A model generated the notes under the pieces. It saw only the letters and a list, made by a program, of their open reading frames with translations, did not search any database and was not told where the DNA came from. A stretch of DNA of 64,000 nucleotides. Origin: Psychrobacillus sp. FSL K6-2836 (GTDB taxonomy: Bacteria > Bacillota > Bacilli > Bacillales_A > Planococcaceae). Each line of letters opens with the position of its first letter. Within the stretch, counting starts at the first letter, position 1. The position numbers were made by a program, and so were the translations under genes. The DNA lies in the NCBI RefSeq assembly GCF_038003085.1, contig NZ_JBBOOM010000001.1:2914001-2978000 (forward strand), in the 5' to 3' direction. Below, one piece after another: positions 1-64,000 of the stretch.

Positions 1-604
1 TAGATATGGTTATGAAGTGGTTGCTCCAACAAACTTCGAAAATATTATTAATGATATTTTAAGAGAAAAATCTGATTTAATACTTTTAGACATAAACCTA
101 CCTGTAACTGATGGATACTATATATGCAGAGAAATAAGGAAAAAATCCGATGTGCCGATAATAGTAGTTACGAGCAGGGATAACGAGATGGACGAACTTA
201 TGAGTATGAATTTAGGTGCGGATGATTTTATTACAAAACCATACAATACTCAAATTCTTTTGGCAAGAATCGAATCTATATTAAGAAGAGTTCATGGATC
301 TAGTAATCGAGATACCATTGCTTATAATGATCTAAAGCTTAATTTATCCAATGGCACTGTTACTTATAAAGGCAATACAGCAGAGTTAACGAAAAATGAA
401 CTCAAAATACTCTCCTGCCTGATTAAAAATAAAGGAAAAATCGTTTCAAGGGACGATTTAATGGACTTTATGTGGAACTCGGATATTTTTGTGGATGATA
501 ATAACTTATCTGTTAATGTTACAAGGTTAAGAAAAAAACTTGAAGGAGTAGGGATGAAGGAAAATATTGAAACAAGACGTGGATTAGGTTATATACTACC
601 ATGA
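1..604 (+). CDS. OmpR-family response regulator, 5'-truncated by window edge (BceR-like)
   Basis: DNA-binding response regulator of a peptide-sensing two-component system. The reading frame is open from base 2, so the true start lies before the window; the GTG at 17 is internal, because the residues before it (RYGYE) already fit a receiver domain. The phospho-acceptor Asp is in LILLDINLP, followed by the conserved TSRD and FITKPY (switch Lys) segments. The C-terminal half is an OmpR/PhoB winged helix ending in ENIETRRGLGYIL. The stop overlaps the start of the kinase gene (ATGA). Context (kinase, then ABC transporter) points to the BceR/YvcP/PsdR type that responds to cell-wall-active peptides; the inducer cannot be read from sequence. 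Confidence 0.93.
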   Translation, partial: RYGYEVVAPTNFENIINDILREKSDLILLDINLPVTDGYYICREIRKKSDVPIIVVTSRDNEMDELMSMNLGADDFITKPYNTQILLARIESILRRVHGSSNRDTIAYNDLKLNLSNGTVTYKGNTAELTKNELKILSCLIKNKGKIVSRDDLMDFMWNSDIFVDDNNLSVNVTRLRKKLEGVGMKENIETRRGLGYILP

Positions 605-1614
605 ATTTAAAGGACTATTTAAAAGACAGAACACTATTCCTGCTCATTAACTTTATATTACTAATCATCATATGTGGCATTATGTTCCTAGTTAGCATAA
701 GCAATAATATAATTATCTTTATGTTTAGCTTATGGGTTTTACCCCTTCTTTCTTATTTCATCGTAGAATTTATTAAACAAAAGAATTTCTACAACGAGCT
801 AAACGCCATAATGGATAGTTTAGATCAAAAATATTTGCTTTCTGAAATTATGAAAGAACCTGAATCTATCGAAGGTAAAATGTTATACGAATTATTAAAA
901 CAGGCAAATAAGGATATGCACGAGCACGTAAAGAAACATCGAGAAATGCAAAGTGACTATAGAGAGTATATAGAGACTTGGGTACATGAGATTAAGACCC
1001 CTATTGCATCCGCAAGATTAATGATTGAAAATAATCAAAATGAAATAACTAGGAATATTAACTATGAAATGAAGAAAATTGAGGAATATATTGAACAAGT
1101 ACTTTACTATTCAAGAAGTAATGATGTAAGTAAAGATTATATTATAAAAGAAATCTCTTTAGAGACCCTTGTTAGAAGTGTTATAAAGAAAAATTCCAGA
1201 GACTTTATTAGCAGAAGTATTTCCATTGATATTGAAGCGGTAGAAGGAAATGTATACAGCGATGCGAAATGGCTAGAATTTATTTTAAATCAACTAATTG
1301 GAAATGCTATTAAATATACCAAGGGCAGTAAGGGAAAAGTTAAAATTTCTACTATTAGAAACGAAAACAATATTGTACTTACAATAGAGGATAATGGCAT
1401 AGGGATTCTAGATAAAGACATAGGAAGAGTTTTTGAAAAAGGATTTACAGGTGAAAATGGAAGGAAGTTTGGAAGGTCTACCGGTATTGGTTTATACTTG
1501 TGTCAAAAGCTTGCTGCACAGCTTGGCTTAGGGCTAACTTTAACTTCAAAATCAGGAGAAGGCACAATGGTTAGCATTATTTTTCCCTTAGGAAGCGTAA
1601 ATTTAATGAATTGA
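601..1614 (+). CDS. Intramembrane-sensing histidine kinase (BceS-like)
   Basis: 337-residue sensor kinase. Two membrane segments (about residues 12-32 and 37-56) are joined by a very short loop, the hallmark of intramembrane-sensing kinases that get their signal from a partner ABC transporter. The phospho-acceptor is His129 in TWVHEIKTPIA. An HATPase domain follows with NQLIGNAIKYT (N box), DNGIGI (G1) and STGIGLYLC (G2). It is translationally coupled to the regulator upstream (ATGA overlap). Family knowledge: such kinases pair with BceAB-type permeases, and one is encoded 1.4 kb downstream. Confidence 0.93.
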   Translation: MNLKDYLKDRTLFLLINFILLIIICGIMFLVSISNNIIIFMFSLWVLPLLSYFIVEFIKQKNFYNELNAIMDSLDQKYLLSEIMKEPESIEGKMLYELLKQANKDMHEHVKKHREMQSDYREYIETWVHEIKTPIASARLMIENNQNEITRNINYEMKKIEEYIEQVLYYSRSNDVSKDYIIKEISLETLVRSVIKKNSRDFISRSISIDIEAVEGNVYSDAKWLEFILNQLIGNAIKYTKGSKGKVKISTIRNENNIVLTIEDNGIGILDKDIGRVFEKGFTGENGRKFGRSTGIGLYLCQKLAAQLGLGLTLTSKSGEGTMVSIIFPLGSVNLMN

Positions 1615-1626
1615 TTTTTTGGTGTG

Positions 1627-1662
1627 ACGGATTTATGGCAATAGCTATAAATCCGTTTTTTT
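1627..1662 (+). terminator. Rho-independent terminator after the kinase gene
   Basis: The 10-bp stem ACGGATTTAT / ATAAATCCGT has a 10-nt loop and is followed by seven T. It ends the regulator-kinase transcript, so the downstream genes need their own promoter or read-through. Confidence 0.85.
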
Positions 1663-1773
1663 ATGCCTAACCTAACCTTGCAAAAATGTAACTTTAATAA
1701 AACAAAAACGAATATGTCCTCCTAGTGACTATTGATAAGATGTGTATAAGAAATCAAATTAGGAGGAATTGAA

Positions 1774-2190
1774 ATGAAAAAAATAGTAATCACAATATTG
1801 GCAGCCTTATTTTTATTCGCTGGAGTTTTCTTTACGTACGAATACATCACGGATCAAAAGATTGTAGATGGTGTTGTGTCAAAAAGTATCGATGGCAAGG
1901 GAAAACCTGTAGATATAACAACTGAGTTCTCACCAGATGATACGATTTATTTTGGTGCGAAAGCTAACAGATTTTGGATAAAAAAAGCAGAAGTCGTATG
2001 GTATAAAGGTGAAATTGCAACAGCAAACAGATTGTTAGTTGAGGAAGGAATTGAGCTTAACAAAGCGGGATACTTTACTACCGAGCTATCTGTTCCGGAA
2101 GGCCTTGATGAAGGTCATTATAGTGTTACGATTTATGTAGATGGTAAGAAGATTCGAGAAACAGACACCGAATTTGATATTAAAAAATAG
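1774..2190 (+). CDS. Small secreted or membrane-anchored protein of unknown function
   Basis: 138 residues with an AGGAGG ribosome binding site. Residues 1-25 form an N-terminal hydrophobic segment with a positively charged start (MKKIVITILAALFLFAG), either an uncleaved anchor or a signal peptide. There is no lipobox Cys. The rest is rich in beta-type alternation and ends EGHYSVTIYVDGKKIRETD, suggesting a small beta-sandwich; no family is recognised. It sits between the Bce-like kinase and its transporter genes, so it may be an accessory or immunity component of peptide sensing. That role is inference from position only. Confidence 0.75.
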   Translation: MKKIVITILAALFLFAGVFFTYEYITDQKIVDGVVSKSIDGKGKPVDITTEFSPDDTIYFGAKANRFWIKKAEVVWYKGEIATANRLLVEEGIELNKAGYFTTELSVPEGLDEGHYSVTIYVDGKKIRETDTEFDIKK

Positions 2191-2246
2191 AGAAATATGC
2201 GTAAACGACTATTTAAAAAGCTCATAAAACATATGGAGGAAAAGTA

Positions 2247-3014
2247 ATGCAAACTATACTAAACGTTGAAAAAATTGAAAAGTATTATGGCAATAAAGGC
2301 AATATAACAAAGGCTATTAATAATATAAGCTTCCGTGTTGAAAAGGGAGAGTTTGTAGGAATAATGGGTCCATCTGGAAGTGGCAAAACGACACTCCTAA
2401 ATTGTGTATCAACTATTGATACTGTGACGACTGGTCACATAATTATAAATAATAAAGATATTACAGCTCTTAAGAAAAAAGCATTGGAAGACTTCAGACG
2501 TGATGAATTAGGTTTTATCTTCCAAGATTTTAACCTTCTAGATACACTGACTGCTTACGAAAATATAGCTTTGGCCTTAACTATTCAAAACAGGAATATT
2601 AAAGAAATAGATCGACTGATAAAAAAAGTTGCGGATAAACTTGAAATTACTGAAATACTTAGCAAATATCCCTTTCAAATCTCTGGAGGGCAAAAGCAAA
2701 GAGTAGCATCCGCAAGAGCTTTGGTTACAGAGCCTTCTCTAATTTTAGCCGACGAGCCTACTGGTGCCTTGGATTCGAAATCTGCAAGATTACTTTTAGA
2801 TTCATTTGAAAAGCTGAACAAAGAACTTCATTCGACAATACTAATGGTTACCCATGATGCGTTTACAGCAAGTTATGCTAATAGAATTTTGTTTATAAAA
2901 GATGGACGGATTTTCAATGAATTAATACGTGGGGATGACTCAAGAAAGGAATTCTTCAATAAAATCATTGAAGTGGTAACTTTGCTTGGAGGAGATATTG
3001 GCCATGTTCTCTAA
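2247..3014 (+). CDS. BceA-type ABC transporter ATP-binding protein
   Basis: 255-residue nucleotide-binding subunit. Walker A is GPSGSGKTT (about residues 41-49), the Q-loop is FIFQDFNLLD, the signature is ISGGQKQR, Walker B is LILADEPTGALDS and the H-loop is MVTHD. This MacB/BceA pattern is typical of transporters handling antimicrobial peptides. The start is supported by GGAGG seven bases upstream. The 3' end overlaps the permease gene by 11 bases, indicating translational coupling. Confidence 0.95.
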   Translation: MQTILNVEKIEKYYGNKGNITKAINNISFRVEKGEFVGIMGPSGSGKTTLLNCVSTIDTVTTGHIIINNKDITALKKKALEDFRRDELGFIFQDFNLLDTLTAYENIALALTIQNRNIKEIDRLIKKVADKLEITEILSKYPFQISGGQKQRVASARALVTEPSLILADEPTGALDSKSARLLLDSFEKLNKELHSTILMVTHDAFTASYANRILFIKDGRIFNELIRGDDSRKEFFNKIIEVVTLLGGDIGHVL

Positions 3015-5025
3015 AATAGCAATTAATAACGTAAAAAGAAGCTTTAAAGATTATTCAATCTATTTTCTTACGCTAACCTTTGCAGTTTGTATATTTTACA
3101 GTTTCAATTCGATTGATGATCAAACTGCCATGCTTGAAATGAGTAAAAGTACTGCAAACTTTATGGCAACACTAAATAACCTCATCGCAGGGACATCCAT
3201 ATTTGTATCTTTTGTTCTCGGTGGGTTAATCATTTATGCGAATAATTTTTTAATAAAAAAGCGAAAAAAAGAACTAGGCATATATATGACTTTAGGAATG
3301 TCAAAGAGAAAAATTTCAAAAATATTTATCTTTGAAACGCTGTTGATAGGCTTCATCTCCCTAGCGGTTGGAATAATATTCGGAATTTTAGTATCACAGG
3401 GTATGTCCGTTATTACAGCGCAACTTTTGGCGGTAGACATAGACCAGTATAAATTTATGATTTCAATTAGTGCTATGGTTAAATCTATTGTATATTTTGG
3501 AATCATATTCCTCCTTGTGATGATCTTCAATCAAGTAACAATTTCTAAATACAAATTGATTGATATGCTAAATGCTTCAAAGAAAAATGAAGAAGTGAAG
3601 CTGAGCAACACTTTAGTCTCAATGGTTATATTTATTTTATCAGTGATCCTTTTGGTAAATTCGTATATCCTCATACAAAAGAATGGGTTAAATTCGGAAG
3701 GTGCTTTACTGATCGTTATTGTTTTGATGGGAGTAATAGGTACGCTGTTATTCTTTTTGAGTCTTTCCAATTTCTTTATCCATATTGTACAAAAGAGAAA
3801 AAGAATCTATCTAAAAGGGTTAAATGTTTTTATCTTAAGGCAGATCAATAACAAAATTAATACGAACTTCCTATCGATGTCTGCAATATGTCTTATGCTT
3901 TTTTTAACCATTACACTTTTGTTTACAATGTTTGGTTATAAAGGTATTTACGATAAAATGTTAGAGGGAAATACTTCTTTTGATGCTTCTTCTTGGCTTA
4001 TGACGGACGAAGAGCAAAAGGTAAATGATATTGAAGAATATTTAGAGATAGTGAACTTTGAGTTTGAAGACTATGAAAAACATTCATTTTATAGTGTATA
4101 TGAACTTAACCTTACTTTAGAGAACTTGTTATTTGATTATTTGAGTGAGCAGGAGATAATCGATTTTAGGGAAAACTATATGGATGGTCCTTTATCTGCA
4201 ATGAAAATATCAGACTATAATTCAAACCTAAAGCTTAAAGGACAAGAGCCTATTGATTTAAAGGATAATGAGGTTTTAGTTGTATCGAACTATGCGCAGA
4301 TTAATGGTGCATTGGATGCCTTTATGGAAAATGAAAACCAAATAACAATTGAAAATAAAATTTATACTATAAAAAATGATGCTCCAATTGAAGAGAATAT
4401 ATTGACTACCGGAACAATCATAGACTTCTTTTTCCTTATTATCCCGGATAGCTTTACAGCTGACTTACACCTAGCTTCAACAGGTTTTAACGTGATCTAT
4501 GATGAAAGCCATGCTGAAAAATCAGAAGAGAAATTTTCAAACCTATTTGAAACTATTTCAGGAAACACTTATATAGAAGACAAATTTATTTTAGTTTTTG
4601 GAAATACAATAGACCAAGTACATACAAGAGTGCATGGTTCAACTGCAACGATTGTATTCTTTGGAGTATATTTAGGTATCATTTTTCTTATATCTAGCGC
4701 AGCTGTTTTAGCATTACAACAGCTATCGGATGCAAGTGAAAGTTTAGAACGATATAAATCACTAAAGAAGATCGGAGTCACAGAAAAGCAGATAAACAAA
4801 GCAATATTAATACAAACTTTTATTTATTTTATGGTGCCATTAGGTTTGGCTATCATTCATTCTATAGTTGGGATAGTTGTAGTCAATGAAATTTTCAGAA
4901 CCTACAGTCAGAGTATCATTGGCAGTTCTTTATTTATGATAGCCTTTGCCCTTGTAATAATCTATGGCGGATACTTTTATGCAACATATGTTAGCTTTAA
5001 GAATATCGTTAGAAATAGCAATTAA
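3004..5025 (+). CDS. BceB-type FtsX-domain permease
   Basis: 673-residue membrane subunit starting MFSKIAINNVKRSFKDY, a standard BceB start. ATG 3004 is chosen over an upstream in-frame start at 2986 because it carries GGAGG spacing and matches the family N-terminus. FtsX-like segments lie near residues 50-250 and 520-670. Between them is a large extracellular domain (about 310-520), the usual ligand-interaction region in this family. With the ATPase and the intramembrane kinase it should form a flux-sensing resistance module; the target peptide is unknown. Confidence 0.94.
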   Translation: MFSKIAINNVKRSFKDYSIYFLTLTFAVCIFYSFNSIDDQTAMLEMSKSTANFMATLNNLIAGTSIFVSFVLGGLIIYANNFLIKKRKKELGIYMTLGMSKRKISKIFIFETLLIGFISLAVGIIFGILVSQGMSVITAQLLAVDIDQYKFMISISAMVKSIVYFGIIFLLVMIFNQVTISKYKLIDMLNASKKNEEVKLSNTLVSMVIFILSVILLVNSYILIQKNGLNSEGALLIVIVLMGVIGTLLFFLSLSNFFIHIVQKRKRIYLKGLNVFILRQINNKINTNFLSMSAICLMLFLTITLLFTMFGYKGIYDKMLEGNTSFDASSWLMTDEEQKVNDIEEYLEIVNFEFEDYEKHSFYSVYELNLTLENLLFDYLSEQEIIDFRENYMDGPLSAMKISDYNSNLKLKGQEPIDLKDNEVLVVSNYAQINGALDAFMENENQITIENKIYTIKNDAPIEENILTTGTIIDFFFLIIPDSFTADLHLASTGFNVIYDESHAEKSEEKFSNLFETISGNTYIEDKFILVFGNTIDQVHTRVHGSTATIVFFGVYLGIIFLISSAAVLALQQLSDASESLERYKSLKKIGVTEKQINKAILIQTFIYFMVPLGLAIIHSIVGIVVVNEIFRTYSQSIIGSSLFMIAFALVIIYGGYFYATYVSFKNIVRNSN

Positions 5026-5029
5026 TATA

Positions 5030-5073
5030 GAGGCTTCTCATTAGTTGTGAAAACTATTGGGAAGCTTCTTTTT
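5030..5073 (+). terminator. Terminator hairpin after the permease (also a dispersed short repeat)
   Basis: GAGGCTTCTC pairs imperfectly with GGGAAGCTTC and is followed by five T. A close copy, including the ATTAGTTGTG loop sequence and TTCATTTTCTTTT tail, lies at 12501-12546, and a looser relative at 24483-24526. Confidence 0.7.
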
Positions 5074-5105
5074 CATTTTCTTTTGTAATAATTATAAACA
5101 ATTAG

Positions 5106-5151
5106 CCTGTATCTACGATTACTTGGTAATCTAAGATACAGGTTTTGTATT
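5106..5151 (+). terminator. Second hairpin after the Bce module
   Basis: The 9-bp stem CCTGTATCT / AGATACAGG is followed by TTTTGTATTT. It is probably a backup or opposing-strand terminator in the 617-base gap between 5025 and 5643. Confidence 0.6.
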
Positions 5152-5227
5152 TCAGTTATAATTGTCCCTATATATTTAATCTTATAGATACTTTTTTATA
5201 TGAGTCAATTTCATAATTACTTGTTTC

Positions 5228-5280
5228 TTTTAAAAATACGAATGTTTACTTAATATCGCAATATTATTCGTTTTTTAAAA
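5228..5280. repeat. Long inverted repeat next to the GC-rich element
   Basis: TTTTAAAAATACGAAT (5228-5243 region) pairs with ATTCGTTTTTTAAAA (5266-5280) with one bulge. It is AT-rich and abuts the repeat element that follows. It could be a bidirectional terminator or the target site of the element. Confidence 0.5.
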
Positions 5281-5288
5281 GCGATTCC

Positions 5289-5477
5289 GTTGATTGGAGT
5301 GGCAGGCGGCGACTCCAGCGGGAACAGCGCGAGCTGAAAGCCCGCAGGAAAGACATTGGTCGAACTTTGTTTGACAAATGTCTTTGCGACGAGTAACCGC
5401 AGGAGCATATGTTTTCGTAGTGACGAGGAGATTAAAGCCGTGCCCGCGGAAAGCGTCCGCCTAGAGCGGAAATCAAC
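5289..5477 (+). repeat. GC-rich MITE-like dispersed repeat, copy 1
   Basis: The non-coding block is clearly richer in G+C than its surroundings. It begins GTTGATTGGAGTGG and ends GCGGAAATCAAC, giving 7-bp terminal inverted repeats GTTGATT / AATCAAC. It shares GGCGACTCC near one end and GCCCGCGGAAAGCGTCC near the other with the copy at 11281-11384 (inverted). Its ends also match the GC-rich cores inside the composite repeats at 29.7 kb and 43.6 kb. No ORF is credible. Comparable intergenic repeats are common in Bacillaceae; this is from general knowledge, not a search. Confidence 0.7.
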
Positions 5478-5573
5478 GTTGAAATTGATTCATATGAAAT
5501 ATTTATAAAAATCAATTAAAGATTAAACGCAGATAAAAGAAGAGAATCTTTGTTAAATAAATACTTTTAAAAT

Positions 5574-5602
5574 TGAACCTATTATGCTTTGATAATCGTC
5601 TA
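5574..5602 (+). promoter_or_regulatory. Putative autoregulated ECF sigma promoter
   Basis: TGAACC, 17 bases, CGTCTA lies 41 bases before the ECF sigma start. This fits the TGAAAC-N16/17-CGTC pattern known for SigM/SigW/SigX-type factors, which usually transcribe their own operons. A similar motif precedes the second ECF operon (13313-13340). Confidence 0.6.
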
Positions 5603-5642
5603 ATAGCAGAATTTGAAGTAGGTTGAAAGGGAGGGTAGTAGA

Positions 5643-6170
5643 ATGGACAGCGAAGAAAAAGATTTCATATTAGAAAAAGTGATGATTGAATATGGTAATG
5701 AGTTGGTACGATTGGCATTTTCTTATGTGAAAGATACAGAGATTGCAAAGGATATGGTTCAAAATACGTTTATCAAATGCTACAAAAACGTAGACTCATT
5801 TCGATATGATGCACAAATAAAAACATGGCTCTATCGTATAACCATTAACGAATGTAAAGATTATTTAAAAAGTTGGAATTACAAAATGGTACAAGTAAAA
5901 AGTTTTATTAATGAGACAGCGAGGTCAATATTACCTTCAGTAGAGAAAACAGTTATTGATAAATATAATAATGAAAATATGAAAGATACTATCTCTACTC
6001 TTCCAAAAGAGTATCGAGAAGTCGTTTATCTATTCTACTATGATTCATTAAAAACAGAGGAAATTGCTAAAGTTTTAGATATTCCAGTTAACACAGTGAA
6101 GACTCGATTAAGAAGAGCAAAACAAAGATTACTCTCGATGGTAAAGGAGGCTGAATTTAATGAAAGATAA
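5643..6170 (+). CDS. ECF RNA polymerase sigma factor
   Basis: 175 residues. The sigma-2 region contains LAFSYVKDTEIAKDMVQNTFIKCY and TWLYRITINECKD. The sigma-4 region contains TLPKEYREVVYLFYYDSLKTEEIA and the recognition helix VNTVKTRLRRAKQRL. A GGGAGG ribosome binding site supports the start. The gene overlaps the next gene by 11 bases, the usual arrangement of an ECF factor with its anti-sigma factor. A SigM/SigX/SigV-like envelope-stress role is likely because the two genes downstream encode LCP-fold proteins. Confidence 0.93.
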   Translation: MDSEEKDFILEKVMIEYGNELVRLAFSYVKDTEIAKDMVQNTFIKCYKNVDSFRYDAQIKTWLYRITINECKDYLKSWNYKMVQVKSFINETARSILPSVEKTVIDKYNNENMKDTISTLPKEYREVVYLFYYDSLKTEEIAKVLDIPVNTVKTRLRRAKQRLLSMVKEAEFNER

Positions 6171-7149
6171 ACGATTAATTGATGCATTAAAAAATATGTC
6201 TGAACAAGACCTAAGATTTACGAAAGAAGATCGTGGTAAAGTGTTTGAACAAATTCATAAAATGGAAAAAGAGATTAAACCCCAAAAGAAATCGTTTGCT
6301 TTTATTTCAAAACAATTCTCCATTCTTACAGCTTCTTTATTAGTGGTCGGTTTGTGTATATTTTTGTTTATTCCATCGATTCTTCCTGGAAACCTTACTA
6401 ACGAAAATAACGGAAGTAATACTAGTGGAGTTGTATCGCAAGAAGACGAGTATTTTACCGCTTTATTTATGGTGAAAGATGAAAATGATAGAATACCTAT
6501 TAATCTTTTATTTACTTATAGTAAAGATAAAAAGATGATGAAAGTTGTTTCGATCCCTCGTGATGCTTATACTCCGATATTGGATGATAAATTGACACAT
6601 GCTTATGTTTACGGCTCGGGAGGAGCTGAGAATGTAAGAACTGCAGTTTCAAAACTATTTGATTTACCAATTGATTATTATGCTGTTATGGATTTAGAAA
6701 CCTTTTCAACGGTGATTGATTCAGTGAATGGGATAGAATACGACTTGAAAGAAGATATTCGAGTAAGAGCTATATCTCAAGTTGCATTTGAATTCAAAAA
6801 GGGGAAGCATCGTTTGAATGGCGAAGAGGTTGTGGCATTAATGATGGATGCTACAGTGGGAGAAAGTTTGGGTGAAGAAGACCAATACAATCTCATTAAT
6901 GCAGTGATAAATCAAACAATAAATGGTTTACCAAAAACACAATTAAAACATTTTACCTCTAAAATAGAAGGCAATCTTTCAATTGAAAAATTGTTCGAGA
7001 ATGAAATGGAACTCAATTCAATTCAATTGGTCTCATTAATCGATGGAATAATAAGCTCATCGAAAATAATCTCAGCGACAGAGGGCATTTACTTTATTAA
7101 ATTCGAAAAAGATTTTTTAAATTCAATTACAGAAAAATTAACCAAATAA
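6160..7149 (+). CDS. Putative anti-sigma factor with a degenerate LCP extracellular domain
   Basis: 329 residues: an N-terminal cytoplasmic stretch (1-45, similar in character to ECF anti-sigma N-termini), one membrane segment (about 50-72), then an LCP-like domain. LCP landmarks still visible are VVSIPRDAYTPI, THAYVYGSGGAENV, PIDYYAVMDLETF and GKHRLNGEEVVAL. The catalytic signatures are lost: the GR(S/A)D segment is replaced by NDRIPI, and the R-x-R and DxxR arginines by MMDAT and EEDQYN. The 11-base overlap with the sigma gene supports an anti-sigma role. Reading: a non-catalytic LCP sensor that holds the sigma factor at the membrane. Anti-sigma function is inferred from position and topology. 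Confidence 0.7.
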   Translation: MKDKRLIDALKNMSEQDLRFTKEDRGKVFEQIHKMEKEIKPQKKSFAFISKQFSILTASLLVVGLCIFLFIPSILPGNLTNENNGSNTSGVVSQEDEYFTALFMVKDENDRIPINLLFTYSKDKKMMKVVSIPRDAYTPILDDKLTHAYVYGSGGAENVRTAVSKLFDLPIDYYAVMDLETFSTVIDSVNGIEYDLKEDIRVRAISQVAFEFKKGKHRLNGEEVVALMMDATVGESLGEEDQYNLINAVINQTINGLPKTQLKHFTSKIEGNLSIEKLFENEMELNSIQLVSLIDGIISSSKIISATEGIYFIKFEKDFLNSITEKLTK

Positions 7150-7225
7150 AAGATAAATTTTGGAAAAACATTTATATCTATATAAAGGCGGATTAAACAA
7201 TCAAGTTAAAAGTGAGGAGACTTTA

Positions 7226-8227
7226 TTGAATGAATTAAGAATGGAAAGAAGAGAAACAAATAAAAAGAAATGGACAAAAAGAATAATATTCTTTATTTTG
7301 TTTTTATTATTTATTACAAGTGTCTACGGTGTATTTGTTTTTTATAAAACCAAAAGCGCTTTAGATAACGCACAAGTTGACTTAAATCGTGAGGGTGATA
7401 AGTCAGAACTTAGAGAGGAAGCAGTAAATATTGGGAGTAACCCAATTTCAATTTTACTAATGGGTGTAGAAAGGTACTCGACTGGTGATAAAGACGGACG
7501 AGCGGATACACAAATTGTTATGACGTTGAATCCAAATACAAACGAAATGGCTATGGTGACTATTCCAAGGGATACAAGAGTCAATATTGAAAATGCAGGA
7601 GAATATTCTGGTATTCATAAAATAAATTCAGCATATACCTATGGATCAATCACCGGATATGGAGCTGAAAAACTTCAAGTAGAAACGATTGAAAAACTGC
7701 TTAATATACCTATAGATAAATTTGTTGCAATAGATTTTGATGGTTTTCGAGATATTATTGATGCCATTGGCGGTGTTAACATTGATATAAAAGAAGGATT
7801 TTGGGAAAAAAACATTTACAACAATGACGAGAAAATTTATTTCACCCCTGGTCAAGATAAATTAAATGGAGAAGAGGCTCTTGCTTTCGTTCGTATGAGG
7901 TTGAGAGATGTCAATTTAACCTATTCACGAGATGAAAGACAAAGGCAACTTATAGAGGCGCTAATTAAGCAATTTATTTCAGCAGGAACAATATTTAAAG
8001 TCGATAAAATTACCAGTATACTTGGAGAAAATATAGATACTGATTTAAGTGCTGAAGAAATCTATATTCTACAACAACAGTATTCTAAAATAAATAAATC
8101 TACTATAAAAACAATTCTAATTGGTGGCCAAGATCAGTATGTAAATGGAAGTTCTTATTTTATTCCTGAAGAGTCAGGCATAGAGGAAGTAAGTCAACAA
8201 TTACGTGAATCACTGGAATTAAAATAG
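7226..8227 (+). CDS. LytR-CpsA-Psr (LCP) family cell-wall ligase
   Basis: LCP enzymes transfer glycopolymers such as teichoic acids from lipid carriers to peptidoglycan. The protein has a short basic cytoplasmic N-terminus, one membrane segment (ending around residue 50) and an LCP domain with all signature residues: GRADTQIV, TIPRDTRV, GGVNIDI, AFVRMRLRD and SRDERQRQ. The frame is open from TTG 7160, but that codon has no ribosome binding site; TTG 7226 follows GAGGAG by six bases and is preferred (333 residues), with ATG 7241 an alternative. It is the intact paralog of the preceding pseudo-LCP protein and probably part of the same ECF regulon. Confidence 0.88.
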   Translation: MNELRMERRETNKKKWTKRIIFFILFLLFITSVYGVFVFYKTKSALDNAQVDLNREGDKSELREEAVNIGSNPISILLMGVERYSTGDKDGRADTQIVMTLNPNTNEMAMVTIPRDTRVNIENAGEYSGIHKINSAYTYGSITGYGAEKLQVETIEKLLNIPIDKFVAIDFDGFRDIIDAIGGVNIDIKEGFWEKNIYNNDEKIYFTPGQDKLNGEEALAFVRMRLRDVNLTYSRDERQRQLIEALIKQFISAGTIFKVDKITSILGENIDTDLSAEEIYILQQQYSKINKSTIKTILIGGQDQYVNGSSYFIPEESGIEEVSQQLRESLELK

Positions 8228-8413
8228 ATTAGTCATTTTATAACAAATGTAAATATAATTGATGGATTTAATAAATTTAGTCACCAGTTTTCATTTCATT
8301 AAATCCAGAGTTAGTACAAACTACATAAAATTTACATTTTCATAAATAAAAGTAGAAGGATTATTGGAGAGCGGGTGAGTCTTCAAAACTACAATAGAAG
8401 AGAGGTGTTTAAA

Positions 8414-9055
8414 ATGAGAAATAATGGGGATTCCTTAAAGGTATTATTAACATTAGTAATAGTTATATTGGCTGCATGTGGAAACTCGTCTGAAGAGTCT
8501 AGTGCTACGTTAGACAATAAGTCACAAAATAATAACTTAACTCAAAATACAAATAACGATTCAACAGAAAATACTGCTAAGACCGACAACAATGATACAG
8601 ACACTATTAATAAAGACAATAATGATTCAAAAGAAAATGTGGATACATCAAACAATGTAATTGTAAAAGAAGAAAAACCGCCTACAAATAATACTGAGGG
8701 AAGTTTACAGGAAGAGTATCTCAAGAAAATAAATTATACTAAAAAAGAAGCGGAAGAATTGGTGGCAACAGATTCTTCGACATACGCTTTGAAAAAAGTG
8801 GAAAACGATAGATGGGATATTTGGGATGAATTGTTGAATGAAATTTATGGAGTTCTAAAGGAGCAACTGTCGGACAAAGAGATGAACCAATTAAGAGAAG
8901 AACAACGAAATTGGATAAAATATAGAGATGATTGTGCGCTGGAAGCATCACTAAAATATAAAGGCGGTACACAGGAACACTTAGAATATGTGGCTGTGCT
9001 AACAAATCTTACAGAAGAAAGATGCTATGAGTTAGTTTCAAATTATATGAAGTAA
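8414..9055 (+). CDS. DUF1311 (LprI-like) lipoprotein
   Basis: Start ATG 8414 follows AGAGGTG; the in-frame ORF from 8375 lacks a site. A signal peptide ends in the lipobox VILAAC, followed by about 85 low-complexity Asn/Asp/Ser/Thr residues as a surface spacer. The C-terminal about 100 residues form a DUF1311 domain: WDELLNEIYGVLKEQL, LREEQRNWIKYRDDC and EERCYELV. The two Cys could form the disulfide typical of LprI-type domains. Relatives include lysozyme-inhibitor-like proteins, but function here is unproven. A paralog without those Cys lies at 49482-50081. Confidence 0.8.
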   Translation: MRNNGDSLKVLLTLVIVILAACGNSSEESSATLDNKSQNNNLTQNTNNDSTENTAKTDNNDTDTINKDNNDSKENVDTSNNVIVKEEKPPTNNTEGSLQEEYLKKINYTKKEAEELVATDSSTYALKKVENDRWDIWDELLNEIYGVLKEQLSDKEMNQLREEQRNWIKYRDDCALEASLKYKGGTQEHLEYVAVLTNLTEERCYELVSNYMK

Positions 9056-9171
9056 TATTTTAACAATGATGAGTAATTGGTTATCCATATTCAGGTTTAT
9101 AAAGTTAATTTAATCAAACTTTATTCCAAAGCTACAAATGTAACTGAATAATAACGATATTTAGTTAATGA

Positions 9172-9203
9172 AACAGACACACAAAATAATGTGTCTGTTT
9201 TTT
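9172..9203 (+). terminator. Rho-independent terminator after the DUF1311 lipoprotein
   Basis: The 10-bp stem AACAGACACA / TGTGTCTGTT has an 8-nt loop and a T-rich tail. Confidence 0.85.
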
Positions 9204-9481
9204 CTATTTATTGTACAAAAGGGAAAGAATGACAATATTTTTGAAAACTACTGGTACGCTATCACTTGATTGAATATAAACGTTAATTAAATAGTTGTTA
9301 TATTGTTTTGATAATTTTTACTTTCTAGTTTTATTTGTAATGTAAGATTGGACAATTTTATTCAAATTATACGGGGTGGGAAAACACTTGAAATATCAGT
9401 GAGAACAATTATAAAAGCATAATTATTTTTTTAGAATAGAGTTGTTTAAGATATATATATTATTTCATATATTGCAAAATT

Positions 9482-9513
9482 CTAAAAAGACGTAATGGAA
9501 GCGTCATTTTTTT
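9482..9513 (+). terminator. Small hairpin with T run
   Basis: AAAAAGACG pairs with CGTCATTTTTTTT around a 9-nt loop. No gene ends immediately upstream, so it may end a short transcript or read-through from 9.2 kb. Confidence 0.45.
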
Positions 9514-9535
9514 TAATCAGAGTAACACTAATTGG

Positions 9536-9606
9536 TAACAAAGCTTTGTTATATTAAAGTAGGCAGATGATGGTGCTGCCGGAAAATTTGAGTAATGTTT
9601 TTACTC
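9536..9606 (+). promoter_or_regulatory. Palindrome and structured leader upstream of the acidic repeat protein
   Basis: The 16-bp perfect palindrome TAACAAAGCTTTGTTA (9536-9551) overlaps a -10-like TATATT (9550-9555). It is followed by two short hairpins: GGCAG/CTGCC (9562-9580) and GAGTAA/TTACTC (9590-9606). Together with the next 80 bases this gives a 5' leader of about 130 nt. It was not recognised as a known riboswitch class. The rest of the 640-base gap (9055-9694) shows nothing else. Confidence 0.45.
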
Positions 9607-9694
9607 GGACTGGGAGATGAAACGATAAGTAACGGAGTTTATGAAAAATCCATCCTATCAGTAGAAAAAAATACGAATTAGGAGAGATCAAGTA

Positions 9695-11179
9695 ATGAAT
9701 AAAAAACAAATGGATTCTAAGAGAGTAAATAAAAAATTATCGAAGAAAGTAGCGCCACTAGTAATGTCAACATCAATGATAGCTGCAACCTTTTTAGCGG
9801 CTGGTGCACCTATTTCTGCGGCAGAGCTTGATACAAAGAGCGTTAACCCGGAAGTTATTGAACAATTGAATAATCATGGTCAGGAAGTATCTGCATTAGC
9901 AAAAAGTCTACCAGGATCTCCGGAAAAAGGTAAACTAGTTAGCGAACAAGCTCGAGCTAATTCTGACACAACTAATGATGATCCAGATAATATAGATGAA
10001 ATAAATAATAATGTGCCACAAGAAGGTGAAATAAGTGACGATACAGCAGTTGAAGAAGACGCAGCAACTGAAGAACCAGAAACCCCAACAACTGAAGATA
10101 GCCAAGTAGAAGATGGAACAGAAACAGTTGAAGAAGACGTAGTTGCTGAAGAACCAGAGACTCCAACTGCTGAAGATGGCCAAGTAGAAGATGGAACAGA
10201 AACAGTTGAAGAAGAAGGAACAGCTGAAGAACCAGAAGTACCAACAGCTGAAGATGGTCAAGTAGAAGATGGAACAGAAACAGTTGAAGAAGACGTAGTT
10301 GTTGAAGAACCAGAAACCCCAACAACTGATGATGGTCAAGTAGAAGATGGAACAGAAACAGTTGAAGAAGACGTAGTTGTTGAAGAACCAGAAACCCCAA
10401 CAACTGAAGATAGCCAAGTAGAAGATGGAACAGAAACAGTTGAAGAAGAAGAAGAAGTTATTGAAGAACCAGAAACCCCAACAACTGATGATGGTCAAGT
10501 AGAAGATGGAACAGAAACAGTTGAAGAAGAAGGAACAGCTGAAGAACCAGAAGTACCAACAACTGAAGATGGTCAAGTAGATGGTTCACAAAATCAAGAA
10601 GATGACTCTAGTACATGGGTAGATGAAACTTATCAATTTATCGGTGATGGCTATCAAAGTGTTATAGGATACTATCAAACACTTATTGAACAAAAGTTAG
10701 CTCAAACAAGTGAAGAACCAGAAAACGTTGAAGCTATTGATGTAGTATCCGATGTATCTGCTGATTCTGGTGAAAAAGATACAACAACTTTAGAAGCAGA
10801 CTCGTCTCAAGACATCTCTGTTGATAACGAAAATACAGATTTAACAAATGATATTAACGTTAATCTAGAAAGCCCAGTGGTCGTAGAAAATGAAGAGCAA
10901 CCTTCTGATGTAGAAACACCAGAGGAAATCGTAGAATTAGTAGGAAATACAGTATCAGATCTTGAGGAACCAGTACAAAAAGTAGAAGATACAGTATCGG
11001 ATCTTGAGGTACCAGTACAAACAGTAAATGAAGAAGAAAGTTTGGCAACTGAAACAGAACAAGTAAGTCAAAATGAGGTAGAAAAAGAATCAGAACAAAT
11101 CTCTTTAAAGGATAAAGTAGTTGGATACTATCAAGACCTAGTAGCTTCATTCGCTAACTTTATGAACTTCTTAAAATAA
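9695..11179 (+). CDS. Secreted acidic repeat-rich surface protein of unknown function
   Basis: 494 residues with an AGGAG site upstream. A long signal peptide has a very basic start (MNKKQMDSKRVNKKLSKK) and probable cleavage after PISAA (about residue 43). Residues about 121-300 consist of seven degenerate 26-residue repeats with core EEPETPT..GQVEDGTETVE, very rich in Glu and Thr/Pro. A linker contains YQSVIGYYQTLIEQK. Two VSDLE.PVQ repeats follow, then an amphipathic C-terminus DKVVGYYQDLVASFANFMNF. No LPXTG or SLH anchor is visible. An in-frame duplicate of the C-terminal about 60 residues lies at 12598. A cell-surface spacer or adhesive role is possible but unproven. Confidence 0.8.
   Translation: MNKKQMDSKRVNKKLSKKVAPLVMSTSMIAATFLAAGAPISAAELDTKSVNPEVIEQLNNHGQEVSALAKSLPGSPEKGKLVSEQARANSDTTNDDPDNIDEINNNVPQEGEISDDTAVEEDAATEEPETPTTEDSQVEDGTETVEEDVVAEEPETPTAEDGQVEDGTETVEEEGTAEEPEVPTAEDGQVEDGTETVEEDVVVEEPETPTTDDGQVEDGTETVEEDVVVEEPETPTTEDSQVEDGTETVEEEEEVIEEPETPTTDDGQVEDGTETVEEEGTAEEPEVPTTEDGQVDGSQNQEDDSSTWVDETYQFIGDGYQSVIGYYQTLIEQKLAQTSEEPENVEAIDVVSDVSADSGEKDTTTLEADSSQDISVDNENTDLTNDINVNLESPVVVENEEQPSDVETPEEIVELVGNTVSDLEEPVQKVEDTVSDLEVPVQTVNEEESLATETEQVSQNEVEKESEQISLKDKVVGYYQDLVASFANFMNFLK
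10055..10595 (+). repeat. In-frame tandem repeat, seven units of about 78 bp
   Basis: The block GAAGATGGAACAGAAACAGT and its surroundings recur seven times at roughly 78-bp spacing, each unit encoding one 26-residue acidic repeat. Units fall into sub-types (EDVVVEEPETP, EEGTAEEPEVP), indicating expansion by unequal exchange. The unit number is likely to vary between strains. Confidence 0.85.
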
Positions 11180-11231
11180 GAGTGACCGGAAACGAGTAAT
11201 ATGAAAATAAGAGGCTGGGCCAGAACCCCAA

Positions 11232-11269
11232 AACAGCATTTTTCTCTGTGAGAAAAATGCTGTTTTTTT
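11232..11269 (+). terminator. Strong terminator after the acidic repeat protein
   Basis: The 15-bp stem AACAGCATTTTTCTC / GAGAAAAATGCTGTT has a 3-nt loop and a run of T. Confidence 0.9.
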
Positions 11270-11280
11270 GCTGGGCACAA

Positions 11281-11384
11281 AATTGATTTCCATTCCAGGG
11301 ACGCTTTCCACGGGCGCGGCCTGCGCCTGTAGTCTCAGGCGTCACGCTATTCCCGTAGGAGTCGCCCCTCCATTCCAATCAATT
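11281..11384 (-). repeat. GC-rich MITE-like dispersed repeat, copy 2 (inverted)
   Basis: It is bounded by perfect 8-bp terminal inverted repeats AATTGATT / AATCAATT. Read on the minus strand it carries GGCGACTCCTACGGGAATAG and CCCGTGGAAAGCGTCC, matching copy 1 at 5289-5477 but about 85 bases shorter in the middle. Bases 11385-11720 hold no gene or other recognisable element. Confidence 0.7.
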
Positions 11385-11720
11385 TCATTAAATATCCATT
11401 ATTTAGTAAAGGTTTCTCCTTATCCAATAAAATTTCTACTTCTGTCCTAGCCTCCTTTTTGTGGTAGGGATGATTAGTATTGTTGAGATACGCTCGATAT
11501 ATCTTTTTATCATATTGTTGTTTTATGCCGAATGTCCATTTAACTTATATTATTGTTTCATCAGTCTGGTTATTTTATTCGCTCACTATTATCGATACAT
11601 GAGAAATTCAAGTCACACTTAACCTTGTGTTTAGTGTGATTGATGTCGTGGTTATTGTATTATGGATAATAGAACAACTGCCTTAACAAATACTTAAATA
11701 TAAAAATTAAGGAGAATTAT

Positions 11721-12290
11721 ATGGCCTGGAGCAAATTGAAGCAAAATCTAGAGAGTTTTCTCTGTCCTGCATTATATGGAAGGGTTGAATACCGTTCAAC
11801 CAGCTACCGTTATTTACCTGATAAAGCAGGAACTTGTTATATTGCGGTTGATAAAAAGAATGTATTCAATATGAGTGATAAAACTACCTTAATCAGATGG
11901 TATCAGACAGAGCTCGAAATTAAGAATGATTCAGGTATCCAAATTCCTATCAACGATGAGGAAATTGAAGTGGTAAGAAAAGAAACCAAGGGGAAAGTTC
12001 CGGAAGATCGGCTACTAGTAATTGCAAGGGGTAAAAAAATATCAGAATATGCAAAGGAGCTTTTTTCAGCGCAGTCATCATTAACTAAATCAAATTTTAC
12101 CGTTGTAGCTAATAAGTTCTTATCCTCTTCTGTAGAGGAAAGCTTAAAGAGCAATGATATCCTATTAAATATTCTAGCTTTGGTGGACAGACGGGTTGGC
12201 AAAAAACGAATTCTAAAAATGGCTGAGGAAATGAAGTTAAAGCATCCAATTGTGCAGTATTTTTATGAACTACGACTTAGGACGTTTTGA
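11721..12290 (+). CDS. Conserved hypothetical protein (SF0329-like family)
   Basis: 189 residues with a GGAG site upstream. The start MAWSKLKQNLESFLCPALYGRVEYRST and YLPDKAGTCYIAVDKK agree with a small cytoplasmic family I recall as SF0329. No catalytic motif is evident, and the basic C-terminus VDRRVGKKRILKMAEEMKLKHP looks helical. It is monocistronic, lying between the acidic surface protein and the relic of that protein. Function unknown. Confidence 0.75.
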   Translation: MAWSKLKQNLESFLCPALYGRVEYRSTSYRYLPDKAGTCYIAVDKKNVFNMSDKTTLIRWYQTELEIKNDSGIQIPINDEEIEVVRKETKGKVPEDRLLVIARGKKISEYAKELFSAQSSLTKSNFTVVANKFLSSSVEESLKSNDILLNILALVDRRVGKKRILKMAEEMKLKHPIVQYFYELRLRTF

Positions 12291-12500
12291 TAATAAATAA
12301 CTCATCATCTTAACATCACTTATTGCGAAAAATTTATCGAGAAGTAGATTTTTGTTTTATCCATGGGTTGATTAACAGAAGAATGGAACCCTTACATCTC
12401 CTGAAAACCTTACATTACTTATTGATTTCCTTCATTTTCAATCCAAGAGAAACTTTACCGAGCTAGCAATGATTAATAAATTCGGGAAAATCAAGGAATT

Positions 12501-12546
12501 GAGGCTACCCATTAGTTGTGCAAACTTTTGGGAAGCTTCTTTTTTC
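12501..12546 (+). terminator. Terminator-like copy of the short repeat at 5030
   Basis: It shares GAGGCT, ATTAGTTGTG and GGGAAGCTTCTTTT with the terminator at 5030-5073, in the same order and spacing. It lies 210 bases after the nearest gene, so it may be a displaced copy rather than that gene's own terminator. Confidence 0.5.
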
Positions 12547-12597
12547 ATTTCTTTTCTAATGTGGAGATAGACATTCTTGGTGATTTGATCAATTTCA

Positions 12598-12783
12598 GTG
12601 TCAGATTTAGAAAAACCAGTACAAACAGTTGATGAAGAAGTAAGTTTGGCTACTGAAACAGAACAAATAAGTCAAAACGAGGTAGAAAATGAATCCGACC
12701 AAATCTCTTTAAAAGATAAAATAGTAGGATACTATCAAGATTTAGTAGCTTCATTCGCTAACTTTATGAACTTCTTAAAATAA
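12598..12783 (+). pseudogene. 5'-truncated duplicate of the acidic surface protein C-terminus
   Basis: The open frame of 61 codons from a GTG is near-identical to the last 61 residues of the protein at 9695-11179; the final 20 residues (YYQDLVASFANFMNF and neighbours) are unchanged. Homology begins abruptly at SDLE. There is no ribosome binding site, signal peptide or repeat region, so it is best read as the remnant of a second tandem copy. Synonymous differences show the duplication is not recent. Confidence 0.75.
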
Positions 12784-12842
12784 GAGGGACTCTCTAGAAT
12801 AATCGAACGTAGTATAAGAGTTTAATGGCTTTGAATAAAAAG

Positions 12843-12887
12843 AGGAGGGGGAATGAAAAAGAAGAATATTCATCCCCCCCTTTTTTT
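12843..12887 (+). terminator. Terminator after the relic
   Basis: GAGGGGGAATGAA pairs with TTCATCCCCCCC and is followed by seven T. It was presumably the original terminator of the duplicated gene. Confidence 0.75.
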
Positions 12888-13074
12888 GAGTAAAGTGTAA
12901 AAAAGACTACCTAAATGGATGCTAATATTTTGCTAACACAATCAAGTGAAAAATAGTAAATTCCAGTTCTTTTCCGTAAGTTTGTTTGCCAACAATGTAC
13001 TTACATTTTCGATTATATTCGCATCCAACGAAGGGCTAACAGGTACGATATTAATTGAATTTGGTATTAAGTTT

Positions 13075-13115
13075 GCAATAGAAAAAGCCCACGAATTGTG
13101 AGCTTTTTCTATTGC
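13075..13115. terminator. Perfect 14-bp inverted repeat, likely bidirectional terminator
   Basis: GCAATAGAAAAAGC / GCTTTTTCTATTGC with a 13-nt loop. On the plus strand it forms the end of a short open stretch (about 12950-13100, ending IEKAHEL then a stop) that may be a gene relic; I cannot identify it. Nothing else is seen between 12890 and 13310. Confidence 0.5.
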
Positions 13116-13312
13116 AAAATGATTTTTAATTATGCCTTGTTTTGTTGAGCGGCTACCCAAATATTTGTATCTGCGATTGTTGGGTTAGCAAGGTAATGAC
13201 CGCGGTTAAGATATAAAACATAAAATTATTCCTCTTTCTAGTTAAAATAAGTAATATGAAATTGACTCAGTTAAATAAAGTATAAGATGGTTTACAAAAA
13301 AATTAAAATATT

Positions 13313-13340
13313 TGAACGAAACAAAGAATCGTCGCGTCTA
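13313..13340 (+). promoter_or_regulatory. Putative ECF-type promoter of the second sigma operon
   Basis: TGAACG, 16 bases, CGTCTA lies 21 bases before the sigma start codon. It has the same architecture as the motif at 5574-5602. The implied leader is very short, carrying just the GAAGGAGG site. Confidence 0.5.
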
Positions 13341-13361
13341 ATGGGGGAAGGAGGCGAAAGG

Positions 13362-13862
13362 ATGGATTTTGAAATCGTGCAGCGTGCTATTCGTGGTGAT
13401 CAACAAGCGATACTTTTACTAATTGAAAAGGATGAAGAAATTTTATATCGCATTGCTTTTACATATATGAAAAATGAGCAAGATGCTTTAGACGTTATGC
13501 AGGAGCTTTTTTACAAGGCGCTTAAAAAAATGCATACCGTCAAGCAGCATGAATACGCCAGAACATGGCTCGTGCGTGTCTTGATCAATTGTTGTAAAGA
13601 TCATTTACGAAAACGACAACTAACCGTTCCAATTGAGGAAAATCACCTGTTTGAATGGGTCATCTATTCAGATATGGAGAGGTTATTGGAACATTTATCC
13701 TTATCTGAGCAGCAACTCGTTTATATGAAATATTTTCAGCAACTAAAAAACAAAGAAATTGCGGAGCTAAATCGAATTCCTGAGGGCACTGTAAAGTCTA
13801 AGCTTCATCACATACTAAAGAAGCTTAGAAACTTCGCTGGAGAAAAGGAGGACTGGCTATGA
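13362..13862 (+). CDS. ECF RNA polymerase sigma factor (SigV/SigW-like)
   Basis: 166 residues from ATG 13362, which follows GAAGGAGG by eight bases; the longer frame from 13287 has no site. Sigma-2 contains EEILYRIAFTYMKNEQDALDVMQELFYKA and TWLVRVLINCCKDHLRKR. Sigma-4 contains LSEQQLVYMKYFQQLKNKEIAELNRIPEGTVKSKLHH. It overlaps the downstream anti-sigma gene (ATGA). Confidence 0.93.
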   Translation: MDFEIVQRAIRGDQQAILLLIEKDEEILYRIAFTYMKNEQDALDVMQELFYKALKKMHTVKQHEYARTWLVRVLINCCKDHLRKRQLTVPIEENHLFEWVIYSDMERLLEHLSLSEQQLVYMKYFQQLKNKEIAELNRIPEGTVKSKLHHILKKLRNFAGEKEDWL

Positions 13863-15115
13863 GTAAATTACAGATTGACGTCCCGAAGGAGAAACTACAA
13901 CATGTTCGAATGGAAACGTTTCGTAAAGTTCAGCAAGAAGAAAGAACAAAGAAGCGCATTGTTTCGGTTGCAATAGTTGCTTTGTTTTGCGTAAGTATTT
14001 TATATTCAATTCGCGTTTCTCCTACTATTGCTAGTTATGTTGAAAAAATACCTGGTTTTGAAGCAATTGTTACGGCGGTTAGAATGGATAAAGGGATACA
14101 AGATGTTGTAGATAATCATTACTATGAGGAGATCAATGAGATGCGTTCCGAAAGTGGCTTATCACTTACATTGCAAGGCGTGATTGCAGATTATTCGGGA
14201 TTTGTACTTTTCTATGACGCGGATGCCTCATTTGATATTTCCAAATTAAATTTGGAAGAAGTTCAATTATTCCAAGGAGACGATGAAGTACAAGGTAACA
14301 ATACATTTATCAAGAATGTAAGTGATCAAACACATATCTCTTCAACAGTAGAATATAACTTTTCAGAGCCCATTTCTTATATATCAAAGGATTTTAAAGC
14401 TGTTTTTCATTTTAATGATAAAGTGAAGGGGAAAATTGAAATTACGGTACCGTTTACACTACAAAATGAAATCGCAGAAGAAAAAATAATTGCTGCGAAT
14501 CGTATTGTAGATGTCGATGGTCAGAATCTTACGATTACACAAATCCGCCGATCTCCATTAAAAGTGGCTCTCGATATTGAAATAGACGAAGCGAATACAA
14601 TGCAAATATTAGCGCTCGATGATATTGCAGTCGTGACGGAGAGCGGTGAGAGAAGAGATAGCATTAGACAAGGCATTACAACACACGGTAATATTCGTGA
14701 AGGTAAATATACGGTCTATTTGCAAAGTAATTATTTCGATGATCCAGAGTCACTCAAGGTTATAATTGGAGCTGTTCATGCCGTTCCAAAGGGAGAGGAT
14801 TTTATCGAAGTGGATTTTGGCACAAAAGAAGTACTTTCGAAGCCTGATTATTTCCCTTGGGATGTCTCCGTTGCGCAGCAAGATGTATCAGTTGCTATAA
14901 ATAAAGGGGAACAGGGTAGGTTTTTGATACTAGCTGATGCTGTAAAAGAAGATGGTACGAAGTTAGGAGTTATGGGTGGCAATGTTTCACGAGATGAGCA
15001 GTATGTAACTGAGACGACGCAATTTGAAGAGTATGATGGCAAAGCAAAAATATATATCAACTATTATTCCAATCCTATTGGAAAAAATATCGAACTGAAT
15101 ATTCCATTGCAATAA
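13859..15115 (+). CDS. DUF4179-type anti-sigma factor
   Basis: 418 residues. The N-terminal cytoplasmic part (1-33) contains KEKLQHVRMETFRKVQQEERTKKR. One membrane segment (about 34-52) is followed by a DUF4179-like region (residues about 60-150) and a large extracellular beta-rich region resembling the DUF5643 partner domain. It is translationally coupled to the ECF sigma gene, the classic sigma/anti-sigma arrangement. It probably binds the sigma factor through its N-terminus and senses an envelope signal outside. Confidence 0.85.
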   Translation: MSKLQIDVPKEKLQHVRMETFRKVQQEERTKKRIVSVAIVALFCVSILYSIRVSPTIASYVEKIPGFEAIVTAVRMDKGIQDVVDNHYYEEINEMRSESGLSLTLQGVIADYSGFVLFYDADASFDISKLNLEEVQLFQGDDEVQGNNTFIKNVSDQTHISSTVEYNFSEPISYISKDFKAVFHFNDKVKGKIEITVPFTLQNEIAEEKIIAANRIVDVDGQNLTITQIRRSPLKVALDIEIDEANTMQILALDDIAVVTESGERRDSIRQGITTHGNIREGKYTVYLQSNYFDDPESLKVIIGAVHAVPKGEDFIEVDFGTKEVLSKPDYFPWDVSVAQQDVSVAINKGEQGRFLILADAVKEDGTKLGVMGGNVSRDEQYVTETTQFEEYDGKAKIYINYYSNPIGKNIELNIPLQ

Positions 15116-15121
15116 GGTGCA

Positions 15122-15160
15122 GATGTTCAAAAAGGAGAACCTTTTTGAACATCTTTTTTT
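15122..15160 (+). terminator. Strong terminator of the second ECF operon
   Basis: The 14-bp stem GATGTTCAAAAAGG / CCTTTTTGAACATC has a 4-nt loop and seven T. Confidence 0.92.
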
Positions 15161-15295
15161 ATATTGCAGACTACTTGTACCAGCTCCGTATAAAATCTAC
15201 CAAATAACATGTTTCAGTTCGTAGGAAACTCTGTTATTCTACTGCCACTTAATATAGTATTAAAATAGAAAATATAAAATAAAGGCAGGATTTAA

Positions 15296-18085
15296 ATGGA
15301 GAATAAATGGAAGTTTGGTATACGTTCTAAGATTACCATCGGATACATCATTATTATTATTTGTTTATTTGCTTCCGTTATTATATTGAACAATCAAATT
15401 CGTTCACTTCAGCAAGAAAGAAATTATCTCCTTCAATATAATAACGAAGTAGAAACATTGACAAATAACGTAGAAAAATTCGTGATGGACATGCAGGCAG
15501 GTCAGCGAGGATTTATTATTACAGGGAATGAAATCTACTTAGAGCCTTACTATAAAGCAGCGGGTGAGTGGCAGATTGAATTCGAGGAACTGTATCAGTT
15601 AATGGCTGACAAACCAGATCAGCAACAAAAACTCCAAGTGGTAAGAGAAACAATTGACCTATGGATAGCTGAGGCTGGGGAAAATGCGATAAGACTTAAA
15701 AGGGATAATAATGATGCTGCTATTCAAGAATTCTATGCAAATGATCGTGGTCGCGAATATATGCAGTCTATAAGAATCCAGTTTAATGACTTTCGAGAAT
15801 CTGAAAGAGAAATTGCACAAGTTAGAGCTGAGGAGTTAGATAGGCAAAATAATACATTAACTGTAGGATTATTTGGACTACTCCTTGCTGTTTCTATAAT
15901 TGCGATAACAATATCAAACCAGGTTTCCAAATCGATTGTGAGAACAATTAATGAAGTAGCGCAAACCATAAAAAAAATTGCTTCTGAAAATGGTGATCTC
16001 AAAGAAAGAATAAATGTAAACACTAATGATGAAATAAACGAGCTTGCAAATGCAACAAATGAGCTATTGGATAACTTGGATGACCGAGAATGGTTACAAA
16101 CAAATCTAGCTGAAATTGTGACAAAATATCAGGGCGTTGCTTCTATAGACGCACTTGCAAAAGTATTTATGTCTGAAATAGCTATAATGACCAACTCTTC
16201 ATTTGGTGCATTTTATGTAAGAGAAACAAACGATCACGAGAATTATTTCATCAAGAAAGCATCCTTTGCCGATACTTCTCCTCCTCAGAAGGAAATAGGA
16301 AGAGAAAGTTTTCGTTTAGGGCAAGGCTTGATTGGACAGTGTGCACAAGAGAAACATAGCTTTGTATTTAATGAAATACCAAAAGATTATCGCTATATAT
16401 CTACAGGTTTAGGGGAGGTACCCCCTCGTAGTATATTTATTGTTCCTATATTGTTTGAAGAGGACGTCATTGCAGTGATGGAACTTGCTACCATGTATGA
16501 ATATAGTAAGCTACAGCAGGACTTAGTAAAACAAATTGTGGAAACCTTTGGATTGTCCATTAATAGTGTAATGGGACGTATGGAAATTGTTCGACTATTA
16601 AACGAATCCAGAGCAATGACAGAGGAATTACAAGTACAGTCTGAAGAATTACAAACTCAATCCGAAGAGCTTCAAATGCAAACGGAAGAATTAACACAAA
16701 TTAATGAACAATTAGAAGAAAAAACAAAGGATGCGGAAACAAAAACCGAAGAGCTAGAGAAAATTAGACAAGAATTAGAAGAAAAGGCAGAGCAACTTAC
16801 ACTACATTCAAACTATAAATCAGAGTTTCTTGCGAATATGTCTCATGAACTCCGAACACCTTTGAACAGTATCCTCATACTTTCGGAAATGCTAGCAGAA
16901 AACGCTCAAGGGCGTTTAGCAGATGAGGATGCGGAGTTTGCAAATGTTATACATTCTTCAGGGGAAGATTTACTCTCATTAATAAATGATATATTAGATC
17001 TTTCTAAGGTAGAGGCAGGTAAATTCGAAGTTCTATTTGAAGAAGTGAATTTAAGTGAATTACCTGTACATATGGAGCATGTATTCTCACCTGTTGCACA
17101 GAAGAAAGATTTAGAATTTCATATTTTCAAAGCGGAGGATGTAAAAGACCTTTTCTTTACAGATGAAAAAAGGTTTCAGCAAATTTTAAAAAATCTTCTA
17201 TCAAATGCTTTTAAATTCACTAAACAAGGTTCCGTTGCTTTAACGATTAAACAAATTGATAGCCAATTGCAAACAGAGGAAATGAGAGCAATAAGTAAAG
17301 ATTGGTTGGAAGTATCGATAGCCGACACTGGCATCGGTATTCCGATAGACAAGCATGAGCTTATCTTTGAAACATTCCAGCAAGCAGATGGCGCAACTGT
17401 TCGTAAGTATGGCGGAACAGGTCTTGGTTTATCTATTTGTAAAGAGTTTGCTAAGCTCCTTGGTGGCTGGATTACTCTTCAAAGTGAAGAGGGTGTAGGT
17501 AGCATATTTAAACTGATTGTTCCCAGTTTACCAAACGGCCTTATTTTAGATAAACATCTAAATATAGGTTATTCAGAAGTAGCTGCCACACATGTATCAT
17601 TGGAGCCGCTCACAGATTTTGTGCCAGACTTCGCTAGTCTAGATATGCAAGAGCACAAAATAAAAGAAAAAAATGAAATGTTAGCTTCTTTGCATGATCA
17701 TTCGAATGTCTTCCAAGACAAAAACATCTTAATCGTTGATGATGATTACCGTAATATATATGCTCTTAAAACAGCCCTTGAAAGAAGGGGTATGAATACT
17801 CTTATAGCTAAAGACGGTATCGAATGTTTGGATATACTACAGGGTGAAGCCGAAATTGATATTGTATTAATGGACATCATGATGCCGAATATGGATGGAT
17901 ATGAAACGATGTCTAGAATTAGAAATGATCTACAATTTAAAGAATTGCCTGTTATAGCTTTAACAGCCAAAGCAATGAAAAATGATCGAGATAAGTGTCT
18001 GGAAGCTGGTGCTTCTGACTACATCAGTAAACCGCTAAATCTAGATCAACTATTCTCTGTACTTCGAGTATGGTTAGTATCTTAA
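15296..18085 (+). CDS. Hybrid sensor histidine kinase (CHASE3-HAMP-GAF-HisKA-HATPase-REC)
   Basis: 929 residues. Membrane helices at about 13-31 and 186-205 flank a CHASE3-like extracellular domain (QAGQRGFIITGNE). HAMP covers about 207-262 and GAF about 285-430. A heptad coiled coil (EELQVQSEELQTQSEELQMQ) covers about 440-505. The HisKA site is His517 in ANMSHELRTPLNS. The HATPase boxes are NLLSNAFKFT, DTGIGIP and GGTGLGLS. The C-terminal receiver has Asp860 in LMDIMMPNMDG. The CheR gene 12 bases downstream suggests one signalling unit. The ligand is unknown. Confidence 0.93.
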   Translation: MENKWKFGIRSKITIGYIIIIICLFASVIILNNQIRSLQQERNYLLQYNNEVETLTNNVEKFVMDMQAGQRGFIITGNEIYLEPYYKAAGEWQIEFEELYQLMADKPDQQQKLQVVRETIDLWIAEAGENAIRLKRDNNDAAIQEFYANDRGREYMQSIRIQFNDFRESEREIAQVRAEELDRQNNTLTVGLFGLLLAVSIIAITISNQVSKSIVRTINEVAQTIKKIASENGDLKERINVNTNDEINELANATNELLDNLDDREWLQTNLAEIVTKYQGVASIDALAKVFMSEIAIMTNSSFGAFYVRETNDHENYFIKKASFADTSPPQKEIGRESFRLGQGLIGQCAQEKHSFVFNEIPKDYRYISTGLGEVPPRSIFIVPILFEEDVIAVMELATMYEYSKLQQDLVKQIVETFGLSINSVMGRMEIVRLLNESRAMTEELQVQSEELQTQSEELQMQTEELTQINEQLEEKTKDAETKTEELEKIRQELEEKAEQLTLHSNYKSEFLANMSHELRTPLNSILILSEMLAENAQGRLADEDAEFANVIHSSGEDLLSLINDILDLSKVEAGKFEVLFEEVNLSELPVHMEHVFSPVAQKKDLEFHIFKAEDVKDLFFTDEKRFQQILKNLLSNAFKFTKQGSVALTIKQIDSQLQTEEMRAISKDWLEVSIADTGIGIPIDKHELIFETFQQADGATVRKYGGTGLGLSICKEFAKLLGGWITLQSEEGVGSIFKLIVPSLPNGLILDKHLNIGYSEVAATHVSLEPLTDFVPDFASLDMQEHKIKEKNEMLASLHDHSNVFQDKNILIVDDDYRNIYALKTALERRGMNTLIAKDGIECLDILQGEAEIDIVLMDIMMPNMDGYETMSRIRNDLQFKELPVIALTAKAMKNDRDKCLEAGASDYISKPLNLDQLFSVLRVWLVS

Positions 18086-18097
18086 GGGAGTTATAAG

Positions 18098-18955
18098 ATG
18101 GACAAGCAATGTGAAAATATGGAACTTGAAGCCGTAGATATACAATACGAAGGCATGGAAATCGATTTCTTGCTAGAAGCAATCTATCGCTTATCAGGAT
18201 TCGATTTTCGGAAATACAATCGATCTTCCATTTCTCGTCGTATTCACAATCGCATGAATATTAATGGCCTTGAGACGATCACAGGTTTACTCGATAAGGT
18301 GATACATGAAGAGGATTTTTTAGAACAAATGCTAAATGATTTTTCTATCAACGTAACAGAAATGTTTCGTAACCCCAGCTTCTTCAAAGCTTTTAGAAAA
18401 GAAGTAGTACCTATTCTTCGTGAGTATCCAGAGATTCGTATTTGGCATGCTGGATGTGCGACGGGTGAAGAGGTATACTCCATGGCAATTTTGTTAGAAG
18501 AAGAGGGACTCAAGGACAAAACAGTCATATATGCGACAGATATGAATGAACAAGTATTAGAAAAGGCTAGCAAAGGAGCTTTTCCTATCCAGAAAATGCA
18601 AGCATATACAAAAAACTATATGCTTGCTGGGGGAAATTACGCATTTTCTGAGTACTATAAAGCAGATCATCAATATGCTTATTTCCACCCGTCGATACTA
18701 GAAAACATTATCTTTGCACAGCATAACCTAGTGACAGATCAATCGTTCAATGAGTTTCATGTTATTATATGCCGAAATGTCCTTATTTACTTTACTTCAG
18801 AGCTTCAGGAGCAGGTACAACATCTGTTCTATGAGAGTTTAAGTCCTAAGGGCTTCCTCGGGTTGGGGGACAAAGAAACGCTCCGATTCTCTCAAACCAT
18901 GGAAAATTATCAAGAAATAGCAGGCAACGAACGTATTTATCAAAGGGTTAGATAA
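18098..18955 (+). CDS. CheR-type protein-glutamate methyltransferase
   Basis: 285 residues: CheR N-terminal helical domain (FDFRKYNRSSISRRIHNRM) then the SAM-binding domain with IWHAGCATGEEVYS, YATDMNEQVL and the HVIICRNVLIYF motif. No chemoreceptor or other che gene is near. It follows the hybrid kinase directly, so it probably modifies the kinase or a partner receptor rather than a classical chemotaxis array. Such kinase-CheR pairs are known in non-chemotactic signalling; the target is inference. Confidence 0.9.
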   Translation: MDKQCENMELEAVDIQYEGMEIDFLLEAIYRLSGFDFRKYNRSSISRRIHNRMNINGLETITGLLDKVIHEEDFLEQMLNDFSINVTEMFRNPSFFKAFRKEVVPILREYPEIRIWHAGCATGEEVYSMAILLEEEGLKDKTVIYATDMNEQVLEKASKGAFPIQKMQAYTKNYMLAGGNYAFSEYYKADHQYAYFHPSILENIIFAQHNLVTDQSFNEFHVIICRNVLIYFTSELQEQVQHLFYESLSPKGFLGLGDKETLRFSQTMENYQEIAGNERIYQRVR

Positions 18956-19022
18956 TGGGCTTAAGAAGTAGGAAACTTCTACTCATAGGAAACTATTTAC
19001 CAATAAATTATAAAATAAAAAG

Positions 19023-19058
19023 CGCAAGAATGTTGTTCTTTCAACATTCTTGCGTTTT
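19023..19058. terminator. Bidirectional terminator between convergent genes
   Basis: The 13-bp perfect stem CGCAAGAATGTTG / CAACATTCTTGCG is followed by TTTTAT on the plus strand. It serves the CheR gene and, in the opposite sense, the phosphatase gene. Confidence 0.85.
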
Positions 19059-19061
19059 ATA

Positions 19062-20201
19062 TTATTTCTTAGATTTAATCATTAACAAACACATATCGTC
19101 TGGTTGAGCCGTTTGTTTATCTTTTGTTAATAGGTTATCAATCAGTGACTGTGATTGGTTCCACTTTTTAGAAGCTAAATGTTCAAGCTGCTTTTCTGAT
19201 TCTATTTCACATGGTCCCATTGCTTCTAAAACGCCATCTGTATACAATATAATTTGTATATCTTTCTCGTACGTAATGACCTCTTTTTTTACCTCTATCT
19301 CATCAAAGAATCCGACGGCACAGCTTCCTTTATCTATTGGAATCATTTTGTTATCGTCGACAAGTGCAAATCCCGGTGGATGACCAGCATTCACGTACTC
19401 TATTGTTTTCAGTTCTGTGTCTACTACCATATATATGGCTGTAAAATAATAAGGAATTCCAATCTTCTCGTTATGTAAAACAAGCATATAGCGATTTAAC
19501 TCCTTTATAACAAGTTCGGGATCTACTAATTGCTTAATAGATTCTCTTAATACAGAGGATATAAACATACATACTAGGGAAGCAGAAATACCATGTCCCA
19601 TCATGTCCAACAAAACGATTGCATATCGATGTTCACTTATTTTATGCCAATAGTACATGTCCCCCGCAAGATTAAAGGAGGGGAGGTATGATACTTCTAT
19701 TTGAATCTTTTCTTCTTTAAAGGGAGGAGTTAAAAGACTTCTTTGGACATGTGTAGCTAAGTCTAGTTCGTATTGAATTTTGTTTTCATGCTGTGTATGC
19801 CAATCAAGTTCTGCCTTTAAACGAAGGGCTACACGAATTCGTGCTAATAGCTCTACTTTATTTATTGGCTTAGTTATGTAATCGATTCCACCAATATCAA
19901 GAGCTTCAGCTAATTTGTTTTTATCCTCTAGTGCTGTTACAAAAATAATTTGGATATCCTTAAATCGCTCATTTTGTTTGATGCGTTTACAAGCCTCAAT
20001 GCCATCAATTTCGGGCATCATAATGTCTAGTAAGATTAAATCCACCGAATTAAAGGTTGGATTTGGGTTGTCCAGCTGTAAATAATCAAATAACATTTGA
20101 GCCGATGTTAGTGGTACAGTATCTTTATAACCAGCGCTATCTAATATTTTTTCTATTACAAATAGATTGACTGTATTGTCATCTACCAGTAGAATCGTCA
20201 T
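19062..20201 (-). CDS. Response regulator with PP2C (SpoIIE/RsbU-type) phosphatase output
   Basis: 379 residues. The receiver domain (1-120) has acidic pocket DD7-8 and phospho-acceptor Asp59 in LILLDIMMPEIDG. A linker is followed by a SpoIIE-type PP2C domain with SYLPSFNLAGDMYYW, VLLDMMGHGISASLV, VNAGHPPG and ILYTDGVLEA, which carry the metal-binding Asp/Gly residues. By family knowledge it should dephosphorylate an anti-anti-sigma (RsbV-like) protein under control of a kinase. The hybrid kinase and CheR next door are likely upstream partners, but no rsbV/rsbW is in the window. Confidence 0.92.
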   Translation of the reverse strand: MTILLVDDNTVNLFVIEKILDSAGYKDTVPLTSAQMLFDYLQLDNPNPTFNSVDLILLDIMMPEIDGIEACKRIKQNERFKDIQIIFVTALEDKNKLAEALDIGGIDYITKPINKVELLARIRVALRLKAELDWHTQHENKIQYELDLATHVQRSLLTPPFKEEKIQIEVSYLPSFNLAGDMYYWHKISEHRYAIVLLDMMGHGISASLVCMFISSVLRESIKQLVDPELVIKELNRYMLVLHNEKIGIPYYFTAIYMVVDTELKTIEYVNAGHPPGFALVDDNKMIPIDKGSCAVGFFDEIEVKKEVITYEKDIQIILYTDGVLEAMGPCEIESEKQLEHLASKKWNQSQSLIDNLLTKDKQTAQPDDMCLLMIKSKK

Positions 20202-20451
20202 TGGTTATTTCCCCCTGTATTTAAAAAGATAGTTTTGTATTTTATTATTTAAAAATAATAGCTAAACTCATTATCTCTTTATTATACAAAAGAATACACA
20301 GATACGGTATGTTTTAAAGATGATTAAATACTTCAATTTAAAATCTTGTTCAATATACTTGTATCAAGGTGTCCAATTTAACGCTAATAGGAACTCGCTA
20401 CCTAACACAAAATTGGTGATATGGACGTACCATTTCTATTTTAGTCTCCTA

Positions 20452-21240
20452 TCATTCGTTACTGAATTTTTTATTGGAAATCCAATAGTTTGTTACAAAT
20501 ACTGCCAAGATCACACAAAGAAAGGTTAGCGCTAGATTGCCTATTGCGTTTGAATTTACAGAACCTGTTATGAGTACTTCCATAGCATACATACTCATAC
20601 TAGCAGGGTTTACTAAATCTATGACTGAACTTAAGCCCACAATAACTCTGCAAGCTATTAAACACGCAATGGAAATTAATGCGATAAGGCCGGGACTATT
20701 TATAAGAGTGCTAATCATAGTTGTAAACGAGACTATAAAAAGAACCCAGACAAGATAAAATAATAGGCCTATGAGCATATCGGAAACAGCAACATTTGTG
20801 AATAGAAAATTCACGTATAGATAGGATGCAAGGTACCCAACAGTAATACTAAATGCAGTAAAAATATAGTTAGAAGCAATTTTGCCTCCTACGTATGAAC
20901 GAACCGCTACAGGTCTGGTTAATATAAAGGCTAGCATTCCGTTCGCTTTATCGGTTTGTATAATCCCCATCAAAGAGATTGCGATAATCATAATTCCTAG
21001 TTGGTCAAATTGTGAAGCTAACGTTCCAGCTAAAATCTCTCCACCTTGCTGAGCAGTCATACTAGGGTCAATCGTAATGCCTTGACCGCTCCCTAAAGCT
21101 TCTAATATGGTAGGTAAGTAATATGTCATTACAGGTTGTGTAATGCCTAATAAGATAAATACTAGCGGCAGCCAAATGATTTTAAAATCTCGTATCATCT
21201 GGGTAAATTCTTTGTTTACGAGGACTATAAAGCTATTCAT
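20452..21240 (-). CDS. ABC-2 type permease (YxlG-like)
   Basis: 262 residues with six predicted membrane helices. The N-terminus is MNSFIVLVNKEFTQMIRDFK and the domain typical of ABC-2 exporters. The start overlaps the stop of the ATPase gene by four bases. Bases 20202-20451 downstream hold no gene, only a weak CCAATTT/AAATTGG inverted repeat. Confidence 0.88.
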   Translation of the reverse strand: MNSFIVLVNKEFTQMIRDFKIIWLPLVFILLGITQPVMTYYLPTILEALGSGQGITIDPSMTAQQGGEILAGTLASQFDQLGIMIIAISLMGIIQTDKANGMLAFILTRPVAVRSYVGGKIASNYIFTAFSITVGYLASYLYVNFLFTNVAVSDMLIGLLFYLVWVLFIVSFTTMISTLINSPGLIALISIACLIACRVIVGLSSVIDLVNPASMSMYAMEVLITGSVNSNAIGNLALTFLCVILAVFVTNYWISNKKFSNE

Positions 21241-22142
21241 TTTTCCACCACCAATTTCAAAAAGATTTCTTCTAATGTATCGTTTCCGATTTCAAACTTT
21301 AGGATATTTACATTATGCTTCAGTGCATGACTTAGTAATAAGTTTTTGTTAGTTTCAAGGTTTTCAACTTTCACCTTTAGCTTATTCCCAATTACTTCTA
21401 TGCCTTTCACGTAAGGTAATTCTTCTACAATGCCAATCCATTTTTGATCCTTCTCTGTAATCTCTATATTTAATTTATTGTCACCATTTCTTTGAAGTAG
21501 TTCAGTAATTGATGTATCCTCAATTTTCAATCCATCTTTAATAACTATAAATCTCTCACAGATTTCTTGTGCATCACCTAAAATATGTGTTGATAGTAGA
21601 ATCGTTGTTTCCTTTTTTATTTCTTGAATAAGGTTTAATACTTCTCTTCGACCAATAGGGTCTAAGGCAGAAACTGGCTCATCCATAATAATGAGGGAAG
21701 GCTTATGTAGTAAAGTTTGAGCAATTCCAAGTCGTTGTTTCATGCCTCCTGAAAATGTACCTACTTTCGTGTCTTCCTCTTTGCTTAATCCAACTTTTTT
21801 TAAAATGATTGGAATAGAGCTCGTTAATACATTTTTACTTAGTCCCGAAAGTTTTCCCATGAACATAAGTGTCTCTCTAGCTGTCATCCAATGAAAGAAG
21901 TTTGGATATTGTGGTAAGTATCCAATTTCTTTTTTCATCGAAGAAATTTTTTTTCCGTTTAAGAGTATTTCACCAGTGTCTGGATTAATAATATCTGCGA
22001 TCATTTTAATGAGCGTCGATTTCCCAGCTCCATTCGGTCCGATTAGTCCGACACAATCTCCTGATTGTAGCTCCATCGAGAAGCTGTCGACTGCAGTTTT
22101 GTTTTTAAAAGTTTTCTTTACATTTCTGATTTCCAATTTCAA
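21237..22142 (-). CDS. ABC transporter ATP-binding protein (YxlF-like)
   Basis: 301 residues. Walker A is GPNGAGKSTL (about 36-45), the Q-loop is YLPQYPNF, the signature is FSGGMKQR, Walker B is LIIMDEPVSALDP and the H-loop is LLSTHIL. The C-terminal 80 residues form the accessory domain common in exporter ATPases. It is coupled by 4-base overlaps to the genes on both sides. With the PLDc_N protein and permease it reproduces the yxlE-yxlF-yxlG order of the B. subtilis sigY locus, although no sigY is present here. Confidence 0.92.
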   Translation of the reverse strand: MKLEIRNVKKTFKNKTAVDSFSMELQSGDCVGLIGPNGAGKSTLIKMIADIINPDTGEILLNGKKISSMKKEIGYLPQYPNFFHWMTARETLMFMGKLSGLSKNVLTSSIPIILKKVGLSKEEDTKVGTFSGGMKQRLGIAQTLLHKPSLIIMDEPVSALDPIGRREVLNLIQEIKKETTILLSTHILGDAQEICERFIVIKDGLKIEDTSITELLQRNGDNKLNIEITEKDQKWIGIVEELPYVKGIEVIGNKLKVKVENLETNKNLLLSHALKHNVNILKFEIGNDTLEEIFLKLVVEK

Positions 22143-22378
22143 AATCGCTCACTATCCTTTCTTCCTATAACAAAATACAGAATAGGTCCAATTGTATTGC
22201 CAAAAATTATTATTAGCGTCCATATGAGTACATTATTCCTTCTGCTTTTATTTCTGTACAAATCTATTAATGCCACCATTGCAAGTATGAATCCTACTAA
22301 AATAACTGGAAGTACAATAGGTAGAAACGACATTAAATCAAAGTCCTTTAAATCATCTATTCCATAATGTAATTGCAT
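22139..22378 (-). CDS. PLDc_N-domain membrane protein (YxlE-like)
   Basis: 79 residues from the ATG at 22378, chosen because GAAGGAG precedes it; the longer frame to 22447 runs into the regulatory palindrome. Two membrane helices (about 20-40 and 50-70) carry the PLDc_N hallmark IIFGNTIGPILYFVIGR. It is the first gene of the three-gene ABC operon. In B. subtilis the homologous small protein restrains SigY; here its role may be in ABC function. Confidence 0.85.
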   Translation of the reverse strand: MQLHYGIDDLKDFDLMSFLPIVLPVILVGFILAMVALIDLYRNKSRRNNVLIWTLIIIFGNTIGPILYFVIGRKDSERF

Positions 22379-22441
22379 AATCCCAACTCCTTCAATAATT
22401 TCATTTTCATTATTGATAATGATAACATGATAAGTTATTTT

Positions 22442-22486
22442 TTGCACTAGTTATTCTTATTCTTTATAATGAGAATAAGAATAACT
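22442..22486. promoter_or_regulatory. Promoter embedded in a 15-bp perfect inverted repeat (operator)
   Basis: TTGCAC (22442-22447), 17 bases, TATAAT (22465-22470) is a near-consensus promoter for the HTH regulator. The -10 lies in the 8-base spacer of a perfect inverted repeat AGTTATTCTTATTCT / AGAATAAGAATAACT (22449-22463, 22472-22486). The site also sits just upstream of the divergent ABC operon. This is the geometry expected for an autorepressor controlling both operons. Confidence 0.75.
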
Positions 22487-22501
22487 AAGTGAGGGGATAG
22501 A

Positions 22502-23047
22502 ATGTTAAATAAAGTTGAAGTTCTAATGCATCCAGTACGAATGAAAATTTCTCAAGCATTATTAAGGAATAAAGAAGATGGACTAACACCATTAGAAATG
22601 GTCAAAATCATTAAAGATGTGCCACAAGCAACACTCTACAGACATATACAAGTGTTATTGGACTCCGAAATAATTCGTGTAATAAAGGAAAAAAAGGTGA
22701 AGTCGGTATCTGAGAAATATTATGTATTAAATGAAGAGAAGCTGAAACTTGACCAAGATGAATGGAATCAAGCGTCACAACAAGAAAAACTGGATTTTGT
22801 ATCCTTTTATCAATTATCACTAATGACTCAATATCAAAATTATTTAAAGAAAATAGAAGAAACGAACGATTCTCCTGATGGAGCGACATTTTCTTTAGTG
22901 GAATTAAAAATGAATGATGGAGACTTCCTAAATTTTCAAAATGAGCTAAAAGAAATCTTAACTAAATACTACCATTCTACGAAGGACCAAAATGAAAAAG
23001 ATACCCCTGTGCGAACAATAGCGGTTACAATTATTCCAGATACATGA
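22502..23047 (+). CDS. ArsR-like winged-helix transcriptional regulator
   Basis: 181 residues. The N-terminal winged helix (1-80) contains EVLMHPVRMKISQALL, TPLEMVKIIKDVPQATLYRHIQVL and a basic wing VIKEKKVKSVSEKYY. The C-terminal 100 residues are helical and probably bind a ligand or dimerise. GAGGGG precedes the ATG. It is divergent from the yxlEFG-like operon and presumably binds the palindrome between them. A decayed copy of its last about 95 bases lies at 27862-27957. Confidence 0.88.
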   Translation: MLNKVEVLMHPVRMKISQALLRNKEDGLTPLEMVKIIKDVPQATLYRHIQVLLDSEIIRVIKEKKVKSVSEKYYVLNEEKLKLDQDEWNQASQQEKLDFVSFYQLSLMTQYQNYLKKIEETNDSPDGATFSLVELKMNDGDFLNFQNELKEILTKYYHSTKDQNEKDTPVRTIAVTIIPDT

Positions 23048-23075
23048 AGTAGTAATTGCGAGGGAGGTAATAATT

Positions 23076-23540
23076 ATGGAACAACTTCAACAAGCTATAG
23101 AAATGCGACGAGACGGAAAGATTGAAGAGTCTATAAAAATATTAGAAAGTATCCCTGATAAAGATGGGCGTATATATTTTGAATGTGGATGGAATTATAG
23201 TGTTCTAGACAATGCAAATAAGGCCATCAAGTATTATGAGTTAGCCATTGAACTAGAGTTACCAAAGGAATTAAAGCAAAAAGCTTATATGGATCTTGGT
23301 TTTAATTATTTTTCACTTCATCGGTATGAAGAGGCAGAACAAATACTCTATAATGGCATAGGGAAATTTCATGATTCGGAAGCATTTCGTGCAATGCTTG
23401 CTGTAGTACGTTATAAGCTAGGGCATTCAAGGGAGGGCATGATTGATTTAATGCAGCTATTACTTGAATTATATCCGAATCCGAGTAAGGAAATTGCCAA
23501 GTACAGAACAGAACTAATGCATTATGTCCAACAAAGGTAG
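23076..23540 (+). CDS. Tetratricopeptide-repeat protein
   Basis: 154 residues with a GGAGG site. It consists of TPR-like helical pairs (AIEMRRDGKIEESIKIL, YSVLDNANKAIKYYELAIEL, GFNYFSLHRYEEAEQILYNG). No signal peptide; cytoplasmic. It lies 28 bases after the regulator, so it is probably co-transcribed. Likely a protein-interaction scaffold; partner unknown. Confidence 0.8.
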   Translation: MEQLQQAIEMRRDGKIEESIKILESIPDKDGRIYFECGWNYSVLDNANKAIKYYELAIELELPKELKQKAYMDLGFNYFSLHRYEEAEQILYNGIGKFHDSEAFRAMLAVVRYKLGHSREGMIDLMQLLLELYPNPSKEIAKYRTELMHYVQQR

Positions 23541-23549
23541 AGGTGAATT

Positions 23550-24083
23550 ATGACGATAATAGAAAAGGTAAAAGCGGCTTTAACTGGAGTTGGTGTAGGT
23601 GGTTTTCATACTGGTATGGTACCTCCATATGACCGCTATGATTTATATTTAAATGATCTGGACATGGAAGTAAGAAGAAGTGCAACTACAGCTTTTACGA
23701 TGCAACTTGGTACTTGGCATGCTGGTAGTAGTTTTTCGTTTACCCCTCAGCATAAACGTAAGTTTGTCGGTGGTTTTGGAGATGTAAAATGGCATGAATT
23801 TCATCACTATATAAAAGCATTTGTCACATATCATCAGGAAATTCAACGAGATTTTCCGATTATGTATGCATTTATTGTATGGTTTTTTATTCATTTGGAG
23901 GACGAGAAACTAATATCGTTTGAAGAAAGGTTTCCAGAATTAGACCCTATTTGGTGTAATCGACTTAGGAAAGAAGTTTTACAGCCGAATGCGGACATTA
24001 ACATACCTCATATGAAACATTTTTTTAGAGAAACAAAGCTAGAGCCATTTTTTAAAGATGATTTTTGGAATGACGAAAACTAA
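23550..24083 (+). CDS. Hypothetical protein
   Basis: 177 residues; family not recognised. AGGTG lies before the start and the gap to the TPR gene is nine bases, so it ends that operon. It is rich in aromatic residues and His (FGDVKWHEFHHYIKAFVTYH), has no signal peptide and no clear membrane helix. The terminator follows directly at 24091. Confidence 0.7.
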   Translation: MTIIEKVKAALTGVGVGGFHTGMVPPYDRYDLYLNDLDMEVRRSATTAFTMQLGTWHAGSSFSFTPQHKRKFVGGFGDVKWHEFHHYIKAFVTYHQEIQRDFPIMYAFIVWFFIHLEDEKLISFEERFPELDPIWCNRLRKEVLQPNADINIPHMKHFFRETKLEPFFKDDFWNDEN

Positions 24084-24090
24084 AATAAGA

Positions 24091-24127
24091 CTCCAATCAA
24101 TTTACTGAACTGATCGGGGGCTTTTTT
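24091..24127 (+). terminator. Terminator of the regulator-TPR operon
   Basis: CTCCAATCA pairs with TGATCGGGGG, followed by six T. Confidence 0.7.
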
Positions 24128-24199
24128 ACATAATACTTGGAAACTCCATTAAAGCTAATTCTTCATTATTAAATTGGAGAGAGGTCTTTCTTTATATGA

Positions 24200-24370
24200 A
24201 GACTTATAGAAGGAACTTCCCAGCACTTAGATAGCCCAACTCTATTAGACGGTGAAAATAGATTAAAGAATTTGATTGAAATGTTCGGCAGTCAAATGTT
24301 TGAAGGTATTGATGGAGATAAAAAAGACTACATAATAACAAAGGTTCAGAATAATTTAGAAAACTTGTAA
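24200..24370 (+). pseudogene. C-terminal gene remnant, unidentified
   Basis: A frame open from just after a TGA reads GTSQHLDSPTLLDGENRLKN and on to a stop at 24368 (52 codons from 24212). It has protein-like composition but no start codon or ribosome binding site. The words around it (ATAGAAGGAACTT) recur at about 28112. It looks like the tail of a decayed gene; family unknown. The rest of 24128-24703 has only the hairpin at 24483. Confidence 0.4.
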
Positions 24371-24482
24371 AGACAGTAATTGGATAGCTGATTACAAAAG
24401 GATTCGTGTAATCGAGATAAAAGAATAAAGAATTGCCTGTCCAAAAGTTGAACTAGGGCAGATTTTTCATCATCATATAACT

Positions 24483-24526
24483 GAAGCTTCTCATGAGTTT
24501 AAAACTCTGGAAGGCTTCTTTTTTTT
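24483..24526 (+). terminator. Terminator hairpin before the MacB-like genes
   Basis: GAAGCTTC...GAGTTT / AAACTC...GAAGGCTTC with eight T. It resembles the short terminator repeats at 5030 and 12501. Confidence 0.65.
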
Positions 24527-24703
24527 GGATGTCAATAATTTCTACATCTAGTCAACTTACTAAAATAGGGCTGTCGCCTTAGTGGATAATTAGGCTCTAG
24601 AGCGTTAATTTCATAATTTAGTATCGTATGATTATTATGAAAGTTAGAAAAATTGTATTTATAAAAAAACAGAAAAATTCTATAGGAGAAAGGAGCGGGA
24701 ATT

Positions 24704-27058
24704 TTGTTTTTAAGAATTGTGAAAAACGATTTCATTAAGAATAAGTTTTTAACTGTGTCCATATTTGTGTTTATCACTATGTCCGTTATTATGGCGGCCA
24801 GTGCCATTAATAATATTGCTAATCTGATTCAGGGGGTGTCAGACTTTCAGGAGAGTGCAGTACCAGCTGACATTACTGTGATGCATGCCGGAGAATATGA
24901 CCAGGCAGACATCGACCATTTCACAGAAGAATACCGAGATCATATATTTATGCAGGAGACGATGGTTCTTCAAAATATAGATGGAAGTGATATTCATTTT
25001 GCTCAAAATCAAACGATGGCTGGAACTATACAGGATATTTCATTTGTTATACAGAATAAGAATATTGATTTTATTTTGGACCTGGATAATGAAAAGTTGG
25101 ATGTAAGGGAAGGTTTCGTTGCGGTTCCCATCTATTTCATGGAACGATGTGATTTAAAAATAGGTGATACGATTACGGTGAAAAGTGGCGGGTATGAGAA
25201 AGAGCTTATCATTTCAGATTATGCAAGAGATTTTGAGATGAACTCTTCCATTACTTCCTCTAAACGGTTTGTGATAAATCAAAATGACTATAATGAAATG
25301 CTTAAAATGCAGGCAGGCGAACTAGAATATCTAATCGAATTCAAGCTGAATGAAAAAGGGGATTCTGCGGTTGTTCAGACTGCCTATAACGAAGCAGGTC
25401 TTCCGGCAAACGGGCCTATAATGGAAGGTAAGATATTTACGATGTTTAATGCCATGTCAGATTTGGCAGTTGCACTTGTTATTATATTTATTAGTATTCT
25501 GCTTATTGTGATTGCTACACTCTGTATCAGACTTACATTTCTGGCAACGTTTGATGAGGATATTAAAGAAATTGGTGTTATGAAAGCAATTGGGATATCC
25601 AAAAGAGATATAAAAAAGGTCTATCTTAACAAATATAGAGTTATCTCAATAGCTGCTGGTATTATCGGTTATTTACTTTCCTTTGTAGCGGTAAATCTGT
25701 TGAACGGTAATATGAGACTTTATATCTCTTCGGATTTATCTGGAAACTTGAAATATGTACTAACTCTTATAGCACCTTTATTTGTATATTTCATGATTGT
25801 GATGTACAGCAAACAAGTACTGAAACGAATTGATAAGATTTCTGCGGTGGAAGCATTGCGGAAAGATTCTATGGAACATGGAAAGAATCGAAAGTACAGT
25901 TTTCCGCTGCTGAAAAACAAAATTTTCAGCACTAATATTTATATGGGACTAAGGGATGTATGGAAACGATTCAAACTATACAGGCTGCTGTTTGTTATTT
26001 TTATCGTATGTACGTTTATTGCCATACTTCCTGTAAATATCTATAACACGATGAATTCACCGGAATTTTCCACTTACATGGGAATAGGGAAATCCGATAT
26101 GCGAATAGATCTTAGAAGGACTGATCGTATTACAGAAGATTTTAAAAAGCTGCAGGAAGAGCTGAAAAATGATTCGGATATAGAAAAGTATGCTGCTTAT
26201 ATCACAAGTTCCTACCAGGTTAAAAATAGGGAAGGTTCTTGGGACTACAATAATATTGAAACTGGAGATTTTTCCGTATTTCCATTAAATTATCTGGAAG
26301 GAAGAGCACCGGAGGGTAAAGCAGAGATCTCACTTTCCTTTGCCAATGCCGCAAAAGACGGATTAAACAAGAAAGTAGGAGATGATATAACAGTCAAGAT
26401 TGGCGAGGAAGAACAGACTTTAACGGTTACGGGTATTTATCAGGATATTACAAATGGTGGAAAAACAGCAAAGGCCCATACGAGTCTTGGAGTAAATGAA
26501 GAGGCCGTTCTTTGGTATATTGTGAGTTTGGATTTGGCTGATGGTGCTGAAAATCGGGTGAAAATGGACTACTACCAGAATGCTTATAGCACAGCTCAGG
26601 TCAATAATATCAAAGAATATACGCATCAGACACTTGGAAATATCATAGAGCAGATGGGTACCGTAGTGATAGGCGGATTCGCCATCGCGATTATTATAGC
26701 TGTATTAATTACGGCATTATTCCTTCGAATGTTATTATCCAAGGATATGTCTCAGATTGCAATCATGCGAAGTACGGGTCTAACTTCAAAAAATATTAGT
26801 CATCAATATATGGCAGGAACTTTGATGGTCCTGATATTAGGAATCATACTTGGCGTGCTGTTTTCGAATTATTTAGGGGAGTTTCTTGTTAGTATGGCTA
26901 TGTCCTTTATGGGAGCTGCAAAAATTGAATTTGTTCATGTTGTATGGCAGACTTGGCTGCTATGTCCGCTAGCGCTGATTGTAGTAGTTGGCTTTACAAT
27001 ATTTGTGTCCTGTAGGGTAGCCGTAAAAGATGATTTATCTGTCGTTTTAAGAAGTTAG
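24704..27058 (+). CDS. FtsX-domain ABC transporter permease
   Basis: 784 residues from TTG 24704, preceded by GGAGAAAGGAGCGG. The N-terminal membrane helix is at about 18-38, with a periplasmic-type domain 40-240. FtsX segments lie at about 245-390 (with ATFDEDIKEIGVMKAIGISKRDIKK) and 640-775 (with SQIAIMRSTGLTSKNISHQY), and a second extracellular domain covers 430-630. This duplicated FtsX layout is typical of MacB/LolC-like exporters or lipoprotein releasers of Firmicutes. Codon choice looks slightly less AT-biased than its neighbours, a hint of transfer. The substrate is unknown. Confidence 0.88.
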   Translation: MFLRIVKNDFIKNKFLTVSIFVFITMSVIMAASAINNIANLIQGVSDFQESAVPADITVMHAGEYDQADIDHFTEEYRDHIFMQETMVLQNIDGSDIHFAQNQTMAGTIQDISFVIQNKNIDFILDLDNEKLDVREGFVAVPIYFMERCDLKIGDTITVKSGGYEKELIISDYARDFEMNSSITSSKRFVINQNDYNEMLKMQAGELEYLIEFKLNEKGDSAVVQTAYNEAGLPANGPIMEGKIFTMFNAMSDLAVALVIIFISILLIVIATLCIRLTFLATFDEDIKEIGVMKAIGISKRDIKKVYLNKYRVISIAAGIIGYLLSFVAVNLLNGNMRLYISSDLSGNLKYVLTLIAPLFVYFMIVMYSKQVLKRIDKISAVEALRKDSMEHGKNRKYSFPLLKNKIFSTNIYMGLRDVWKRFKLYRLLFVIFIVCTFIAILPVNIYNTMNSPEFSTYMGIGKSDMRIDLRRTDRITEDFKKLQEELKNDSDIEKYAAYITSSYQVKNREGSWDYNNIETGDFSVFPLNYLEGRAPEGKAEISLSFANAAKDGLNKKVGDDITVKIGEEEQTLTVTGIYQDITNGGKTAKAHTSLGVNEEAVLWYIVSLDLADGAENRVKMDYYQNAYSTAQVNNIKEYTHQTLGNIIEQMGTVVIGGFAIAIIIAVLITALFLRMLLSKDMSQIAIMRSTGLTSKNISHQYMAGTLMVLILGIILGVLFSNYLGEFLVSMAMSFMGAAKIEFVHVVWQTWLLCPLALIVVVGFTIFVSCRVAVKDDLSVVLRS

Positions 27059-27087
27059 AAGTGCTGAAAAGACATGGAGGGATATAG

Positions 27088-27855
27088 ATGAGCAATATAA
27101 TAGAAGCAAGAAGTATGAACAAAAAAGTAGAATTAGGAAAAGATAATGAGCTTCATATATTGAAGTATGTAAACCTGGATATAGAAGAAGGTGAATTCGT
27201 GTCAGTTATGGGGCCATCTGGTAGTGGAAAATCAACGCTTTTGTATAATATAAGCGGAATGGATAGAGTTACTTCCGGCAGTGTGAAATTTAAAGACCGT
27301 GAAATCAGCACACTAAAAGAAGAAGAACTTGCAAAGGTTAGACTGGATCACATGGGATTTATCTTTCAGGATATTCATCTATTAAAAAATCTTTCATTGA
27401 TTGACAATGTTATGTTTCCCGCTCTTGTACCAAAGGATGTGGATAAAAATGCAGTGTATCAAAAAGCAAAAAATCTGATGAAGATGACAGGAATTGACAA
27501 GCTTGCAGATCGTACTATCATCCAAGGCTCTGGTGGTCAGTTACAGAGAGTAGCTATCTGCAGATCATTGATAAATAATCCAGATATTATTTTTGGAGAC
27601 GAACCGACCGGAGCATTAGATTCCAAATCGACAAGAGAGATAATGTCTATACTGGCAGAGATTAACAAGGAAGGGACAACTGTCATGCTCGTTACACATG
27701 ATGTGAAGGTGGCAGCAAAAACTGAAAGAATACTATTTATGGTAGATGGAAATCTTGTTGCACAGAAGAAAATGCTAAAATACGATGAGCAGCAAGACGA
27801 TATTAAGCAAAGAGAAGAAAGTATTATGAAATGGTTAGTGGAAAATGGGTTCTAA
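27088..27855 (+). CDS. ABC transporter ATP-binding protein (MacB/LolD-like)
   Basis: 255 residues. Walker A is GPSGSGKSTL, the Q-loop is FIFQDIHLLKN, Walker B is IIFGDEPTGALDS and the H-loop is LVTHDVK. The signature motif reads GSGGQLQR rather than the usual LSGGQ. It follows the permease by 29 bases with GGAGG, so the pair forms one exporter operon. Confidence 0.92.
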   Translation: MSNIIEARSMNKKVELGKDNELHILKYVNLDIEEGEFVSVMGPSGSGKSTLLYNISGMDRVTSGSVKFKDREISTLKEEELAKVRLDHMGFIFQDIHLLKNLSLIDNVMFPALVPKDVDKNAVYQKAKNLMKMTGIDKLADRTIIQGSGGQLQRVAICRSLINNPDIIFGDEPTGALDSKSTREIMSILAEINKEGTTVMLVTHDVKVAAKTERILFMVDGNLVAQKKMLKYDEQQDDIKQREESIMKWLVENGF

Positions 27856-27861
27856 ATTTTA

Positions 27862-27957
27862 TTAAAATGAGTTAAAAGAAATCCTGACTAAATACTACCG
27901 TTCTATAATTAGCTACGAGGAAAAGATATCCCCGTACGAATAATTGCGGCACATGAA
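27862..27957 (+). pseudogene. Decayed duplicate of the 3' end of the regulator at 22502
   Basis: Bases here (AAAATGAGTTAAAAGAAATC, ACTAAATACTACC, GATATCCCCGTACGAATAAT) align with 22944-23047 of the regulator gene, including ACATGAAG at its stop. Stops and indels break the frame. It starts just seven bases after the stop of the ATPase gene, suggesting the exporter genes replaced or inserted into a second regulator copy. Confidence 0.7.
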
Positions 27958-28003
27958 GCAACATCAATGAAACTTATAGGGGCAAGTTGGTTAAATTCAA
28001 TTT

Positions 28004-28049
28004 AGAGATTTCTCCTCATACTAAATGATAAATGAGAGGTCTCTTTTTT
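28004..28049 (+). terminator. Terminator downstream of the exporter operon
   Basis: AGAGATTTCTCCTCAT pairs imperfectly with ATGAGAGGTCTCT, followed by six T. Bases 28050-28179 show no further feature. Confidence 0.7.
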
Positions 28050-28179
28050 ACATTGAAATAGTATATAACCTTGTAAGATCTCCGAAAAGGGAAAAAGTAC
28101 AAGAGATAGTTTTTTATAGAAGGAACTTTCTATCTTTATGTTGAACTACTAATTAAATGAAAAGAATGTAGGTGCGTAG

Positions 28180-28995
28180 ATGAATAACATTATTAAATAC
28201 TACAACAAGTTTGATGAATGGGGGCGACTGGATAGAGAGCCTATCGAGTTTAAAGTGAATTGGCATTATATAAAAAAGTATCTTCCTCTGAATGGGAATA
28301 TTCTAGATAATGGTGCAGGACCAGGGAAATATTCTATGCAACTTGCTAATGAGGGGTATAAGGTTACGCTCACTGATTTAACCCCAAAGCTAGTTGAACT
28401 TGCGAAAACCAAAGCGCATGAACTTAAGATAGAACAAAACTTTAATGGTTTCCATGCGGCTGATGCAAGAGATCTTACTTTACTGAAGGATGAGCAGTTT
28501 GATGCTTCATTAATGCTTGGCCCTTTGTATCACTTACAGGAAGAATCAGATCGGATTAAAGCAGTAGAAGAGTTATATCGAGTTACGAAAAAGGATGGTA
28601 TTGTTTTTGTGGCATTTATGCCGAGAATTAGACATATCTTAACTTCTCTTTTACATCCTGAAAATTGGAAGCCAAATAACGAAATGGATAACATTGAGCA
28701 ATTTGCTCGAACAGGATGCTTTAATCATGGAGATGAAGGGCGATTTACAGGTGCTTATTACTTTAATATAGAAGAAATAAAACCATTCATGGAGTCACAG
28801 GGATTTGAAAGTCTAGCATTAATAGGTTCCAATATAGGTGCCCTCCTGAGCAGTGATGATTGGAGTTACTGGAGAGATAAAGGAGAAAATGAGTTTGCAA
28901 AAGTCATAAAATTACTAACTGAAAAAGCTAGTGATCCTAATGTTTTAGGAATCTCCTCACACTTACTTTATATTGGAAGAAAGATAGATGCTTAA
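28180..28995 (+). CDS. Class I SAM-dependent methyltransferase
   Basis: 271 residues. Motif I is NILDNGAGPGKYSMQLA, the acidic loop is VTLTDLTPKLVELAK, and motif II/III covers FDASLMLGPLYHLQE and LYRVTKKDGIVFVAFM. Cytoplasmic. The fold is clear; the small-molecule or macromolecular substrate is not. Monocistronic. Confidence 0.88.
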   Translation: MNNIIKYYNKFDEWGRLDREPIEFKVNWHYIKKYLPLNGNILDNGAGPGKYSMQLANEGYKVTLTDLTPKLVELAKTKAHELKIEQNFNGFHAADARDLTLLKDEQFDASLMLGPLYHLQEESDRIKAVEELYRVTKKDGIVFVAFMPRIRHILTSLLHPENWKPNNEMDNIEQFARTGCFNHGDEGRFTGAYYFNIEEIKPFMESQGFESLALIGSNIGALLSSDDWSYWRDKGENEFAKVIKLLTEKASDPNVLGISSHLLYIGRKIDA

Positions 28996-29167
28996 TAGAA
29001 TTACAAATATACGATTCCAATTATAAACTTATTTAGTCGGTCGAAATAACTATTCTCTTAGTATAGGTACATTCTAGTCATTATCTGATAATTTACATAA
29101 TATTTATGAAGTGGGGTAAATATTAGTAGATTGCTTATTAAATAATGGTAAGAAAGGGGACTATACT

Positions 29168-29530
29168 TTGCAAATCAAGGGAGAGGTATTGCGTACAGTA
29201 CGAAAAGAACAGAACATGTCACAGGAAGAACTAGCTTTAGAGTTAAAGGTTACAGTCAGCACCATTTCTAACTGGGAACGAAAGGAATACGTCCCAGATG
29301 AACGGTATAATAGACCGATTGCACGAGCCTTAGATGTGAGTGTTTATAAGCTTACTGGAGTTCCATCGAATGTTTCATCAGTAGACGTGAAACCAATAGA
29401 CACTTACGAGGAAGAAAATATTTTACTTGAACGCTTGATGGAATCATTTGAACAATTTGTACAAGATAAAGAGAAGAATATAGGGAATGCAAAACAGGAA
29501 CTTTGGGAAGATGATTGGCGAAATGGCTAA
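29168..29530 (+). CDS. XRE-family helix-turn-helix regulator
   Basis: 120 residues from TTG, with AAAGGGG upstream. A Cro/C1 HTH (residues about 5-60) contains LRTVRKEQNMSQEELALEL and TVSTISNWERKEYVPD. The acidic C-terminal tail (70-120) has no known domain. It stands alone before a terminator and the composite repeat; its target is unknown. Confidence 0.85.
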   Translation: MQIKGEVLRTVRKEQNMSQEELALELKVTVSTISNWERKEYVPDERYNRPIARALDVSVYKLTGVPSNVSSVDVKPIDTYEEENILLERLMESFEQFVQDKEKNIGNAKQELWEDDWRNG

Positions 29531-29581
29531 AGATATCCAGATAACAATTCGAAAAAACAGAAAATTAATATAGAATTGAAG

Positions 29582-29615
29582 AGTTGATGATTATTATTTG
29601 ATCATCAACTTTTTT
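29582..29615 (+). terminator. Terminator of the XRE regulator
   Basis: The 10-bp stem AGTTGATGAT / ATCATCAACT has a 9-nt loop and six T. Confidence 0.9.
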
Positions 29616-29626
29616 ACAGGTTAATT

Positions 29627-30360
29627 ATATAAAAATGTCCTGTGAACACTGGGCTCATTGGACTTTAAAGAAGGATTAAAACAGCTGATTTCCGTTTCAG
29701 GCAAAGAAACAAAGGCTAAGAGCGCACCTCGCGATCGCAACGCCTTCGTGACCAACATCCTGTTGGCCTCCGCAGGGTGAGCGATAATCCATCACCGCCG
29801 CTTGCGCGTTCGCCTAAGATGGCTTATCTGTCTCACTCATCCTGCTAGAGTCGCCACCTTTTACTACAATCAATTCAGTGTGTAGTACCCAACTAGAAGA
29901 ATTAGCATAGCTTATCGCTTAGATGATAAGATTGGTCAAATTTTAAATAGGGACAAAATCATTTGTAATCGCTTATAAATTAGAAATGCTATTATTTGAT
30001 AAGAGATGAAGGAAGTAGAATTTCTATTATACAAGTGGAAGTATAGAGAAATAGTAAGTGTTTACCTTATAAAGAAGCGAAATAGCGAACGAAATTGCAT
30101 TTTCGAGAGCTTTCTCTATGAATAGGAAAGTAGCTTTTCTCTAGTTATCCAAAAATGCACTTACCTGTTTCTAAGAGTTATAAAAGGGCGCGGGACAGAC
30201 TAACGCCATAAGATTACCGAACAAAAGAGATGCTAGTTGGTTGTGACGTCCGTCACAACCAACTAGCATCCCTAAAATTTCACTCGGTAATCATATAGCA
30301 AAAGGTCTGTCCGAAGCCCTTCGAAAACGATAGAAACAGGTTTTGAACTTTAAGGATCTG
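29627..30360 (+). repeat. Composite dispersed repeat, copy A
   Basis: Non-coding block of about 730 bases sharing its left end (TATAAAAATGTCCTGTGAAC), middle and right end (GATAGAAACAGGTTTTGAAC) with blocks at 43527-44025 and 56909-57105. A GC-rich core (29694-29880) begins GATTTCCGTTTCAGG and ends GAGTCGCCACCTTTTACTAC, the inverted MITE-like family. A long nested hairpin occupies 30163-30341. No transposase. Bases 29890-30150 within it are AT-rich with no coding potential. Confidence 0.75.
30163..30341. repeat. Nested multi-arm hairpin inside composite repeat A
   Basis: Four successive stems pair in order. ACCTGTTTCTA (30163-30173) pairs with TAGAAACAGGT (30331-30341). GGACAGAC (30193-30200) pairs with GTCTGTCC (30305-30312). 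ATTACCGA (30213-30220) pairs with TCGGTAAT (30284-30291). The apex is a perfect 20-bp inverted repeat (30229-30248 with 30251-30270). The whole could fold as one long cruciform or RNA hairpin. Confidence 0.85.
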
Positions 30361-30448
30361 GGATTTTCTTGTTCGATTTCTTATTACTTATAAAATAATT
30401 GGAACTACTCTTTAGTTATTTTGTAGATGTAAAAAAAAGGGTGGAAAG

Positions 30449-30529
30449 ATGGATTTCTTAATTAACTTCATCGTAATAACTTTATTAATTTTTCCTTTTA
30501 TAGCTCTTGTTCACGAATCCGGGCACTAA
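30449..30529 (+). pseudogene. Truncated M50-like metallopeptidase relic
   Basis: Twenty-six codons begin with an ATG after GGTGG, encode one hydrophobic segment and end FIALVHESGH followed by a stop. HExGH after a membrane helix is the active-site signature of site-2 (M50) peptidases, so this is the 5' stub of such a gene. A further protein-like stretch (VGPTDGKQLVNLYSK, 30538-30585) may be the other end of the same lost gene. Confidence 0.5.
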
Positions 30530-30606
30530 ATACAATTGTTGGTCCAACAGACGGTAAGCAGCTAGTAAATCTTTATAGTAAATGACTTTTAAATGGAGGT
30601 AAAATT

Positions 30607-31308
30607 ATGAGACAAATAATTGCACTCGGTGGTGGGGGATTCTCTATGGAACCAGATAACCCTTTGTTGGATTTATATATTCTGCAGTCGGCTAGTAAAG
30701 CCACACCAAAAGTCTGTTTTATCCCTACGGCAAGTGGAGATTCAGAGGGGTATATCTCCAGATATTATGACTTTTTTGATAAACAAGATTGTGTGCCTTC
30801 TCATCTTTCATTGTTTAAACCACCAGCTAGAGATTTAGAAAGCTTCCTATTAGATAAAGATATTATTTATGTTGGTGGCGGAAATACGAAAAACTTATTA
30901 GTGTTATGGAAGGCATGGGGAATTGATACTATGCTAAAAAAAGCATGGGAGCAAGGCGTGGTATTGGCTGGAATTAGTGCAGGCTCTATTTGTTGGTTTG
31001 AAGAAGGAGTTACTGATTCTTATGGGGATAGCCTTGAACCAATTTCGTGTCTAGGCTTATTAAGGGGAAGTAACTGTCCTCATTATGATGGAGAATCTGA
31101 TAGGAGACCTGCTTATCAGAATCTAATCGCTACTAATAGTATTAAACCAGGAATCGCAACTGATGACGGTGTTGCCATTCACTATATTGATCAGAAAATA
31201 AATAAAATAGTTAGTTCAAGACCAGCCGCAAAAGCATATAAGATTTCATACGATAATCACTTAGTGGAAACAGAACTAGAAACGGAATACTTAGGTTCAT
31301 ATTATTAA
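30607..31308 (+). CDS. Peptidase E-like (S51) serine hydrolase
   Basis: 233 residues with an AGGTAAA site. The fold is class I glutamine-amidotransferase-like. The nucleophile Ser is in LAGISAGSICWF, preceded by IIYVGGGNTKNLL; the His region is NCPHYDGES and the late motif is ATDDGVAIHY. Peptidase E cleaves N-terminal Asp dipeptides; related proteins such as YgaJ are uncharacterised. Cytoplasmic and monocistronic. Confidence 0.85.
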   Translation: MRQIIALGGGGFSMEPDNPLLDLYILQSASKATPKVCFIPTASGDSEGYISRYYDFFDKQDCVPSHLSLFKPPARDLESFLLDKDIIYVGGGNTKNLLVLWKAWGIDTMLKKAWEQGVVLAGISAGSICWFEEGVTDSYGDSLEPISCLGLLRGSNCPHYDGESDRRPAYQNLIATNSIKPGIATDDGVAIHYIDQKINKIVSSRPAAKAYKISYDNHLVETELETEYLGSYY

Positions 31309-31377
31309 ACAGGGGAAGACTTGTGCTTAGAATTGCAAGCTCACCAGGACCTGATTACATAGTAAAATAGAACTTTC

Positions 31378-31417
31378 AAAGAAGCCAGTAGCATTTGATG
31401 CTTAAGGTTTCTTTTTT
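31378..31417 (+). terminator. Terminator after peptidase E
   Basis: AAAGAAGCC...AGCAT / ATGCT...GGTTTCTT with a T run. Confidence 0.75.
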
Positions 31418-31518
31418 ATTGACATATATAATACGCAATCCACCTTGAATTCTAGCCCAAAACCCTCTTCATCATTCCAAAAGCTAAAAAAGTATAGGTA
31501 ATGATAAAAGAATACAGT

Positions 31519-31534
31519 TGATAGCGCTTTCACA
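31519..31534 (+). promoter_or_regulatory. Catabolite-responsive element (cre) upstream of the sugar transporter
   Basis: TGATAGCGCTTTCA (31519-31532) matches the CcpA-binding consensus TGWAANCGNTNWCA with one mismatch. It overlaps a -35-like TTCACA (31529-31534), which lies 15 bases before TATAAT (31550-31555). CcpA binding would block transcription when better sugars are present. The rest of 31418-31598 shows nothing else. Confidence 0.7.
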
Positions 31535-31598
31535 AAAGTATTCGGAATTTATAATTAAAGAGTAATTACTTTTTAGAAAAAGGGAGAGGGATAAAAGA

Positions 31599-32702
31599 AT
31601 GAAGAAGTTCAAGGGGTTAACTTTTTTAGTTATTTTAATGGTTTTCGCATTAGTAGCCGCGGGATGTAACAATGGCGGAGGCAGTTCGGTAGATGTTGGT
31701 ATCGTCTTGCCAACAAAGGATGAGCCGCGTTGGGTTCAAGATGAACAACGCTTTAAAGATGCTTTAGCAGATTCGGATTATTCTACGGAAATCCTGTTCA
31801 GCCAAGGATCTTCAGCGAAAGAAAAAGAAAATGTAGAAGCATTATTAAATAAAGGGATAAAAGTATTAATCATCACTCCTCATGATGGAGCGGCAGCAGC
31901 TGCAGCGGTAGAAGCAGCGAAAAAAGAGGATGTAACAGTTATAGCATATGACCGTTTAATCACGGATACTGACGCGGTAGATTACTATGTAACTTTTGAT
32001 AGCTTAGCAGTTGGGGCTGCACAAGCTCAGTATTTAGTAGATAATGCAGATGGTTCAGACGTTCCACTTTATTTGTATGCGGGTGCGGCGTCTGATAACA
32101 ATGCATTCTTGTTCTTCGAGGGCGCATGGAAAGTGCTTCAACCGAAAATTGCTGATGGAACTTTCAAAATTGCAAACTCAAGTGAAGCAGAAGCTTTAAA
32201 GGATTCAGCGGATCTATCGCGTGACCAATTAGGTAAAATCATCGGTCAGATTACAACGAACTGGGATGCCAATGATGCTAAAAATAAAGCACAGACACAT
32301 TTAACTGCAGCTAGTGACGATTTAAAAGGAAATGTTTCAATTCTTGCACCAAATGATGGAACTGCGCGTTCTATCGCAGATGTATTTGCTTCTGACAGCG
32401 CAATTACTAAATACTTTGTAACTGGGCAAGATGCAGAAAAAGCATCGATTCAATATATTATAGATGAACAACAATCGATGACTGTTTTCAAGGATGTTCG
32501 TACATTAGTAAAAGATGCTATGGGTATGGCAGTAGAAGTGTTAGATGGTAATACACCAGAAACAACAGGTTCTTACGACAATGGGTCAGTTGAAGTAAAA
32601 GCAAAACAAACAGATGTAATCGTAGTTGATAAAGAAAATGTTAAAGCAGAGCTTATCGACTCTGAGTATTACGAGGCAAGCGAATTCACTGGTTTAGAGT
32701 AA
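31599..32702 (+). CDS. Sugar ABC transporter substrate-binding lipoprotein (ChvE/XylF-like)
   Basis: 367 residues. Signal peptide and lipobox VAAGC give a membrane-anchored lipoprotein. It has the periplasmic-binding-protein type 1 fold with VDVGIVLPTKDEPRWVQDE, VLIITPHDGAAAAAAVEAA, VIAYDRLI and YFVTGQDAEKASIQYI, close to the multiple-monosaccharide (ChvE) subfamily. First gene of the transporter operon, preceded by AGGGAGAGGG and the cre box. The exact sugar is not readable. Confidence 0.92.
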   Translation: MKKFKGLTFLVILMVFALVAAGCNNGGGSSVDVGIVLPTKDEPRWVQDEQRFKDALADSDYSTEILFSQGSSAKEKENVEALLNKGIKVLIITPHDGAAAAAAVEAAKKEDVTVIAYDRLITDTDAVDYYVTFDSLAVGAAQAQYLVDNADGSDVPLYLYAGAASDNNAFLFFEGAWKVLQPKIADGTFKIANSSEAEALKDSADLSRDQLGKIIGQITTNWDANDAKNKAQTHLTAASDDLKGNVSILAPNDGTARSIADVFASDSAITKYFVTGQDAEKASIQYIIDEQQSMTVFKDVRTLVKDAMGMAVEVLDGNTPETTGSYDNGSVEVKAKQTDVIVVDKENVKAELIDSEYYEASEFTGLE

Positions 32703-32785
32703 ACATCTGAAAAGGAAGAATAGTGATAGATTCATCTATCACTATTTCTCCATTTTTATTTGTTTTAGTAAGGGGAGGCAATAGT

Positions 32786-34306
32786 ATGAGTGATTATATT
32801 TTAGAGATGAATAAAATTTCTAAAGAATTCCCAGGAGTCAAGGCCCTCTCAAATGTGAATTTCAAAGTGAGAAAAGGTGAGATTCATTGTTTGGTTGGAG
32901 AAAACGGTGCAGGAAAATCGACTCTGATGAAAGTGCTGAGTGGAGTGTACCCATATGGAACTTACGATGGGGATATTGTATTTGAAGGAAAAGTTCAACA
33001 GTTCAATGAAATAACAGATAGTGTCAAAGTTGGTATTGGAATTATTTATCAAGAGCTAGCACTATTTCCAGATTTGACTGTGTATGAAAATATATTTGCT
33101 GGAAACGAACTTAAAAAAGGTCCCTTCGTAGATTGGAACAAAACGATAGTTCAAGCAACCGGTTTGTTGGAAAAAGTAAAGTTAAAAGTGACTCCAGAAA
33201 CATTGATCAAGGAATTAGGTGTAGGGAAACAACAGCTAGTTGAAATTGCCAAAGCTCTAAGTAAGGATGTTAACTTGCTTATATTAGATGAACCAACTGC
33301 CGCACTTAATGAGGATGACAGTGAAAATTTATTGGTACTTTTAAAGGAACTGAAAAACCAAGGAATTAGCTGCATTATGATTTCTCATAAGCTAAAGGAA
33401 GTCATCTCCATTGCAGATAAAGTAACAGTATTACGTGATGGACAGACGATTTGTACTCTAGACGCGAGTAGCGGTGAAGTATCTGAAAATGTCATTATAA
33501 AAAATATGGTAGGCCGCGACATAGAAGATATTTATCCAAAGCGTCTGGACAAGAAAATCGGTGAAACGATTCTAGAATTATCTGATTGGACTGCTTATGA
33601 TTCCCAACTCGGTCGGAATGTCGTAAAAAACGTTCAGCTTGAGGTGAAAAAAGGCGAGATCATTGGAATTGCAGGACTTATGGGATCAGGTCGTACAGAA
33701 CTTGCACTCAGCATTTTTGGTAACCCTAAAAACTATAAGCTACAGGGCAACATGAAAATGTTTGGGGAAACAAAAGAACTAAAGCATACAAGTGAAGCTA
33801 TTAAAGCTGGTATTGCCTATGTGACCGAGGATCGTAAGGGAGACGGCTTATTCCTATTACAGGATATTAAGAGTAATGTTTCTGCAGCGCATCTAAAAGG
33901 AATCTCCACAAAGGGAATACTAAATTTAAACGAAGAAGTGAAGATAGGAACTGAATATAAGGATTCGCTTTATATTAAAGCAAGCTCACTTGAACAGATT
34001 GTTGGGAAACTCAGTGGTGGAAACCAACAAAAAGTATCACTTGGTAAATGGTTGTTTACTGGACCTAAGATTTTGATATTGGATGAACCGACAAGAGGAA
34101 TCGATGTAGGAGCGAAGTTTGAGATTTATACAATAATGAACGAACTGATCAGCGAAGGAATGAGTATTATTATGATTTCCTCAGAACTAGGTGAAGTACT
34201 AGGGATGAGTGATCGAATATATGTCATGGCAGAAGGCTCCGTTAAAGGCGAGCTAACGATGGAAGAAGCGACACAAGAAACGATAATGGAACTTGCGACG
34301 CAATAA
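32786..34306 (+). CDS. Sugar ABC transporter ATP-binding protein (MmsA/XylG-like)
   Basis: 506 residues from ATG 32786, which follows AAGGGGAGG; the longer frame from 32723 has no site. It carries two ATPase domains. The first has Walker A GENGAGKSTL, signature ELGVGKQQL and Walker B LLILDEPTAALNE. The degenerate second has GLMGSGRTEL, LSGGNQQKV and LILDEPTRGIDVG. This duplicated layout is typical of CUT2-type monosaccharide importers. Confidence 0.94.
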   Translation: MSDYILEMNKISKEFPGVKALSNVNFKVRKGEIHCLVGENGAGKSTLMKVLSGVYPYGTYDGDIVFEGKVQQFNEITDSVKVGIGIIYQELALFPDLTVYENIFAGNELKKGPFVDWNKTIVQATGLLEKVKLKVTPETLIKELGVGKQQLVEIAKALSKDVNLLILDEPTAALNEDDSENLLVLLKELKNQGISCIMISHKLKEVISIADKVTVLRDGQTICTLDASSGEVSENVIIKNMVGRDIEDIYPKRLDKKIGETILELSDWTAYDSQLGRNVVKNVQLEVKKGEIIGIAGLMGSGRTELALSIFGNPKNYKLQGNMKMFGETKELKHTSEAIKAGIAYVTEDRKGDGLFLLQDIKSNVSAAHLKGISTKGILNLNEEVKIGTEYKDSLYIKASSLEQIVGKLSGGNQQKVSLGKWLFTGPKILILDEPTRGIDVGAKFEIYTIMNELISEGMSIIMISSELGEVLGMSDRIYVMAEGSVKGELTMEEATQETIMELATQ

Positions 34307-34319
34307 AAGGGGGATAACG

Positions 34320-35495
34320 ATGAACTTTTTTAAGGAAGCTAAAGCGCTCGTCAAAGCCAACATTCGAGATTATGGAATGTATATTGCGTTAATAGTGATT
34401 ATGTTAACGTTTACGATTATGACGAACGGATTATTTATGTCTTCACGAAACATTAGTAATTTATTGGATTCAGCTGGCTATATCGCTGTATTGGCAGTAG
34501 GGATGACGCTAGTGATTGTCATTCGTCACATAGATTTGTCAGTTGGGTTTTTAGCAGGATTTTTAGGTGCCATTGCTGCGATATTTTTAACACAAATGGG
34601 AGTATCAGTATGGATTACTATCCCAGTTATTTTAATCCTTGGAGCACTGATTGGATTGGTTAATGGTGTATTAGTAGCGAAAATTGGAATACCATCCTTT
34701 GTAGCAACACTTGCAGGAATGCTGATTTTCCGTGGGGCTTTGCTTCAGGTTACGGAAAAGACAGGAACTATTATTATTAAAGACGATCAGTTTAATGCGA
34801 TTGGGAACGGATTTATCCCATCTATTATGCAAATAAATGGCTTACATCTTTTAACATTATTAGTAGGTTTAATAGGGATTCTTTTGTTTGTTTACAATGA
34901 AATTTCAAATAGACGTAACAAAATGACCTATGGTTTCGAGGTTATGTCTAGTGGATTATTCAGTGCAAAGCTTGTATTAATATCCGCAATTATTGGATAT
35001 ATTACATGGATTTTAGCAGGGTATAACGGTTTGTCTTGGACAGTAATCATTATGATTATAGTAGTAATTATCTATCACTTCTTATCGTCGAAAACTGTAC
35101 TTGGTCGCCATATTTATGCAGTCGGGAGTAATCCAGAAGCTGCTCATTTAAGCGGTATCAATGTACAAAAGATTACATATATCGTATTTGGGTCGATGGG
35201 AATGCTCGCTGCATTATCTGGGATTCTATTTACTTCTAGGCTTCAATCAGCAACGACTACAGCAGGAACACTATTCGAGCTAGATGCAATCGCTGCAGCA
35301 TATGTTGGAGGGGTATCTTCTGCTGGTGGTGTCGGTAAAGTAACAGGTGCTATTATTGGTGCCATTGTTATGGCTTCCTTATCGAGTGGGATGAACTTAC
35401 TTGGTGTTGGTATTTCGTATCAGTACATGATTCGTGGAGGCGTTTTAGCTGGAGCGGTAATCTTTGATGTGATGACACGTAAGCAACGAGCTTAA
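34320..35495 (+). CDS. Sugar ABC transporter permease (MmsB/XylH-like)
   Basis: 391 residues from ATG 34320, following AAAGGGGG. It has eight to ten membrane helices with the BPD_transp_2 signatures RHIDLSVGFLAGFLGA, AKIGIPSFVATLAGM, YAVGSNPEAAHLSGI and DAIAAAYVGGVSSAGG. It completes the F-G-H set of the importer. Confidence 0.94.
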   Translation: MNFFKEAKALVKANIRDYGMYIALIVIMLTFTIMTNGLFMSSRNISNLLDSAGYIAVLAVGMTLVIVIRHIDLSVGFLAGFLGAIAAIFLTQMGVSVWITIPVILILGALIGLVNGVLVAKIGIPSFVATLAGMLIFRGALLQVTEKTGTIIIKDDQFNAIGNGFIPSIMQINGLHLLTLLVGLIGILLFVYNEISNRRNKMTYGFEVMSSGLFSAKLVLISAIIGYITWILAGYNGLSWTVIIMIIVVIIYHFLSSKTVLGRHIYAVGSNPEAAHLSGINVQKITYIVFGSMGMLAALSGILFTSRLQSATTTAGTLFELDAIAAAYVGGVSSAGGVGKVTGAIIGAIVMASLSSGMNLLGVGISYQYMIRGGVLAGAVIFDVMTRKQRA

Positions 35496-35514
35496 TACAA
35501 TAAGTGATGATTTG

Positions 35515-35545
35515 TGGCACCCTTTCTGTTATAGGGGTGCCTCGT
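35515..35545 (+). terminator. Stem-loop after the sugar permease
   Basis: GGCACCC / GGGTGCC with a 12-nt loop. The T tract is poor, so it may be a processing or partial terminator that lowers but does not abolish read-through. Confidence 0.5.
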
Positions 35546-35744
35546 GTTATTCATATGATAATGTTTTTCTAAAAAGATAATAGGGCGATTACTTGCTCAT
35601 TAGTATAGCATACATGCATACAACCTCTATTTACTTGCGCCACAGGTGAAAATACTTGCGGAATGGACAATTTTTTACCAAAAATAAACAGGGCATCTAA
35701 TAATAAGAGGATATTCACCGTTAAAACATGCCGAAAAAATAGGA

Positions 35745-35772
35745 TTGTCAATTTAATTCCGGGTGTTAATAT
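35745..35772 (+). promoter_or_regulatory. Candidate promoter of the sugar-sensing trio
   Basis: TTGTCA, 16 bases, TAATAT lies 34 bases upstream of the binding-protein gene. Confidence 0.45.
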
Positions 35773-35805
35773 GGAAGAAACAAGTATATGGAAAGGGGAA
35801 GGTAA

Positions 35806-36786
35806 ATGCGGAAAAAAATTGTTCTTCTACTTGGTGCACTCATCATTGTTTTCAGTTATTTCACGATTATATCTGCAACAAAGGCTTTTCGATCCACAAG
35901 TGAATTACCTGCACCCCTTTCCAAGTTGGAGGATTCTGTTCGTATCGTACTAATCACGCAAGAGTTAGATACACCCTTTTGGAATAAGGTCGGACAAGGG
36001 GCCAAGGAGCAGGCTAAGAAAGAAAACGTTGAGCTGGAAGTGTGGGGAAGCTATGGAAATGACCAGGACGATTTTTTAAAAAAGATGGAGATTGCCATTC
36101 ATTCCAAAGTGGATGGGATCATCGTTCAGGGGCTAGATACCGAGGAATTTAAAGAGCTGTCAAAAATTAAAGCAGCCTTTTATGGAATTCCTGTCATCAC
36201 AGTTGCTAATGACGTTCCAGTGGAAGAAAGTTTGCGTAAAACATACGTCGGTTCGGATCAGTTCTGGGCAGGAAAGATGGTTGCCCATCAGCTCATTAAA
36301 GAAATGGGAACATCTGGGGAAGTCATAATTCTTGGGGATGAAGTGCAAGCATATTATCAAAAAGAACGTTTAGCAGGAATACAGGATGCTCTCGAAGGAT
36401 ATCCAGAGATTAACATAATCATTCGAGGAACAGAGGATACAAATGAACGAGTGATTTCGACAACCCAACAACTGATGAACGAAGCACCTAGAGCTACTGC
36501 GTTTATCGCGATCAATGCGAAATATGCAGGACCTATGATTCAGGAAATAGGAAGACGAACACAGGTGGAGCCATACCATATTTATACGTTTGATGATGGA
36601 GTTGAATCGACTACCCTTTTAGAGCAGGGAAAGCTAGATGGTATTTTAGAGCAAAAGCCTAAAGAAATGGGCAAGGAAAGTGTAAAGTGGCTCATGGAAT
36701 GGATTACAGGTAAGACGGTTCCGCTCGATTCCGATGGGTATTTGACGGAAACACATATGCTCGTACCGGATGGTGATACCCCATGA
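35806..36786 (+). CDS. Sugar-binding sensor protein associated with a two-component system
   Basis: 326 residues. An N-terminal membrane segment (LLLGALIIVFSYFTII) without lipobox Cys suggests an anchored extracytoplasmic protein. The binding-protein type 1 domain contains VRIVLITQELDTPFWNKVGQGAKEQA, GIIVQGLDTEEF and YVGSDQFWAG. The stop overlaps the kinase start (ATGA). By analogy with known binding-protein-dependent two-component systems it should present the sugar to the kinase rather than to the transporter. Confidence 0.85.
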   Translation: MRKKIVLLLGALIIVFSYFTIISATKAFRSTSELPAPLSKLEDSVRIVLITQELDTPFWNKVGQGAKEQAKKENVELEVWGSYGNDQDDFLKKMEIAIHSKVDGIIVQGLDTEEFKELSKIKAAFYGIPVITVANDVPVEESLRKTYVGSDQFWAGKMVAHQLIKEMGTSGEVIILGDEVQAYYQKERLAGIQDALEGYPEINIIIRGTEDTNERVISTTQQLMNEAPRATAFIAINAKYAGPMIQEIGRRTQVEPYHIYTFDDGVESTTLLEQGKLDGILEQKPKEMGKESVKWLMEWITGKTVPLDSDGYLTETHMLVPDGDTP

Positions 36787-38246
36787 CAACCATTCAACGA
36801 AAGATTTGGCTGCTCGTTTCCGTTATGCTACTCTCCATGGGAATTATTTGGATGATGCTAACATATTACAATCAGCAAACCCAGGAACAAACGAATACCA
36901 TTCTACAGCGCTATTTACGCATGAATGAAGTAACTATTGCTAGTCAAAAAATAATAACCGACTTAAATAACTACTTGCTGGACCCTTCAGAAGTGCATAA
37001 AACACAAATAAAAAAAAGCATTAAAACTATAGAGGAAGTTCAACATGATGTAGCAAAGCTTCGCAATGAAGAGAATGCATTTTCTGTTACGAATTATATA
37101 CATTTAATCGATAGTTTAGTGGAGACGGCAAATCGTTCTATACTATTTTCAGAGGAGCAGGAGTTAGAAGGTTCTACGAATGAATTCAATGAAGCGAATC
37201 GCATTTCACTGTACATATCTGAAATGACATTAACTATTTTAGATCGGGATTTAAAGACTTATAATCTTTTCTACCGAGAAATCATCGATCAGTCAGAGGA
37301 ATTAAAAAAGCTAGGAATTTGGATACTTCTACTAGTAACAGTTGTATTACTTTTGGCTACCTATTGGTTCTCGCTAAGTATTACAAAACCTGTTCATCAG
37401 CTAACGAAGGCAGCAAATGAGTTAGCACGGGGACGTTTCAATCAAAAAATAATAGTGGAATCTAACGATGAAATTGCATTCTTAGCTCAAACGTTTGATG
37501 AAATGCGTATTAATATTAATGACTTGATATTGGAGATTCAGCAAAAGGCACAGCTTGAGCATGAGTTGCAGCAGAGTAAGTTGCTGCTGAAGGAGAGTCA
37601 GTTAAGAAGTCTACAGAGTCAGATTAATCCTCATTTTCTATTTAACACATTGAATACTTTGTCCAAGAAGGCATATTTGGACGGGGCAGAAGAAACGAGC
37701 GACCTGTTAGTTAGTGTAGCCGGGTTATTGCGGTATAACCTAAAGCGAATAGATCGATCAGTTACTTTATATGAGGAAGTACTTGTGCTCAATCAATATA
37801 TGGAAATACAAAAAGCACGTTTTACGGACCGATTACATTTCCAGGCAACTATCGATGAATCATGCTTGCATGTCAATATCCCTGGTCTTACACTTCAGCC
37901 TATTATTGAAAACGCTGTCATCCATGCGATCGAACCAGAAGAGAATGGTGGTTCTATTTCTTTTAGAATTTTAAGAGATGGCTCATGGATTATTATTGAA
38001 ATAGAGGATAGCGGAAAAGGAATATCGAAGGAAAAAATAGATCAGCTACTTGAAGGACAAATCGATGCAAATGAAGGGCATTCCACTGGCATTGGTTTTC
38101 AAAATGTAGTAAAAAGGCTCCATCTATTTTACGGTGTGGAAAATTTAGTATCCATTGAAAGTAAAAAAGGCATTGGAACAAAGGTAATCATACAAATCCC
38201 AGAAACTAGGGAGGAGGTAAGTGATGAAACTTTTAATCGTGGATGA
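36783..38246 (+). CDS. LytS/YesM-type sensor histidine kinase
   Basis: 487 residues. Two membrane helices (about 8-27 and 178-198) flank an extracytoplasmic domain; HAMP covers about 198-252. The His_kinase motif is LQSQINPHFLFNTLNTL with His284. The HATPase boxes are LQPIIENAVIHAIE, DSGKGI and STGIGFQNV. It overlaps both neighbours, so the trio is translationally coupled. Confidence 0.93.
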   Translation: MTTIQRKIWLLVSVMLLSMGIIWMMLTYYNQQTQEQTNTILQRYLRMNEVTIASQKIITDLNNYLLDPSEVHKTQIKKSIKTIEEVQHDVAKLRNEENAFSVTNYIHLIDSLVETANRSILFSEEQELEGSTNEFNEANRISLYISEMTLTILDRDLKTYNLFYREIIDQSEELKKLGIWILLLVTVVLLLATYWFSLSITKPVHQLTKAANELARGRFNQKIIVESNDEIAFLAQTFDEMRININDLILEIQQKAQLEHELQQSKLLLKESQLRSLQSQINPHFLFNTLNTLSKKAYLDGAEETSDLLVSVAGLLRYNLKRIDRSVTLYEEVLVLNQYMEIQKARFTDRLHFQATIDESCLHVNIPGLTLQPIIENAVIHAIEPEENGGSISFRILRDGSWIIIEIEDSGKGISKEKIDQLLEGQIDANEGHSTGIGFQNVVKRLHLFYGVENLVSIESKKGIGTKVIIQIPETREEVSDETFNRG

Positions 38247-39768
38247 CGAACCAATTGAGCGAGCAGGAATGGAAGCCATCCTACAAAAGGCATTTCCAGA
38301 CCTTTTAATTGCACAGGCTAAAAATGGAAAGGTGGCAATCGAACTAACTGACAGTTTTCAGCCTGATTTGGTTTTAATGGACATCATGATGCCAGGCATG
38401 ACTGGGCTAGAAGCCATTGAAACAATTCAGGTTTCTCATCCTACTATCAAATTTGTGATGGTAACTGCTTTTGATATGTTTGATTATGCAAGACAGGCTA
38501 TCAAGCTTGGTGTGAAGGATTACGTATTGAAGCCAAGTAAAGCTAGCGAAATAGTTTTAACTGTTGGAAAAGTACTGGATGAGTGTCAGAAGGAGCAGAT
38601 GGCAACTAGTAATACCAATAGGCAAATCGAGAAGTGGGAGCAGGCATTTACCTTGGTGGAAACAGATATTGTCACCCAATTATTATTTGACCACGTACAT
38701 GAGGTTCATATTGATATGCTCGTAGAAATGCTTGATACTCGCTCTACACTTGAAAAGTTTGTTGTAGTAGTTGTATTACCAGAAGGAGCACTCAATTATT
38801 ATTTGCCAATAAAAAAAAGGGTTCGGGAAACTGGGGACGCTTGGGTAGGAGCTTTAAGCGGGAGGCAGCTCCCTCTAATTATTTTCCGAGATTCCAAGAG
38901 GAGCTTTCGTTCCCAAGCGATAGCTTTAGCTAAAGCCATTTTGTCTTTAGATAAGGAACGGCACGGAAAAGATTGGTTTTTGGGAATCGGTCAGGTGTGT
39001 CAAACACTGGATGACATTCGACAGTCTTACCAAGAGGCACTTATTGCAACTATGGATACAACTCTAGCGGTTAAATACCGGTTTTATGTGGATGTTCCAG
39101 CGCTTACTTTAGAAACAGATAATCAGATTATTAAGCAACAACAGAAAGATTTCTTTGACCATATTCGACTTGGAGACTGGATGGCTATTCGTACCAATTT
39201 GTTGGATATAATTCAGCAGTACGAAAATGTTGGGAATTCATTAATCTATACGCAGCAGCGAATACTGGAGCTACTTTGGGTGACAAATCGTGTGATGGAT
39301 GAAATGGGAATGAAAGCAAGTACATTATTTTTCTCCTTCCAAGCAAATGATTATCGACAGCTACGGACAGAGACATTATTATTGTTGGAACAGTTGAATT
39401 TTGAATATAATGCACATTATGATCAAATAGAAGCAGATAAAATCCACCAAATCCAACAGTATATTCTAGAACATTCGCATGAAGATATTTCTCTAGATAC
39501 GCTAGCACATCGAGTGAAATTAAGCCCGATTTATATTAGTAAAATGTTCAAAGAAAAGCTGGGGGTTAACTATATAGATTATCTAACGGAGTGTCGTATA
39601 GATAAAGCAAAGAAATTATTGAATGACTCAGAAAAAAGCTTAAAGGAAATTACCTTTGAGATTGGCTACCATGAACCAAATTATTTTAGTAAGGTATTTA
39701 AGAAAATGTGTGGGGTGTCTCCGAAGGAATATAGAAAAACATTATGGAGCAAAAAAGCTGAAGTGTAG
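38224..39768 (+). CDS. YesN-type response regulator with AraC DNA-binding domain
   Basis: 514 residues from ATG 38224, following GAGGAGG; the gene overlaps the kinase by 23 bases. The receiver has Asp53 in LVLMDIMMPGM and the switch region YVLKPSKASE. A long central region is followed by an AraC/XylS pair of HTHs: DISLDTLAHRVKLSPIYISKMFKEKLG and LKEITFEIGYHEPNYFSKVFKK. It probably activates the transporter operon and perhaps the next binding protein. Confidence 0.93.
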   Translation: MKLLIVDDEPIERAGMEAILQKAFPDLLIAQAKNGKVAIELTDSFQPDLVLMDIMMPGMTGLEAIETIQVSHPTIKFVMVTAFDMFDYARQAIKLGVKDYVLKPSKASEIVLTVGKVLDECQKEQMATSNTNRQIEKWEQAFTLVETDIVTQLLFDHVHEVHIDMLVEMLDTRSTLEKFVVVVVLPEGALNYYLPIKKRVRETGDAWVGALSGRQLPLIIFRDSKRSFRSQAIALAKAILSLDKERHGKDWFLGIGQVCQTLDDIRQSYQEALIATMDTTLAVKYRFYVDVPALTLETDNQIIKQQQKDFFDHIRLGDWMAIRTNLLDIIQQYENVGNSLIYTQQRILELLWVTNRVMDEMGMKASTLFFSFQANDYRQLRTETLLLLEQLNFEYNAHYDQIEADKIHQIQQYILEHSHEDISLDTLAHRVKLSPIYISKMFKEKLGVNYIDYLTECRIDKAKKLLNDSEKSLKEITFEIGYHEPNYFSKVFKKMCGVSPKEYRKTLWSKKAEV

Positions 39769-39780
39769 AGGGGGAGTCAG

Positions 39781-40842
39781 ATGAAAAATAAAATATTTTC
39801 TGTAAGCCTTTTAGGAGTAATTATGCTTCTTTTTGGCTGTACGGATACCTCTATACCTAAAACGCTTGAACCCGAAGTTAGCCCAGTCATGAAAGACGAT
39901 GCCCCAGTAAGGATTGGTTTTTCGATGGATACATTACTAGAAGAACGGTGGTTAAAAGACCGTGATTTGTTTAAAGAAGCTATAGAAGACCTTGGAGCAG
40001 AGGTAGAAATTGTTGCTGCAAATGGGGACGATGCGTTACAAATATCGCAAGCAGAGACACTCATCCAAAGCGGCATTGATCTTTTGGTAATCGTTCCTCA
40101 TAATGCTGCGGCTACAGCGGCAATTGTCCATAAAGCACATCTAGCAGGAATTCAAGTAATTGCCTATGATCGTCTCGTCAAAAATGCAGAGCTGGATATG
40201 TACGTATCCTTTGATAATGAGCAAGTTGGCAAAATGCAGGCAGAGGCTATGACAGCACTTGTCCCAAAGGGGAACTATGTCTTTATAGGAGGAGCCATTA
40301 CAGACAACAACGCCCATCTATTGAAAGAGGGCGTATTCAAGGTGTTACAACCGTATATTGAGCGAGGAGATATCCATGTTGTCTATGACCAGTGGACGAA
40401 AGATTGGACTCCTGTAAATGCACAGACCAATATGGAGCAAGCTATTCGTACCACGAATGGAGAGATTGACGCAGTAATTGCCGCGAATGATGCCACAGCA
40501 GGTGGTGCCATTCAAGCACTGGAAGACCATGGCTTAGCTAGTCAGATACCAGTAGCAGGACAAGACGCCGACCTAGCGGGTGTCCAACGAATTGTAGCAG
40601 GAACACAAACAATGACTGTCTATAAGCCTATTCATATGCTTACCCAAAAGGTAGCTGAAATAGCAGTCGCTATGGCAAAGGGGGAAACCGTAACAGCCAA
40701 CCAACAAGTCAATAATGGTAAGAAGGAAGTGCCATCGGTGTTGCTACCTCCAATTGCCGTAAATACAGACAATCTAGAAAGCACCGTTATTGAGGATGGG
40801 TTTCATGCAGCAGAAGAGGTTTATGGAAAAGGTAAAGAATAA
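39781..40842 (+). CDS. Second ChvE/XylF-like sugar-binding lipoprotein
   Basis: 353 residues with GGGGG upstream. The signal peptide ends at a lipobox (MLLFGC). The fold and motifs parallel the protein at 31599: VRIGFSMDTLLEERWLKDRD, LLVIVPHNAAATAAIVHKA, VIAYDRLVKNAELDMYVSF and VAGQDADLAGVQRIV. It is the last gene of the sensing operon, 12 bases after the regulator. It may feed the same ABC transporter with a different sugar. Confidence 0.9.
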   Translation: MKNKIFSVSLLGVIMLLFGCTDTSIPKTLEPEVSPVMKDDAPVRIGFSMDTLLEERWLKDRDLFKEAIEDLGAEVEIVAANGDDALQISQAETLIQSGIDLLVIVPHNAAATAAIVHKAHLAGIQVIAYDRLVKNAELDMYVSFDNEQVGKMQAEAMTALVPKGNYVFIGGAITDNNAHLLKEGVFKVLQPYIERGDIHVVYDQWTKDWTPVNAQTNMEQAIRTTNGEIDAVIAANDATAGGAIQALEDHGLASQIPVAGQDADLAGVQRIVAGTQTMTVYKPIHMLTQKVAEIAVAMAKGETVTANQQVNNGKKEVPSVLLPPIAVNTDNLESTVIEDGFHAAEEVYGKGKE

Positions 40843-40894
40843 AAGATCGGGGTACGAGTTCCACGCACACAACGTTTTCAAGCACAATAACTGA

Positions 40895-40923
40895 TTGACT
40901 CTCATTTTAAATGATGCTATAGT
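40895..40923 (+). promoter_or_regulatory. Promoter of the attenuated MutS2-like gene
   Basis: TTGACT (40895-40900), 17 bases, TATAGT (40918-40923) is near-consensus for the housekeeping sigma factor. It implies a start near 40930 and a leader of about 380 nt before the MutS2-like gene. Confidence 0.8.
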
Positions 40924-40954
40924 GTAAATATTCTAATAAAAGGTGTGGTGAAGT

Positions 40955-40978
40955 ATGTCTGAAGTAGGTATGAGCTAA
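40955..40978 (+). CDS. Putative leader peptide MSEVGMS
   Basis: Seven codons plus stop, with AAAGGTGTGGTG just upstream. The coding bases GTAGGTAT (40964-40971) can pair with ATACCTAC (41066-41073), so a ribosome stalled or delayed on the leader would change downstream folding. The architecture resembles antibiotic-responsive leaders of resistance genes; expression is inferred. Confidence 0.6.
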   Translation: MSEVGMS

Positions 40979-41216
40979 TTTTCATTAGTTTAATAAGGTG
41001 TTTAAAAACCTGGTGATAAACCAGCTTGTTTAGTACGCCTTGTTCTACATTGTTTTTCAATGTGGATACCTACCTGAAGACTGCTTCCGCATCCCTTGTT
41101 CGTTTAACATGATGTATGTTAGAACGAAGAGCGTGGTGGGATTTGTCCTGCTGCGCTCATTTTTCTTGGCCTCTTTTTGTGAACGATTTGTATGCTTTGT
41201 CTAATATACTTGGCAG
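40979..41216 (+). promoter_or_regulatory. Structured leader with successive hairpins
   Basis: Hairpins visible in order: AAGGTGTTTAAA with a nested CTGG/CCAG and closing CGCCTT (about 40987-41042); CTACATTG/CAATGTGG (41045-41065); TTCGTTTAACAT/ATGTTAGAACGAA, extended by ATCCC/GGGAT (about 41090-41140); GAGCG/CGCTC followed by ATTTTTC (about 41129-41166). Several are mutually exclusive with the leader-peptide pairing, as in attenuators. Confidence 0.6.
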
Positions 41217-41287
41217 ATGCCCGCAGGAGCTTTCTATCCATTTTTTGAAATGGAGTGGTAGGAGGATTTTTTGCGGGCATTTTTTTA
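41217..41287 (+). terminator. Attenuator terminator before the MutS2-like gene
   Basis: ATGCCCGCA (41217-41225) pairs with TGCGGGCAT (41272-41280), with an inner TCCATTTTTTGAAATGGA hairpin, and is followed by seven T. It ends about 10 bases before the GGAGG of the gene, so the gene can be expressed only if this terminator is bypassed. Confidence 0.85.
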
Positions 41288-41310
41288 TTATTTTAAGTGG
41301 AGGTAAGAAA

Positions 41311-43215
41311 ATGAATAAGATGACATATGAAAAATTACAATATAACGAACTTAAAGAAATGGTGAAATCCTACTGCGTTAGCAGCTTAGGAAAGGAATTA
41401 TTGGATAATCTTTTCCCAAGTCCAAACAGTAAAGTGGTGAAAAATAGACTTAACGAGACAACCGAGGCAAGAAAGTTATTAGATGCAGAAAATCATCTTC
41501 CGTTAAAGGGTATCTCCAATATTAGTCACCTCATGGAGAAACTTGAGAAAGGGATTATTTTAGGACCGTCTGAATTAGTAGCAATATCAGATTTCTTAAG
41601 AGGGTGTAGGGTGATTAAGAAATTTATGTTAGGAAAAGAATTTTTTGCGCCTATTCTTCACTCTTATGCTTATTCCATGATGGAGTTTACGACTATTGAG
41701 GAAACGATTAATGCTTCTATTAGAGGGAATATGGTGGATTCTGAAGCGAGCAGAGAGTTAAAGCGTATAAGAAATCAAATAGCAAAAACCGAAGAAAAGA
41801 TAGAGGAGAGGCTGAATAAATTTCTCAAAAGTAGTGCCAACAAAGAATATATACAGGAATTTTTTATTAGTAAAAAAGATGATAGATTTACTATCCCGAT
41901 TAAAGCTTCCTATAAAAACCAAGTGCAGGGTACGATAATTGAGTCATCTTCTAAAGGATCTACAGTGTTTATCGAACCAGTAACGATCACTAAACTTAAC
42001 GGAGAGCTTGCAATTCTTAAATCGGAGGAATCGATAGAAGAGTATCAAATTTTAGCGACTATTTCAGGAATGATTCAAGAGGAAGTTAGACAAATTCATA
42101 TTAATATTGAATTGATTGCTCAGTATGACATGATTTTTGCAAAAGCAAAATTTAGTAAAAGCATCGATGGCATTGAACCGAAGTTAAACAATTATGGATA
42201 TATCCATTTAAAAAATTGTAAGCATCCACTTTTACCTGGCAACATCGTACCTCTAGATTTTGAAATTGGAAAGGACTATCGCAGCTTGATAATAACTGGA
42301 CCAAATGCAGGAGGAAAAACGGTTGTGCTGAAGACAATTGGTATTTTAACTCTTGCTGTCATGTCGGGATTTCATATAGCCGCTGATGTTGAGACGGAAA
42401 TATCGGTGTTTGATAACCTATTTGTCGATATCGGAGACAATCAAAGCATTGAAAATTCCCTTAGCACTTTTTCGTCGCATATGAAAAATATTTCGGAAAT
42501 TATGAGTGCATCGACGAATAATACATTGCTTCTTTTTGATGAAATAGGAAGTGGAACCGAACCAAATGAAGGGGCAGCACTAGCTATTGCAATCCTGGAA
42601 GAATTTTATCAAATGGGCTGTATTACCGTCGCAACGACTCACTATGGAGAGATAAAGCGTTACTCAGAAATCCATAGTGACTTTATGAATGCGGCGATGC
42701 AGTTTGACAGTGAAGCATTAGAGCCGATGTATAAGCTTCTCATTGGTAAATCAGGGGAAAGTAATGCTCTATGGATTTCTAAAAAAATGAATATACAAGA
42801 AAAAGTTCTCAAAAAAGCGCAAAATTATATGGAAAACAAAACGTATGATTTAGAACGGGTGAGAGAAAATAAAATAAAAAAACCAACTACTATAATGGCG
42901 CCAAATGAAGAAACGTACAACTTCGAAAGAGGAGACAGAGTAAAGTTACTTGAACATGACGATTTTGGTATCGTGTATGAGAAAAAGGATCAACAGAATA
43001 ATGTGTCTGTTTTCTATAAAAACGAAGTAATAAAGCAAAATGTGAAAAGAATCGTGTTGGAGGGAAAAGCAGCCGACTTATACCCAGAAGGATACGATCT
43101 ATCAACATTATTTATAAGCTATGCAGAAAGGAAATTCACGCATGACATGGAAAGAGGGTCCAAAAAAGCTTTAAGAAAAATAGCTAAGGAAATAAAAAAG
43201 AGAACGGATGATTAG
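41311..43215 (+). CDS. MutS2-like ATPase lacking the Smr nuclease domain
   Basis: 634 residues from ATG 41311 (after GTGGAGG); the open frame extends upstream through the terminator but that part is leader. MutS2 core and clamp regions: DRFTIPIKASYKNQVQGTII and GSTVFIEP. ATPase: Walker A GPNAGGKTVVL (330-340), Walker B LLLFDEIGSGTEP (about 407-419), ATTHYGEIK. A KOW-like segment FERGDRVKLLEHDDFGIV precedes a short basic tail. Full-length MutS2 is about 780 residues with a C-terminal Smr domain, absent here. MutS2 acts on collided ribosomes in B. subtilis, so a drug-inducible ribosome-rescue paralog is a reasonable inference. Confidence 0.9.
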   Translation: MNKMTYEKLQYNELKEMVKSYCVSSLGKELLDNLFPSPNSKVVKNRLNETTEARKLLDAENHLPLKGISNISHLMEKLEKGIILGPSELVAISDFLRGCRVIKKFMLGKEFFAPILHSYAYSMMEFTTIEETINASIRGNMVDSEASRELKRIRNQIAKTEEKIEERLNKFLKSSANKEYIQEFFISKKDDRFTIPIKASYKNQVQGTIIESSSKGSTVFIEPVTITKLNGELAILKSEESIEEYQILATISGMIQEEVRQIHINIELIAQYDMIFAKAKFSKSIDGIEPKLNNYGYIHLKNCKHPLLPGNIVPLDFEIGKDYRSLIITGPNAGGKTVVLKTIGILTLAVMSGFHIAADVETEISVFDNLFVDIGDNQSIENSLSTFSSHMKNISEIMSASTNNTLLLFDEIGSGTEPNEGAALAIAILEEFYQMGCITVATTHYGEIKRYSEIHSDFMNAAMQFDSEALEPMYKLLIGKSGESNALWISKKMNIQEKVLKKAQNYMENKTYDLERVRENKIKKPTTIMAPNEETYNFERGDRVKLLEHDDFGIVYEKKDQQNNVSVFYKNEVIKQNVKRIVLEGKAADLYPEGYDLSTLFISYAERKFTHDMERGSKKALRKIAKEIKKRTDD

Positions 43216-43305
43216 CAGGAGAGTAATTAATCCTGAATATACACTTACACAATAAGCATAAATCCCTCTAGCTAGAGCAAATTAGACTCTAGGAGGTGAA
43301 TATTC

Positions 43306-43482
43306 ATGAGTAAAAATAACAATAAGACGGTAAATGTAAGAACGCACAATAGTTATGAATTGTACAAGAATCCTACGAATAATCCGGACGAGGAATTTTC
43401 AGAAGAGTTTGTGGAGATTTCCAAAAATAAGATAACGAATGAAATTAATAAAAACCCATCTAACAAAAGAAAAAATAATTAG
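43306..43482 (+). CDS. Small hypothetical protein (58 residues)
   Basis: A near-perfect AGGAGGTGA lies 7 bases before the ATG and a terminator follows directly. The protein is hydrophilic, rich in Asn and Lys, with an acidic centre (NPDEEFSEEFVEIS). There is no signal peptide or membrane segment. Family not recognised; it is likely a real gene because of the strong translation signals. Confidence 0.6.
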   Translation: MSKNNNKTVNVRTHNSYELYKNPTNNPDEEFSEEFVEISKNKITNEINKNPSNKRKNN

Positions 43483-43493
43483 TAAATGACATG

Positions 43494-43525
43494 AAAGGTG
43501 AGATCATTAAGAGCTCACCTTTTTC
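43494..43525 (+). terminator. Terminator of the 58-residue gene
   Basis: AAAGGTGAG / CTCACCTTT stem followed by TTTTC. Confidence 0.85.
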
Positions 43526-43526
43526 T

Positions 43527-44025
43527 TATGAAAGTATATAAAAGCGTCCTATGAAAACTGGAATCATAGTACTTTAAAGAAGGAATAATACTAGCGATTT
43601 CCGTTTCAGGTGGACGCGTTCCACAGGGGGAGCGAGAAGCCATCACCGCCGCTACGCGTTCGTTGTGATGGTTTCTCTGTCTCACTCCTCCTGTTGGAGT
43701 CGCCACCTTTCACTACAATCAATATAGAGTGTAGAGTTCAACAATAAGATTTAACAAACAAATTGCTGAGGTAATAGAATGAATGTAGTATGAGCGCTTA
43801 TTCTATTAATAAGAAAGTATCTTTTCTCTAGTTATCCAAAAAAATACTAACCTGTTTCTAAAAGTTGTAGAAGGCGACGGATAGACAAACGCCATAAAAT
43901 TACCGAGAAAAGGGAGGCAGGTCGTGACGTCAGTCACGACCTGCCTCAAAGAAAATAAAAAGGTAATATAGCAAACAAGTCTGTCCAAAGCCTATCAAAA
44001 ACGATAGAAATAGGTTTTATGGTTA
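43527..44025 (+). repeat. Composite dispersed repeat, copy B
   Basis: Same order of parts as copy A: left end TATAAAAGCGTCCTATGAAA, GC-rich core (about 43593-43733, GATTTCCGTTTCAGG to GAGTCGCCACCTTTCACTAC), shared TTTTCTCTAGTTATCCAAAA, and the nested hairpin (43850-44015) with ACCTGTTTCTA / TAGAAATAGGT outer stem. The apex is a 15-bp perfect inverted repeat GAGGCAGGTCGTGAC / GTCACGACCTGCCTC (43914-43947) that differs in sequence from the apex of copy A. It ends only a few bases from the stop of the lipase gene and could serve as its terminator. Confidence 0.75.
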
Positions 44026-44037
44026 GTGTCACTTTAT

Positions 44038-46122
44038 CTAAAGTGTACCTCGATTAACTTGTTCCTTTAATATTTGTAGATTGCTCAATACATTCTTGGA
44101 TACTTCTAGTGTTGCTTCAATAGCATTTGCTTTTTCATCGGATAATTGAAAGATAATATCATTAAATAGCAGTTCCATTTCGTCTAGAATAGCTAAGGTT
44201 GAAATGTTATAGAGTCGAACATCATCAAACTTACCAGGCTCGAAAATGGCTGTATCAATATAAGGCTTAAAGTTCTGAAGCATTTCAGGAAGATTGGCTG
44301 ACATACTACCAGCTCCAAGACGCACAGTTTCTGCTATTGTTTTAATCTCCTCTAAAGGCACTAATGCATTATTAACTGCTGCTTTTATCTTTTGTTCATA
44401 ATCTGTAAATAAACTGATTAATAAACCAACTGGATTACCATAGAGTCCTACATTTAAAGCAGCTTTAACGGAAATAGTAATCGCGATTACTGCTGATTCA
44501 ATTAGCAGAGCCAACCGATAAATACTGTCAACAATTGGATATAATATAGTAGTGACTAATGAAGTAAATTGTTGGTGGGCTAGATTAACTTGAAGTTCTT
44601 TTATTTTCATCCCTATTGTTAGATATGGAGAATTATCAATATGCATGATCTCCGTCTTTTGTATAGCATCTACACCGTCTGCAAGTGAGGTCCCAGATTG
44701 GATAGAGCTTCCCAGATTTTGGTCCTTGTTAAACATGGACGTAGCTATATCTTTGACCTGTGTTTCATAGTTTGTTAATTGGTTATAAACCGCCTCTTTG
44801 TTTTTGTGAACGATTGAATAATGCGCATTTAATTCACCGACTACTGCATCTACGAACATATCCTTGCCACCTTTAAAAAGTTCGGGTATGTAAGTTTGGA
44901 TAATGTTTTGCGCACCATTCACTAAGTTATCCACATCATCTTTTAACTGATTTAAATATTCTCTTGCAGGAGCAAAGAGACTTTCTACATCAATATTTAT
45001 GGAAGCGATAAATTCTATAATTTCTGCAGGCTTAGAGTTCAGTATAGAATTTAGAATTCTGCATTTCGCTTCAGCAGCGTCAAGTAGAGCAATTAAATGG
45101 TCAATACACCCTTTGATAAGCGTACCCGTGTTGGATATCCCGTTGAATAAAGGTTCTCCCGCAGTTTCATCAAACATCATTTGAAAGGTTTGCTGTAAGA
45201 CTGTTACACGAGTAGCAAAATGCATACTTTCATCTAATACAATATCTACGGAATTGTTTAGGTAGTTTTGAACGTTGGTAATTCTGCCTTTTACCTGATC
45301 TTGAATCCCGTTTGATAGCAGTAGCAAATTTTCTTTGTTTAAAACAATTTTTTCTGTTTGACCACCATATAAAGGGGAACCAGTCCAAAGGCTCGTAACA
45401 ATATGATCATCTGCACCAATATAGATAAATCCATGCCCGGGTTGACCTTTTACCCCTACTTCAATTTTGAACTCGCCATTCTCATCCGCTTCTACATAGC
45501 CAGTGTGATTTGAACCAAGCATTGAAAAGAGAGGAACGCCATTATTTATCCCATATTTGTTTCCAGGAATCCGATCACCTAAACTAAGAGATTCCTCTGT
45601 TCCTGTGAGGAAATCATATTTACTATAGTAATTTGTAATATTGGGATATTCTTTGCTAGAATCGACCATACCAAGAGGAAGAATAGCAGGATTAAGCGTC
45701 ACTGCTTTTACCCCAGGATTCTCAATCGCAACTGCGTTTGTTAATGCACCAGCAAGTGAATTTCCAGAGACAGACGAAATTTCTCCGTATTTATTATTCA
45801 TTTGCTGGAAATATGCTTTAGCCTCTTCAATCTGAGGTGGTTGAACTTTACCAATAAGCTTAGTATTCGTATCGATCCAATCTTTATCCAATTGTTCGCT
45901 ACCTACGAAAACAACAGTCAGCTCCTTAGAGTCCACATTTTTAACTGTTATAGCATCAAGTCCATATTTAGAGTCATTCACAACATTAATCACATCAAAA
46001 TGTTTTCCATTAACTTCAATTCTTTTCTTTTCTTCATAGTGTTGGTAAGCATGATAGCCTGCCAGTTCAACTAAATCCTTGTCGTTAGTATCAGGACTGG
46101 TTAAGTTATTTAATGTTGTCAT
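44038..46122 (-). CDS. TslA-like lipase effector of the type VII secretion system (reverse domain order)
   Basis: 694 residues with AGGAG upstream. The N-terminal half (about 15-250) is an alpha/beta-hydrolase lipase: nucleophile Ser122 in SGNSLAGA (GxSxxG), probable acid Asp170 in YYSKYDFLTG and probable base His206 in GSNHTGY. The C-terminal 400 residues are almost all helical and have the character of an LXG-type targeting region placed at the C-terminus. That is the reversed layout described for Staphylococcus aureus TslA. The gene follows a DUF1672 lipoprotein by 13 bases, as expected for an effector with its immunity protein. Secretion by type VII is inferred; no core secretion genes are in the window. 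Confidence 0.78.
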   Translation of the reverse strand: MTTLNNLTSPDTNDKDLVELAGYHAYQHYEEKKRIEVNGKHFDVINVVNDSKYGLDAITVKNVDSKELTVVFVGSEQLDKDWIDTNTKLIGKVQPPQIEEAKAYFQQMNNKYGEISSVSGNSLAGALTNAVAIENPGVKAVTLNPAILPLGMVDSSKEYPNITNYYSKYDFLTGTEESLSLGDRIPGNKYGINNGVPLFSMLGSNHTGYVEADENGEFKIEVGVKGQPGHGFIYIGADDHIVTSLWTGSPLYGGQTEKIVLNKENLLLLSNGIQDQVKGRITNVQNYLNNSVDIVLDESMHFATRVTVLQQTFQMMFDETAGEPLFNGISNTGTLIKGCIDHLIALLDAAEAKCRILNSILNSKPAEIIEFIASINIDVESLFAPAREYLNQLKDDVDNLVNGAQNIIQTYIPELFKGGKDMFVDAVVGELNAHYSIVHKNKEAVYNQLTNYETQVKDIATSMFNKDQNLGSSIQSGTSLADGVDAIQKTEIMHIDNSPYLTIGMKIKELQVNLAHQQFTSLVTTILYPIVDSIYRLALLIESAVIAITISVKAALNVGLYGNPVGLLISLFTDYEQKIKAAVNNALVPLEEIKTIAETVRLGAGSMSANLPEMLQNFKPYIDTAIFEPGKFDDVRLYNISTLAILDEMELLFNDIIFQLSDEKANAIEATLEVSKNVLSNLQILKEQVNRGTL

Positions 46123-46135
46123 AGGTATTCAACTC

Positions 46136-47083
46136 CTATTCCTTCATAATTTCGTTTATGGAGTGTTTATCTATAGTGTTTCCTTTTGAGCCGCTTCCAT
46201 ATTTACTGTTGATTAAGTTATCATGCATTAGGAGAGAGTAAGAACCTCTAGGAAATCCTTCAGCTGTCTCAATCATTTTGGAAATTTCATCGTAAGCTTT
46301 TTCATCTGGCTCTGTACTGCCGTTTTTCATAAAAACGTTAAAAACGATATTCACATCATCCGGATTGAATTTACTTTCATCCAAAATACTTCTGATCTCT
46401 GTTTTATCTATATTTTGATCCTCTAAGTACATAGAGTTAATCTTATCGAAGGTCTCACCTATAGAACTTATGAAATAATAAGGAGTTAAAAACCCTGTTC
46501 CGCCTACATTTTGAACAGCTTCTTCATTTTTTCCTACTAAAGAATAATCTTTTGATATTTGCTCTATAAAGTTATTTAAACTTTCTATTTCTTCTTCATA
46601 TGCCATTGCGTATAACCCGCTGGCTAGCGCATCTTCTACTTGACCGGCTTGGGTAAACACTTTGTCTGTTTCAATTGTTTTATTATCTACATCAATCGGG
46701 ACAATCGCGACAGCGTGAAAATGAGGTTCCCTTACTGATTCCACAAATACCGAAACACCATCCGTATTTCCTACTAGATTGTGTACAAGTACTTCTGTTT
46801 TGTACTTTTCAATAAAGAACTTTTTCACAGCAACCTCGATATCTTCCCGGTTATCTTCTGCAATTTTATCTGTTTTTTCACCATTCCTTAATGCATAACC
46901 TTCCCCGGTATATTCTTGTACACTTACTAAATTTTCTGTGTTTAACGTAACTCCATCTTTTTGATTAGCTTTAACTGAAGTTTCTACGTCAGTGTTTTTA
47001 GTAGTATCTTTCTCCATGTTACATCCTCCTAACAAAACTGTTATGCCTAAACCAAATGCCAAAAATTTATAATTCTTACGCAT
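46136..47083 (-). CDS. DUF1672 lipoprotein, TilA-like immunity protein
   Basis: 315 residues. Signal peptide with lipobox LLGGC. Segments recalling staphylococcal DUF1672 proteins: ENLVSVQEYTGEGYALRNG, KKFFIEKYKTEVLVHNLVG, EPHFHAVAIVPIDV, VEDALASGLYAMAYEEE. In S. aureus, DUF1672 lipoproteins (TilA) bind and neutralise the lipase TslA outside the membrane. The gene is directly upstream of the TslA-like gene and co-oriented, so protection against the lipase is the likely role. Bases 47084-47425 hold the promoter region and no other gene. Confidence 0.82.
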   Translation of the reverse strand: MRKNYKFLAFGLGITVLLGGCNMEKDTTKNTDVETSVKANQKDGVTLNTENLVSVQEYTGEGYALRNGEKTDKIAEDNREDIEVAVKKFFIEKYKTEVLVHNLVGNTDGVSVFVESVREPHFHAVAIVPIDVDNKTIETDKVFTQAGQVEDALASGLYAMAYEEEIESLNNFIEQISKDYSLVGKNEEAVQNVGGTGFLTPYYFISSIGETFDKINSMYLEDQNIDKTEIRSILDESKFNPDDVNIVFNVFMKNGSTEPDEKAYDEISKMIETAEGFPRGSYSLLMHDNLINSKYGSGSKGNTIDKHSINEIMKE

Positions 47084-47425
47084 ATGAAAATCCTCCTAAC
47101 GTGGATGTTAAAACTTAATCATTTGAAATATCCTATATTTACTAATTGTATTAAAACGAGAAGAGATATGAAAATGTAATCCTAAGTTTTTGTTTGAATT
47201 TTAAAAAAACAGGTGAAAGGGAATGGATTTAAAAAAAATATATAGGTCTTTTAAAATAGAATTGAAGGGATAAAAAGACTAGATGATACTTTAAAATGAT
47301 AATTTACGAGACTAAAAGCTAAAAGATTGGTTATTGTCCAGAACTGAAAAGGTTTTTTTATCCTTTCATAAAATGAAGGTATTTCCTCATTACTACAGAA
47401 ATTAATAAGAGAGGGGATGATAGAT

Positions 47426-48133
47426 ATGAACAAAGATAATCCTATGGAGGCAGCCCAAAAATTTATACAAAAATATTTTCCGAGTTGTAATGGTGCTTTG
47501 TTAGCAGGGAGCGTCGTTCGGGGAGAGGGAACGGATACATCTGACTTAGATATTATTATTTTTGATGAAACAGTTCCTTCTTCGTATCGAGAGTCGTTTA
47601 TAGAATTTGATTGGCCAATTGAAGTGTTTGTACATAATGCAAGCTCCTATAAGCCATTTTTTGAGACTGATCGAGAACGTGCCCAACCATCGATGCCTAG
47701 AATGGTGTCGGAGGGAATTATTTTAAGTGACGATGGAGTAATAGAAGCTATAAAAAAAGAAGCTTCGGAACTGTTAAATGAAGGACCAGAAAAATGGTCC
47801 GAAGAAACTGTACAAATAAAACGGTATTTTCTTACAGATACACTAGATGATTTTGTAGGTTGTTCAAATAGAGCTGAAGAAATATTCATCGCAAACACTT
47901 TAGCAGAACTATTAAGTGAATTTGTTTTAAGAACCAATTGTCATTGGATAGGTACTTCTAAATGGATTGTCCGCTCTTTAAAGGCTTTTGACGAAGGGTT
48001 TACCAATCAATTTGTTGAAGCATTTGATACGTATTACAAAACTGGCGATAAAAGAGAGGTAATTCATTTAGTTGGGATAGTGATGGAGCCTTTTGGAGGA
48101 CGATTGTTAGAAGGTTTCTCGCTAGGGAAATAA
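47426..48133 (+). CDS. Nucleotidyltransferase-fold protein
   Basis: 235 residues from ATG 47426, spaced correctly from GAGGGG (the ATG at 47417 touches it). The core GALLAGSVVRGEGTDTSDLDIIIFD is the GS-x-x-x-G...D-x-D signature of the Pol-beta/MNT superfamily, with the third Asp/Glu probably in WPIEVFVH. Helical C-terminus. Such proteins include antibiotic nucleotidyltransferases and HEPN-MNT antitoxins; the substrate is unknown and no HEPN partner is next to it. Confidence 0.82.
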   Translation: MNKDNPMEAAQKFIQKYFPSCNGALLAGSVVRGEGTDTSDLDIIIFDETVPSSYRESFIEFDWPIEVFVHNASSYKPFFETDRERAQPSMPRMVSEGIILSDDGVIEAIKKEASELLNEGPEKWSEETVQIKRYFLTDTLDDFVGCSNRAEEIFIANTLAELLSEFVLRTNCHWIGTSKWIVRSLKAFDEGFTNQFVEAFDTYYKTGDKREVIHLVGIVMEPFGGRLLEGFSLGK

Positions 48134-48149
48134 GGAATATGGAGGGCGT

Positions 48150-48473
48150 ATGAAAACTTTTATTGCAATAATATCCATATTATTTGGAGCACTATTTATT
48201 AGTATAACAATTAATCAGTTCGGAAAAGTAGGGAATATTCTGTTAACTATATATGGAGTAGCGTTATGTGTACTTGGAGCTATAGTACTTAGTAATCGAG
48301 GAATAGCAAAAGGTAGAATTTATACGAGAGTTATAGGTATAGGTATTGCGATGATTTTATTTGGAATTGCGTTCGTATTGAAACCTGGCGATGCGGGAAG
48401 CAGTTTTGGGATTCTTATAATTGTTATAGGATCGTTATTTTCAATGGTAGATTACTTATGGACTAAAGGATAG
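48150..48473 (+). CDS. Small integral membrane protein
   Basis: 107 residues with GGAGG. Four hydrophobic segments (about 3-21, 28-47, 59-79, 84-102) with few charged residues. No family recognised. It lies in a run of co-oriented small genes (47.4-49.4 kb) with short gaps, probably one transcript. Confidence 0.75.
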   Translation: MKTFIAIISILFGALFISITINQFGKVGNILLTIYGVALCVLGAIVLSNRGIAKGRIYTRVIGIGIAMILFGIAFVLKPGDAGSSFGILIIVIGSLFSMVDYLWTKG

Positions 48474-48476
48474 AGA

Positions 48477-48935
48477 GTGGGAATGGAATTGCTAACTAAA
48501 ATAGATGCTATGCCAACTGATAAAAAAATTGCAGGAGTACATTGTGTTCCATTTACGGAAAATGGCAATATTCTTATGGCGTGGGATAGAGATGAGCAAC
48601 TATTAACTACAATAGGAGGAAGGATAGAGGCAAATGAAGACATTGACCAGGCGCTAGAACGTGAGGCGATGGAAGAAGTAGGAATTATATTGGGGGAAGA
48701 GAAAGTTCCTTTTGCTTTATGGTATTGGGATTCTACAGATTCTTATACGATATGGTTTTTAGCCAAAATAATAGAGATAAAGCCATATTCCTATGATTTT
48801 GAAAAAACGGGCTATGTATCATTTAACTTTGAAACAGCATTACAATTAATCGAAAAGATCGAACCAAGTAACCCAAAAAGAACTAATCTCATAAAGTTAG
48901 CGGAAGAATCTGCTAAGGAACATAATTGGCTTTAA
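48477..48935 (+). CDS. Nudix hydrolase
   Basis: 152 residues. A full Nudix box GGRIEANEDIDQALEREAME-EVGI (G-x5-E-x7-REUxEExGU) gives a metal-dependent nucleoside-diphosphate-X hydrolase. The start may be GTG 48477 or ATG 48483; both are close to a GGATAGAGAG-type site. The substrate is not predictable. Confidence 0.88.
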   Translation: MGMELLTKIDAMPTDKKIAGVHCVPFTENGNILMAWDRDEQLLTTIGGRIEANEDIDQALEREAMEEVGIILGEEKVPFALWYWDSTDSYTIWFLAKIIEIKPYSYDFEKTGYVSFNFETALQLIEKIEPSNPKRTNLIKLAEESAKEHNWL

Positions 48936-48953
48936 AAAATAGGGGGTGAGTAC

Positions 48954-49409
48954 TTGCCTAAAATTGTGTATAAACAAATCATAAATGCTCCTAAAGAAAT
49001 ATGCTTTGACTTGGCAAGGAACGTGGAAGTACATACAAAAACAACCTCTCATACAAACGAAAAAGCAGTAGGAGGCGTAACGGAAGGTTTATTAGAGGAA
49101 GGAGACATAGTTACTTGGGAAGCTACACATTTCCGTATTAGGCAGAGGCTTACTGCTAAAATAATCTGGATGGAAAGGCCAAATCAATTTAAAGATACTA
49201 TGGTAAAAGGCGCTTTTCATTCGTTTATGCACACACATGATTTTCTAGAAGTACCAGAAGGCACATTAATGATTGATACATTTGACTATAAGTCTCCTTT
49301 TGGCATTCTGGGAAAACTGGCAGATAAATTATTTTTAGAAAGATATATGAAAAAGTTCATTATTTCCCGATCGATGGAACTAAAGAAAATAGCGGAAAAA
49401 GATAGATAA
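48954..49409 (+). CDS. SRPBCC (START-like) family protein
   Basis: 151 residues from TTG with GGGGGTGAG upstream. It fits the polyketide-cyclase/START-like fold: KQIINAPKEICFDLARNVEVH, GDIVTWEATHFRIRQRLTAKII, FKDTMVKGAFHSFMHTHDF, IDTFDYKSPFGILGKLADKLFLERYM. Typical role is binding a small hydrophobic ligand; unknown here. Confidence 0.8.
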   Translation: MPKIVYKQIINAPKEICFDLARNVEVHTKTTSHTNEKAVGGVTEGLLEEGDIVTWEATHFRIRQRLTAKIIWMERPNQFKDTMVKGAFHSFMHTHDFLEVPEGTLMIDTFDYKSPFGILGKLADKLFLERYMKKFIISRSMELKKIAEKDR

Positions 49410-49481
49410 ATTTCCAAACTTTTAACCTCGTAGAACGTCTAATAGATAACTACTTTAAAGAACATACATCAGGAGGAGAAA

Positions 49482-50081
49482 ATGAAGAATTTACTATTTG
49501 TTTTAATACCAATGGTTTTATTGATTGGGTGCAATAATGAGGAGACAGAACAGGCTCCAGAAACGGATCAGCTAGGAAGCGAAACGGTAACAGAAAAGCC
49601 AAATGAAGAGGCTGAAGAAAATGAGTTAGAAGAAACTACAATTGTTAAAGAAGATAAAAGCAATGATATAGTAGAGGAAAAACCTGTAACTAAAGAAAAA
49701 ACAGAAACTGTAAATCTCCATAGCACAAAAGAGAAATATTTAAAGCAGCTAAATGACATTGAAAATAGCCTAGGTGATTTGAACGATCAATACAATAGTG
49801 GTACACAATCCGAGATGCACGAAGCGAAGTCTGAAATTCTAAAAAAATGGGATAATGCTCTAAATGAAATCTATGGTGTATTGAAAAAACAGTTATCTGC
49901 AGATGAAATGAGTAGTCTGCAAGAGGAACAGCGGAATTGGATTAAGCAAAGAGATCAAAAGGCAAAAGAGGAGTCTTATGTTTTTAAGGGTGGAACGATG
50001 GAGTCTACTATATACGTAGCTACACTGGCACAGCTGACGAAAGAACGCAGTTATGAATTAGTAGAAAAATATATGAAGTAA
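49482..50081 (+). CDS. DUF1311 (LprI-like) lipoprotein, second copy
   Basis: 199 residues with AGGAGGAG. The lipobox is LLIGC, followed by a Glu/Thr/Lys-rich spacer and the DUF1311 domain (WDNALNEIYGVLKKQLSADEM, LQEEQRNWIKQRDQ, ERSYELVEKYMK). Compared with the paralog at 8414, the two domain Cys are replaced by Gln/Lys and Ser, so the disulfide is lost. Confidence 0.8.
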   Translation: MKNLLFVLIPMVLLIGCNNEETEQAPETDQLGSETVTEKPNEEAEENELEETTIVKEDKSNDIVEEKPVTKEKTETVNLHSTKEKYLKQLNDIENSLGDLNDQYNSGTQSEMHEAKSEILKKWDNALNEIYGVLKKQLSADEMSSLQEEQRNWIKQRDQKAKEESYVFKGGTMESTIYVATLAQLTKERSYELVEKYMK

Positions 50082-50089
50082 AAATGGAG

Positions 50090-50125
50090 TTGAAAATCAG
50101 CGAATGTTGGTTTTCAGCTTTTTTG
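50090..50125 (+). terminator. Terminator after the DUF1311 lipoprotein
   Basis: GTTGAAAATCA / TTGGTTTTCAGC imperfect stem and six T. Confidence 0.75.
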
Positions 50126-50185
50126 TTAAATAGATGTAACATTATTTGATATTAATAGTCTAACTTTTATAAAGGGGGCTATCTT

Positions 50186-50650
50186 ATGAAAAGAATTTTA
50201 GCAGTTATTTTGTTAGGGCTATCGCTAGCAATGACAGCCTGTTCGTCTGAGTCAAGTAAAACAGAAAACGAAAATAATTTTCCGCCTACAATGAAAGGAA
50301 CTATAGAAGTTAATGGGCAACAATATGATATAGCAACTGGGAATTACAGATGGGAAAGAAAACAAGGAATGGAGACACAAGTTATAGTAACCGATGCAGC
50401 TTCACCCTATCAAATTGCGGAAAACTTTGAGGCAATTCCAATCAGTCAGAGAGAGCCCATTCATATTAATATAGAAGATAAACCAACAATAACTGTGTAT
50501 CTTTGGGATGAAAAAGGAAGACAAAAAGAGGTTTCAGTAAATAATAACCAAATGGAAGCACCAGAAAGTGCTGGAAAGTATGTATACGAAGTGCTTGCAG
50601 AATGGTCAAATGGGGAAGTATCTTATACATTTGTTGTAGAAATGGAATAA
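50186..50650 (+). CDS. Lipoprotein of unknown function
   Basis: 154 residues with AAGGGGG. Signal peptide and lipobox MTAC at about residue 19. The mature part is beta-rich (GTIEVNGQQYDIATGNYRWE, KYVYEVLAEWSNGEVSYTFVVE) and resembles small extracytoplasmic beta-sandwich lipoproteins. No catalytic motif. Confidence 0.72.
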   Translation: MKRILAVILLGLSLAMTACSSESSKTENENNFPPTMKGTIEVNGQQYDIATGNYRWERKQGMETQVIVTDAASPYQIAENFEAIPISQREPIHINIEDKPTITVYLWDEKGRQKEVSVNNNQMEAPESAGKYVYEVLAEWSNGEVSYTFVVEME

Positions 50651-50717
50651 GAACTTGCAGGGATAGTTGGAGATTTGTAGAAGTAAGCAATAGGCTGATA
50701 TATGAGGTGAAAATACT

Positions 50718-51221
50718 TTGGTAATTATTAGAAATTTAGAGAAAAAGGAACTGGAATTTCTGAAGGATATGTTATATGAATCTATTTATATTCCAGAGAA
50801 TATAAAGAATAAAGAGGAGCTATTAAATTCCCCTTCTATTAAAAAGTATTATAAAGACTGGGGAAAAGAAGGGGATACAGCATTAATAGCGATAGATAAG
50901 AATAACCAGGCTGTAGGAGCAGTTTGGTATAGATTGTTTGATGAATCAAATAAGGGATATGGCTTTGTAAATAATAGAACTCCTGAATTAGGAATAGCAG
51001 TTACTAAAGAAGCCAGAGGATTAGGAATAGGGACATTGCTTATGAAAAAGATCATTCAGCAGGCTAAGGAGGATGGTTATAAATCATTATCTTTAAGTGT
51101 GGACCCTAAGAACACAAGTGCAGTTCATATTTATAGGAAGTTAGATTTTGTAGACTATTGTATAGCAGGGACATCCATTACGATGATTTATCTTGGCTCT
51201 AAAAGTGAAAAAACAAAATAA
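50718..51221 (+). CDS. GNAT-family N-acetyltransferase
   Basis: 167 residues from TTG after GAGGTG. The acetyl-CoA motif A is LGIAVTKEARGLGIGTLLMKKI, with the late element LSVDPKNTSAVHIYRKLDFVD. The acceptor is unknown. Confidence 0.88.
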   Translation: MVIIRNLEKKELEFLKDMLYESIYIPENIKNKEELLNSPSIKKYYKDWGKEGDTALIAIDKNNQAVGAVWYRLFDESNKGYGFVNNRTPELGIAVTKEARGLGIGTLLMKKIIQQAKEDGYKSLSLSVDPKNTSAVHIYRKLDFVDYCIAGTSITMIYLGSKSEKTK

Positions 51222-51282
51222 GTTGTTAATTTTGGGGAACAACTAAGGAGTAAACGAATCTTAAGCAAAGGTGTTGTCTTAC

Positions 51283-51813
51283 ATGAAGAATGCAGTATTC
51301 TTAGACCGCGATGGTGTTATTAATGAGGTGTTATCAGAACGGGTTAAATTTGTGAACAAGCCAGAGGAACTTTACTTTTTACAAGGTGTCCCCGAAGCTA
51401 TTAAGAAATTGAATGCCTTCTTCGATTATATATTTGTCGTAACCAACCAAGGAGGAGTAGGATTGGGATTTATGAAGGAATCTCAACTGCAAAAAATTCA
51501 TGAATATATGATTGAACAATTAAAAAAAGAAGGTGCCACCATTCATGAAGCAGTCTATTGTCCTCATAAGCCGAAATCTGGTTGTGCATGTCGCAAGCCA
51601 CACAACAAATTAATCGTAGATCTTGGTAAAAAGTATAATATCGACTTATCCAAATCCTATATGGTAGGTGATACTGACACAGATATTATTGCAGGGAAGA
51701 AAGCAGGTACAAAGGGAGTTTTCTTAGGCAAAAGCGACCCTATTGCGGATGCTGTTTTTCCAGATTTAATAACTGCAGTAGATTGGATTTTACAAGATGC
51801 AAAAACAAGATAA
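51283..51813 (+). CDS. HAD-IIIA phosphatase (GmhB-like)
   Basis: 176 residues from ATG 51283, nine bases after AAGGTG. HAD motifs: FLDRDGVINE (DxDGV nucleophile), VVTNQGGVGLG, YCPHKPKSGCACRKPHNK (zinc-binding Cys/His loop and catalytic Lys) and YMVGDTDTDIIAGKKAG. The family dephosphorylates heptose bisphosphate or histidinol phosphate. No heptose genes are nearby, so the substrate is open. Confidence 0.88.
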   Translation: MKNAVFLDRDGVINEVLSERVKFVNKPEELYFLQGVPEAIKKLNAFFDYIFVVTNQGGVGLGFMKESQLQKIHEYMIEQLKKEGATIHEAVYCPHKPKSGCACRKPHNKLIVDLGKKYNIDLSKSYMVGDTDTDIIAGKKAGTKGVFLGKSDPIADAVFPDLITAVDWILQDAKTR

Positions 51814-51972
51814 GAGAATTTAGTTCCAATGTTTGGACAGGCGGAATAGCTACAGTTATTGATCCAGATGATAATATTGGGGACAATGTAGTAGTATAGT
51901 ATCTTCAGTATCCTACTTAATTGCATGGACAATGTAAAGGTTGGAGTAAACCCTGTTAAAATAACAAAGTAT

Positions 51973-53070
51973 TTATTGGGTCTTATTTATTTTATCTTTT
52001 ATAAAAATTGTTAGGCTGAGAAATAAGGGGAGAACTACCCAAAAAGGTAAAATAAATGGTATTCCAACTACTTGGGGAAACTCGATAGATATATCAACAA
52101 CATTCCTTGGTAGTAGGGATAGAAGAAATGCTATACCAGCTATATAAAACACCATTTTTTGTCTATTTTTTTTTGCTGTATACATTGAAAAACCGTAACT
52201 AGTTACAAATAAATATAAACAAATTTTCAAGAAGATACTTAATATCCAAACCGTTATCACAATTGCATCTAAATTTTCGATCATCCCGAAGATTGAAATG
52301 TATCTTTCTAAAATTAGAAATGGATATAGATGAGTAGAAGCGATCTTAACTCCGAACGTAGCGATAATCGATGTAACAGATAATAAATATAGTAAACCAC
52401 TTGTAATAATACCCCACACCAAATACTTTATTTTATTTGGATGAAATTCACTAAGATTAAAAATCCATAATATTAATACACAATCTGTTAAAAAAGCAGC
52501 AGGTCCTAAGGAACCGGTTATAATAGCTAAAATACCACTGTCATACCAAAAGGGTAGTAGATGTTTTACATCCATATTTACTATGCCGAGAAGTATAGGA
52601 GATATAATTCCCAACAAAAGAATGGGTCCAAAAATCTCTGCTAGACGACCTATAACACCTAATCCATGAAAGGTTGGATATATGGCAGTGACTAAGATAC
52701 AAAATATTATTACACTAATAGGAGTCTTTGGTAAAACTGTGCCCGATACAAATTCCCCGTATTGTCTAAGCATTACTGCTAATACAATAGTAAAAGAAAT
52801 TAATAAAAATATGGATAATATTCTACCGATCCATTTCCCAGCAATAGTTTCAATAATTACATGAAAATCCATACTTGGATATCTAGTGCACACTTTAATA
52901 GAAGTCCACAAAGTAAGTAAGGAAATTAATATTGCTATTAAAGCGGACAACCAAGCATCTTGTTGGGCTATCATTATTGAACCTGAGGGTGTAAGCAGCA
53001 TATTCATAATTACCTGCATACTTAAAAATAACCAAAATAATTGTTTGTATGTCAATACATTATCATTCAA
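51973..53070 (-). CDS. gerAB: Spore germinant receptor B subunit
   Basis: 365 residues with ten predicted membrane helices, an APC-superfamily GerAB-type protein (MNDNVLTYKQLFWLFLSMQV). It binds the germinant amino acid or related signal within the spore inner membrane. Third gene of the receptor operon. Bases 51814-51972 after it hold only a short open stretch (SSNVWTGGIATVIDPDD) of unknown origin. Confidence 0.9.
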   Translation of the reverse strand: MNDNVLTYKQLFWLFLSMQVIMNMLLTPSGSIMIAQQDAWLSALIAILISLLTLWTSIKVCTRYPSMDFHVIIETIAGKWIGRILSIFLLISFTIVLAVMLRQYGEFVSGTVLPKTPISVIIFCILVTAIYPTFHGLGVIGRLAEIFGPILLLGIISPILLGIVNMDVKHLLPFWYDSGILAIITGSLGPAAFLTDCVLILWIFNLSEFHPNKIKYLVWGIITSGLLYLLSVTSIIATFGVKIASTHLYPFLILERYISIFGMIENLDAIVITVWILSIFLKICLYLFVTSYGFSMYTAKKNRQKMVFYIAGIAFLLSLLPRNVVDISIEFPQVVGIPFILPFWVVLPLFLSLTIFIKDKINKTQ

Positions 53071-53086
53071 AGCAATAACACCTGCT

Positions 53087-54250
53087 CTACTTATTCTCGA
53101 TATTTAGGTTTGTAACTCCTGGATTTTTAATTTTTACTTCCACTTGGATGGAAACCTTTATATTTTCAAATTGTTCTTCCCAGTTTTCTTTTACATCATC
53201 AGTTTCTTTAGGATAGCTTCGATGAAATGCTTCATAAAATTGAATGACATCAGCTTTTAAATCTTTTTGTATATGATTTATGAATTCTTCTATATCGGCT
53301 TTTATTTTCTTAGAAAACTCTTTCTTCAATTGATTCATCACAGTAGGATTATATATGTCAAGAGAAGTGGAATTTTGTAGAATCAATAAATCTGTCTTTA
53401 CTTTAATTTTTATACTCCATGTTTTATCTTCTAATAATGGGGTTACTTTAGTAGATTTTTTAATCGTTTCTGCAGACACTTTACCATTTTTCCCATCCGG
53501 ATTAATGTTAATGGGAGTATTTGTCCTCGGAAATAATAGCCATTGACTGCCAATATCTTTTTCCCCGGAGATACTTGAAATCATTTTTCCTTGGTAGATT
53601 ATAGCGGACCCTTTGACCGCAAAAGAGTCAATTGTATCTGCTGAAGTTTTAATACTGTTAGTATCACTAATAGGAACGAGGCCAGCTTGAGAATTATTTA
53701 CAAGCATTTCCTCTATGTCTTTTAATGTAATCGATTTTAAATAACGAGACTTCGGAAGTTTACTAAACAATTCGGCGGTGTTTATACTTACAAACTTATT
53801 TACTTCTATTTTAGCTTTGTCTTGGCTAATATAAATTTGAGATTGTTCTCTTGGTTCCGCTGTTCTAACAAGAAAATCTATCTGCTTACCAAGTTCTTTT
53901 TTTGCAAGCTCACTTCCAAAGATAAAAATATTTGAGTGACCCCAAAAGATTTCTCTAGGTACTTCTGATTCAAGCTTCATAACAGCATCTGAAAATGTAT
54001 CTCCAGTCATTGAAATTGAATATGAGTTTTTACTAGAGCCACTTACTTCTCCACTCGCAGCCCCTGAAGGATTAGGTACATATAATAAAAAAGTTACTTC
54101 TATTTGTTCATCCTCTATTTGATCAATACCTGTAGCAATTACTATTGCTAAATCGTTGACTTCCATAACGTCCCAACAACCGGAGAGAATAATTGAAGTT
54201 AATATAAGAGTAATATATATTTTTAAAGAATTAAGATGTTTTCTGCGCAT
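53087..54250 (-). CDS. gerAC: Spore germinant receptor C subunit lipoprotein
   Basis: 387 residues. Signal peptide with lipobox IILSGC followed by WDVMEVNDLAIVIATGIDQ, diagnostic of GerAC proteins; the C-terminal domain has the usual alpha/beta repeats. Diacylglyceryl-modified and on the outer face of the spore inner membrane. It begins immediately after the A gene and precedes the B gene, giving order A-C-B. Confidence 0.93.
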   Translation of the reverse strand: MRRKHLNSLKIYITLILTSIILSGCWDVMEVNDLAIVIATGIDQIEDEQIEVTFLLYVPNPSGAASGEVSGSSKNSYSISMTGDTFSDAVMKLESEVPREIFWGHSNIFIFGSELAKKELGKQIDFLVRTAEPREQSQIYISQDKAKIEVNKFVSINTAELFSKLPKSRYLKSITLKDIEEMLVNNSQAGLVPISDTNSIKTSADTIDSFAVKGSAIIYQGKMISSISGEKDIGSQWLLFPRTNTPININPDGKNGKVSAETIKKSTKVTPLLEDKTWSIKIKVKTDLLILQNSTSLDIYNPTVMNQLKKEFSKKIKADIEEFINHIQKDLKADVIQFYEAFHRSYPKETDDVKENWEEQFENIKVSIQVEVKIKNPGVTNLNIENK

Positions 54251-55750
54251 TTATTTCCCTTCATTTCGTCGATTAGGATTAATGGATGAATAGATACTCG
54301 GTCTTTTTTTCATAAATTTAAGAGGTACTCTTATTAATACATCCTTTAACAAAGAAGAATCATTTGGAGCCAAGGGTGCTAAATAAGAAAGACCGAATGA
54401 TTTTAGTGAACAAAGATGGCTAGCAATTATTAAAACTCCTAGCATTAGCCCCACTAGCCCCAACATTCCAGAAAGAAACATTACCGGAAACGGAATCCAT
54501 CTAAGTACAATACTTAGTGTATACTGAGGTAACAAAAATGAAGAAATACCAGTGATAGCAACAATCATAACCATCGGCGCTGAAACTAGTCCTGCTTGTA
54601 TCGCTGCTTGTCCAATGACCAAAGTGCCTACTATACTTACCGTGGAACCCATTTGTTTTGGTAAACGTATTCCAGCCTCTCGAAGTACTTCAAATATCAC
54701 TTGCATGATTAAAGCTTCTAAAAATGCAGGAAAAGGGATTTCCTCTCTACTCTGCGCTATGCGTAGTAAAAGTGTAGTAGGAATCATTTCTTGATGAAAA
54801 GTCAAAATAGCTATATAAGCTGATGGTGCCAGTAGTGCAACCATTAGAAAAAAGTATCTAAGCCACCTACTAAGTGTTCCGTTTATGAACCTTTCTGTGT
54901 AATCTTCAGGGGTTTGCAAAAGGGTAAAGAGAGTGACTGGGACCATTAAAACAAATGGAACACCATCGATAAAAATAGCTACCCTTCCCTCTAAAAGGGC
55001 AGCGGCTACCACTTCCGGCCGTTCGCTGTATTGAACTTGTGGAAATGGAGAAGACCAATTATCTTCTAATGCTTCTTCAATAGAAGCATTAGAAAGAACG
55101 GCATCAACATTAAGCTTCTTTAACTTTTCTTTTACATCCTCTACAATTTGTAAACTGGCGATACCTTCGATATAAGATATATAAATAGAAGTATGAGAAT
55201 ATGTTCCGATTACCATAGAACTCATTTTTAAAGAAGGAGTTTTTATTTTTCTTCTAACAAGAGACAAGTTTGTACTGACAGACTCGATAAATCCTTCTCT
55301 TGACCCAATAATAACAGATTCTGCTTGGGGCTCTTCTATTGATCTTTTTTCATAACTCGTAATACGATAGGAAACTGCCTTATTTTCTATATCATTAAAG
55401 AGAATGGCATTTCCATCTGCAATCTCGTCAATAATTTCAAGTGTATTAGACAGAATCTTTGTATTTGTTATATTTGTTACATGAGATATAATCAACGGTA
55501 ATTCTGGTGACACTATGCTTGTATGTTGTATTGGTCTAACAATATGTTCATGTATCTTTTCTTCGTCACATAATCCACTTACAAAAATAAGAAGATAAGC
55601 AGATTGTTTAGAGAAAAAAGGATGAAAAACTATATCATCACAATTTTTATAGATTTTTTTCAATATTTTTGTTTTCTCTTCAAGTGATGATGGTAGAAAT
55701 TCATAGGATTTAATAAATTCTTTTAGATGAAGATCTGCTGTTTTCATCAA
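54251..55750 (-). CDS. gerAA: Spore germinant receptor A subunit
   Basis: 499 residues. The N-terminal soluble domain (1-250) contains FVSGLCDEEKI, and the C-terminal membrane part contains RPEVVAAALLEGRVAIFIDGVPFVLMVP, typical of GerAA, with about five helices. First gene of the receptor operon. A sigma-G promoter is expected upstream, but I could not identify convincing boxes. Confidence 0.94.
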   Translation of the reverse strand: MMKTADLHLKEFIKSYEFLPSSLEEKTKILKKIYKNCDDIVFHPFFSKQSAYLLIFVSGLCDEEKIHEHIVRPIQHTSIVSPELPLIISHVTNITNTKILSNTLEIIDEIADGNAILFNDIENKAVSYRITSYEKRSIEEPQAESVIIGSREGFIESVSTNLSLVRRKIKTPSLKMSSMVIGTYSHTSIYISYIEGIASLQIVEDVKEKLKKLNVDAVLSNASIEEALEDNWSSPFPQVQYSERPEVVAAALLEGRVAIFIDGVPFVLMVPVTLFTLLQTPEDYTERFINGTLSRWLRYFFLMVALLAPSAYIAILTFHQEMIPTTLLLRIAQSREEIPFPAFLEALIMQVIFEVLREAGIRLPKQMGSTVSIVGTLVIGQAAIQAGLVSAPMVMIVAITGISSFLLPQYTLSIVLRWIPFPVMFLSGMLGLVGLMLGVLIIASHLCSLKSFGLSYLAPLAPNDSSLLKDVLIRVPLKFMKKRPSIYSSINPNRRNEGK

Positions 55751-56187
55751 AACTCCTCTTCCTAAATGTTTATTTAATTATTTCCAAGTTAGCTTGTTAT
55801 CATTCAAGTTTAATGATATTAGAGCTAAAGAAAACGTTCATACTGGGAGAATTAATAAAAAGATGAAGAATCCGAAGTATAAGAGACAACTTTTTCAAAT
55901 TTTCAATAAACACAAAAGTCATACAGAATGATCCTATCTAAAAGAAGGTATTGTTCTGGCAGAATTATATCGTATGTCATTAGCATATAATTCGAAAAGA
56001 AATAGGATTTTGCTAAAGGCTAGCGAATGTGAGATGATTTGAATATGCATGGAGTCACGAATAAAACCATAGGTACGTGAAATACTAAATGGGTAAACAA
56101 ATCAAATAGATTTTGTGTAAATGCAAGCTGTTTCGGGTAAGTGAATGGTTAGAAAGAATAACGCTACAATAATAGGAGGAATTTTGA
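55751..56187. other. Intergenic region without recognisable gene
   Basis: 437 bases between the divergent germinant operon and the first DUF1292 gene. AT-rich with no credible ORF. It should contain the promoters of both, but no clear elements were found beyond the AGGAGG site for the DUF1292 gene. Confidence 0.5.
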
Positions 56188-56475
56188 ATGGAAGAAAAAA
56201 TGGGTAGCATCGAAGTTGGAGAAATCCTAACAGTATTAGATGAAGATGATCGTGAGCAAGAAATTGAAGTAATCGGGCTATTAACAATTGAAGATAAAGA
56301 GTATGCAGCTGTTGCATTTGCAGAGGATACGCAAGAAGAAACAGACGAAGATATGGACGTATTCTTTTTCCAAGTGGTTGAAGGAGAAGACTTAGCAGAA
56401 ATTGAAACGGATGAAGAATTTGAAAAAGTATCCGCAGCCTTTCTTGAGGCTGAAGAAGCAGAAGACGAAGAATAG
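56188..56475 (+). CDS. DUF1292 protein
   Basis: 95 residues, strongly acidic. Core GSIEVGEILTVLDEDDREQEIEVIGLLTIEDKEYAAVAF is a DUF1292 (YrzB-like) beta-domain of unknown function. It is followed by a DVFFFQV strand and an acidic tail. Cytoplasmic. A paralog follows directly. Confidence 0.88.
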   Translation: MEEKMGSIEVGEILTVLDEDDREQEIEVIGLLTIEDKEYAAVAFAEDTQEETDEDMDVFFFQVVEGEDLAEIETDEEFEKVSAAFLEAEEAEDEE

Positions 56476-56489
56476 GAATATTAAATAAG

Positions 56490-56512
56490 AGAGGATTATT
56501 TCCTCTTTTTTT
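56490..56512 (+). terminator. Terminator between the DUF1292 paralogs
   Basis: The 6-bp stem AGAGGA / TCCTCT with a 5-nt loop and seven T indicates the two copies are separately expressed or the second is reduced. Confidence 0.75.
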
Positions 56513-56551
56513 ATTTCGCAAGTAGAAAAGGTTTTGTAGGAGGTAAATGGA

Positions 56552-56851
56552 ATGTTACAAAATGAAGGTAAACTGGAAGTTGGCGGTACGTTTAAAGTCT
56601 TAGATGAAAATGATCAAGAGCAGGAACTAAAGGTTTTAGGTTATTTAAGTGTAGATGACACAGAATACGTAGCAGTTAGCTTTATAGAAGATATACAAGA
56701 AGATTCAGAAGATGAAATAGGTATTTTCTTCTTCCGTGTAGAGAATGATAATGATTTTGTTATGATGGAGAGCGAAGAAGAGTTTGAGAGCGTAACAGCA
56801 GCATATATCAAGCTAGAGAAAAATAACTTTACTAAACAGAGAAAAAGATAA
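56552..56851 (+). CDS. DUF1292 protein, tandem paralog
   Basis: 99 residues with GGAGG. It aligns throughout with the preceding protein (GKLEVGGTFKVLDENDQEQELKVLGYL, IGIFFFRV, SEEEFESVTAAY) but ends in a basic tail KNNFTKQRKR instead of an acidic one. The pair arose by tandem duplication; the different tails hint at different partners. Confidence 0.85.
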   Translation: MLQNEGKLEVGGTFKVLDENDQEQELKVLGYLSVDDTEYVAVSFIEDIQEDSEDEIGIFFFRVENDNDFVMMESEEEFESVTAAYIKLEKNNFTKQRKR

Positions 56852-56869
56852 TAACTTAGAAAATTAGAG

Positions 56870-56906
56870 CATGGTACCTGATAGACAAAAGGTATCATGT
56901 TTTTTT
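56870..56906 (+). terminator. Terminator after the second DUF1292 gene
   Basis: The 10-bp stem CATGGTACCT / AGGTATCATG has a 10-nt loop and seven T. Confidence 0.85.
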
Positions 56907-56908
56907 AA

Positions 56909-57105
56909 AAGAAAGTATATAAAAATGTGCTGTGAACACGGAGGTTGCGGCAATTTAAAAAAATGAATACAACGGCTGATTTCCGTCACAACAAACCAGC
57001 CCCACTAAAAGTTCACTCGGTAATCATATAGCAAAACGTCTGTCCAAAGTCCTTCGAAAAAGATAGAAACAGGTTTTGAACTTTAGGACCGGGCATCTTT
57101 TCGCC
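56909..57105 (+). repeat. Composite dispersed repeat, copy C (internally deleted)
   Basis: It has the left end (GTATATAAAAATGTGCTGTG) and right end (GATAGAAACAGGTTTTGAAC) of copies A and B, but the GC-rich core, the AT-rich middle and the left arm of the hairpin are missing. The junction CTGATTTCCGTCACAAC fuses bases equivalent to 29694-29702 with those at about 30251 of copy A. CCGT occurs at both breakpoints in copy A, so a microhomology deletion is likely. CGGGC/GCCTG with a T run at 57088-57113 may act as a terminator. Confidence 0.75.
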
Positions 57106-57218
57106 TGGTTTTTTACTACATCTTTAGGCGGAGATATAGCCGATCTCAAGGCTCATTCGAATGTAGCTGTAATAAGATATAATGGACGATAATAGTAATA
57201 GATAAGGGGTAAAAAAAG

Positions 57219-57962
57219 ATGGATGCATATAGATGGAAAGTAGAAGAGGAACTTTTTCTTTGGAAAAGGAAAATGACGAAACGAACTGGGTTAATAGGTC
57301 GTACGTCTAAAAATGTACAAACTAAGATTAACGGGCTCATCCCTGAAAAGGTACATAAAGTGATGACGGAAAGCATTAAAAATATGGTGAAGGCAACGCT
57401 TGTTGGGTCGAATATAAAGATGAAAAAAAGACTACCAATAAAACGTAGCCTTCAGGAGCAAGATGAACTTTTAAAGGAAAAGCTCACTACGTTTAGGAAA
57501 ACAGCTGTGGTAGAAGGGGCAGGAACGGGAGCGGGAGGTATACTCCTTGGCCTAGCAGACTTCCCACTGCTATTATCTATTAAAATGAAGTTTCTATTTG
57601 AAGCAGCTGCGGTTTATGGATTTGATACGGATGAATACGAGGAAAGACTTTATATTTTGCATATATTCCTTCTAGCTTTTTCGAGTGAGGAAAAACGAAA
57701 AGAAACGCTGGAAATTATGGAGAACTGGGAACAACAAAAGGACTTAATTGGTGAGATGGATTGGCGAGACTTTCAACAGGAATATCGGGATTATATTGAT
57801 CTAGTGAAAATGTTCCAATTACTACCGGGAATAGGAGCGATGGTAGGTGCTGTTGCTAATTATAATTTGCTCGATCAACTTGGTGAAACAGCGATGAATT
57901 CATATCGTTTACGTTTATTATCCAAAGATGAGGAACAAGAAAGTAGCCAATTTTTAAAATAG
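57219..57962 (+). CDS. EcsC-family protein
   Basis: 247 residues. The EcsC domain contains VEGAGTGAGGILLGLADFPLLLSIKMKFLFEAA and YGFDTDEYEERLYILHIFLLA. The amphipathic helices probably associate with the membrane. EcsC proteins accompany the EcsAB transporter or stand alone as here; function is not established. Confidence 0.85.
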   Translation: MDAYRWKVEEELFLWKRKMTKRTGLIGRTSKNVQTKINGLIPEKVHKVMTESIKNMVKATLVGSNIKMKKRLPIKRSLQEQDELLKEKLTTFRKTAVVEGAGTGAGGILLGLADFPLLLSIKMKFLFEAAAVYGFDTDEYEERLYILHIFLLAFSSEEKRKETLEIMENWEQQKDLIGEMDWRDFQQEYRDYIDLVKMFQLLPGIGAMVGAVANYNLLDQLGETAMNSYRLRLLSKDEEQESSQFLK

Positions 57963-58033
57963 CATAAAGGTAAATTTAGTGAGCTAATTAGCTAGCTATG
58001 TTAGAGTAAATATAAATAGGAAAAGAGGGTTTT

Positions 58034-58234
58034 ATGTTTAAAAAAATAATGAAACAAATCAAAGATGCAACCAGAGGAAGTAGTGAACGTAGGCATGGTC
58101 ATTATCGAAAAGGAAGCAGTAGCGATCGTCACAAAAGTTATTATAAACGAGGAAGTAGCAGCAGTAGCCGCCATAAACGTAATCCATTAGGTGGAAGTAG
58201 CTACTACAAACGTAAAGGACGCAGTAGTAGCTAA
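58034..58234 (+). CDS. Small Ser/Arg/Lys-rich basic protein
   Basis: 66 residues with GAGGG. After MFKKIMKQIKDATRG the sequence is low-complexity with repeated SSxRHK and YYKR-G-SS units; it is very basic and rich in Ser and Tyr. No known domain. It could bind nucleic acid or spore-coat polymers, or serve as a kinase substrate. Its stop is one base away from the stop of the convergent protein-kinase gene. Confidence 0.65.
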   Translation: MFKKIMKQIKDATRGSSERRHGHYRKGSSSDRHKSYYKRGSSSSSRHKRNPLGGSSYYKRKGRSSS

Positions 58235-58235
58235 A

Positions 58236-58991
58236 TTATTTTTTAGTGATAGCTAAAAGTGCCACTTCTACATCTTTTGTAATGTTCTCTAAGGTGGAGT
58301 ATGCTTCATTGATTTGTAATAATCTCTTCAGTAAATGAACAGTTTCCTTTTCTAAAGAAAGTTCTTCTGTCCAAGGAAGAGCTTTTTTACTTTCGGAGGA
58401 AAAGGTCGTGTAAAGTAAATATAGAAGTATGTCCCCTAAATCATAATAGTCCTCTTGCTTCATCTCTAAGAATTTGAAGTCATTTTGTTCTATCTTTGAC
58501 AAACCAAAATCTATAAGGAATAGCTTGCCTTTGTTCATTAAAATATTCGAAATACGTATATCTCCATGGAAAATATTCCTTTTGTGTAAGTGATCTATTA
58601 AAGGAAGTAAATCTAATATAAAGGCCAGTGCCTCCTGTTCATTGAATGTTTTATTCGTTGAAAAGATCAGGTCCTCCATGTTTATACCTTCTATGTAATT
58701 CATTGAGTAAAAAAGAGAGCCATTTACTGAAAAAGCTTCATAAAACTGTGGCATGTGAGCGTGCTGTAACCTACTAATAATCGAAATTTCGTTTTCAAAT
58801 AAAGCTACTTCGCTTTTCGTTCGGTGCTTACTCGTTCGCAGTTGTTTAAGGACCCTTATTTCATTTGTTTGTATATCATTACTATAATAAATAATTCCAT
58901 AACTACCCGAGCCAATAACATGTGATACCTTATAAAGGTTATTTATAATAGTCCCGTTATCGACCGGTTTATCTACAAAAAACTGGTACAT
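58236..58991 (-). CDS. Hanks-type Ser/Thr protein kinase
   Basis: 251 residues, kinase domain only, no membrane segment. Gly-loop IGSGSYGIIY; ATP-binding Lys49 in VLKQL; helix-C Glu region; catalytic loop FHGDIRISN (H142, D144, N149); IDFGLSK (D161). HRD is changed to HGD and the usual catalytic-loop Lys is Arg, a variant seen in some bacterial kinases, but the catalytic Asp is kept so activity is plausible. Monocistronic, tail-to-tail with the small basic protein. Confidence 0.87.
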   Translation of the reverse strand: MYQFFVDKPVDNGTIINNLYKVSHVIGSGSYGIIYYSNDIQTNEIRVLKQLRTSKHRTKSEVALFENEISIISRLQHAHMPQFYEAFSVNGSLFYSMNYIEGINMEDLIFSTNKTFNEQEALAFILDLLPLIDHLHKRNIFHGDIRISNILMNKGKLFLIDFGLSKIEQNDFKFLEMKQEDYYDLGDILLYLLYTTFSSESKKALPWTEELSLEKETVHLLKRLLQINEAYSTLENITKDVEVALLAITKK

Positions 58992-59157
58992 TTTTCGAAT
59001 TGAACGTAAGAAAGAAAATTTACTCGCCCCCTATTTACTTCATTATAAAGTAATTTTACCTTAATCGGATGAAATAGATTCAATATCAAATAATTGGTAT
59101 TTTCTCTCTTCTGCAATCATAGAATTCAAAGACTGCAAAAGAAGGAGAGATTTTTTT

Positions 59158-61386
59158 ATGGATTTTAAACACGTTGGTATCATACTAGGAGCTTCTGCAT
59201 TATCACTTGGACTTTTTTCAGCGAACGTAAGTGCAACTACAACTTTGAATGAACAACCACCTGTACAAATTCAAGCGGCATCAACAGAGAATGTTTTCAC
59301 AAAAGAAGATTTGATAAAGAAGTTTCGTGCATTGTTTCCGAAGCAATTTGATTTCTTAACGAATGCTGATTTTCAAATGAACGGTGGTTATTATTATCCT
59401 GGTGAGGAGACGATGCGTTACGATCTATTCTTTACAAAAACCATTAGTGGAAAACAATTGTATGGAAATGTTTCGTTTGTAGGTAAGGATTTACAAATAG
59501 AGAATTTTTCTTATCAGCCGGCAACTGTAACAGAAGCGCTTTTTCCAGCTAAAGTTTCCAAAGATGAAGCACAGAAAATTGCTGGAGATTTTATGAAAAA
59601 ATATCTAGAGGGAGGGGAATACCAATTAGAAACGGATTCTTATGGATATTACCCAACTCAACTACTAACGGAACCTATCCGATACTCATTTTCCTATACC
59701 CGCTTGAAAAACAAAGTTTCCATCAATGACCAACGAATAGAAGTTTCTGTTTTAGGAAACGGTGAGATAGTTGGCTTCTATAGAAATCTGAATGCTAACA
59801 AAGCTTCCACCTTTGATGACACGAAACAAGTAAAAGCGAAAGATGCCATATTAAAAAAGGTAAAAGAAAATCTATATTTGGAAAAGCAATATCAAATAGA
59901 AACAGATTACCAAACTGGTGAACGCCACGTTCGACTCGTTTATCAGCCGATACCAAGCTTACTTGGCGTTCATGCTTCATCTGGAAAATACCTAACTTTA
60001 AACGGATACTCAGCAGATTTTCCTAAGAAATCCACCATATCTATGCTCGCTTCAAAACCTCTCCCTACAAAGAACGAGGGAGGGATAACTATTGAAGAGG
60101 CTAAGAAAATAGCAGAACAATTACTGAAAATCGATTTGAAAGATGTTAAATCAAACATTGAGTCTATTAGAGAAACAAAAAATTATAATGGGCAGGAAGT
60201 TTATAGTATTCAATATATGTACAGTTTTCCAAATGGTGGTTCAGGAGCAAATCTAGAAATAAATAAACAAACAGGCGAAGTTACCCAGTACTATAATGTG
60301 AAGAGCGAAATTTTAGAGCAACTAGGAGAGAAACCAAGCGAAGCGAAACCTCTGTCAGAAAAACAGGCTCTAGAAAAAGCAATTGAACATATTAAAAAAT
60401 GGGTTCCATCCTACCTTCATAACTATGCAAAACCTATGGAGGTCGCGTATTTGGATGAAATGCAAGGAAGCTATATGTTTAACTTCCCGAGAGTTGTAAA
60501 CGGAGTAATTGTTTCGGGTGACTCTATAAACGTAGGAGTTGCAAAAGATGGCTCTTTAAATAATCTATATGTAAATTATCAAGAGGTGGAAAACTGGCCA
60601 TCAGTAGATAAAGCTATATCAGAAAAACAAGCCAAGGAAATTTTAACGAAAGCTTTAAGCTTAAGGCTCAATTATATGAAGGCCAATCAAAAACAAGAAA
60701 ATAACCATTATGACCTTGTCTACTCCCCTTTATTTAATGAGAGATCTTTTAGTACTTTAGATGCTTTAACAGGAGAGTGGCAATCACTAAATGGTGAAAA
60801 TAATTCAACTGTTGTGACACATCCTTGGGCGGAGGAGGAGCTAAATTATTTTATAAATGCAAAAATCCTCGATGTAAAAGATCCAAAACAGTTTAATGGA
60901 GATGCAGCTATTTCCAAGGGAGAAGCTCTCCAAGTCCTTATGAAATCCCTTACGTATATGTATGGCGGCTACTATTATCCTGAACAGGAAAATAGGAACC
61001 AAACATTCGATAACATCGATCCTGACCATCCTTTATACCAATCCGTTGAGCGTGCTGTTGAAATGGGTGTGATAAAACCTGATACGAAGAGCTTTGCGAT
61101 AGATACTGCAATTAGTAAAGAACAGCTAGCGGTTTGGTATATTCGTGCATTAGGACTTGATCAGGCAGCCAAAAATTCTGCTATTTATAAGCTTTCATTT
61201 ACAGATACAGATAAGGTACAAAAAGAATTATTAGGTTATGTTGCATTAGCTAACTCATTAGAATTATTAGAGGCGGATCAAGGTGCGTTTAATCCTAAAA
61301 AAGAAGTAACTTATGCAGAGCTAGCGGTTTCAACAATTCAACTTGCTCATAAAATTTCAGAAAAAGGAAGAGCTTTCCCTTATTAA
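59158..61386 (+). CDS. YcdB/YcdC-domain surface protein with S-layer homology repeats
   Basis: 742 residues with AAGGAGAG. The signal peptide ends around VSATT (residue 27). Two large YcdB/YcdC-type regions (about 45-290 and 300-540) are built of PepSY-like units (SKDEAQKIAGDFMKKY, TIEEAKKIAEQLLK, SEKQALEKAIEHIKK, SEKQAKEILTKAL). Three SLH-like motifs at about 560-740 (AISKGEALQVLMKSL, AISKEQLAVWYIRAL, EVTYAELAVSTIQLA) should bind cell-wall polymer. A secreted wall-bound protein; its function (possibly peptidase modulation) is not established. Confidence 0.88.
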   Translation: MDFKHVGIILGASALSLGLFSANVSATTTLNEQPPVQIQAASTENVFTKEDLIKKFRALFPKQFDFLTNADFQMNGGYYYPGEETMRYDLFFTKTISGKQLYGNVSFVGKDLQIENFSYQPATVTEALFPAKVSKDEAQKIAGDFMKKYLEGGEYQLETDSYGYYPTQLLTEPIRYSFSYTRLKNKVSINDQRIEVSVLGNGEIVGFYRNLNANKASTFDDTKQVKAKDAILKKVKENLYLEKQYQIETDYQTGERHVRLVYQPIPSLLGVHASSGKYLTLNGYSADFPKKSTISMLASKPLPTKNEGGITIEEAKKIAEQLLKIDLKDVKSNIESIRETKNYNGQEVYSIQYMYSFPNGGSGANLEINKQTGEVTQYYNVKSEILEQLGEKPSEAKPLSEKQALEKAIEHIKKWVPSYLHNYAKPMEVAYLDEMQGSYMFNFPRVVNGVIVSGDSINVGVAKDGSLNNLYVNYQEVENWPSVDKAISEKQAKEILTKALSLRLNYMKANQKQENNHYDLVYSPLFNERSFSTLDALTGEWQSLNGENNSTVVTHPWAEEELNYFINAKILDVKDPKQFNGDAAISKGEALQVLMKSLTYMYGGYYYPEQENRNQTFDNIDPDHPLYQSVERAVEMGVIKPDTKSFAIDTAISKEQLAVWYIRALGLDQAAKNSAIYKLSFTDTDKVQKELLGYVALANSLELLEADQGAFNPKKEVTYAELAVSTIQLAHKISEKGRAFPY

Positions 61387-61427
61387 TAAATAAGCACTCA
61401 AATATTTTTCAAACATATAAATTTACG

Positions 61428-61456
61428 TTGCTTTTTTGAACCTTTGATGATATTAT
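61428..61456 (+). promoter_or_regulatory. Candidate promoter of the PTS operon
   Basis: TTGCTT (61428-61433), 17 bases, TATTAT (61451-61456) places the start near 61463, just upstream of the antiterminator site. Confidence 0.5.
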
Positions 61457-61472
61457 CGGATTATAAATACAC

Positions 61473-61514
61473 ATATTGGTCACATGTTACTGAATTTTCA
61501 GGCATGGTGGTAAA
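61473..61514 (+). promoter_or_regulatory. RAT-like ribonucleic antiterminator site
   Basis: GTTACTG-N6-CAGGCA within 61486-61504 resembles the RNA target of BglG/LicT/GlcT-type antiterminators (family pattern TTACTG...CAGGCAAAACC). It overlaps the 5' arm of the terminator that follows, the required geometry for mutually exclusive folding. Confidence 0.6.
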
Positions 61515-61561
61515 ATGAGAGAGAATATTATTATTCTTTTCCTTTGCCCCATGCCTTTTTA
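61500..61561 (+). terminator. Regulated terminator in the PTS operon leader
   Basis: AGGCATGGTGGTAAA pairs with TTTGCCCCATGCCT (one bulge) and is followed by five T. It is 86 bases before the EIIA gene, so transcription would stop here unless the antiterminator binds the RAT. Confidence 0.75.
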
Positions 61562-61646
61562 TGTTCTTATCGGTTTCATGAATCAATATATTTTAATAAG
61601 ACGATTTTACAACTAGAAAAAACATCTACACAAAGGAGTTTTACTA

Positions 61647-62135
61647 ATGTTTTCTAAATTTATGAAAAAAAACAAAGTACAAGTATTCTCACCATTAAAT
61701 GGTCAAGTGATTGCCTTAGAACAGGTTCCAGATCCAGTATTTAGCCAAAAGATGATGGGTGAGGGAGTAGCTATTATGCCAACAGGAGGAGATGTAGTCT
61801 CGCCAATCGATGGTACAGTTGTGTTAATCTCCAAAACAAAACATGCTATAGGTATTCGTACAAAAGATGATACTGAGGTGCTAATTCATGTTGGATTGGA
61901 AACGGTTACATTAAAGGGTGAAGGATTTTCTGTATTTGTAAACGAAGGCGACGTGGTTTCTATCGGGCAAAAACTTTTGGCAGTGGATTGGGATCTTATA
62001 AAAGATAAAGTTCCAAGCATTATTACTCCAATAGTAATTACCAATAGTGCAGAGAGATCTGTAGAATATGCTGAAGCGACAGCTAGTGTTGCAGGTGAAA
62101 CGTTAGTAATGACTGTTTCTTCGAAGCAAGTGTGA
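61647..62135 (+). CDS. PTS EIIA component, glucose family (Crr-like)
   Basis: 162 residues with AAAGGAG. EIIA-Glc fold: FSPLNGQVIALEQVPDPVFSQKMMGEGVAI, then SPIDGTVVLI, the supporting His66 in TKHAIGI and the phosphorylated His81 in EVLIHVGLETV. It accepts phosphate from HPr and passes it to EIIB. It is a free-standing protein rather than fused to EIICB, and is first in an EIIA-antiterminator-EIIC operon. Confidence 0.93.
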   Translation: MFSKFMKKNKVQVFSPLNGQVIALEQVPDPVFSQKMMGEGVAIMPTGGDVVSPIDGTVVLISKTKHAIGIRTKDDTEVLIHVGLETVTLKGEGFSVFVNEGDVVSIGQKLLAVDWDLIKDKVPSIITPIVITNSAERSVEYAEATASVAGETLVMTVSSKQV

Positions 62136-62167
62136 AAGGGGAAGTATGTGAAAGGAGCTGACTTTCC

Positions 62168-62989
62168 ATTAAGATCACAAAGATACTTAATAATAACGCG
62201 GTGATTGTTTTACAAGATGGACGCGAGAAAATAGCAATTGGCTCGGGCATAGCTTTTCAAAAGAAACGAAATGACATTATCATTAGTTCTAAGATTGAAA
62301 AGATTTTTGTCATGCAAGAAAATGACAAGCTGGTGCAGCTATTAAGTCGAATTCCAGAAGAGCATTTTACTATCTCGGAAGAAATAATTACCTACGCGGA
62401 AGCGTATTTAAATACAAGACTAAATGAGCATATTCATATAGCTTTGACAGACCATATCTCTTTTGCTATTGAACGAGCTAAGGATGGCATTAATCTAAAT
62501 AATAGGCTGCTCCATGAGATTCGCGTTCTCTATAGAGCAGAGTTTGAAATCGGCCTTTGGGCAATACAGCATATAAAAAATTCGTGTCAGGTAGAAATGC
62601 CTGTTGATGAAGCGGCTTACATAGCGCTTCACATACATACGATGAAAATTCAAGGGGGGGATTTACATCAGACAATAAGACAAACGAATTTAATAAAAGG
62701 TATGGTTTTATCGATTAAACGATACTTGAACATCGAGATTGAGGAGAATGATATTTCTTATCATCGTTTAATAACCCATTTGCGTTTTGCATTAACAAGG
62801 TTAAATCAGTCTGAGCTTCATATGATGGATGAAGAGATGCTAGTAATGATTCAAAAGAAATTCCCGGTTGGCTATAGTTGTGCAACTCAAATAGCAAAAG
62901 AACTAAAGGATGAACATGCTATTGAATTTCCCGAAGAAGAGTTAGGCTATATTGCACTGCATATTGAACGTTTAAGAAAGCAAGTTTAG
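62168..62989 (+). CDS. BglG/GlcT-family transcriptional antiterminator with apparent ATT start
   Basis: 273 residues if begun at ATT 62168. The N-terminal RNA-binding (CAT) domain then reads IKITKILNNNAVIVLQDGRE...GIAFQKK, matching family starts such as MKI-x-K-x-LNNN. PRD1 (about 75-165) and PRD2 (about 175-270) follow with conserved His residues (LNEHIHIALTDH, AAYIALHIHT, GYIALHIERL). No ATG, GTG or TTG lies in frame between the TGA at 62159 and GTG 62201; the GTG start would delete the first beta strand and the LNNN motif. AAGGAG sits ten bases before ATT. It should bind the RAT at 61.48 kb. Confidence 0.8.
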   Translation: MKITKILNNNAVIVLQDGREKIAIGSGIAFQKKRNDIIISSKIEKIFVMQENDKLVQLLSRIPEEHFTISEEIITYAEAYLNTRLNEHIHIALTDHISFAIERAKDGINLNNRLLHEIRVLYRAEFEIGLWAIQHIKNSCQVEMPVDEAAYIALHIHTMKIQGGDLHQTIRQTNLIKGMVLSIKRYLNIEIEENDISYHRLITHLRFALTRLNQSELHMMDEEMLVMIQKKFPVGYSCATQIAKELKDEHAIEFPEEELGYIALHIERLRKQV

Positions 62990-63054
62990 TAATTCGGCAT
63001 TATTTTATATTATTATATTTTATTTATGAACAGTAAAAAGGGGGATAAAAGATT

Positions 63055-64000
63055 ATGATGAAATATTTACAAAGGCTGGGACGTTCTTTAATGCTTCCAG
63101 TAGCTGTATTACCTGCAGCTGCTATATTAATGGGTATTGGATACTGGATTGACCCTGAAGGTTGGGGATCTGGAAATGTCTTGGCTGCCTTTTTGATAAA
63201 AGCTGGGGGCTCAATCCTCGACAATATTCCTATTCTATTTGCAGTAGGAGTAGCTATAGGGATGTCCAAGGCGAAGGATGGAGCAGCTGCATTAAGTGGA
63301 TTAGTTGCTTTCCTAGTTGTCACAACGATGCTTTCAAGTGGAACAGTTTCATTATTACAAGGAATCGATGTGGAGAACGTTGATCCTGCATTCGGAAAGA
63401 TTAATAACGCATTTATAGGTATTCTCTCTGGAGTTGTCGCTGCAGTGATGTATAATCGCTTCAGTCACGTAAAATTACCTGATTTCTTAGCATTCTTCAG
63501 TGGAAAACGTTTAGTTCCTATCATGTCAGCTGTTGCAATGTTAATTGCTTCTGCAGCACTATTTTATATTTGGCCAATCGTTTTTGGTGGGTTAGTTAAC
63601 TTTGGTGAAGCAATTAGTAATCTAGGAGCAGTAGGTGCTGGGCTTTATGGATTCTTTAACAGACTATTAATACCTACAGGGTTGCATCATGCACTAAACT
63701 CAGTATTTTGGTTTGATACTATTGGTATTAATGATATCGGTAAGTTCTGGGCAAGTGAAGGTGTTAAGGGAGTAACTGGTATGTACCAGGCTGGATTCTT
63801 CCCGATTATGATGTTCGGTTTACCGGCAGCAGCTCTTGCTATGTATCATACAGCTAAAACGAAAAGAAAAAAACAAGCAGCTTCTCTAATGCTTGCAGCT
63901 GGTTTTGCAGCGTTCTTTACAGGTGTAACTGAGCCTCTTGAATTTGCTTTTATGTTTTTAGCTCCAGCTCTTTATGTTGTTCATGCAGCATTAACAGGTT
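63055..64000 (+). CDS. PTS EIIC component, N-acetylglucosamine type (NagE-like), 3' end outside window
   Basis: The frame is open to the window end (315 codons). ATG 63055 or 63058 follows AAAGGGGG. Start MMKYLQRLGRSLMLPVAVLPAAA and the segments NIPILFAVGVAIGMSK, VKLPDFLAFFSGKRLVPI, NRLLIPTGLHHALNSVFWF, GFFPIMMFGLPAAALAMY and GVTEPLEFAFMFLAP fit the EIIC of the glucose superfamily. The LLIPTGLHH-LN context is closer to NagE/NagP (GlcNAc) than to PtsG. The EIIB domain is expected beyond the edge. Operon partners are EIIA and the antiterminator. Confidence 0.88.
   Translation, partial: MMKYLQRLGRSLMLPVAVLPAAAILMGIGYWIDPEGWGSGNVLAAFLIKAGGSILDNIPILFAVGVAIGMSKAKDGAAALSGLVAFLVVTTMLSSGTVSLLQGIDVENVDPAFGKINNAFIGILSGVVAAVMYNRFSHVKLPDFLAFFSGKRLVPIMSAVAMLIASAALFYIWPIVFGGLVNFGEAISNLGAVGAGLYGFFNRLLIPTGLHHALNSVFWFDTIGINDIGKFWASEGVKGVTGMYQAGFFPIMMFGLPAAALAMYHTAKTKRKKQAASLMLAAGFAAFFTGVTEPLEFAFMFLAPALYVVHAALTG

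What the first reader, a model, noticed from the sequence alone, without database searches (positions are those of the whole stretch)
40895..43215. Smr-less MutS2-like ATPase under an attenuator-type leader
Seen: a near-consensus promoter, a 7-codon ORF with a ribosome binding site, leader-peptide bases able to pair 95 nt downstream, several alternative hairpins, and a GC-rich terminator with seven T ending just before the ribosome binding site. The gene itself has the MutS2 ATPase core and KOW-like segment but stops before any Smr domain. Known: MutS2 acts on collided ribosomes, and ribosome-protecting resistance genes often have this kind of leader. Inference: this could be a translation-inhibitor-induced ribosome rescue factor that splits stalled ribosomes without RNA cleavage.
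Basis: partly seen in the sequence, partly recalled or inferred. Interest (0 to 1): 0.9.

Follow-up and report, generated by a model that had tools for sequence, protein, structure and literature searches.

The report
Stall-sensing switch on MutS2-like ribosome splitter
A bacterial relative of the ribosome-splitting protein MutS2 has lost its collision-sensing end and sits behind a conserved RNA switch with a tiny reading frame that looks built to turn the gene on when ribosomes stall, which suggests an unrecognised family of inducible ribosome-rescue, possibly antibiotic-resistance, genes.

Summary
The 634-aa protein has the MutS2 core and no Smr domain. This is a family trait, not a frameshift: 102 of 108 loci encode 620-660 aa; 0 of 55 aligned members match Pfam Smr; a conserved tail replaces it. 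A leader ORF, mostly 7 codons, lies upstream at 106 of 108 loci. Leader structure covaries. Leader models hit 61 of 261 same-family genomes once each: 58 upstream of a homologue, 3 where the gene is deleted, broken or not found. With the leader ORF masked as by a ribosome, the pairing element switches to the terminator's 5' arm in 39 of 41 window-type leaders, against 4 of 41 unmasked and 51 of 246 with shuffled arms. Best reading: ribosome-mediated attenuation, as for vmlR and hflXr, of a ribosome-splitting ATPase that no longer needs collision sensing. Drug induction, resistance and splitting are inferred; nothing was tested at the bench. 'No RNA cleavage' is no contrast: B. subtilis MutS2 does not cleave mRNA either.

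The parts
40895..40923 (+). promoter-like site TTGACT-17-TATAGT with TG before the -10
   Evidence: TTGAC present in 12 of 12 window-type leaders printed (read by eye)
40940..40950 (+). ribosome binding site of the leader ORF (AAGGTGTGGTG)
   Evidence: near-invariant in alignments A1 and A3
40955..40978 (+). leader ORF MSEVGMS*, 7 codons
   Evidence: leader ORF at 106 of 108 homologous loci
40964..40971 (+). element 1 (anti-antiterminator half): GUAGGUAU inside the leader ORF
   Evidence: pairs with 41066-41073; helix 2: 98.9% of cells paired, 2 of 7 pairs with a change on both sides
41066..41088 (+). element 2: AUACCUACC...AGACUGCUUCC; pairs with the leader ORF when that is free and with the terminator 5' arm when the ORF is masked
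41129..41164 (+). first terminator-like hairpin plus T-run (T1)
   Evidence: pairs with changes on both sides in the A1 fold; degenerate or absent in some relatives
41219..41286 (+). main intrinsic terminator (T2), GC-rich stem plus seven T
   Evidence: conserved in A1
41298..41304 (+). ribosome binding site of the ATPase gene
41311..43215 (+). Smr-less MutS2-like ATPase, 634 aa: MutS2 core (1 to about 520), KOW-like barrel (about 543-585), conserved tail (about 587-620)

Best explanation
The locus is a self-contained, stall-inducible ribosome-rescue gene. When a ribosome translates the 7-codon leader ORF and leaves, ORF bases pair with element 2 (anti-antiterminator), terminator T2 forms and the ATPase gene is not transcribed. 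A ribosome stalled on the ORF covers element 1; element 2 is free to pair with the 5' arm of T2 (antiterminator), and RNA polymerase reads through. In the sister leader type a post-terminator element also hides the gene's ribosome binding site. The product is a MutS2-type ATPase that kept the splitting core and a KOW-like segment and carries a short conserved tail in place of the Smr collision sensor. It most likely splits ribosomes stalled by translation inhibitors, collided or not. Shown by computation: anatomy, conservation, covariation, the folding switch, association of leader and gene. Inferred: that drugs are the trigger, that splitting is the activity, that it confers resistance.
For: Leader ORF at 106 of 108 loci (92 distinct leaders among the 104). 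Recount anchored on codons 4-8 only, so blind to codon 2: serine 2 in 43 of 44 distinct type A leaders (TCN) and 35 of 37 distinct type B leaders (AGY); in the distant clade 20 of 20 leaders with the anchor have a start codon exactly 12 nt before it, serine 2 in 11 of 20, by AGY (7) or TCG (4). Covariation: A3 98.2% of cells paired, 11 of 35 pairs changed on both sides; A4 95.3%, 8 of 25; 0 of 500 shuffles reach these. Folding switch: type A at least 4 nt in 39 of 41 masked, 4 of 41 unmasked, 51 of 246 shuffled arms; type B 28 of 44, 1 of 44, 71 of 264, and gene RBS at least half paired in 43 of 44. The distant clade has other letters with the same design: GUUCUUAAC with GUUAAGAAC. Association: 61 leader hits in 261 genomes, 58 just upstream of a homologue; 9 of 9 hits in 378 genomes of the class. 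Core: GPNAGGKT, DEIGSGTEP and TTHY invariant in 55 sequences; best structural matches are MutS2 entries, among them 7qv3 on a collided disome. Precedents: HflXr (PMC6310831, passages), VmlR (PMC9226507, passages), MutS2 splitting and drug hypersensitivity of its deletion (PMC10897456, passages).
Against: No expression, drug or biochemical data. The fold of the complete window leader keeps T2 even with the ribosome mask; masked pairing of element 2 with T2 falls from 9.0 nt to 3.4 and 0.0 as the 3' arm is added, so antitermination would have to be a timing effect. Shuffled-arm controls reach 21% and 27%; 16 of 44 type B leaders do not show the switch. Leaders are related and the counted structures were derived from the same alignments, so counts are not probabilities. 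In B. subtilis MutS2, removing Smr strongly reduces ribosome binding (PMC10897456), so an Smr-less form must bind in some other way; the tail's role is unknown. Leader peptides vary (MSVSI in Enterococcus; MSV* in G012, read by eye; MLxxVLN, MTAGVLN, MFEVVLN in the distant clade), so drug-specific peptide arrest is not established. L087 and L092 showed no leader ORF. Direct KOW comparison with canonical MutS2 failed.
Confidence: 0.66

Rival explanations
1. The leader attenuates as described, but the natural trigger is internal translation stress (failed termination, cold, starvation, phage shut-off), not drugs; the ATPase is a stress-time rescue factor backing up full-length MutS2.
For: No drug-arrest motif such as RLR is evident and leader peptides vary; the gene stands alone with neighbours shared mainly within genera.
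Against: Patchy distribution (65 of 261 same-family genomes at E 1e-120, 13 of 19 in the genus) and decayed copies look more like an optional resistance function than a core stress factor. The architecture matches vmlR and hflXr, which are drug-induced.
Confidence: 0.25
2. The protein protects the ribosome by displacing a bound drug, like resistance ABC-F proteins, without splitting it.
For: The same leader logic controls the ABC-F gene vmlR (PMC9226507, passages); the basic tail with RGSKKA is conserved and could reach into the ribosome.
Against: The fold is the MutS2 core, whose known ribosomal activity is splitting (PMC10897456, passages).
Confidence: 0.1
3. A DNA-acting MutS homologue (anti-recombination or repair) that happens to be translation-regulated.
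For: MutS2 proteins are annotated as endonucleases and were linked to anti-recombination (abstracts in the listing); Pfam MutS_V and MutS_III match.
Against: No match to the mismatch-binding domains or to Smr; a stall-sensing leader makes little sense for DNA repair; a close structural match sits on a ribosome (7qv3).
Confidence: 0.05
4. The leader is an ordinary structured 5' UTR and the pairing patterns are chance.
For: The promoter scan is at chance level; ungapped complements alone are weak (observed mean 7.4 Watson-Crick pairs, control 6.2, 91 leaders).
Against: z -8.5, covariation beyond 500 shuffles, conservation across Bacilli and some Clostridia, association with this gene.
Confidence: 0.02

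Closest known systems
Endonuclease MutS2 (TIGR01069), B. subtilis ribosome-splitting MutS2
   Same: Clamp/lever/ATPase core; 37% identity to the full-length MutS2 of the same genome; ATPase motifs intact; best structural matches
   Different: No Smr in any of 55 members, coiled-coil region shortened (alignment), conserved tail instead, own attenuator leader; the full-length mutS2 of this genome starts within 10 nt of an upstream 485-aa ORF and got no leader hit
HflXr of Listeria monocytogenes (attenuator rli80)
   Same: Second copy of a ribosome-splitting factor behind a leader ORF, anti-antiterminator, antiterminator and terminator (PMC6310831, passages)
   Different: GTPase of the HflX family, unrelated protein; 14-aa leader peptide with RLR motif, against 7 codons without RLR here
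vmlR leader of B. subtilis
   Same: Tiny upstream ORF inside an anti-antiterminator stem, intrinsic terminator, hairpin over the gene's ribosome binding site (clearest in type B leaders here)
   Different: 3-codon ORF (MIN), controls an ABC-F protein (PMC9226507, passages); homology of the two leaders was not tested
KamC (lysine 5,6-aminomutase reactivase, MutS-like)
   Same: NCBIfam match of 214.9 bits to a MutS-like ATPase model
   Different: Below that model's cut-off of 300 bits; neighbours were not checked for lysine aminomutase genes

Membership tests
MutS2 (TIGR01069) | MutS2-type clamp/lever/ATPase core | tested here: met
   592.6 bits against cut-off 400, profile 2-524 of 790
MutS2 (TIGR01069) | C-terminal Smr domain | tested here: not met
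   0 of 55 members match PF01713; the full-length MutS2 of the same genome matches at 1.1e-27
MutS2 (TIGR01069) | KOW / MSSS SH3 domain | tested here: inconclusive
   No PF20297 match; barrel in the model; linked to canonical KOW only through the distant clade
MutS2 (TIGR01069) | ATP-dependent splitting of stalled ribosomes | not testable with these tools
   needs biochemistry
Ribosome-mediated transcription attenuator (vmlR/hflXr type) | Conserved leader ORF overlapping an anti-antiterminator stem | tested here: met
Ribosome-mediated transcription attenuator (vmlR/hflXr type) | Intrinsic terminator whose 5' arm pairs with the element freed by a stalled ribosome | tested here: met
   folding only, on nascent transcripts: 39 of 41 type A, 28 of 44 type B under the mask; lost once the terminator is complete
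Ribosome-mediated transcription attenuator (vmlR/hflXr type) | Sequestered ribosome binding site of the target gene | tested here: inconclusive
   43 of 44 type B; in the window the site is paired in the free fold, conservation not tested
Ribosome-mediated transcription attenuator (vmlR/hflXr type) | Induction by translation inhibitors | not testable with these tools
   no expression data
HflXr-type resistance factor | HflX GTPase | tested here: not met
   protein is MutS2-like

The most novel reading that the evidence does not exclude
A widespread family of collision-independent ribosome splitters in Bacilli and some Clostridia, with enterococci among the carriers: MutS2 paralogues in which a conserved tail stands in place of the Smr collision sensor, kept silent by their own stall-sensing attenuator and switched on by ribosome-targeting antibiotics. 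This would be a further kind of ribosome-acting, stall-induced resistance factor beside ABC-F proteins and HflXr. Losing the collision check would explain why expression is locked so tightly.
Probability: 0.5. Interest if true: 0.92.

Novelty: new variant of a known kind. Interest (0 to 1): 0.85.

Why it matters
It links a known ribosome splitter to the regulatory logic of resistance genes and gives an easily testable candidate family for intrinsic tolerance to ribosome-targeting drugs. It also asks whether collision sensing can be bypassed in ribosome splitting, and offers a natural Smr-less MutS2 to test it. A published study concluded that B. subtilis probably has splitting factors beyond MutS2 (PMC11633108, passages); the genomes here carry a candidate of that kind, though its presence in B. 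subtilis 168 was not examined.

Tried and rejected
T-box, riboswitch or other Rfam family: only a Bacillaceae-1 RNA elsewhere in the window reached gathering; in the leader the relaxed search gave eight matches, all below gathering score; five relatives gave none. Frameshifted Smr downstream: rejected by family-wide length. Defence reading: PADLOC gave only AbiLi at E 3.5e-4 over 40 residues. Conserved partner gene: the largest neighbour cluster spans 16 of the named loci and is an ABC-type ATPase group at varying places; the others listed are mainly genus groups. Ungapped complement counting alone: weak. Folding of complete leaders: does not show antitermination. Direct KOW comparison: failed. 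First statement of serine-2 conservation was circular for type B, because the search pattern demanded AGT or AGC there (and T as first letter in type A); it was redone without that. A reading that some distant-clade leaders use another frame was wrong and is withdrawn. Literature searches for an Smr-less MutS2 or an attenuated mutS2; the listings showed none in bacteria; a plant paper (PMC12292046, not opened) holds the phrase 'lacks the Smr domain' once. PMC2965389 was searched for 'MutS': none. The term-seq paper of Dar and colleagues was not read; it is known to me by recall.
Full report
WHAT IS THERE. The window lies in the chromosome of a genome close to named Psychrobacillus species (G000:C1:2914001-2978000; genus inferred from the nearest named loci, up to 94% protein identity). 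The finding's coordinates are right. From the sequence: promoter-like site 40895-40923, leader ORF MSEVGMS* 40955-40978, pairing element 41066-41088, a first terminator-like hairpin 41129-41158 followed by T residues, a main terminator 41219-41286, ribosome binding site 41298-41304, and a 634-codon gene 41311-43215. The leader folds far better than shuffles (z -8.5, 0 of 100).

THE PROTEIN. It matches the MutS2 equivalog model at 592.6 bits over profile positions 2-524 of 790 and has no Smr domain. The same genome has a full-length MutS2, 37% identical, with Smr and MSSS domains, and a third, more distant MutS-like match. Full-length MutS2 was found in all 16 genomes of this genus searched, own genome included (23 of 25 genomes overall). 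Homologues were found in 65 of 261 same-family genomes at E 1e-120, 13 of 19 in the genus, and 80 loci were kept from the named collection (the cap; 86 matched), mainly Bacillales plus Clostridia and Enterococcus. I analysed 108 of these loci (two partial ones, L096 and L111, were left out); they contain genes fetched twice from two collections. Of the 108, 102 encode 620-660 aa and six are shorter. None of 55 aligned members matches Smr.

WHAT STANDS IN PLACE OF SMR. Members share a C-terminal tail, roughly LYPxGYDLxxLFxxxxxRKxxxDxxRGSKKA, with LYP, Y, F, RK, D and RGSK invariant among 55. AlphaFold2 (mean pLDDT 82.7, pTM 0.68) shows five strands at about 543-585 followed by helices. The two C-terminal profiles match at E 4.8e-24; the distant clade's segment matches canonical KOW at E 3.2e-5; the direct comparison of the window's clade with canonical MutS2 is not significant. 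In a tree of 91 sequences the ten full-length MutS2 form one clade (support 1.0), apart from the distant clade (0.997) and from the window's clade. The tree does not by itself prove a single origin of the Smr-less forms; the shared tail argues for it.

THE LEADER. By pattern, 104 of 108 loci have a leader ORF (92 distinct leaders); two more (L063 MSAVVSK, L090 MSAVAAN) were found on a second look, leaving L087 and L092 without. One pattern hit (L095) picked a wrong ORF; the fitting one, MSVLGSK, is seen. Type A (window type) reads MSxVG[IMV][NS] in most, type B MS[AV]V[VG]S[KN] in most, Enterococcus MSVSI, the distant clade xxxxVLN. The patterns demanded AGT or AGC at codon 2 in type B and T as its first letter in type A, so I recounted with an anchor on codons 4-8 only. 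Of 55 loci (44 distinct leaders) with the type A anchor, 43 of 44 have serine by TCN. Of 38 loci (37 distinct) with the type B anchor, 35 of 37 have serine by AGY; the other two have an ORF of another length. Fifteen of 108 loci have neither anchor. In the distant clade 20 loci have the anchor and all 20 have ATG or GTG exactly 12 nt before it; codon 2 is serine in 11 (AGY 7, TCG 4), leucine in 7, threonine and phenylalanine in one each. Two unlinked serine codon sets suggest that the residue itself was selected in types A and B. Against strict peptide specificity: MSVSI has five residues, G012 a three-codon MSV* (read by eye), and the distant clade tolerates other residues.

STRUCTURE AND SWITCH. 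Covariation on the core alignments: type A 98.2% of cells paired, 11 of 35 pairs changed on both sides; type B 95.3%, 8 of 25. None of 500 shuffles reached these or the covariation score; further pair types were reached by 0 of 500 in type A and 11 of 500 in type B. The structures were derived from the same alignments and the sequences are related, so these are not probabilities. The helices joining leader ORF and element 2 have two pairs changed on both sides in type A (helix 2) and one in type B (helices 1 and 2); much of them is invariant. In the distant clade the helix is made of quite different letters, GUUCUUAAC with GUUAAGAAC, at a similar place. I then folded nascent transcripts ending inside the terminator, with and without a ribosome masking the leader ORF. 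In the window, element 2 pairs with the terminator 5' arm over 0.0 nt unmasked and 9.0 nt masked when 22 nt of T2 are made; masked values are 4.0 at 14 nt, 3.4 when most of the 3' arm is made and 0.0 when T2 is complete. Over 41 distinct type A leaders (55 loci; three dropped for a missing motif, duplicates counted once), at least 4 nt pair in 39 masked and 4 unmasked, against 51 of 246 shuffled arms. Over 44 type B leaders (49 loci; four dropped for lack of a recognisable element 2): 28 masked, 1 unmasked, 71 of 264 shuffled; the 44 include L095 with its wrong ORF and L028, where the script chose another hairpin as terminator. The gene's ribosome binding site is at least half paired in 43 of 44. 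In type B, element 2 (AUGAAGAUACCUAC) is also complementary, or nearly so, to a post-terminator element (GUAGGUAUCUUCAU) whose UCUUC pairs with the ribosome binding site. Folding of complete leaders keeps the terminator in the window and in the 13 type B leaders with a located terminator, so any read-through must be a timing effect.

ASSOCIATION WITH THE GENE. Covariance models of the type A and type B cores hit 19 and 42 of 261 same-family genomes, once per genome. Compared by eye, 58 of the 61 hits lie just upstream of a homologue, some of these disrupted (G130, G027, G062, G069). In G125 only the first codons of the gene remain, in G035 it has an internal deletion, in G174 no gene was found in the stretch fetched. 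Of the 65 homologues, the seven without a model hit are G012 and six genomes of one genus (g12); each has a leader ORF of its own kind on inspection. In 378 genomes of the class all 9 hits of the type B model lie upstream of a homologue. The full-length mutS2 of this genome starts within 10 nt of an upstream 485-aa ORF, and no model hit or 110 falls elsewhere than described.

OTHER OCCURRENCES. Homologues of 637-642 aa with the tail and leader ORFs MSVVGI or MSVAGI were seen in records of the phage collection labelled Enterococcus or Listeria phages; these records are unverified and probably hold host DNA, so the host is uncertain. A 2.6-Mb record filed as a plasmid of Acetoanaerobium noterae carries one with MSVIVLL. 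Another Listeria-labelled record holds a 785-aa full-length MutS2 in which the same search showed no such leader ORF.

HOW IT PROBABLY WORKS. The anatomy is that of a ribosome-mediated attenuator. In B. subtilis vmlR, a three-codon upstream ORF in an anti-antiterminator stem, a terminator and a stem over the ribosome binding site give drug induction (PMC9226507, passages). In Listeria hflXr, a second copy of a splitting GTPase is controlled the same way and gives lincomycin and erythromycin resistance (PMC6310831, passages). B. subtilis MutS2 splits stalled ribosomes with its ATPase, does not cleave mRNA, uses Smr and KOW to bind collided ribosomes, and its loss sensitises cells to chloramphenicol, tetracycline and erythromycin; the authors note that KOW contacts may give partial activity without Smr (PMC10897456, passages). 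I therefore infer a splitter freed from collision sensing and kept off until ribosomes stall. Which drug, if any, is the trigger cannot be told from sequence.

LIMITS. Everything here is computation on sequence. No induction, binding, splitting or resistance was shown. Absence from the literature rests on eight searches of one open-access library.

Noticed in passing
window 29700-29766 (+): Bacillaceae-1 RNA (RF01690, 47.3 bits, above gathering).
   Followed up: no
window 41129-41164 (+): A second terminator-like hairpin lies between the pairing element and the main terminator; kept in most type A leaders, degenerate in L017, L018, L058 and L082, missing in L021.
   Followed up: partly
L008, L009, L011, L013, L015 just upstream of the gene: Extra stretches lie between terminator and gene in five loci of this genus; in L008, L009 and L015 with an inverted-repeat look and a similar CGCCAAGGC end, possibly a small mobile element in the leader (by eye).
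   Followed up: no
L244, L245, L248: Records labelled as Enterococcus or Listeria phages carry a complete Smr-less MutS2-like gene with leader ORF; probably host DNA in phage preparations.
   Followed up: partly
window 43306-43482 (+): Short ORF of 58 aa directly downstream with an RBS-like AGGAGGTG; no Pfam match.
   Followed up: no
window 35806-40842 (+): Four genes in a row upstream; the last two are an AraC-type response regulator and a sugar-type periplasmic binding protein by Pfam, the first two look like a binding protein and a sensor kinase (by eye).
   Followed up: no
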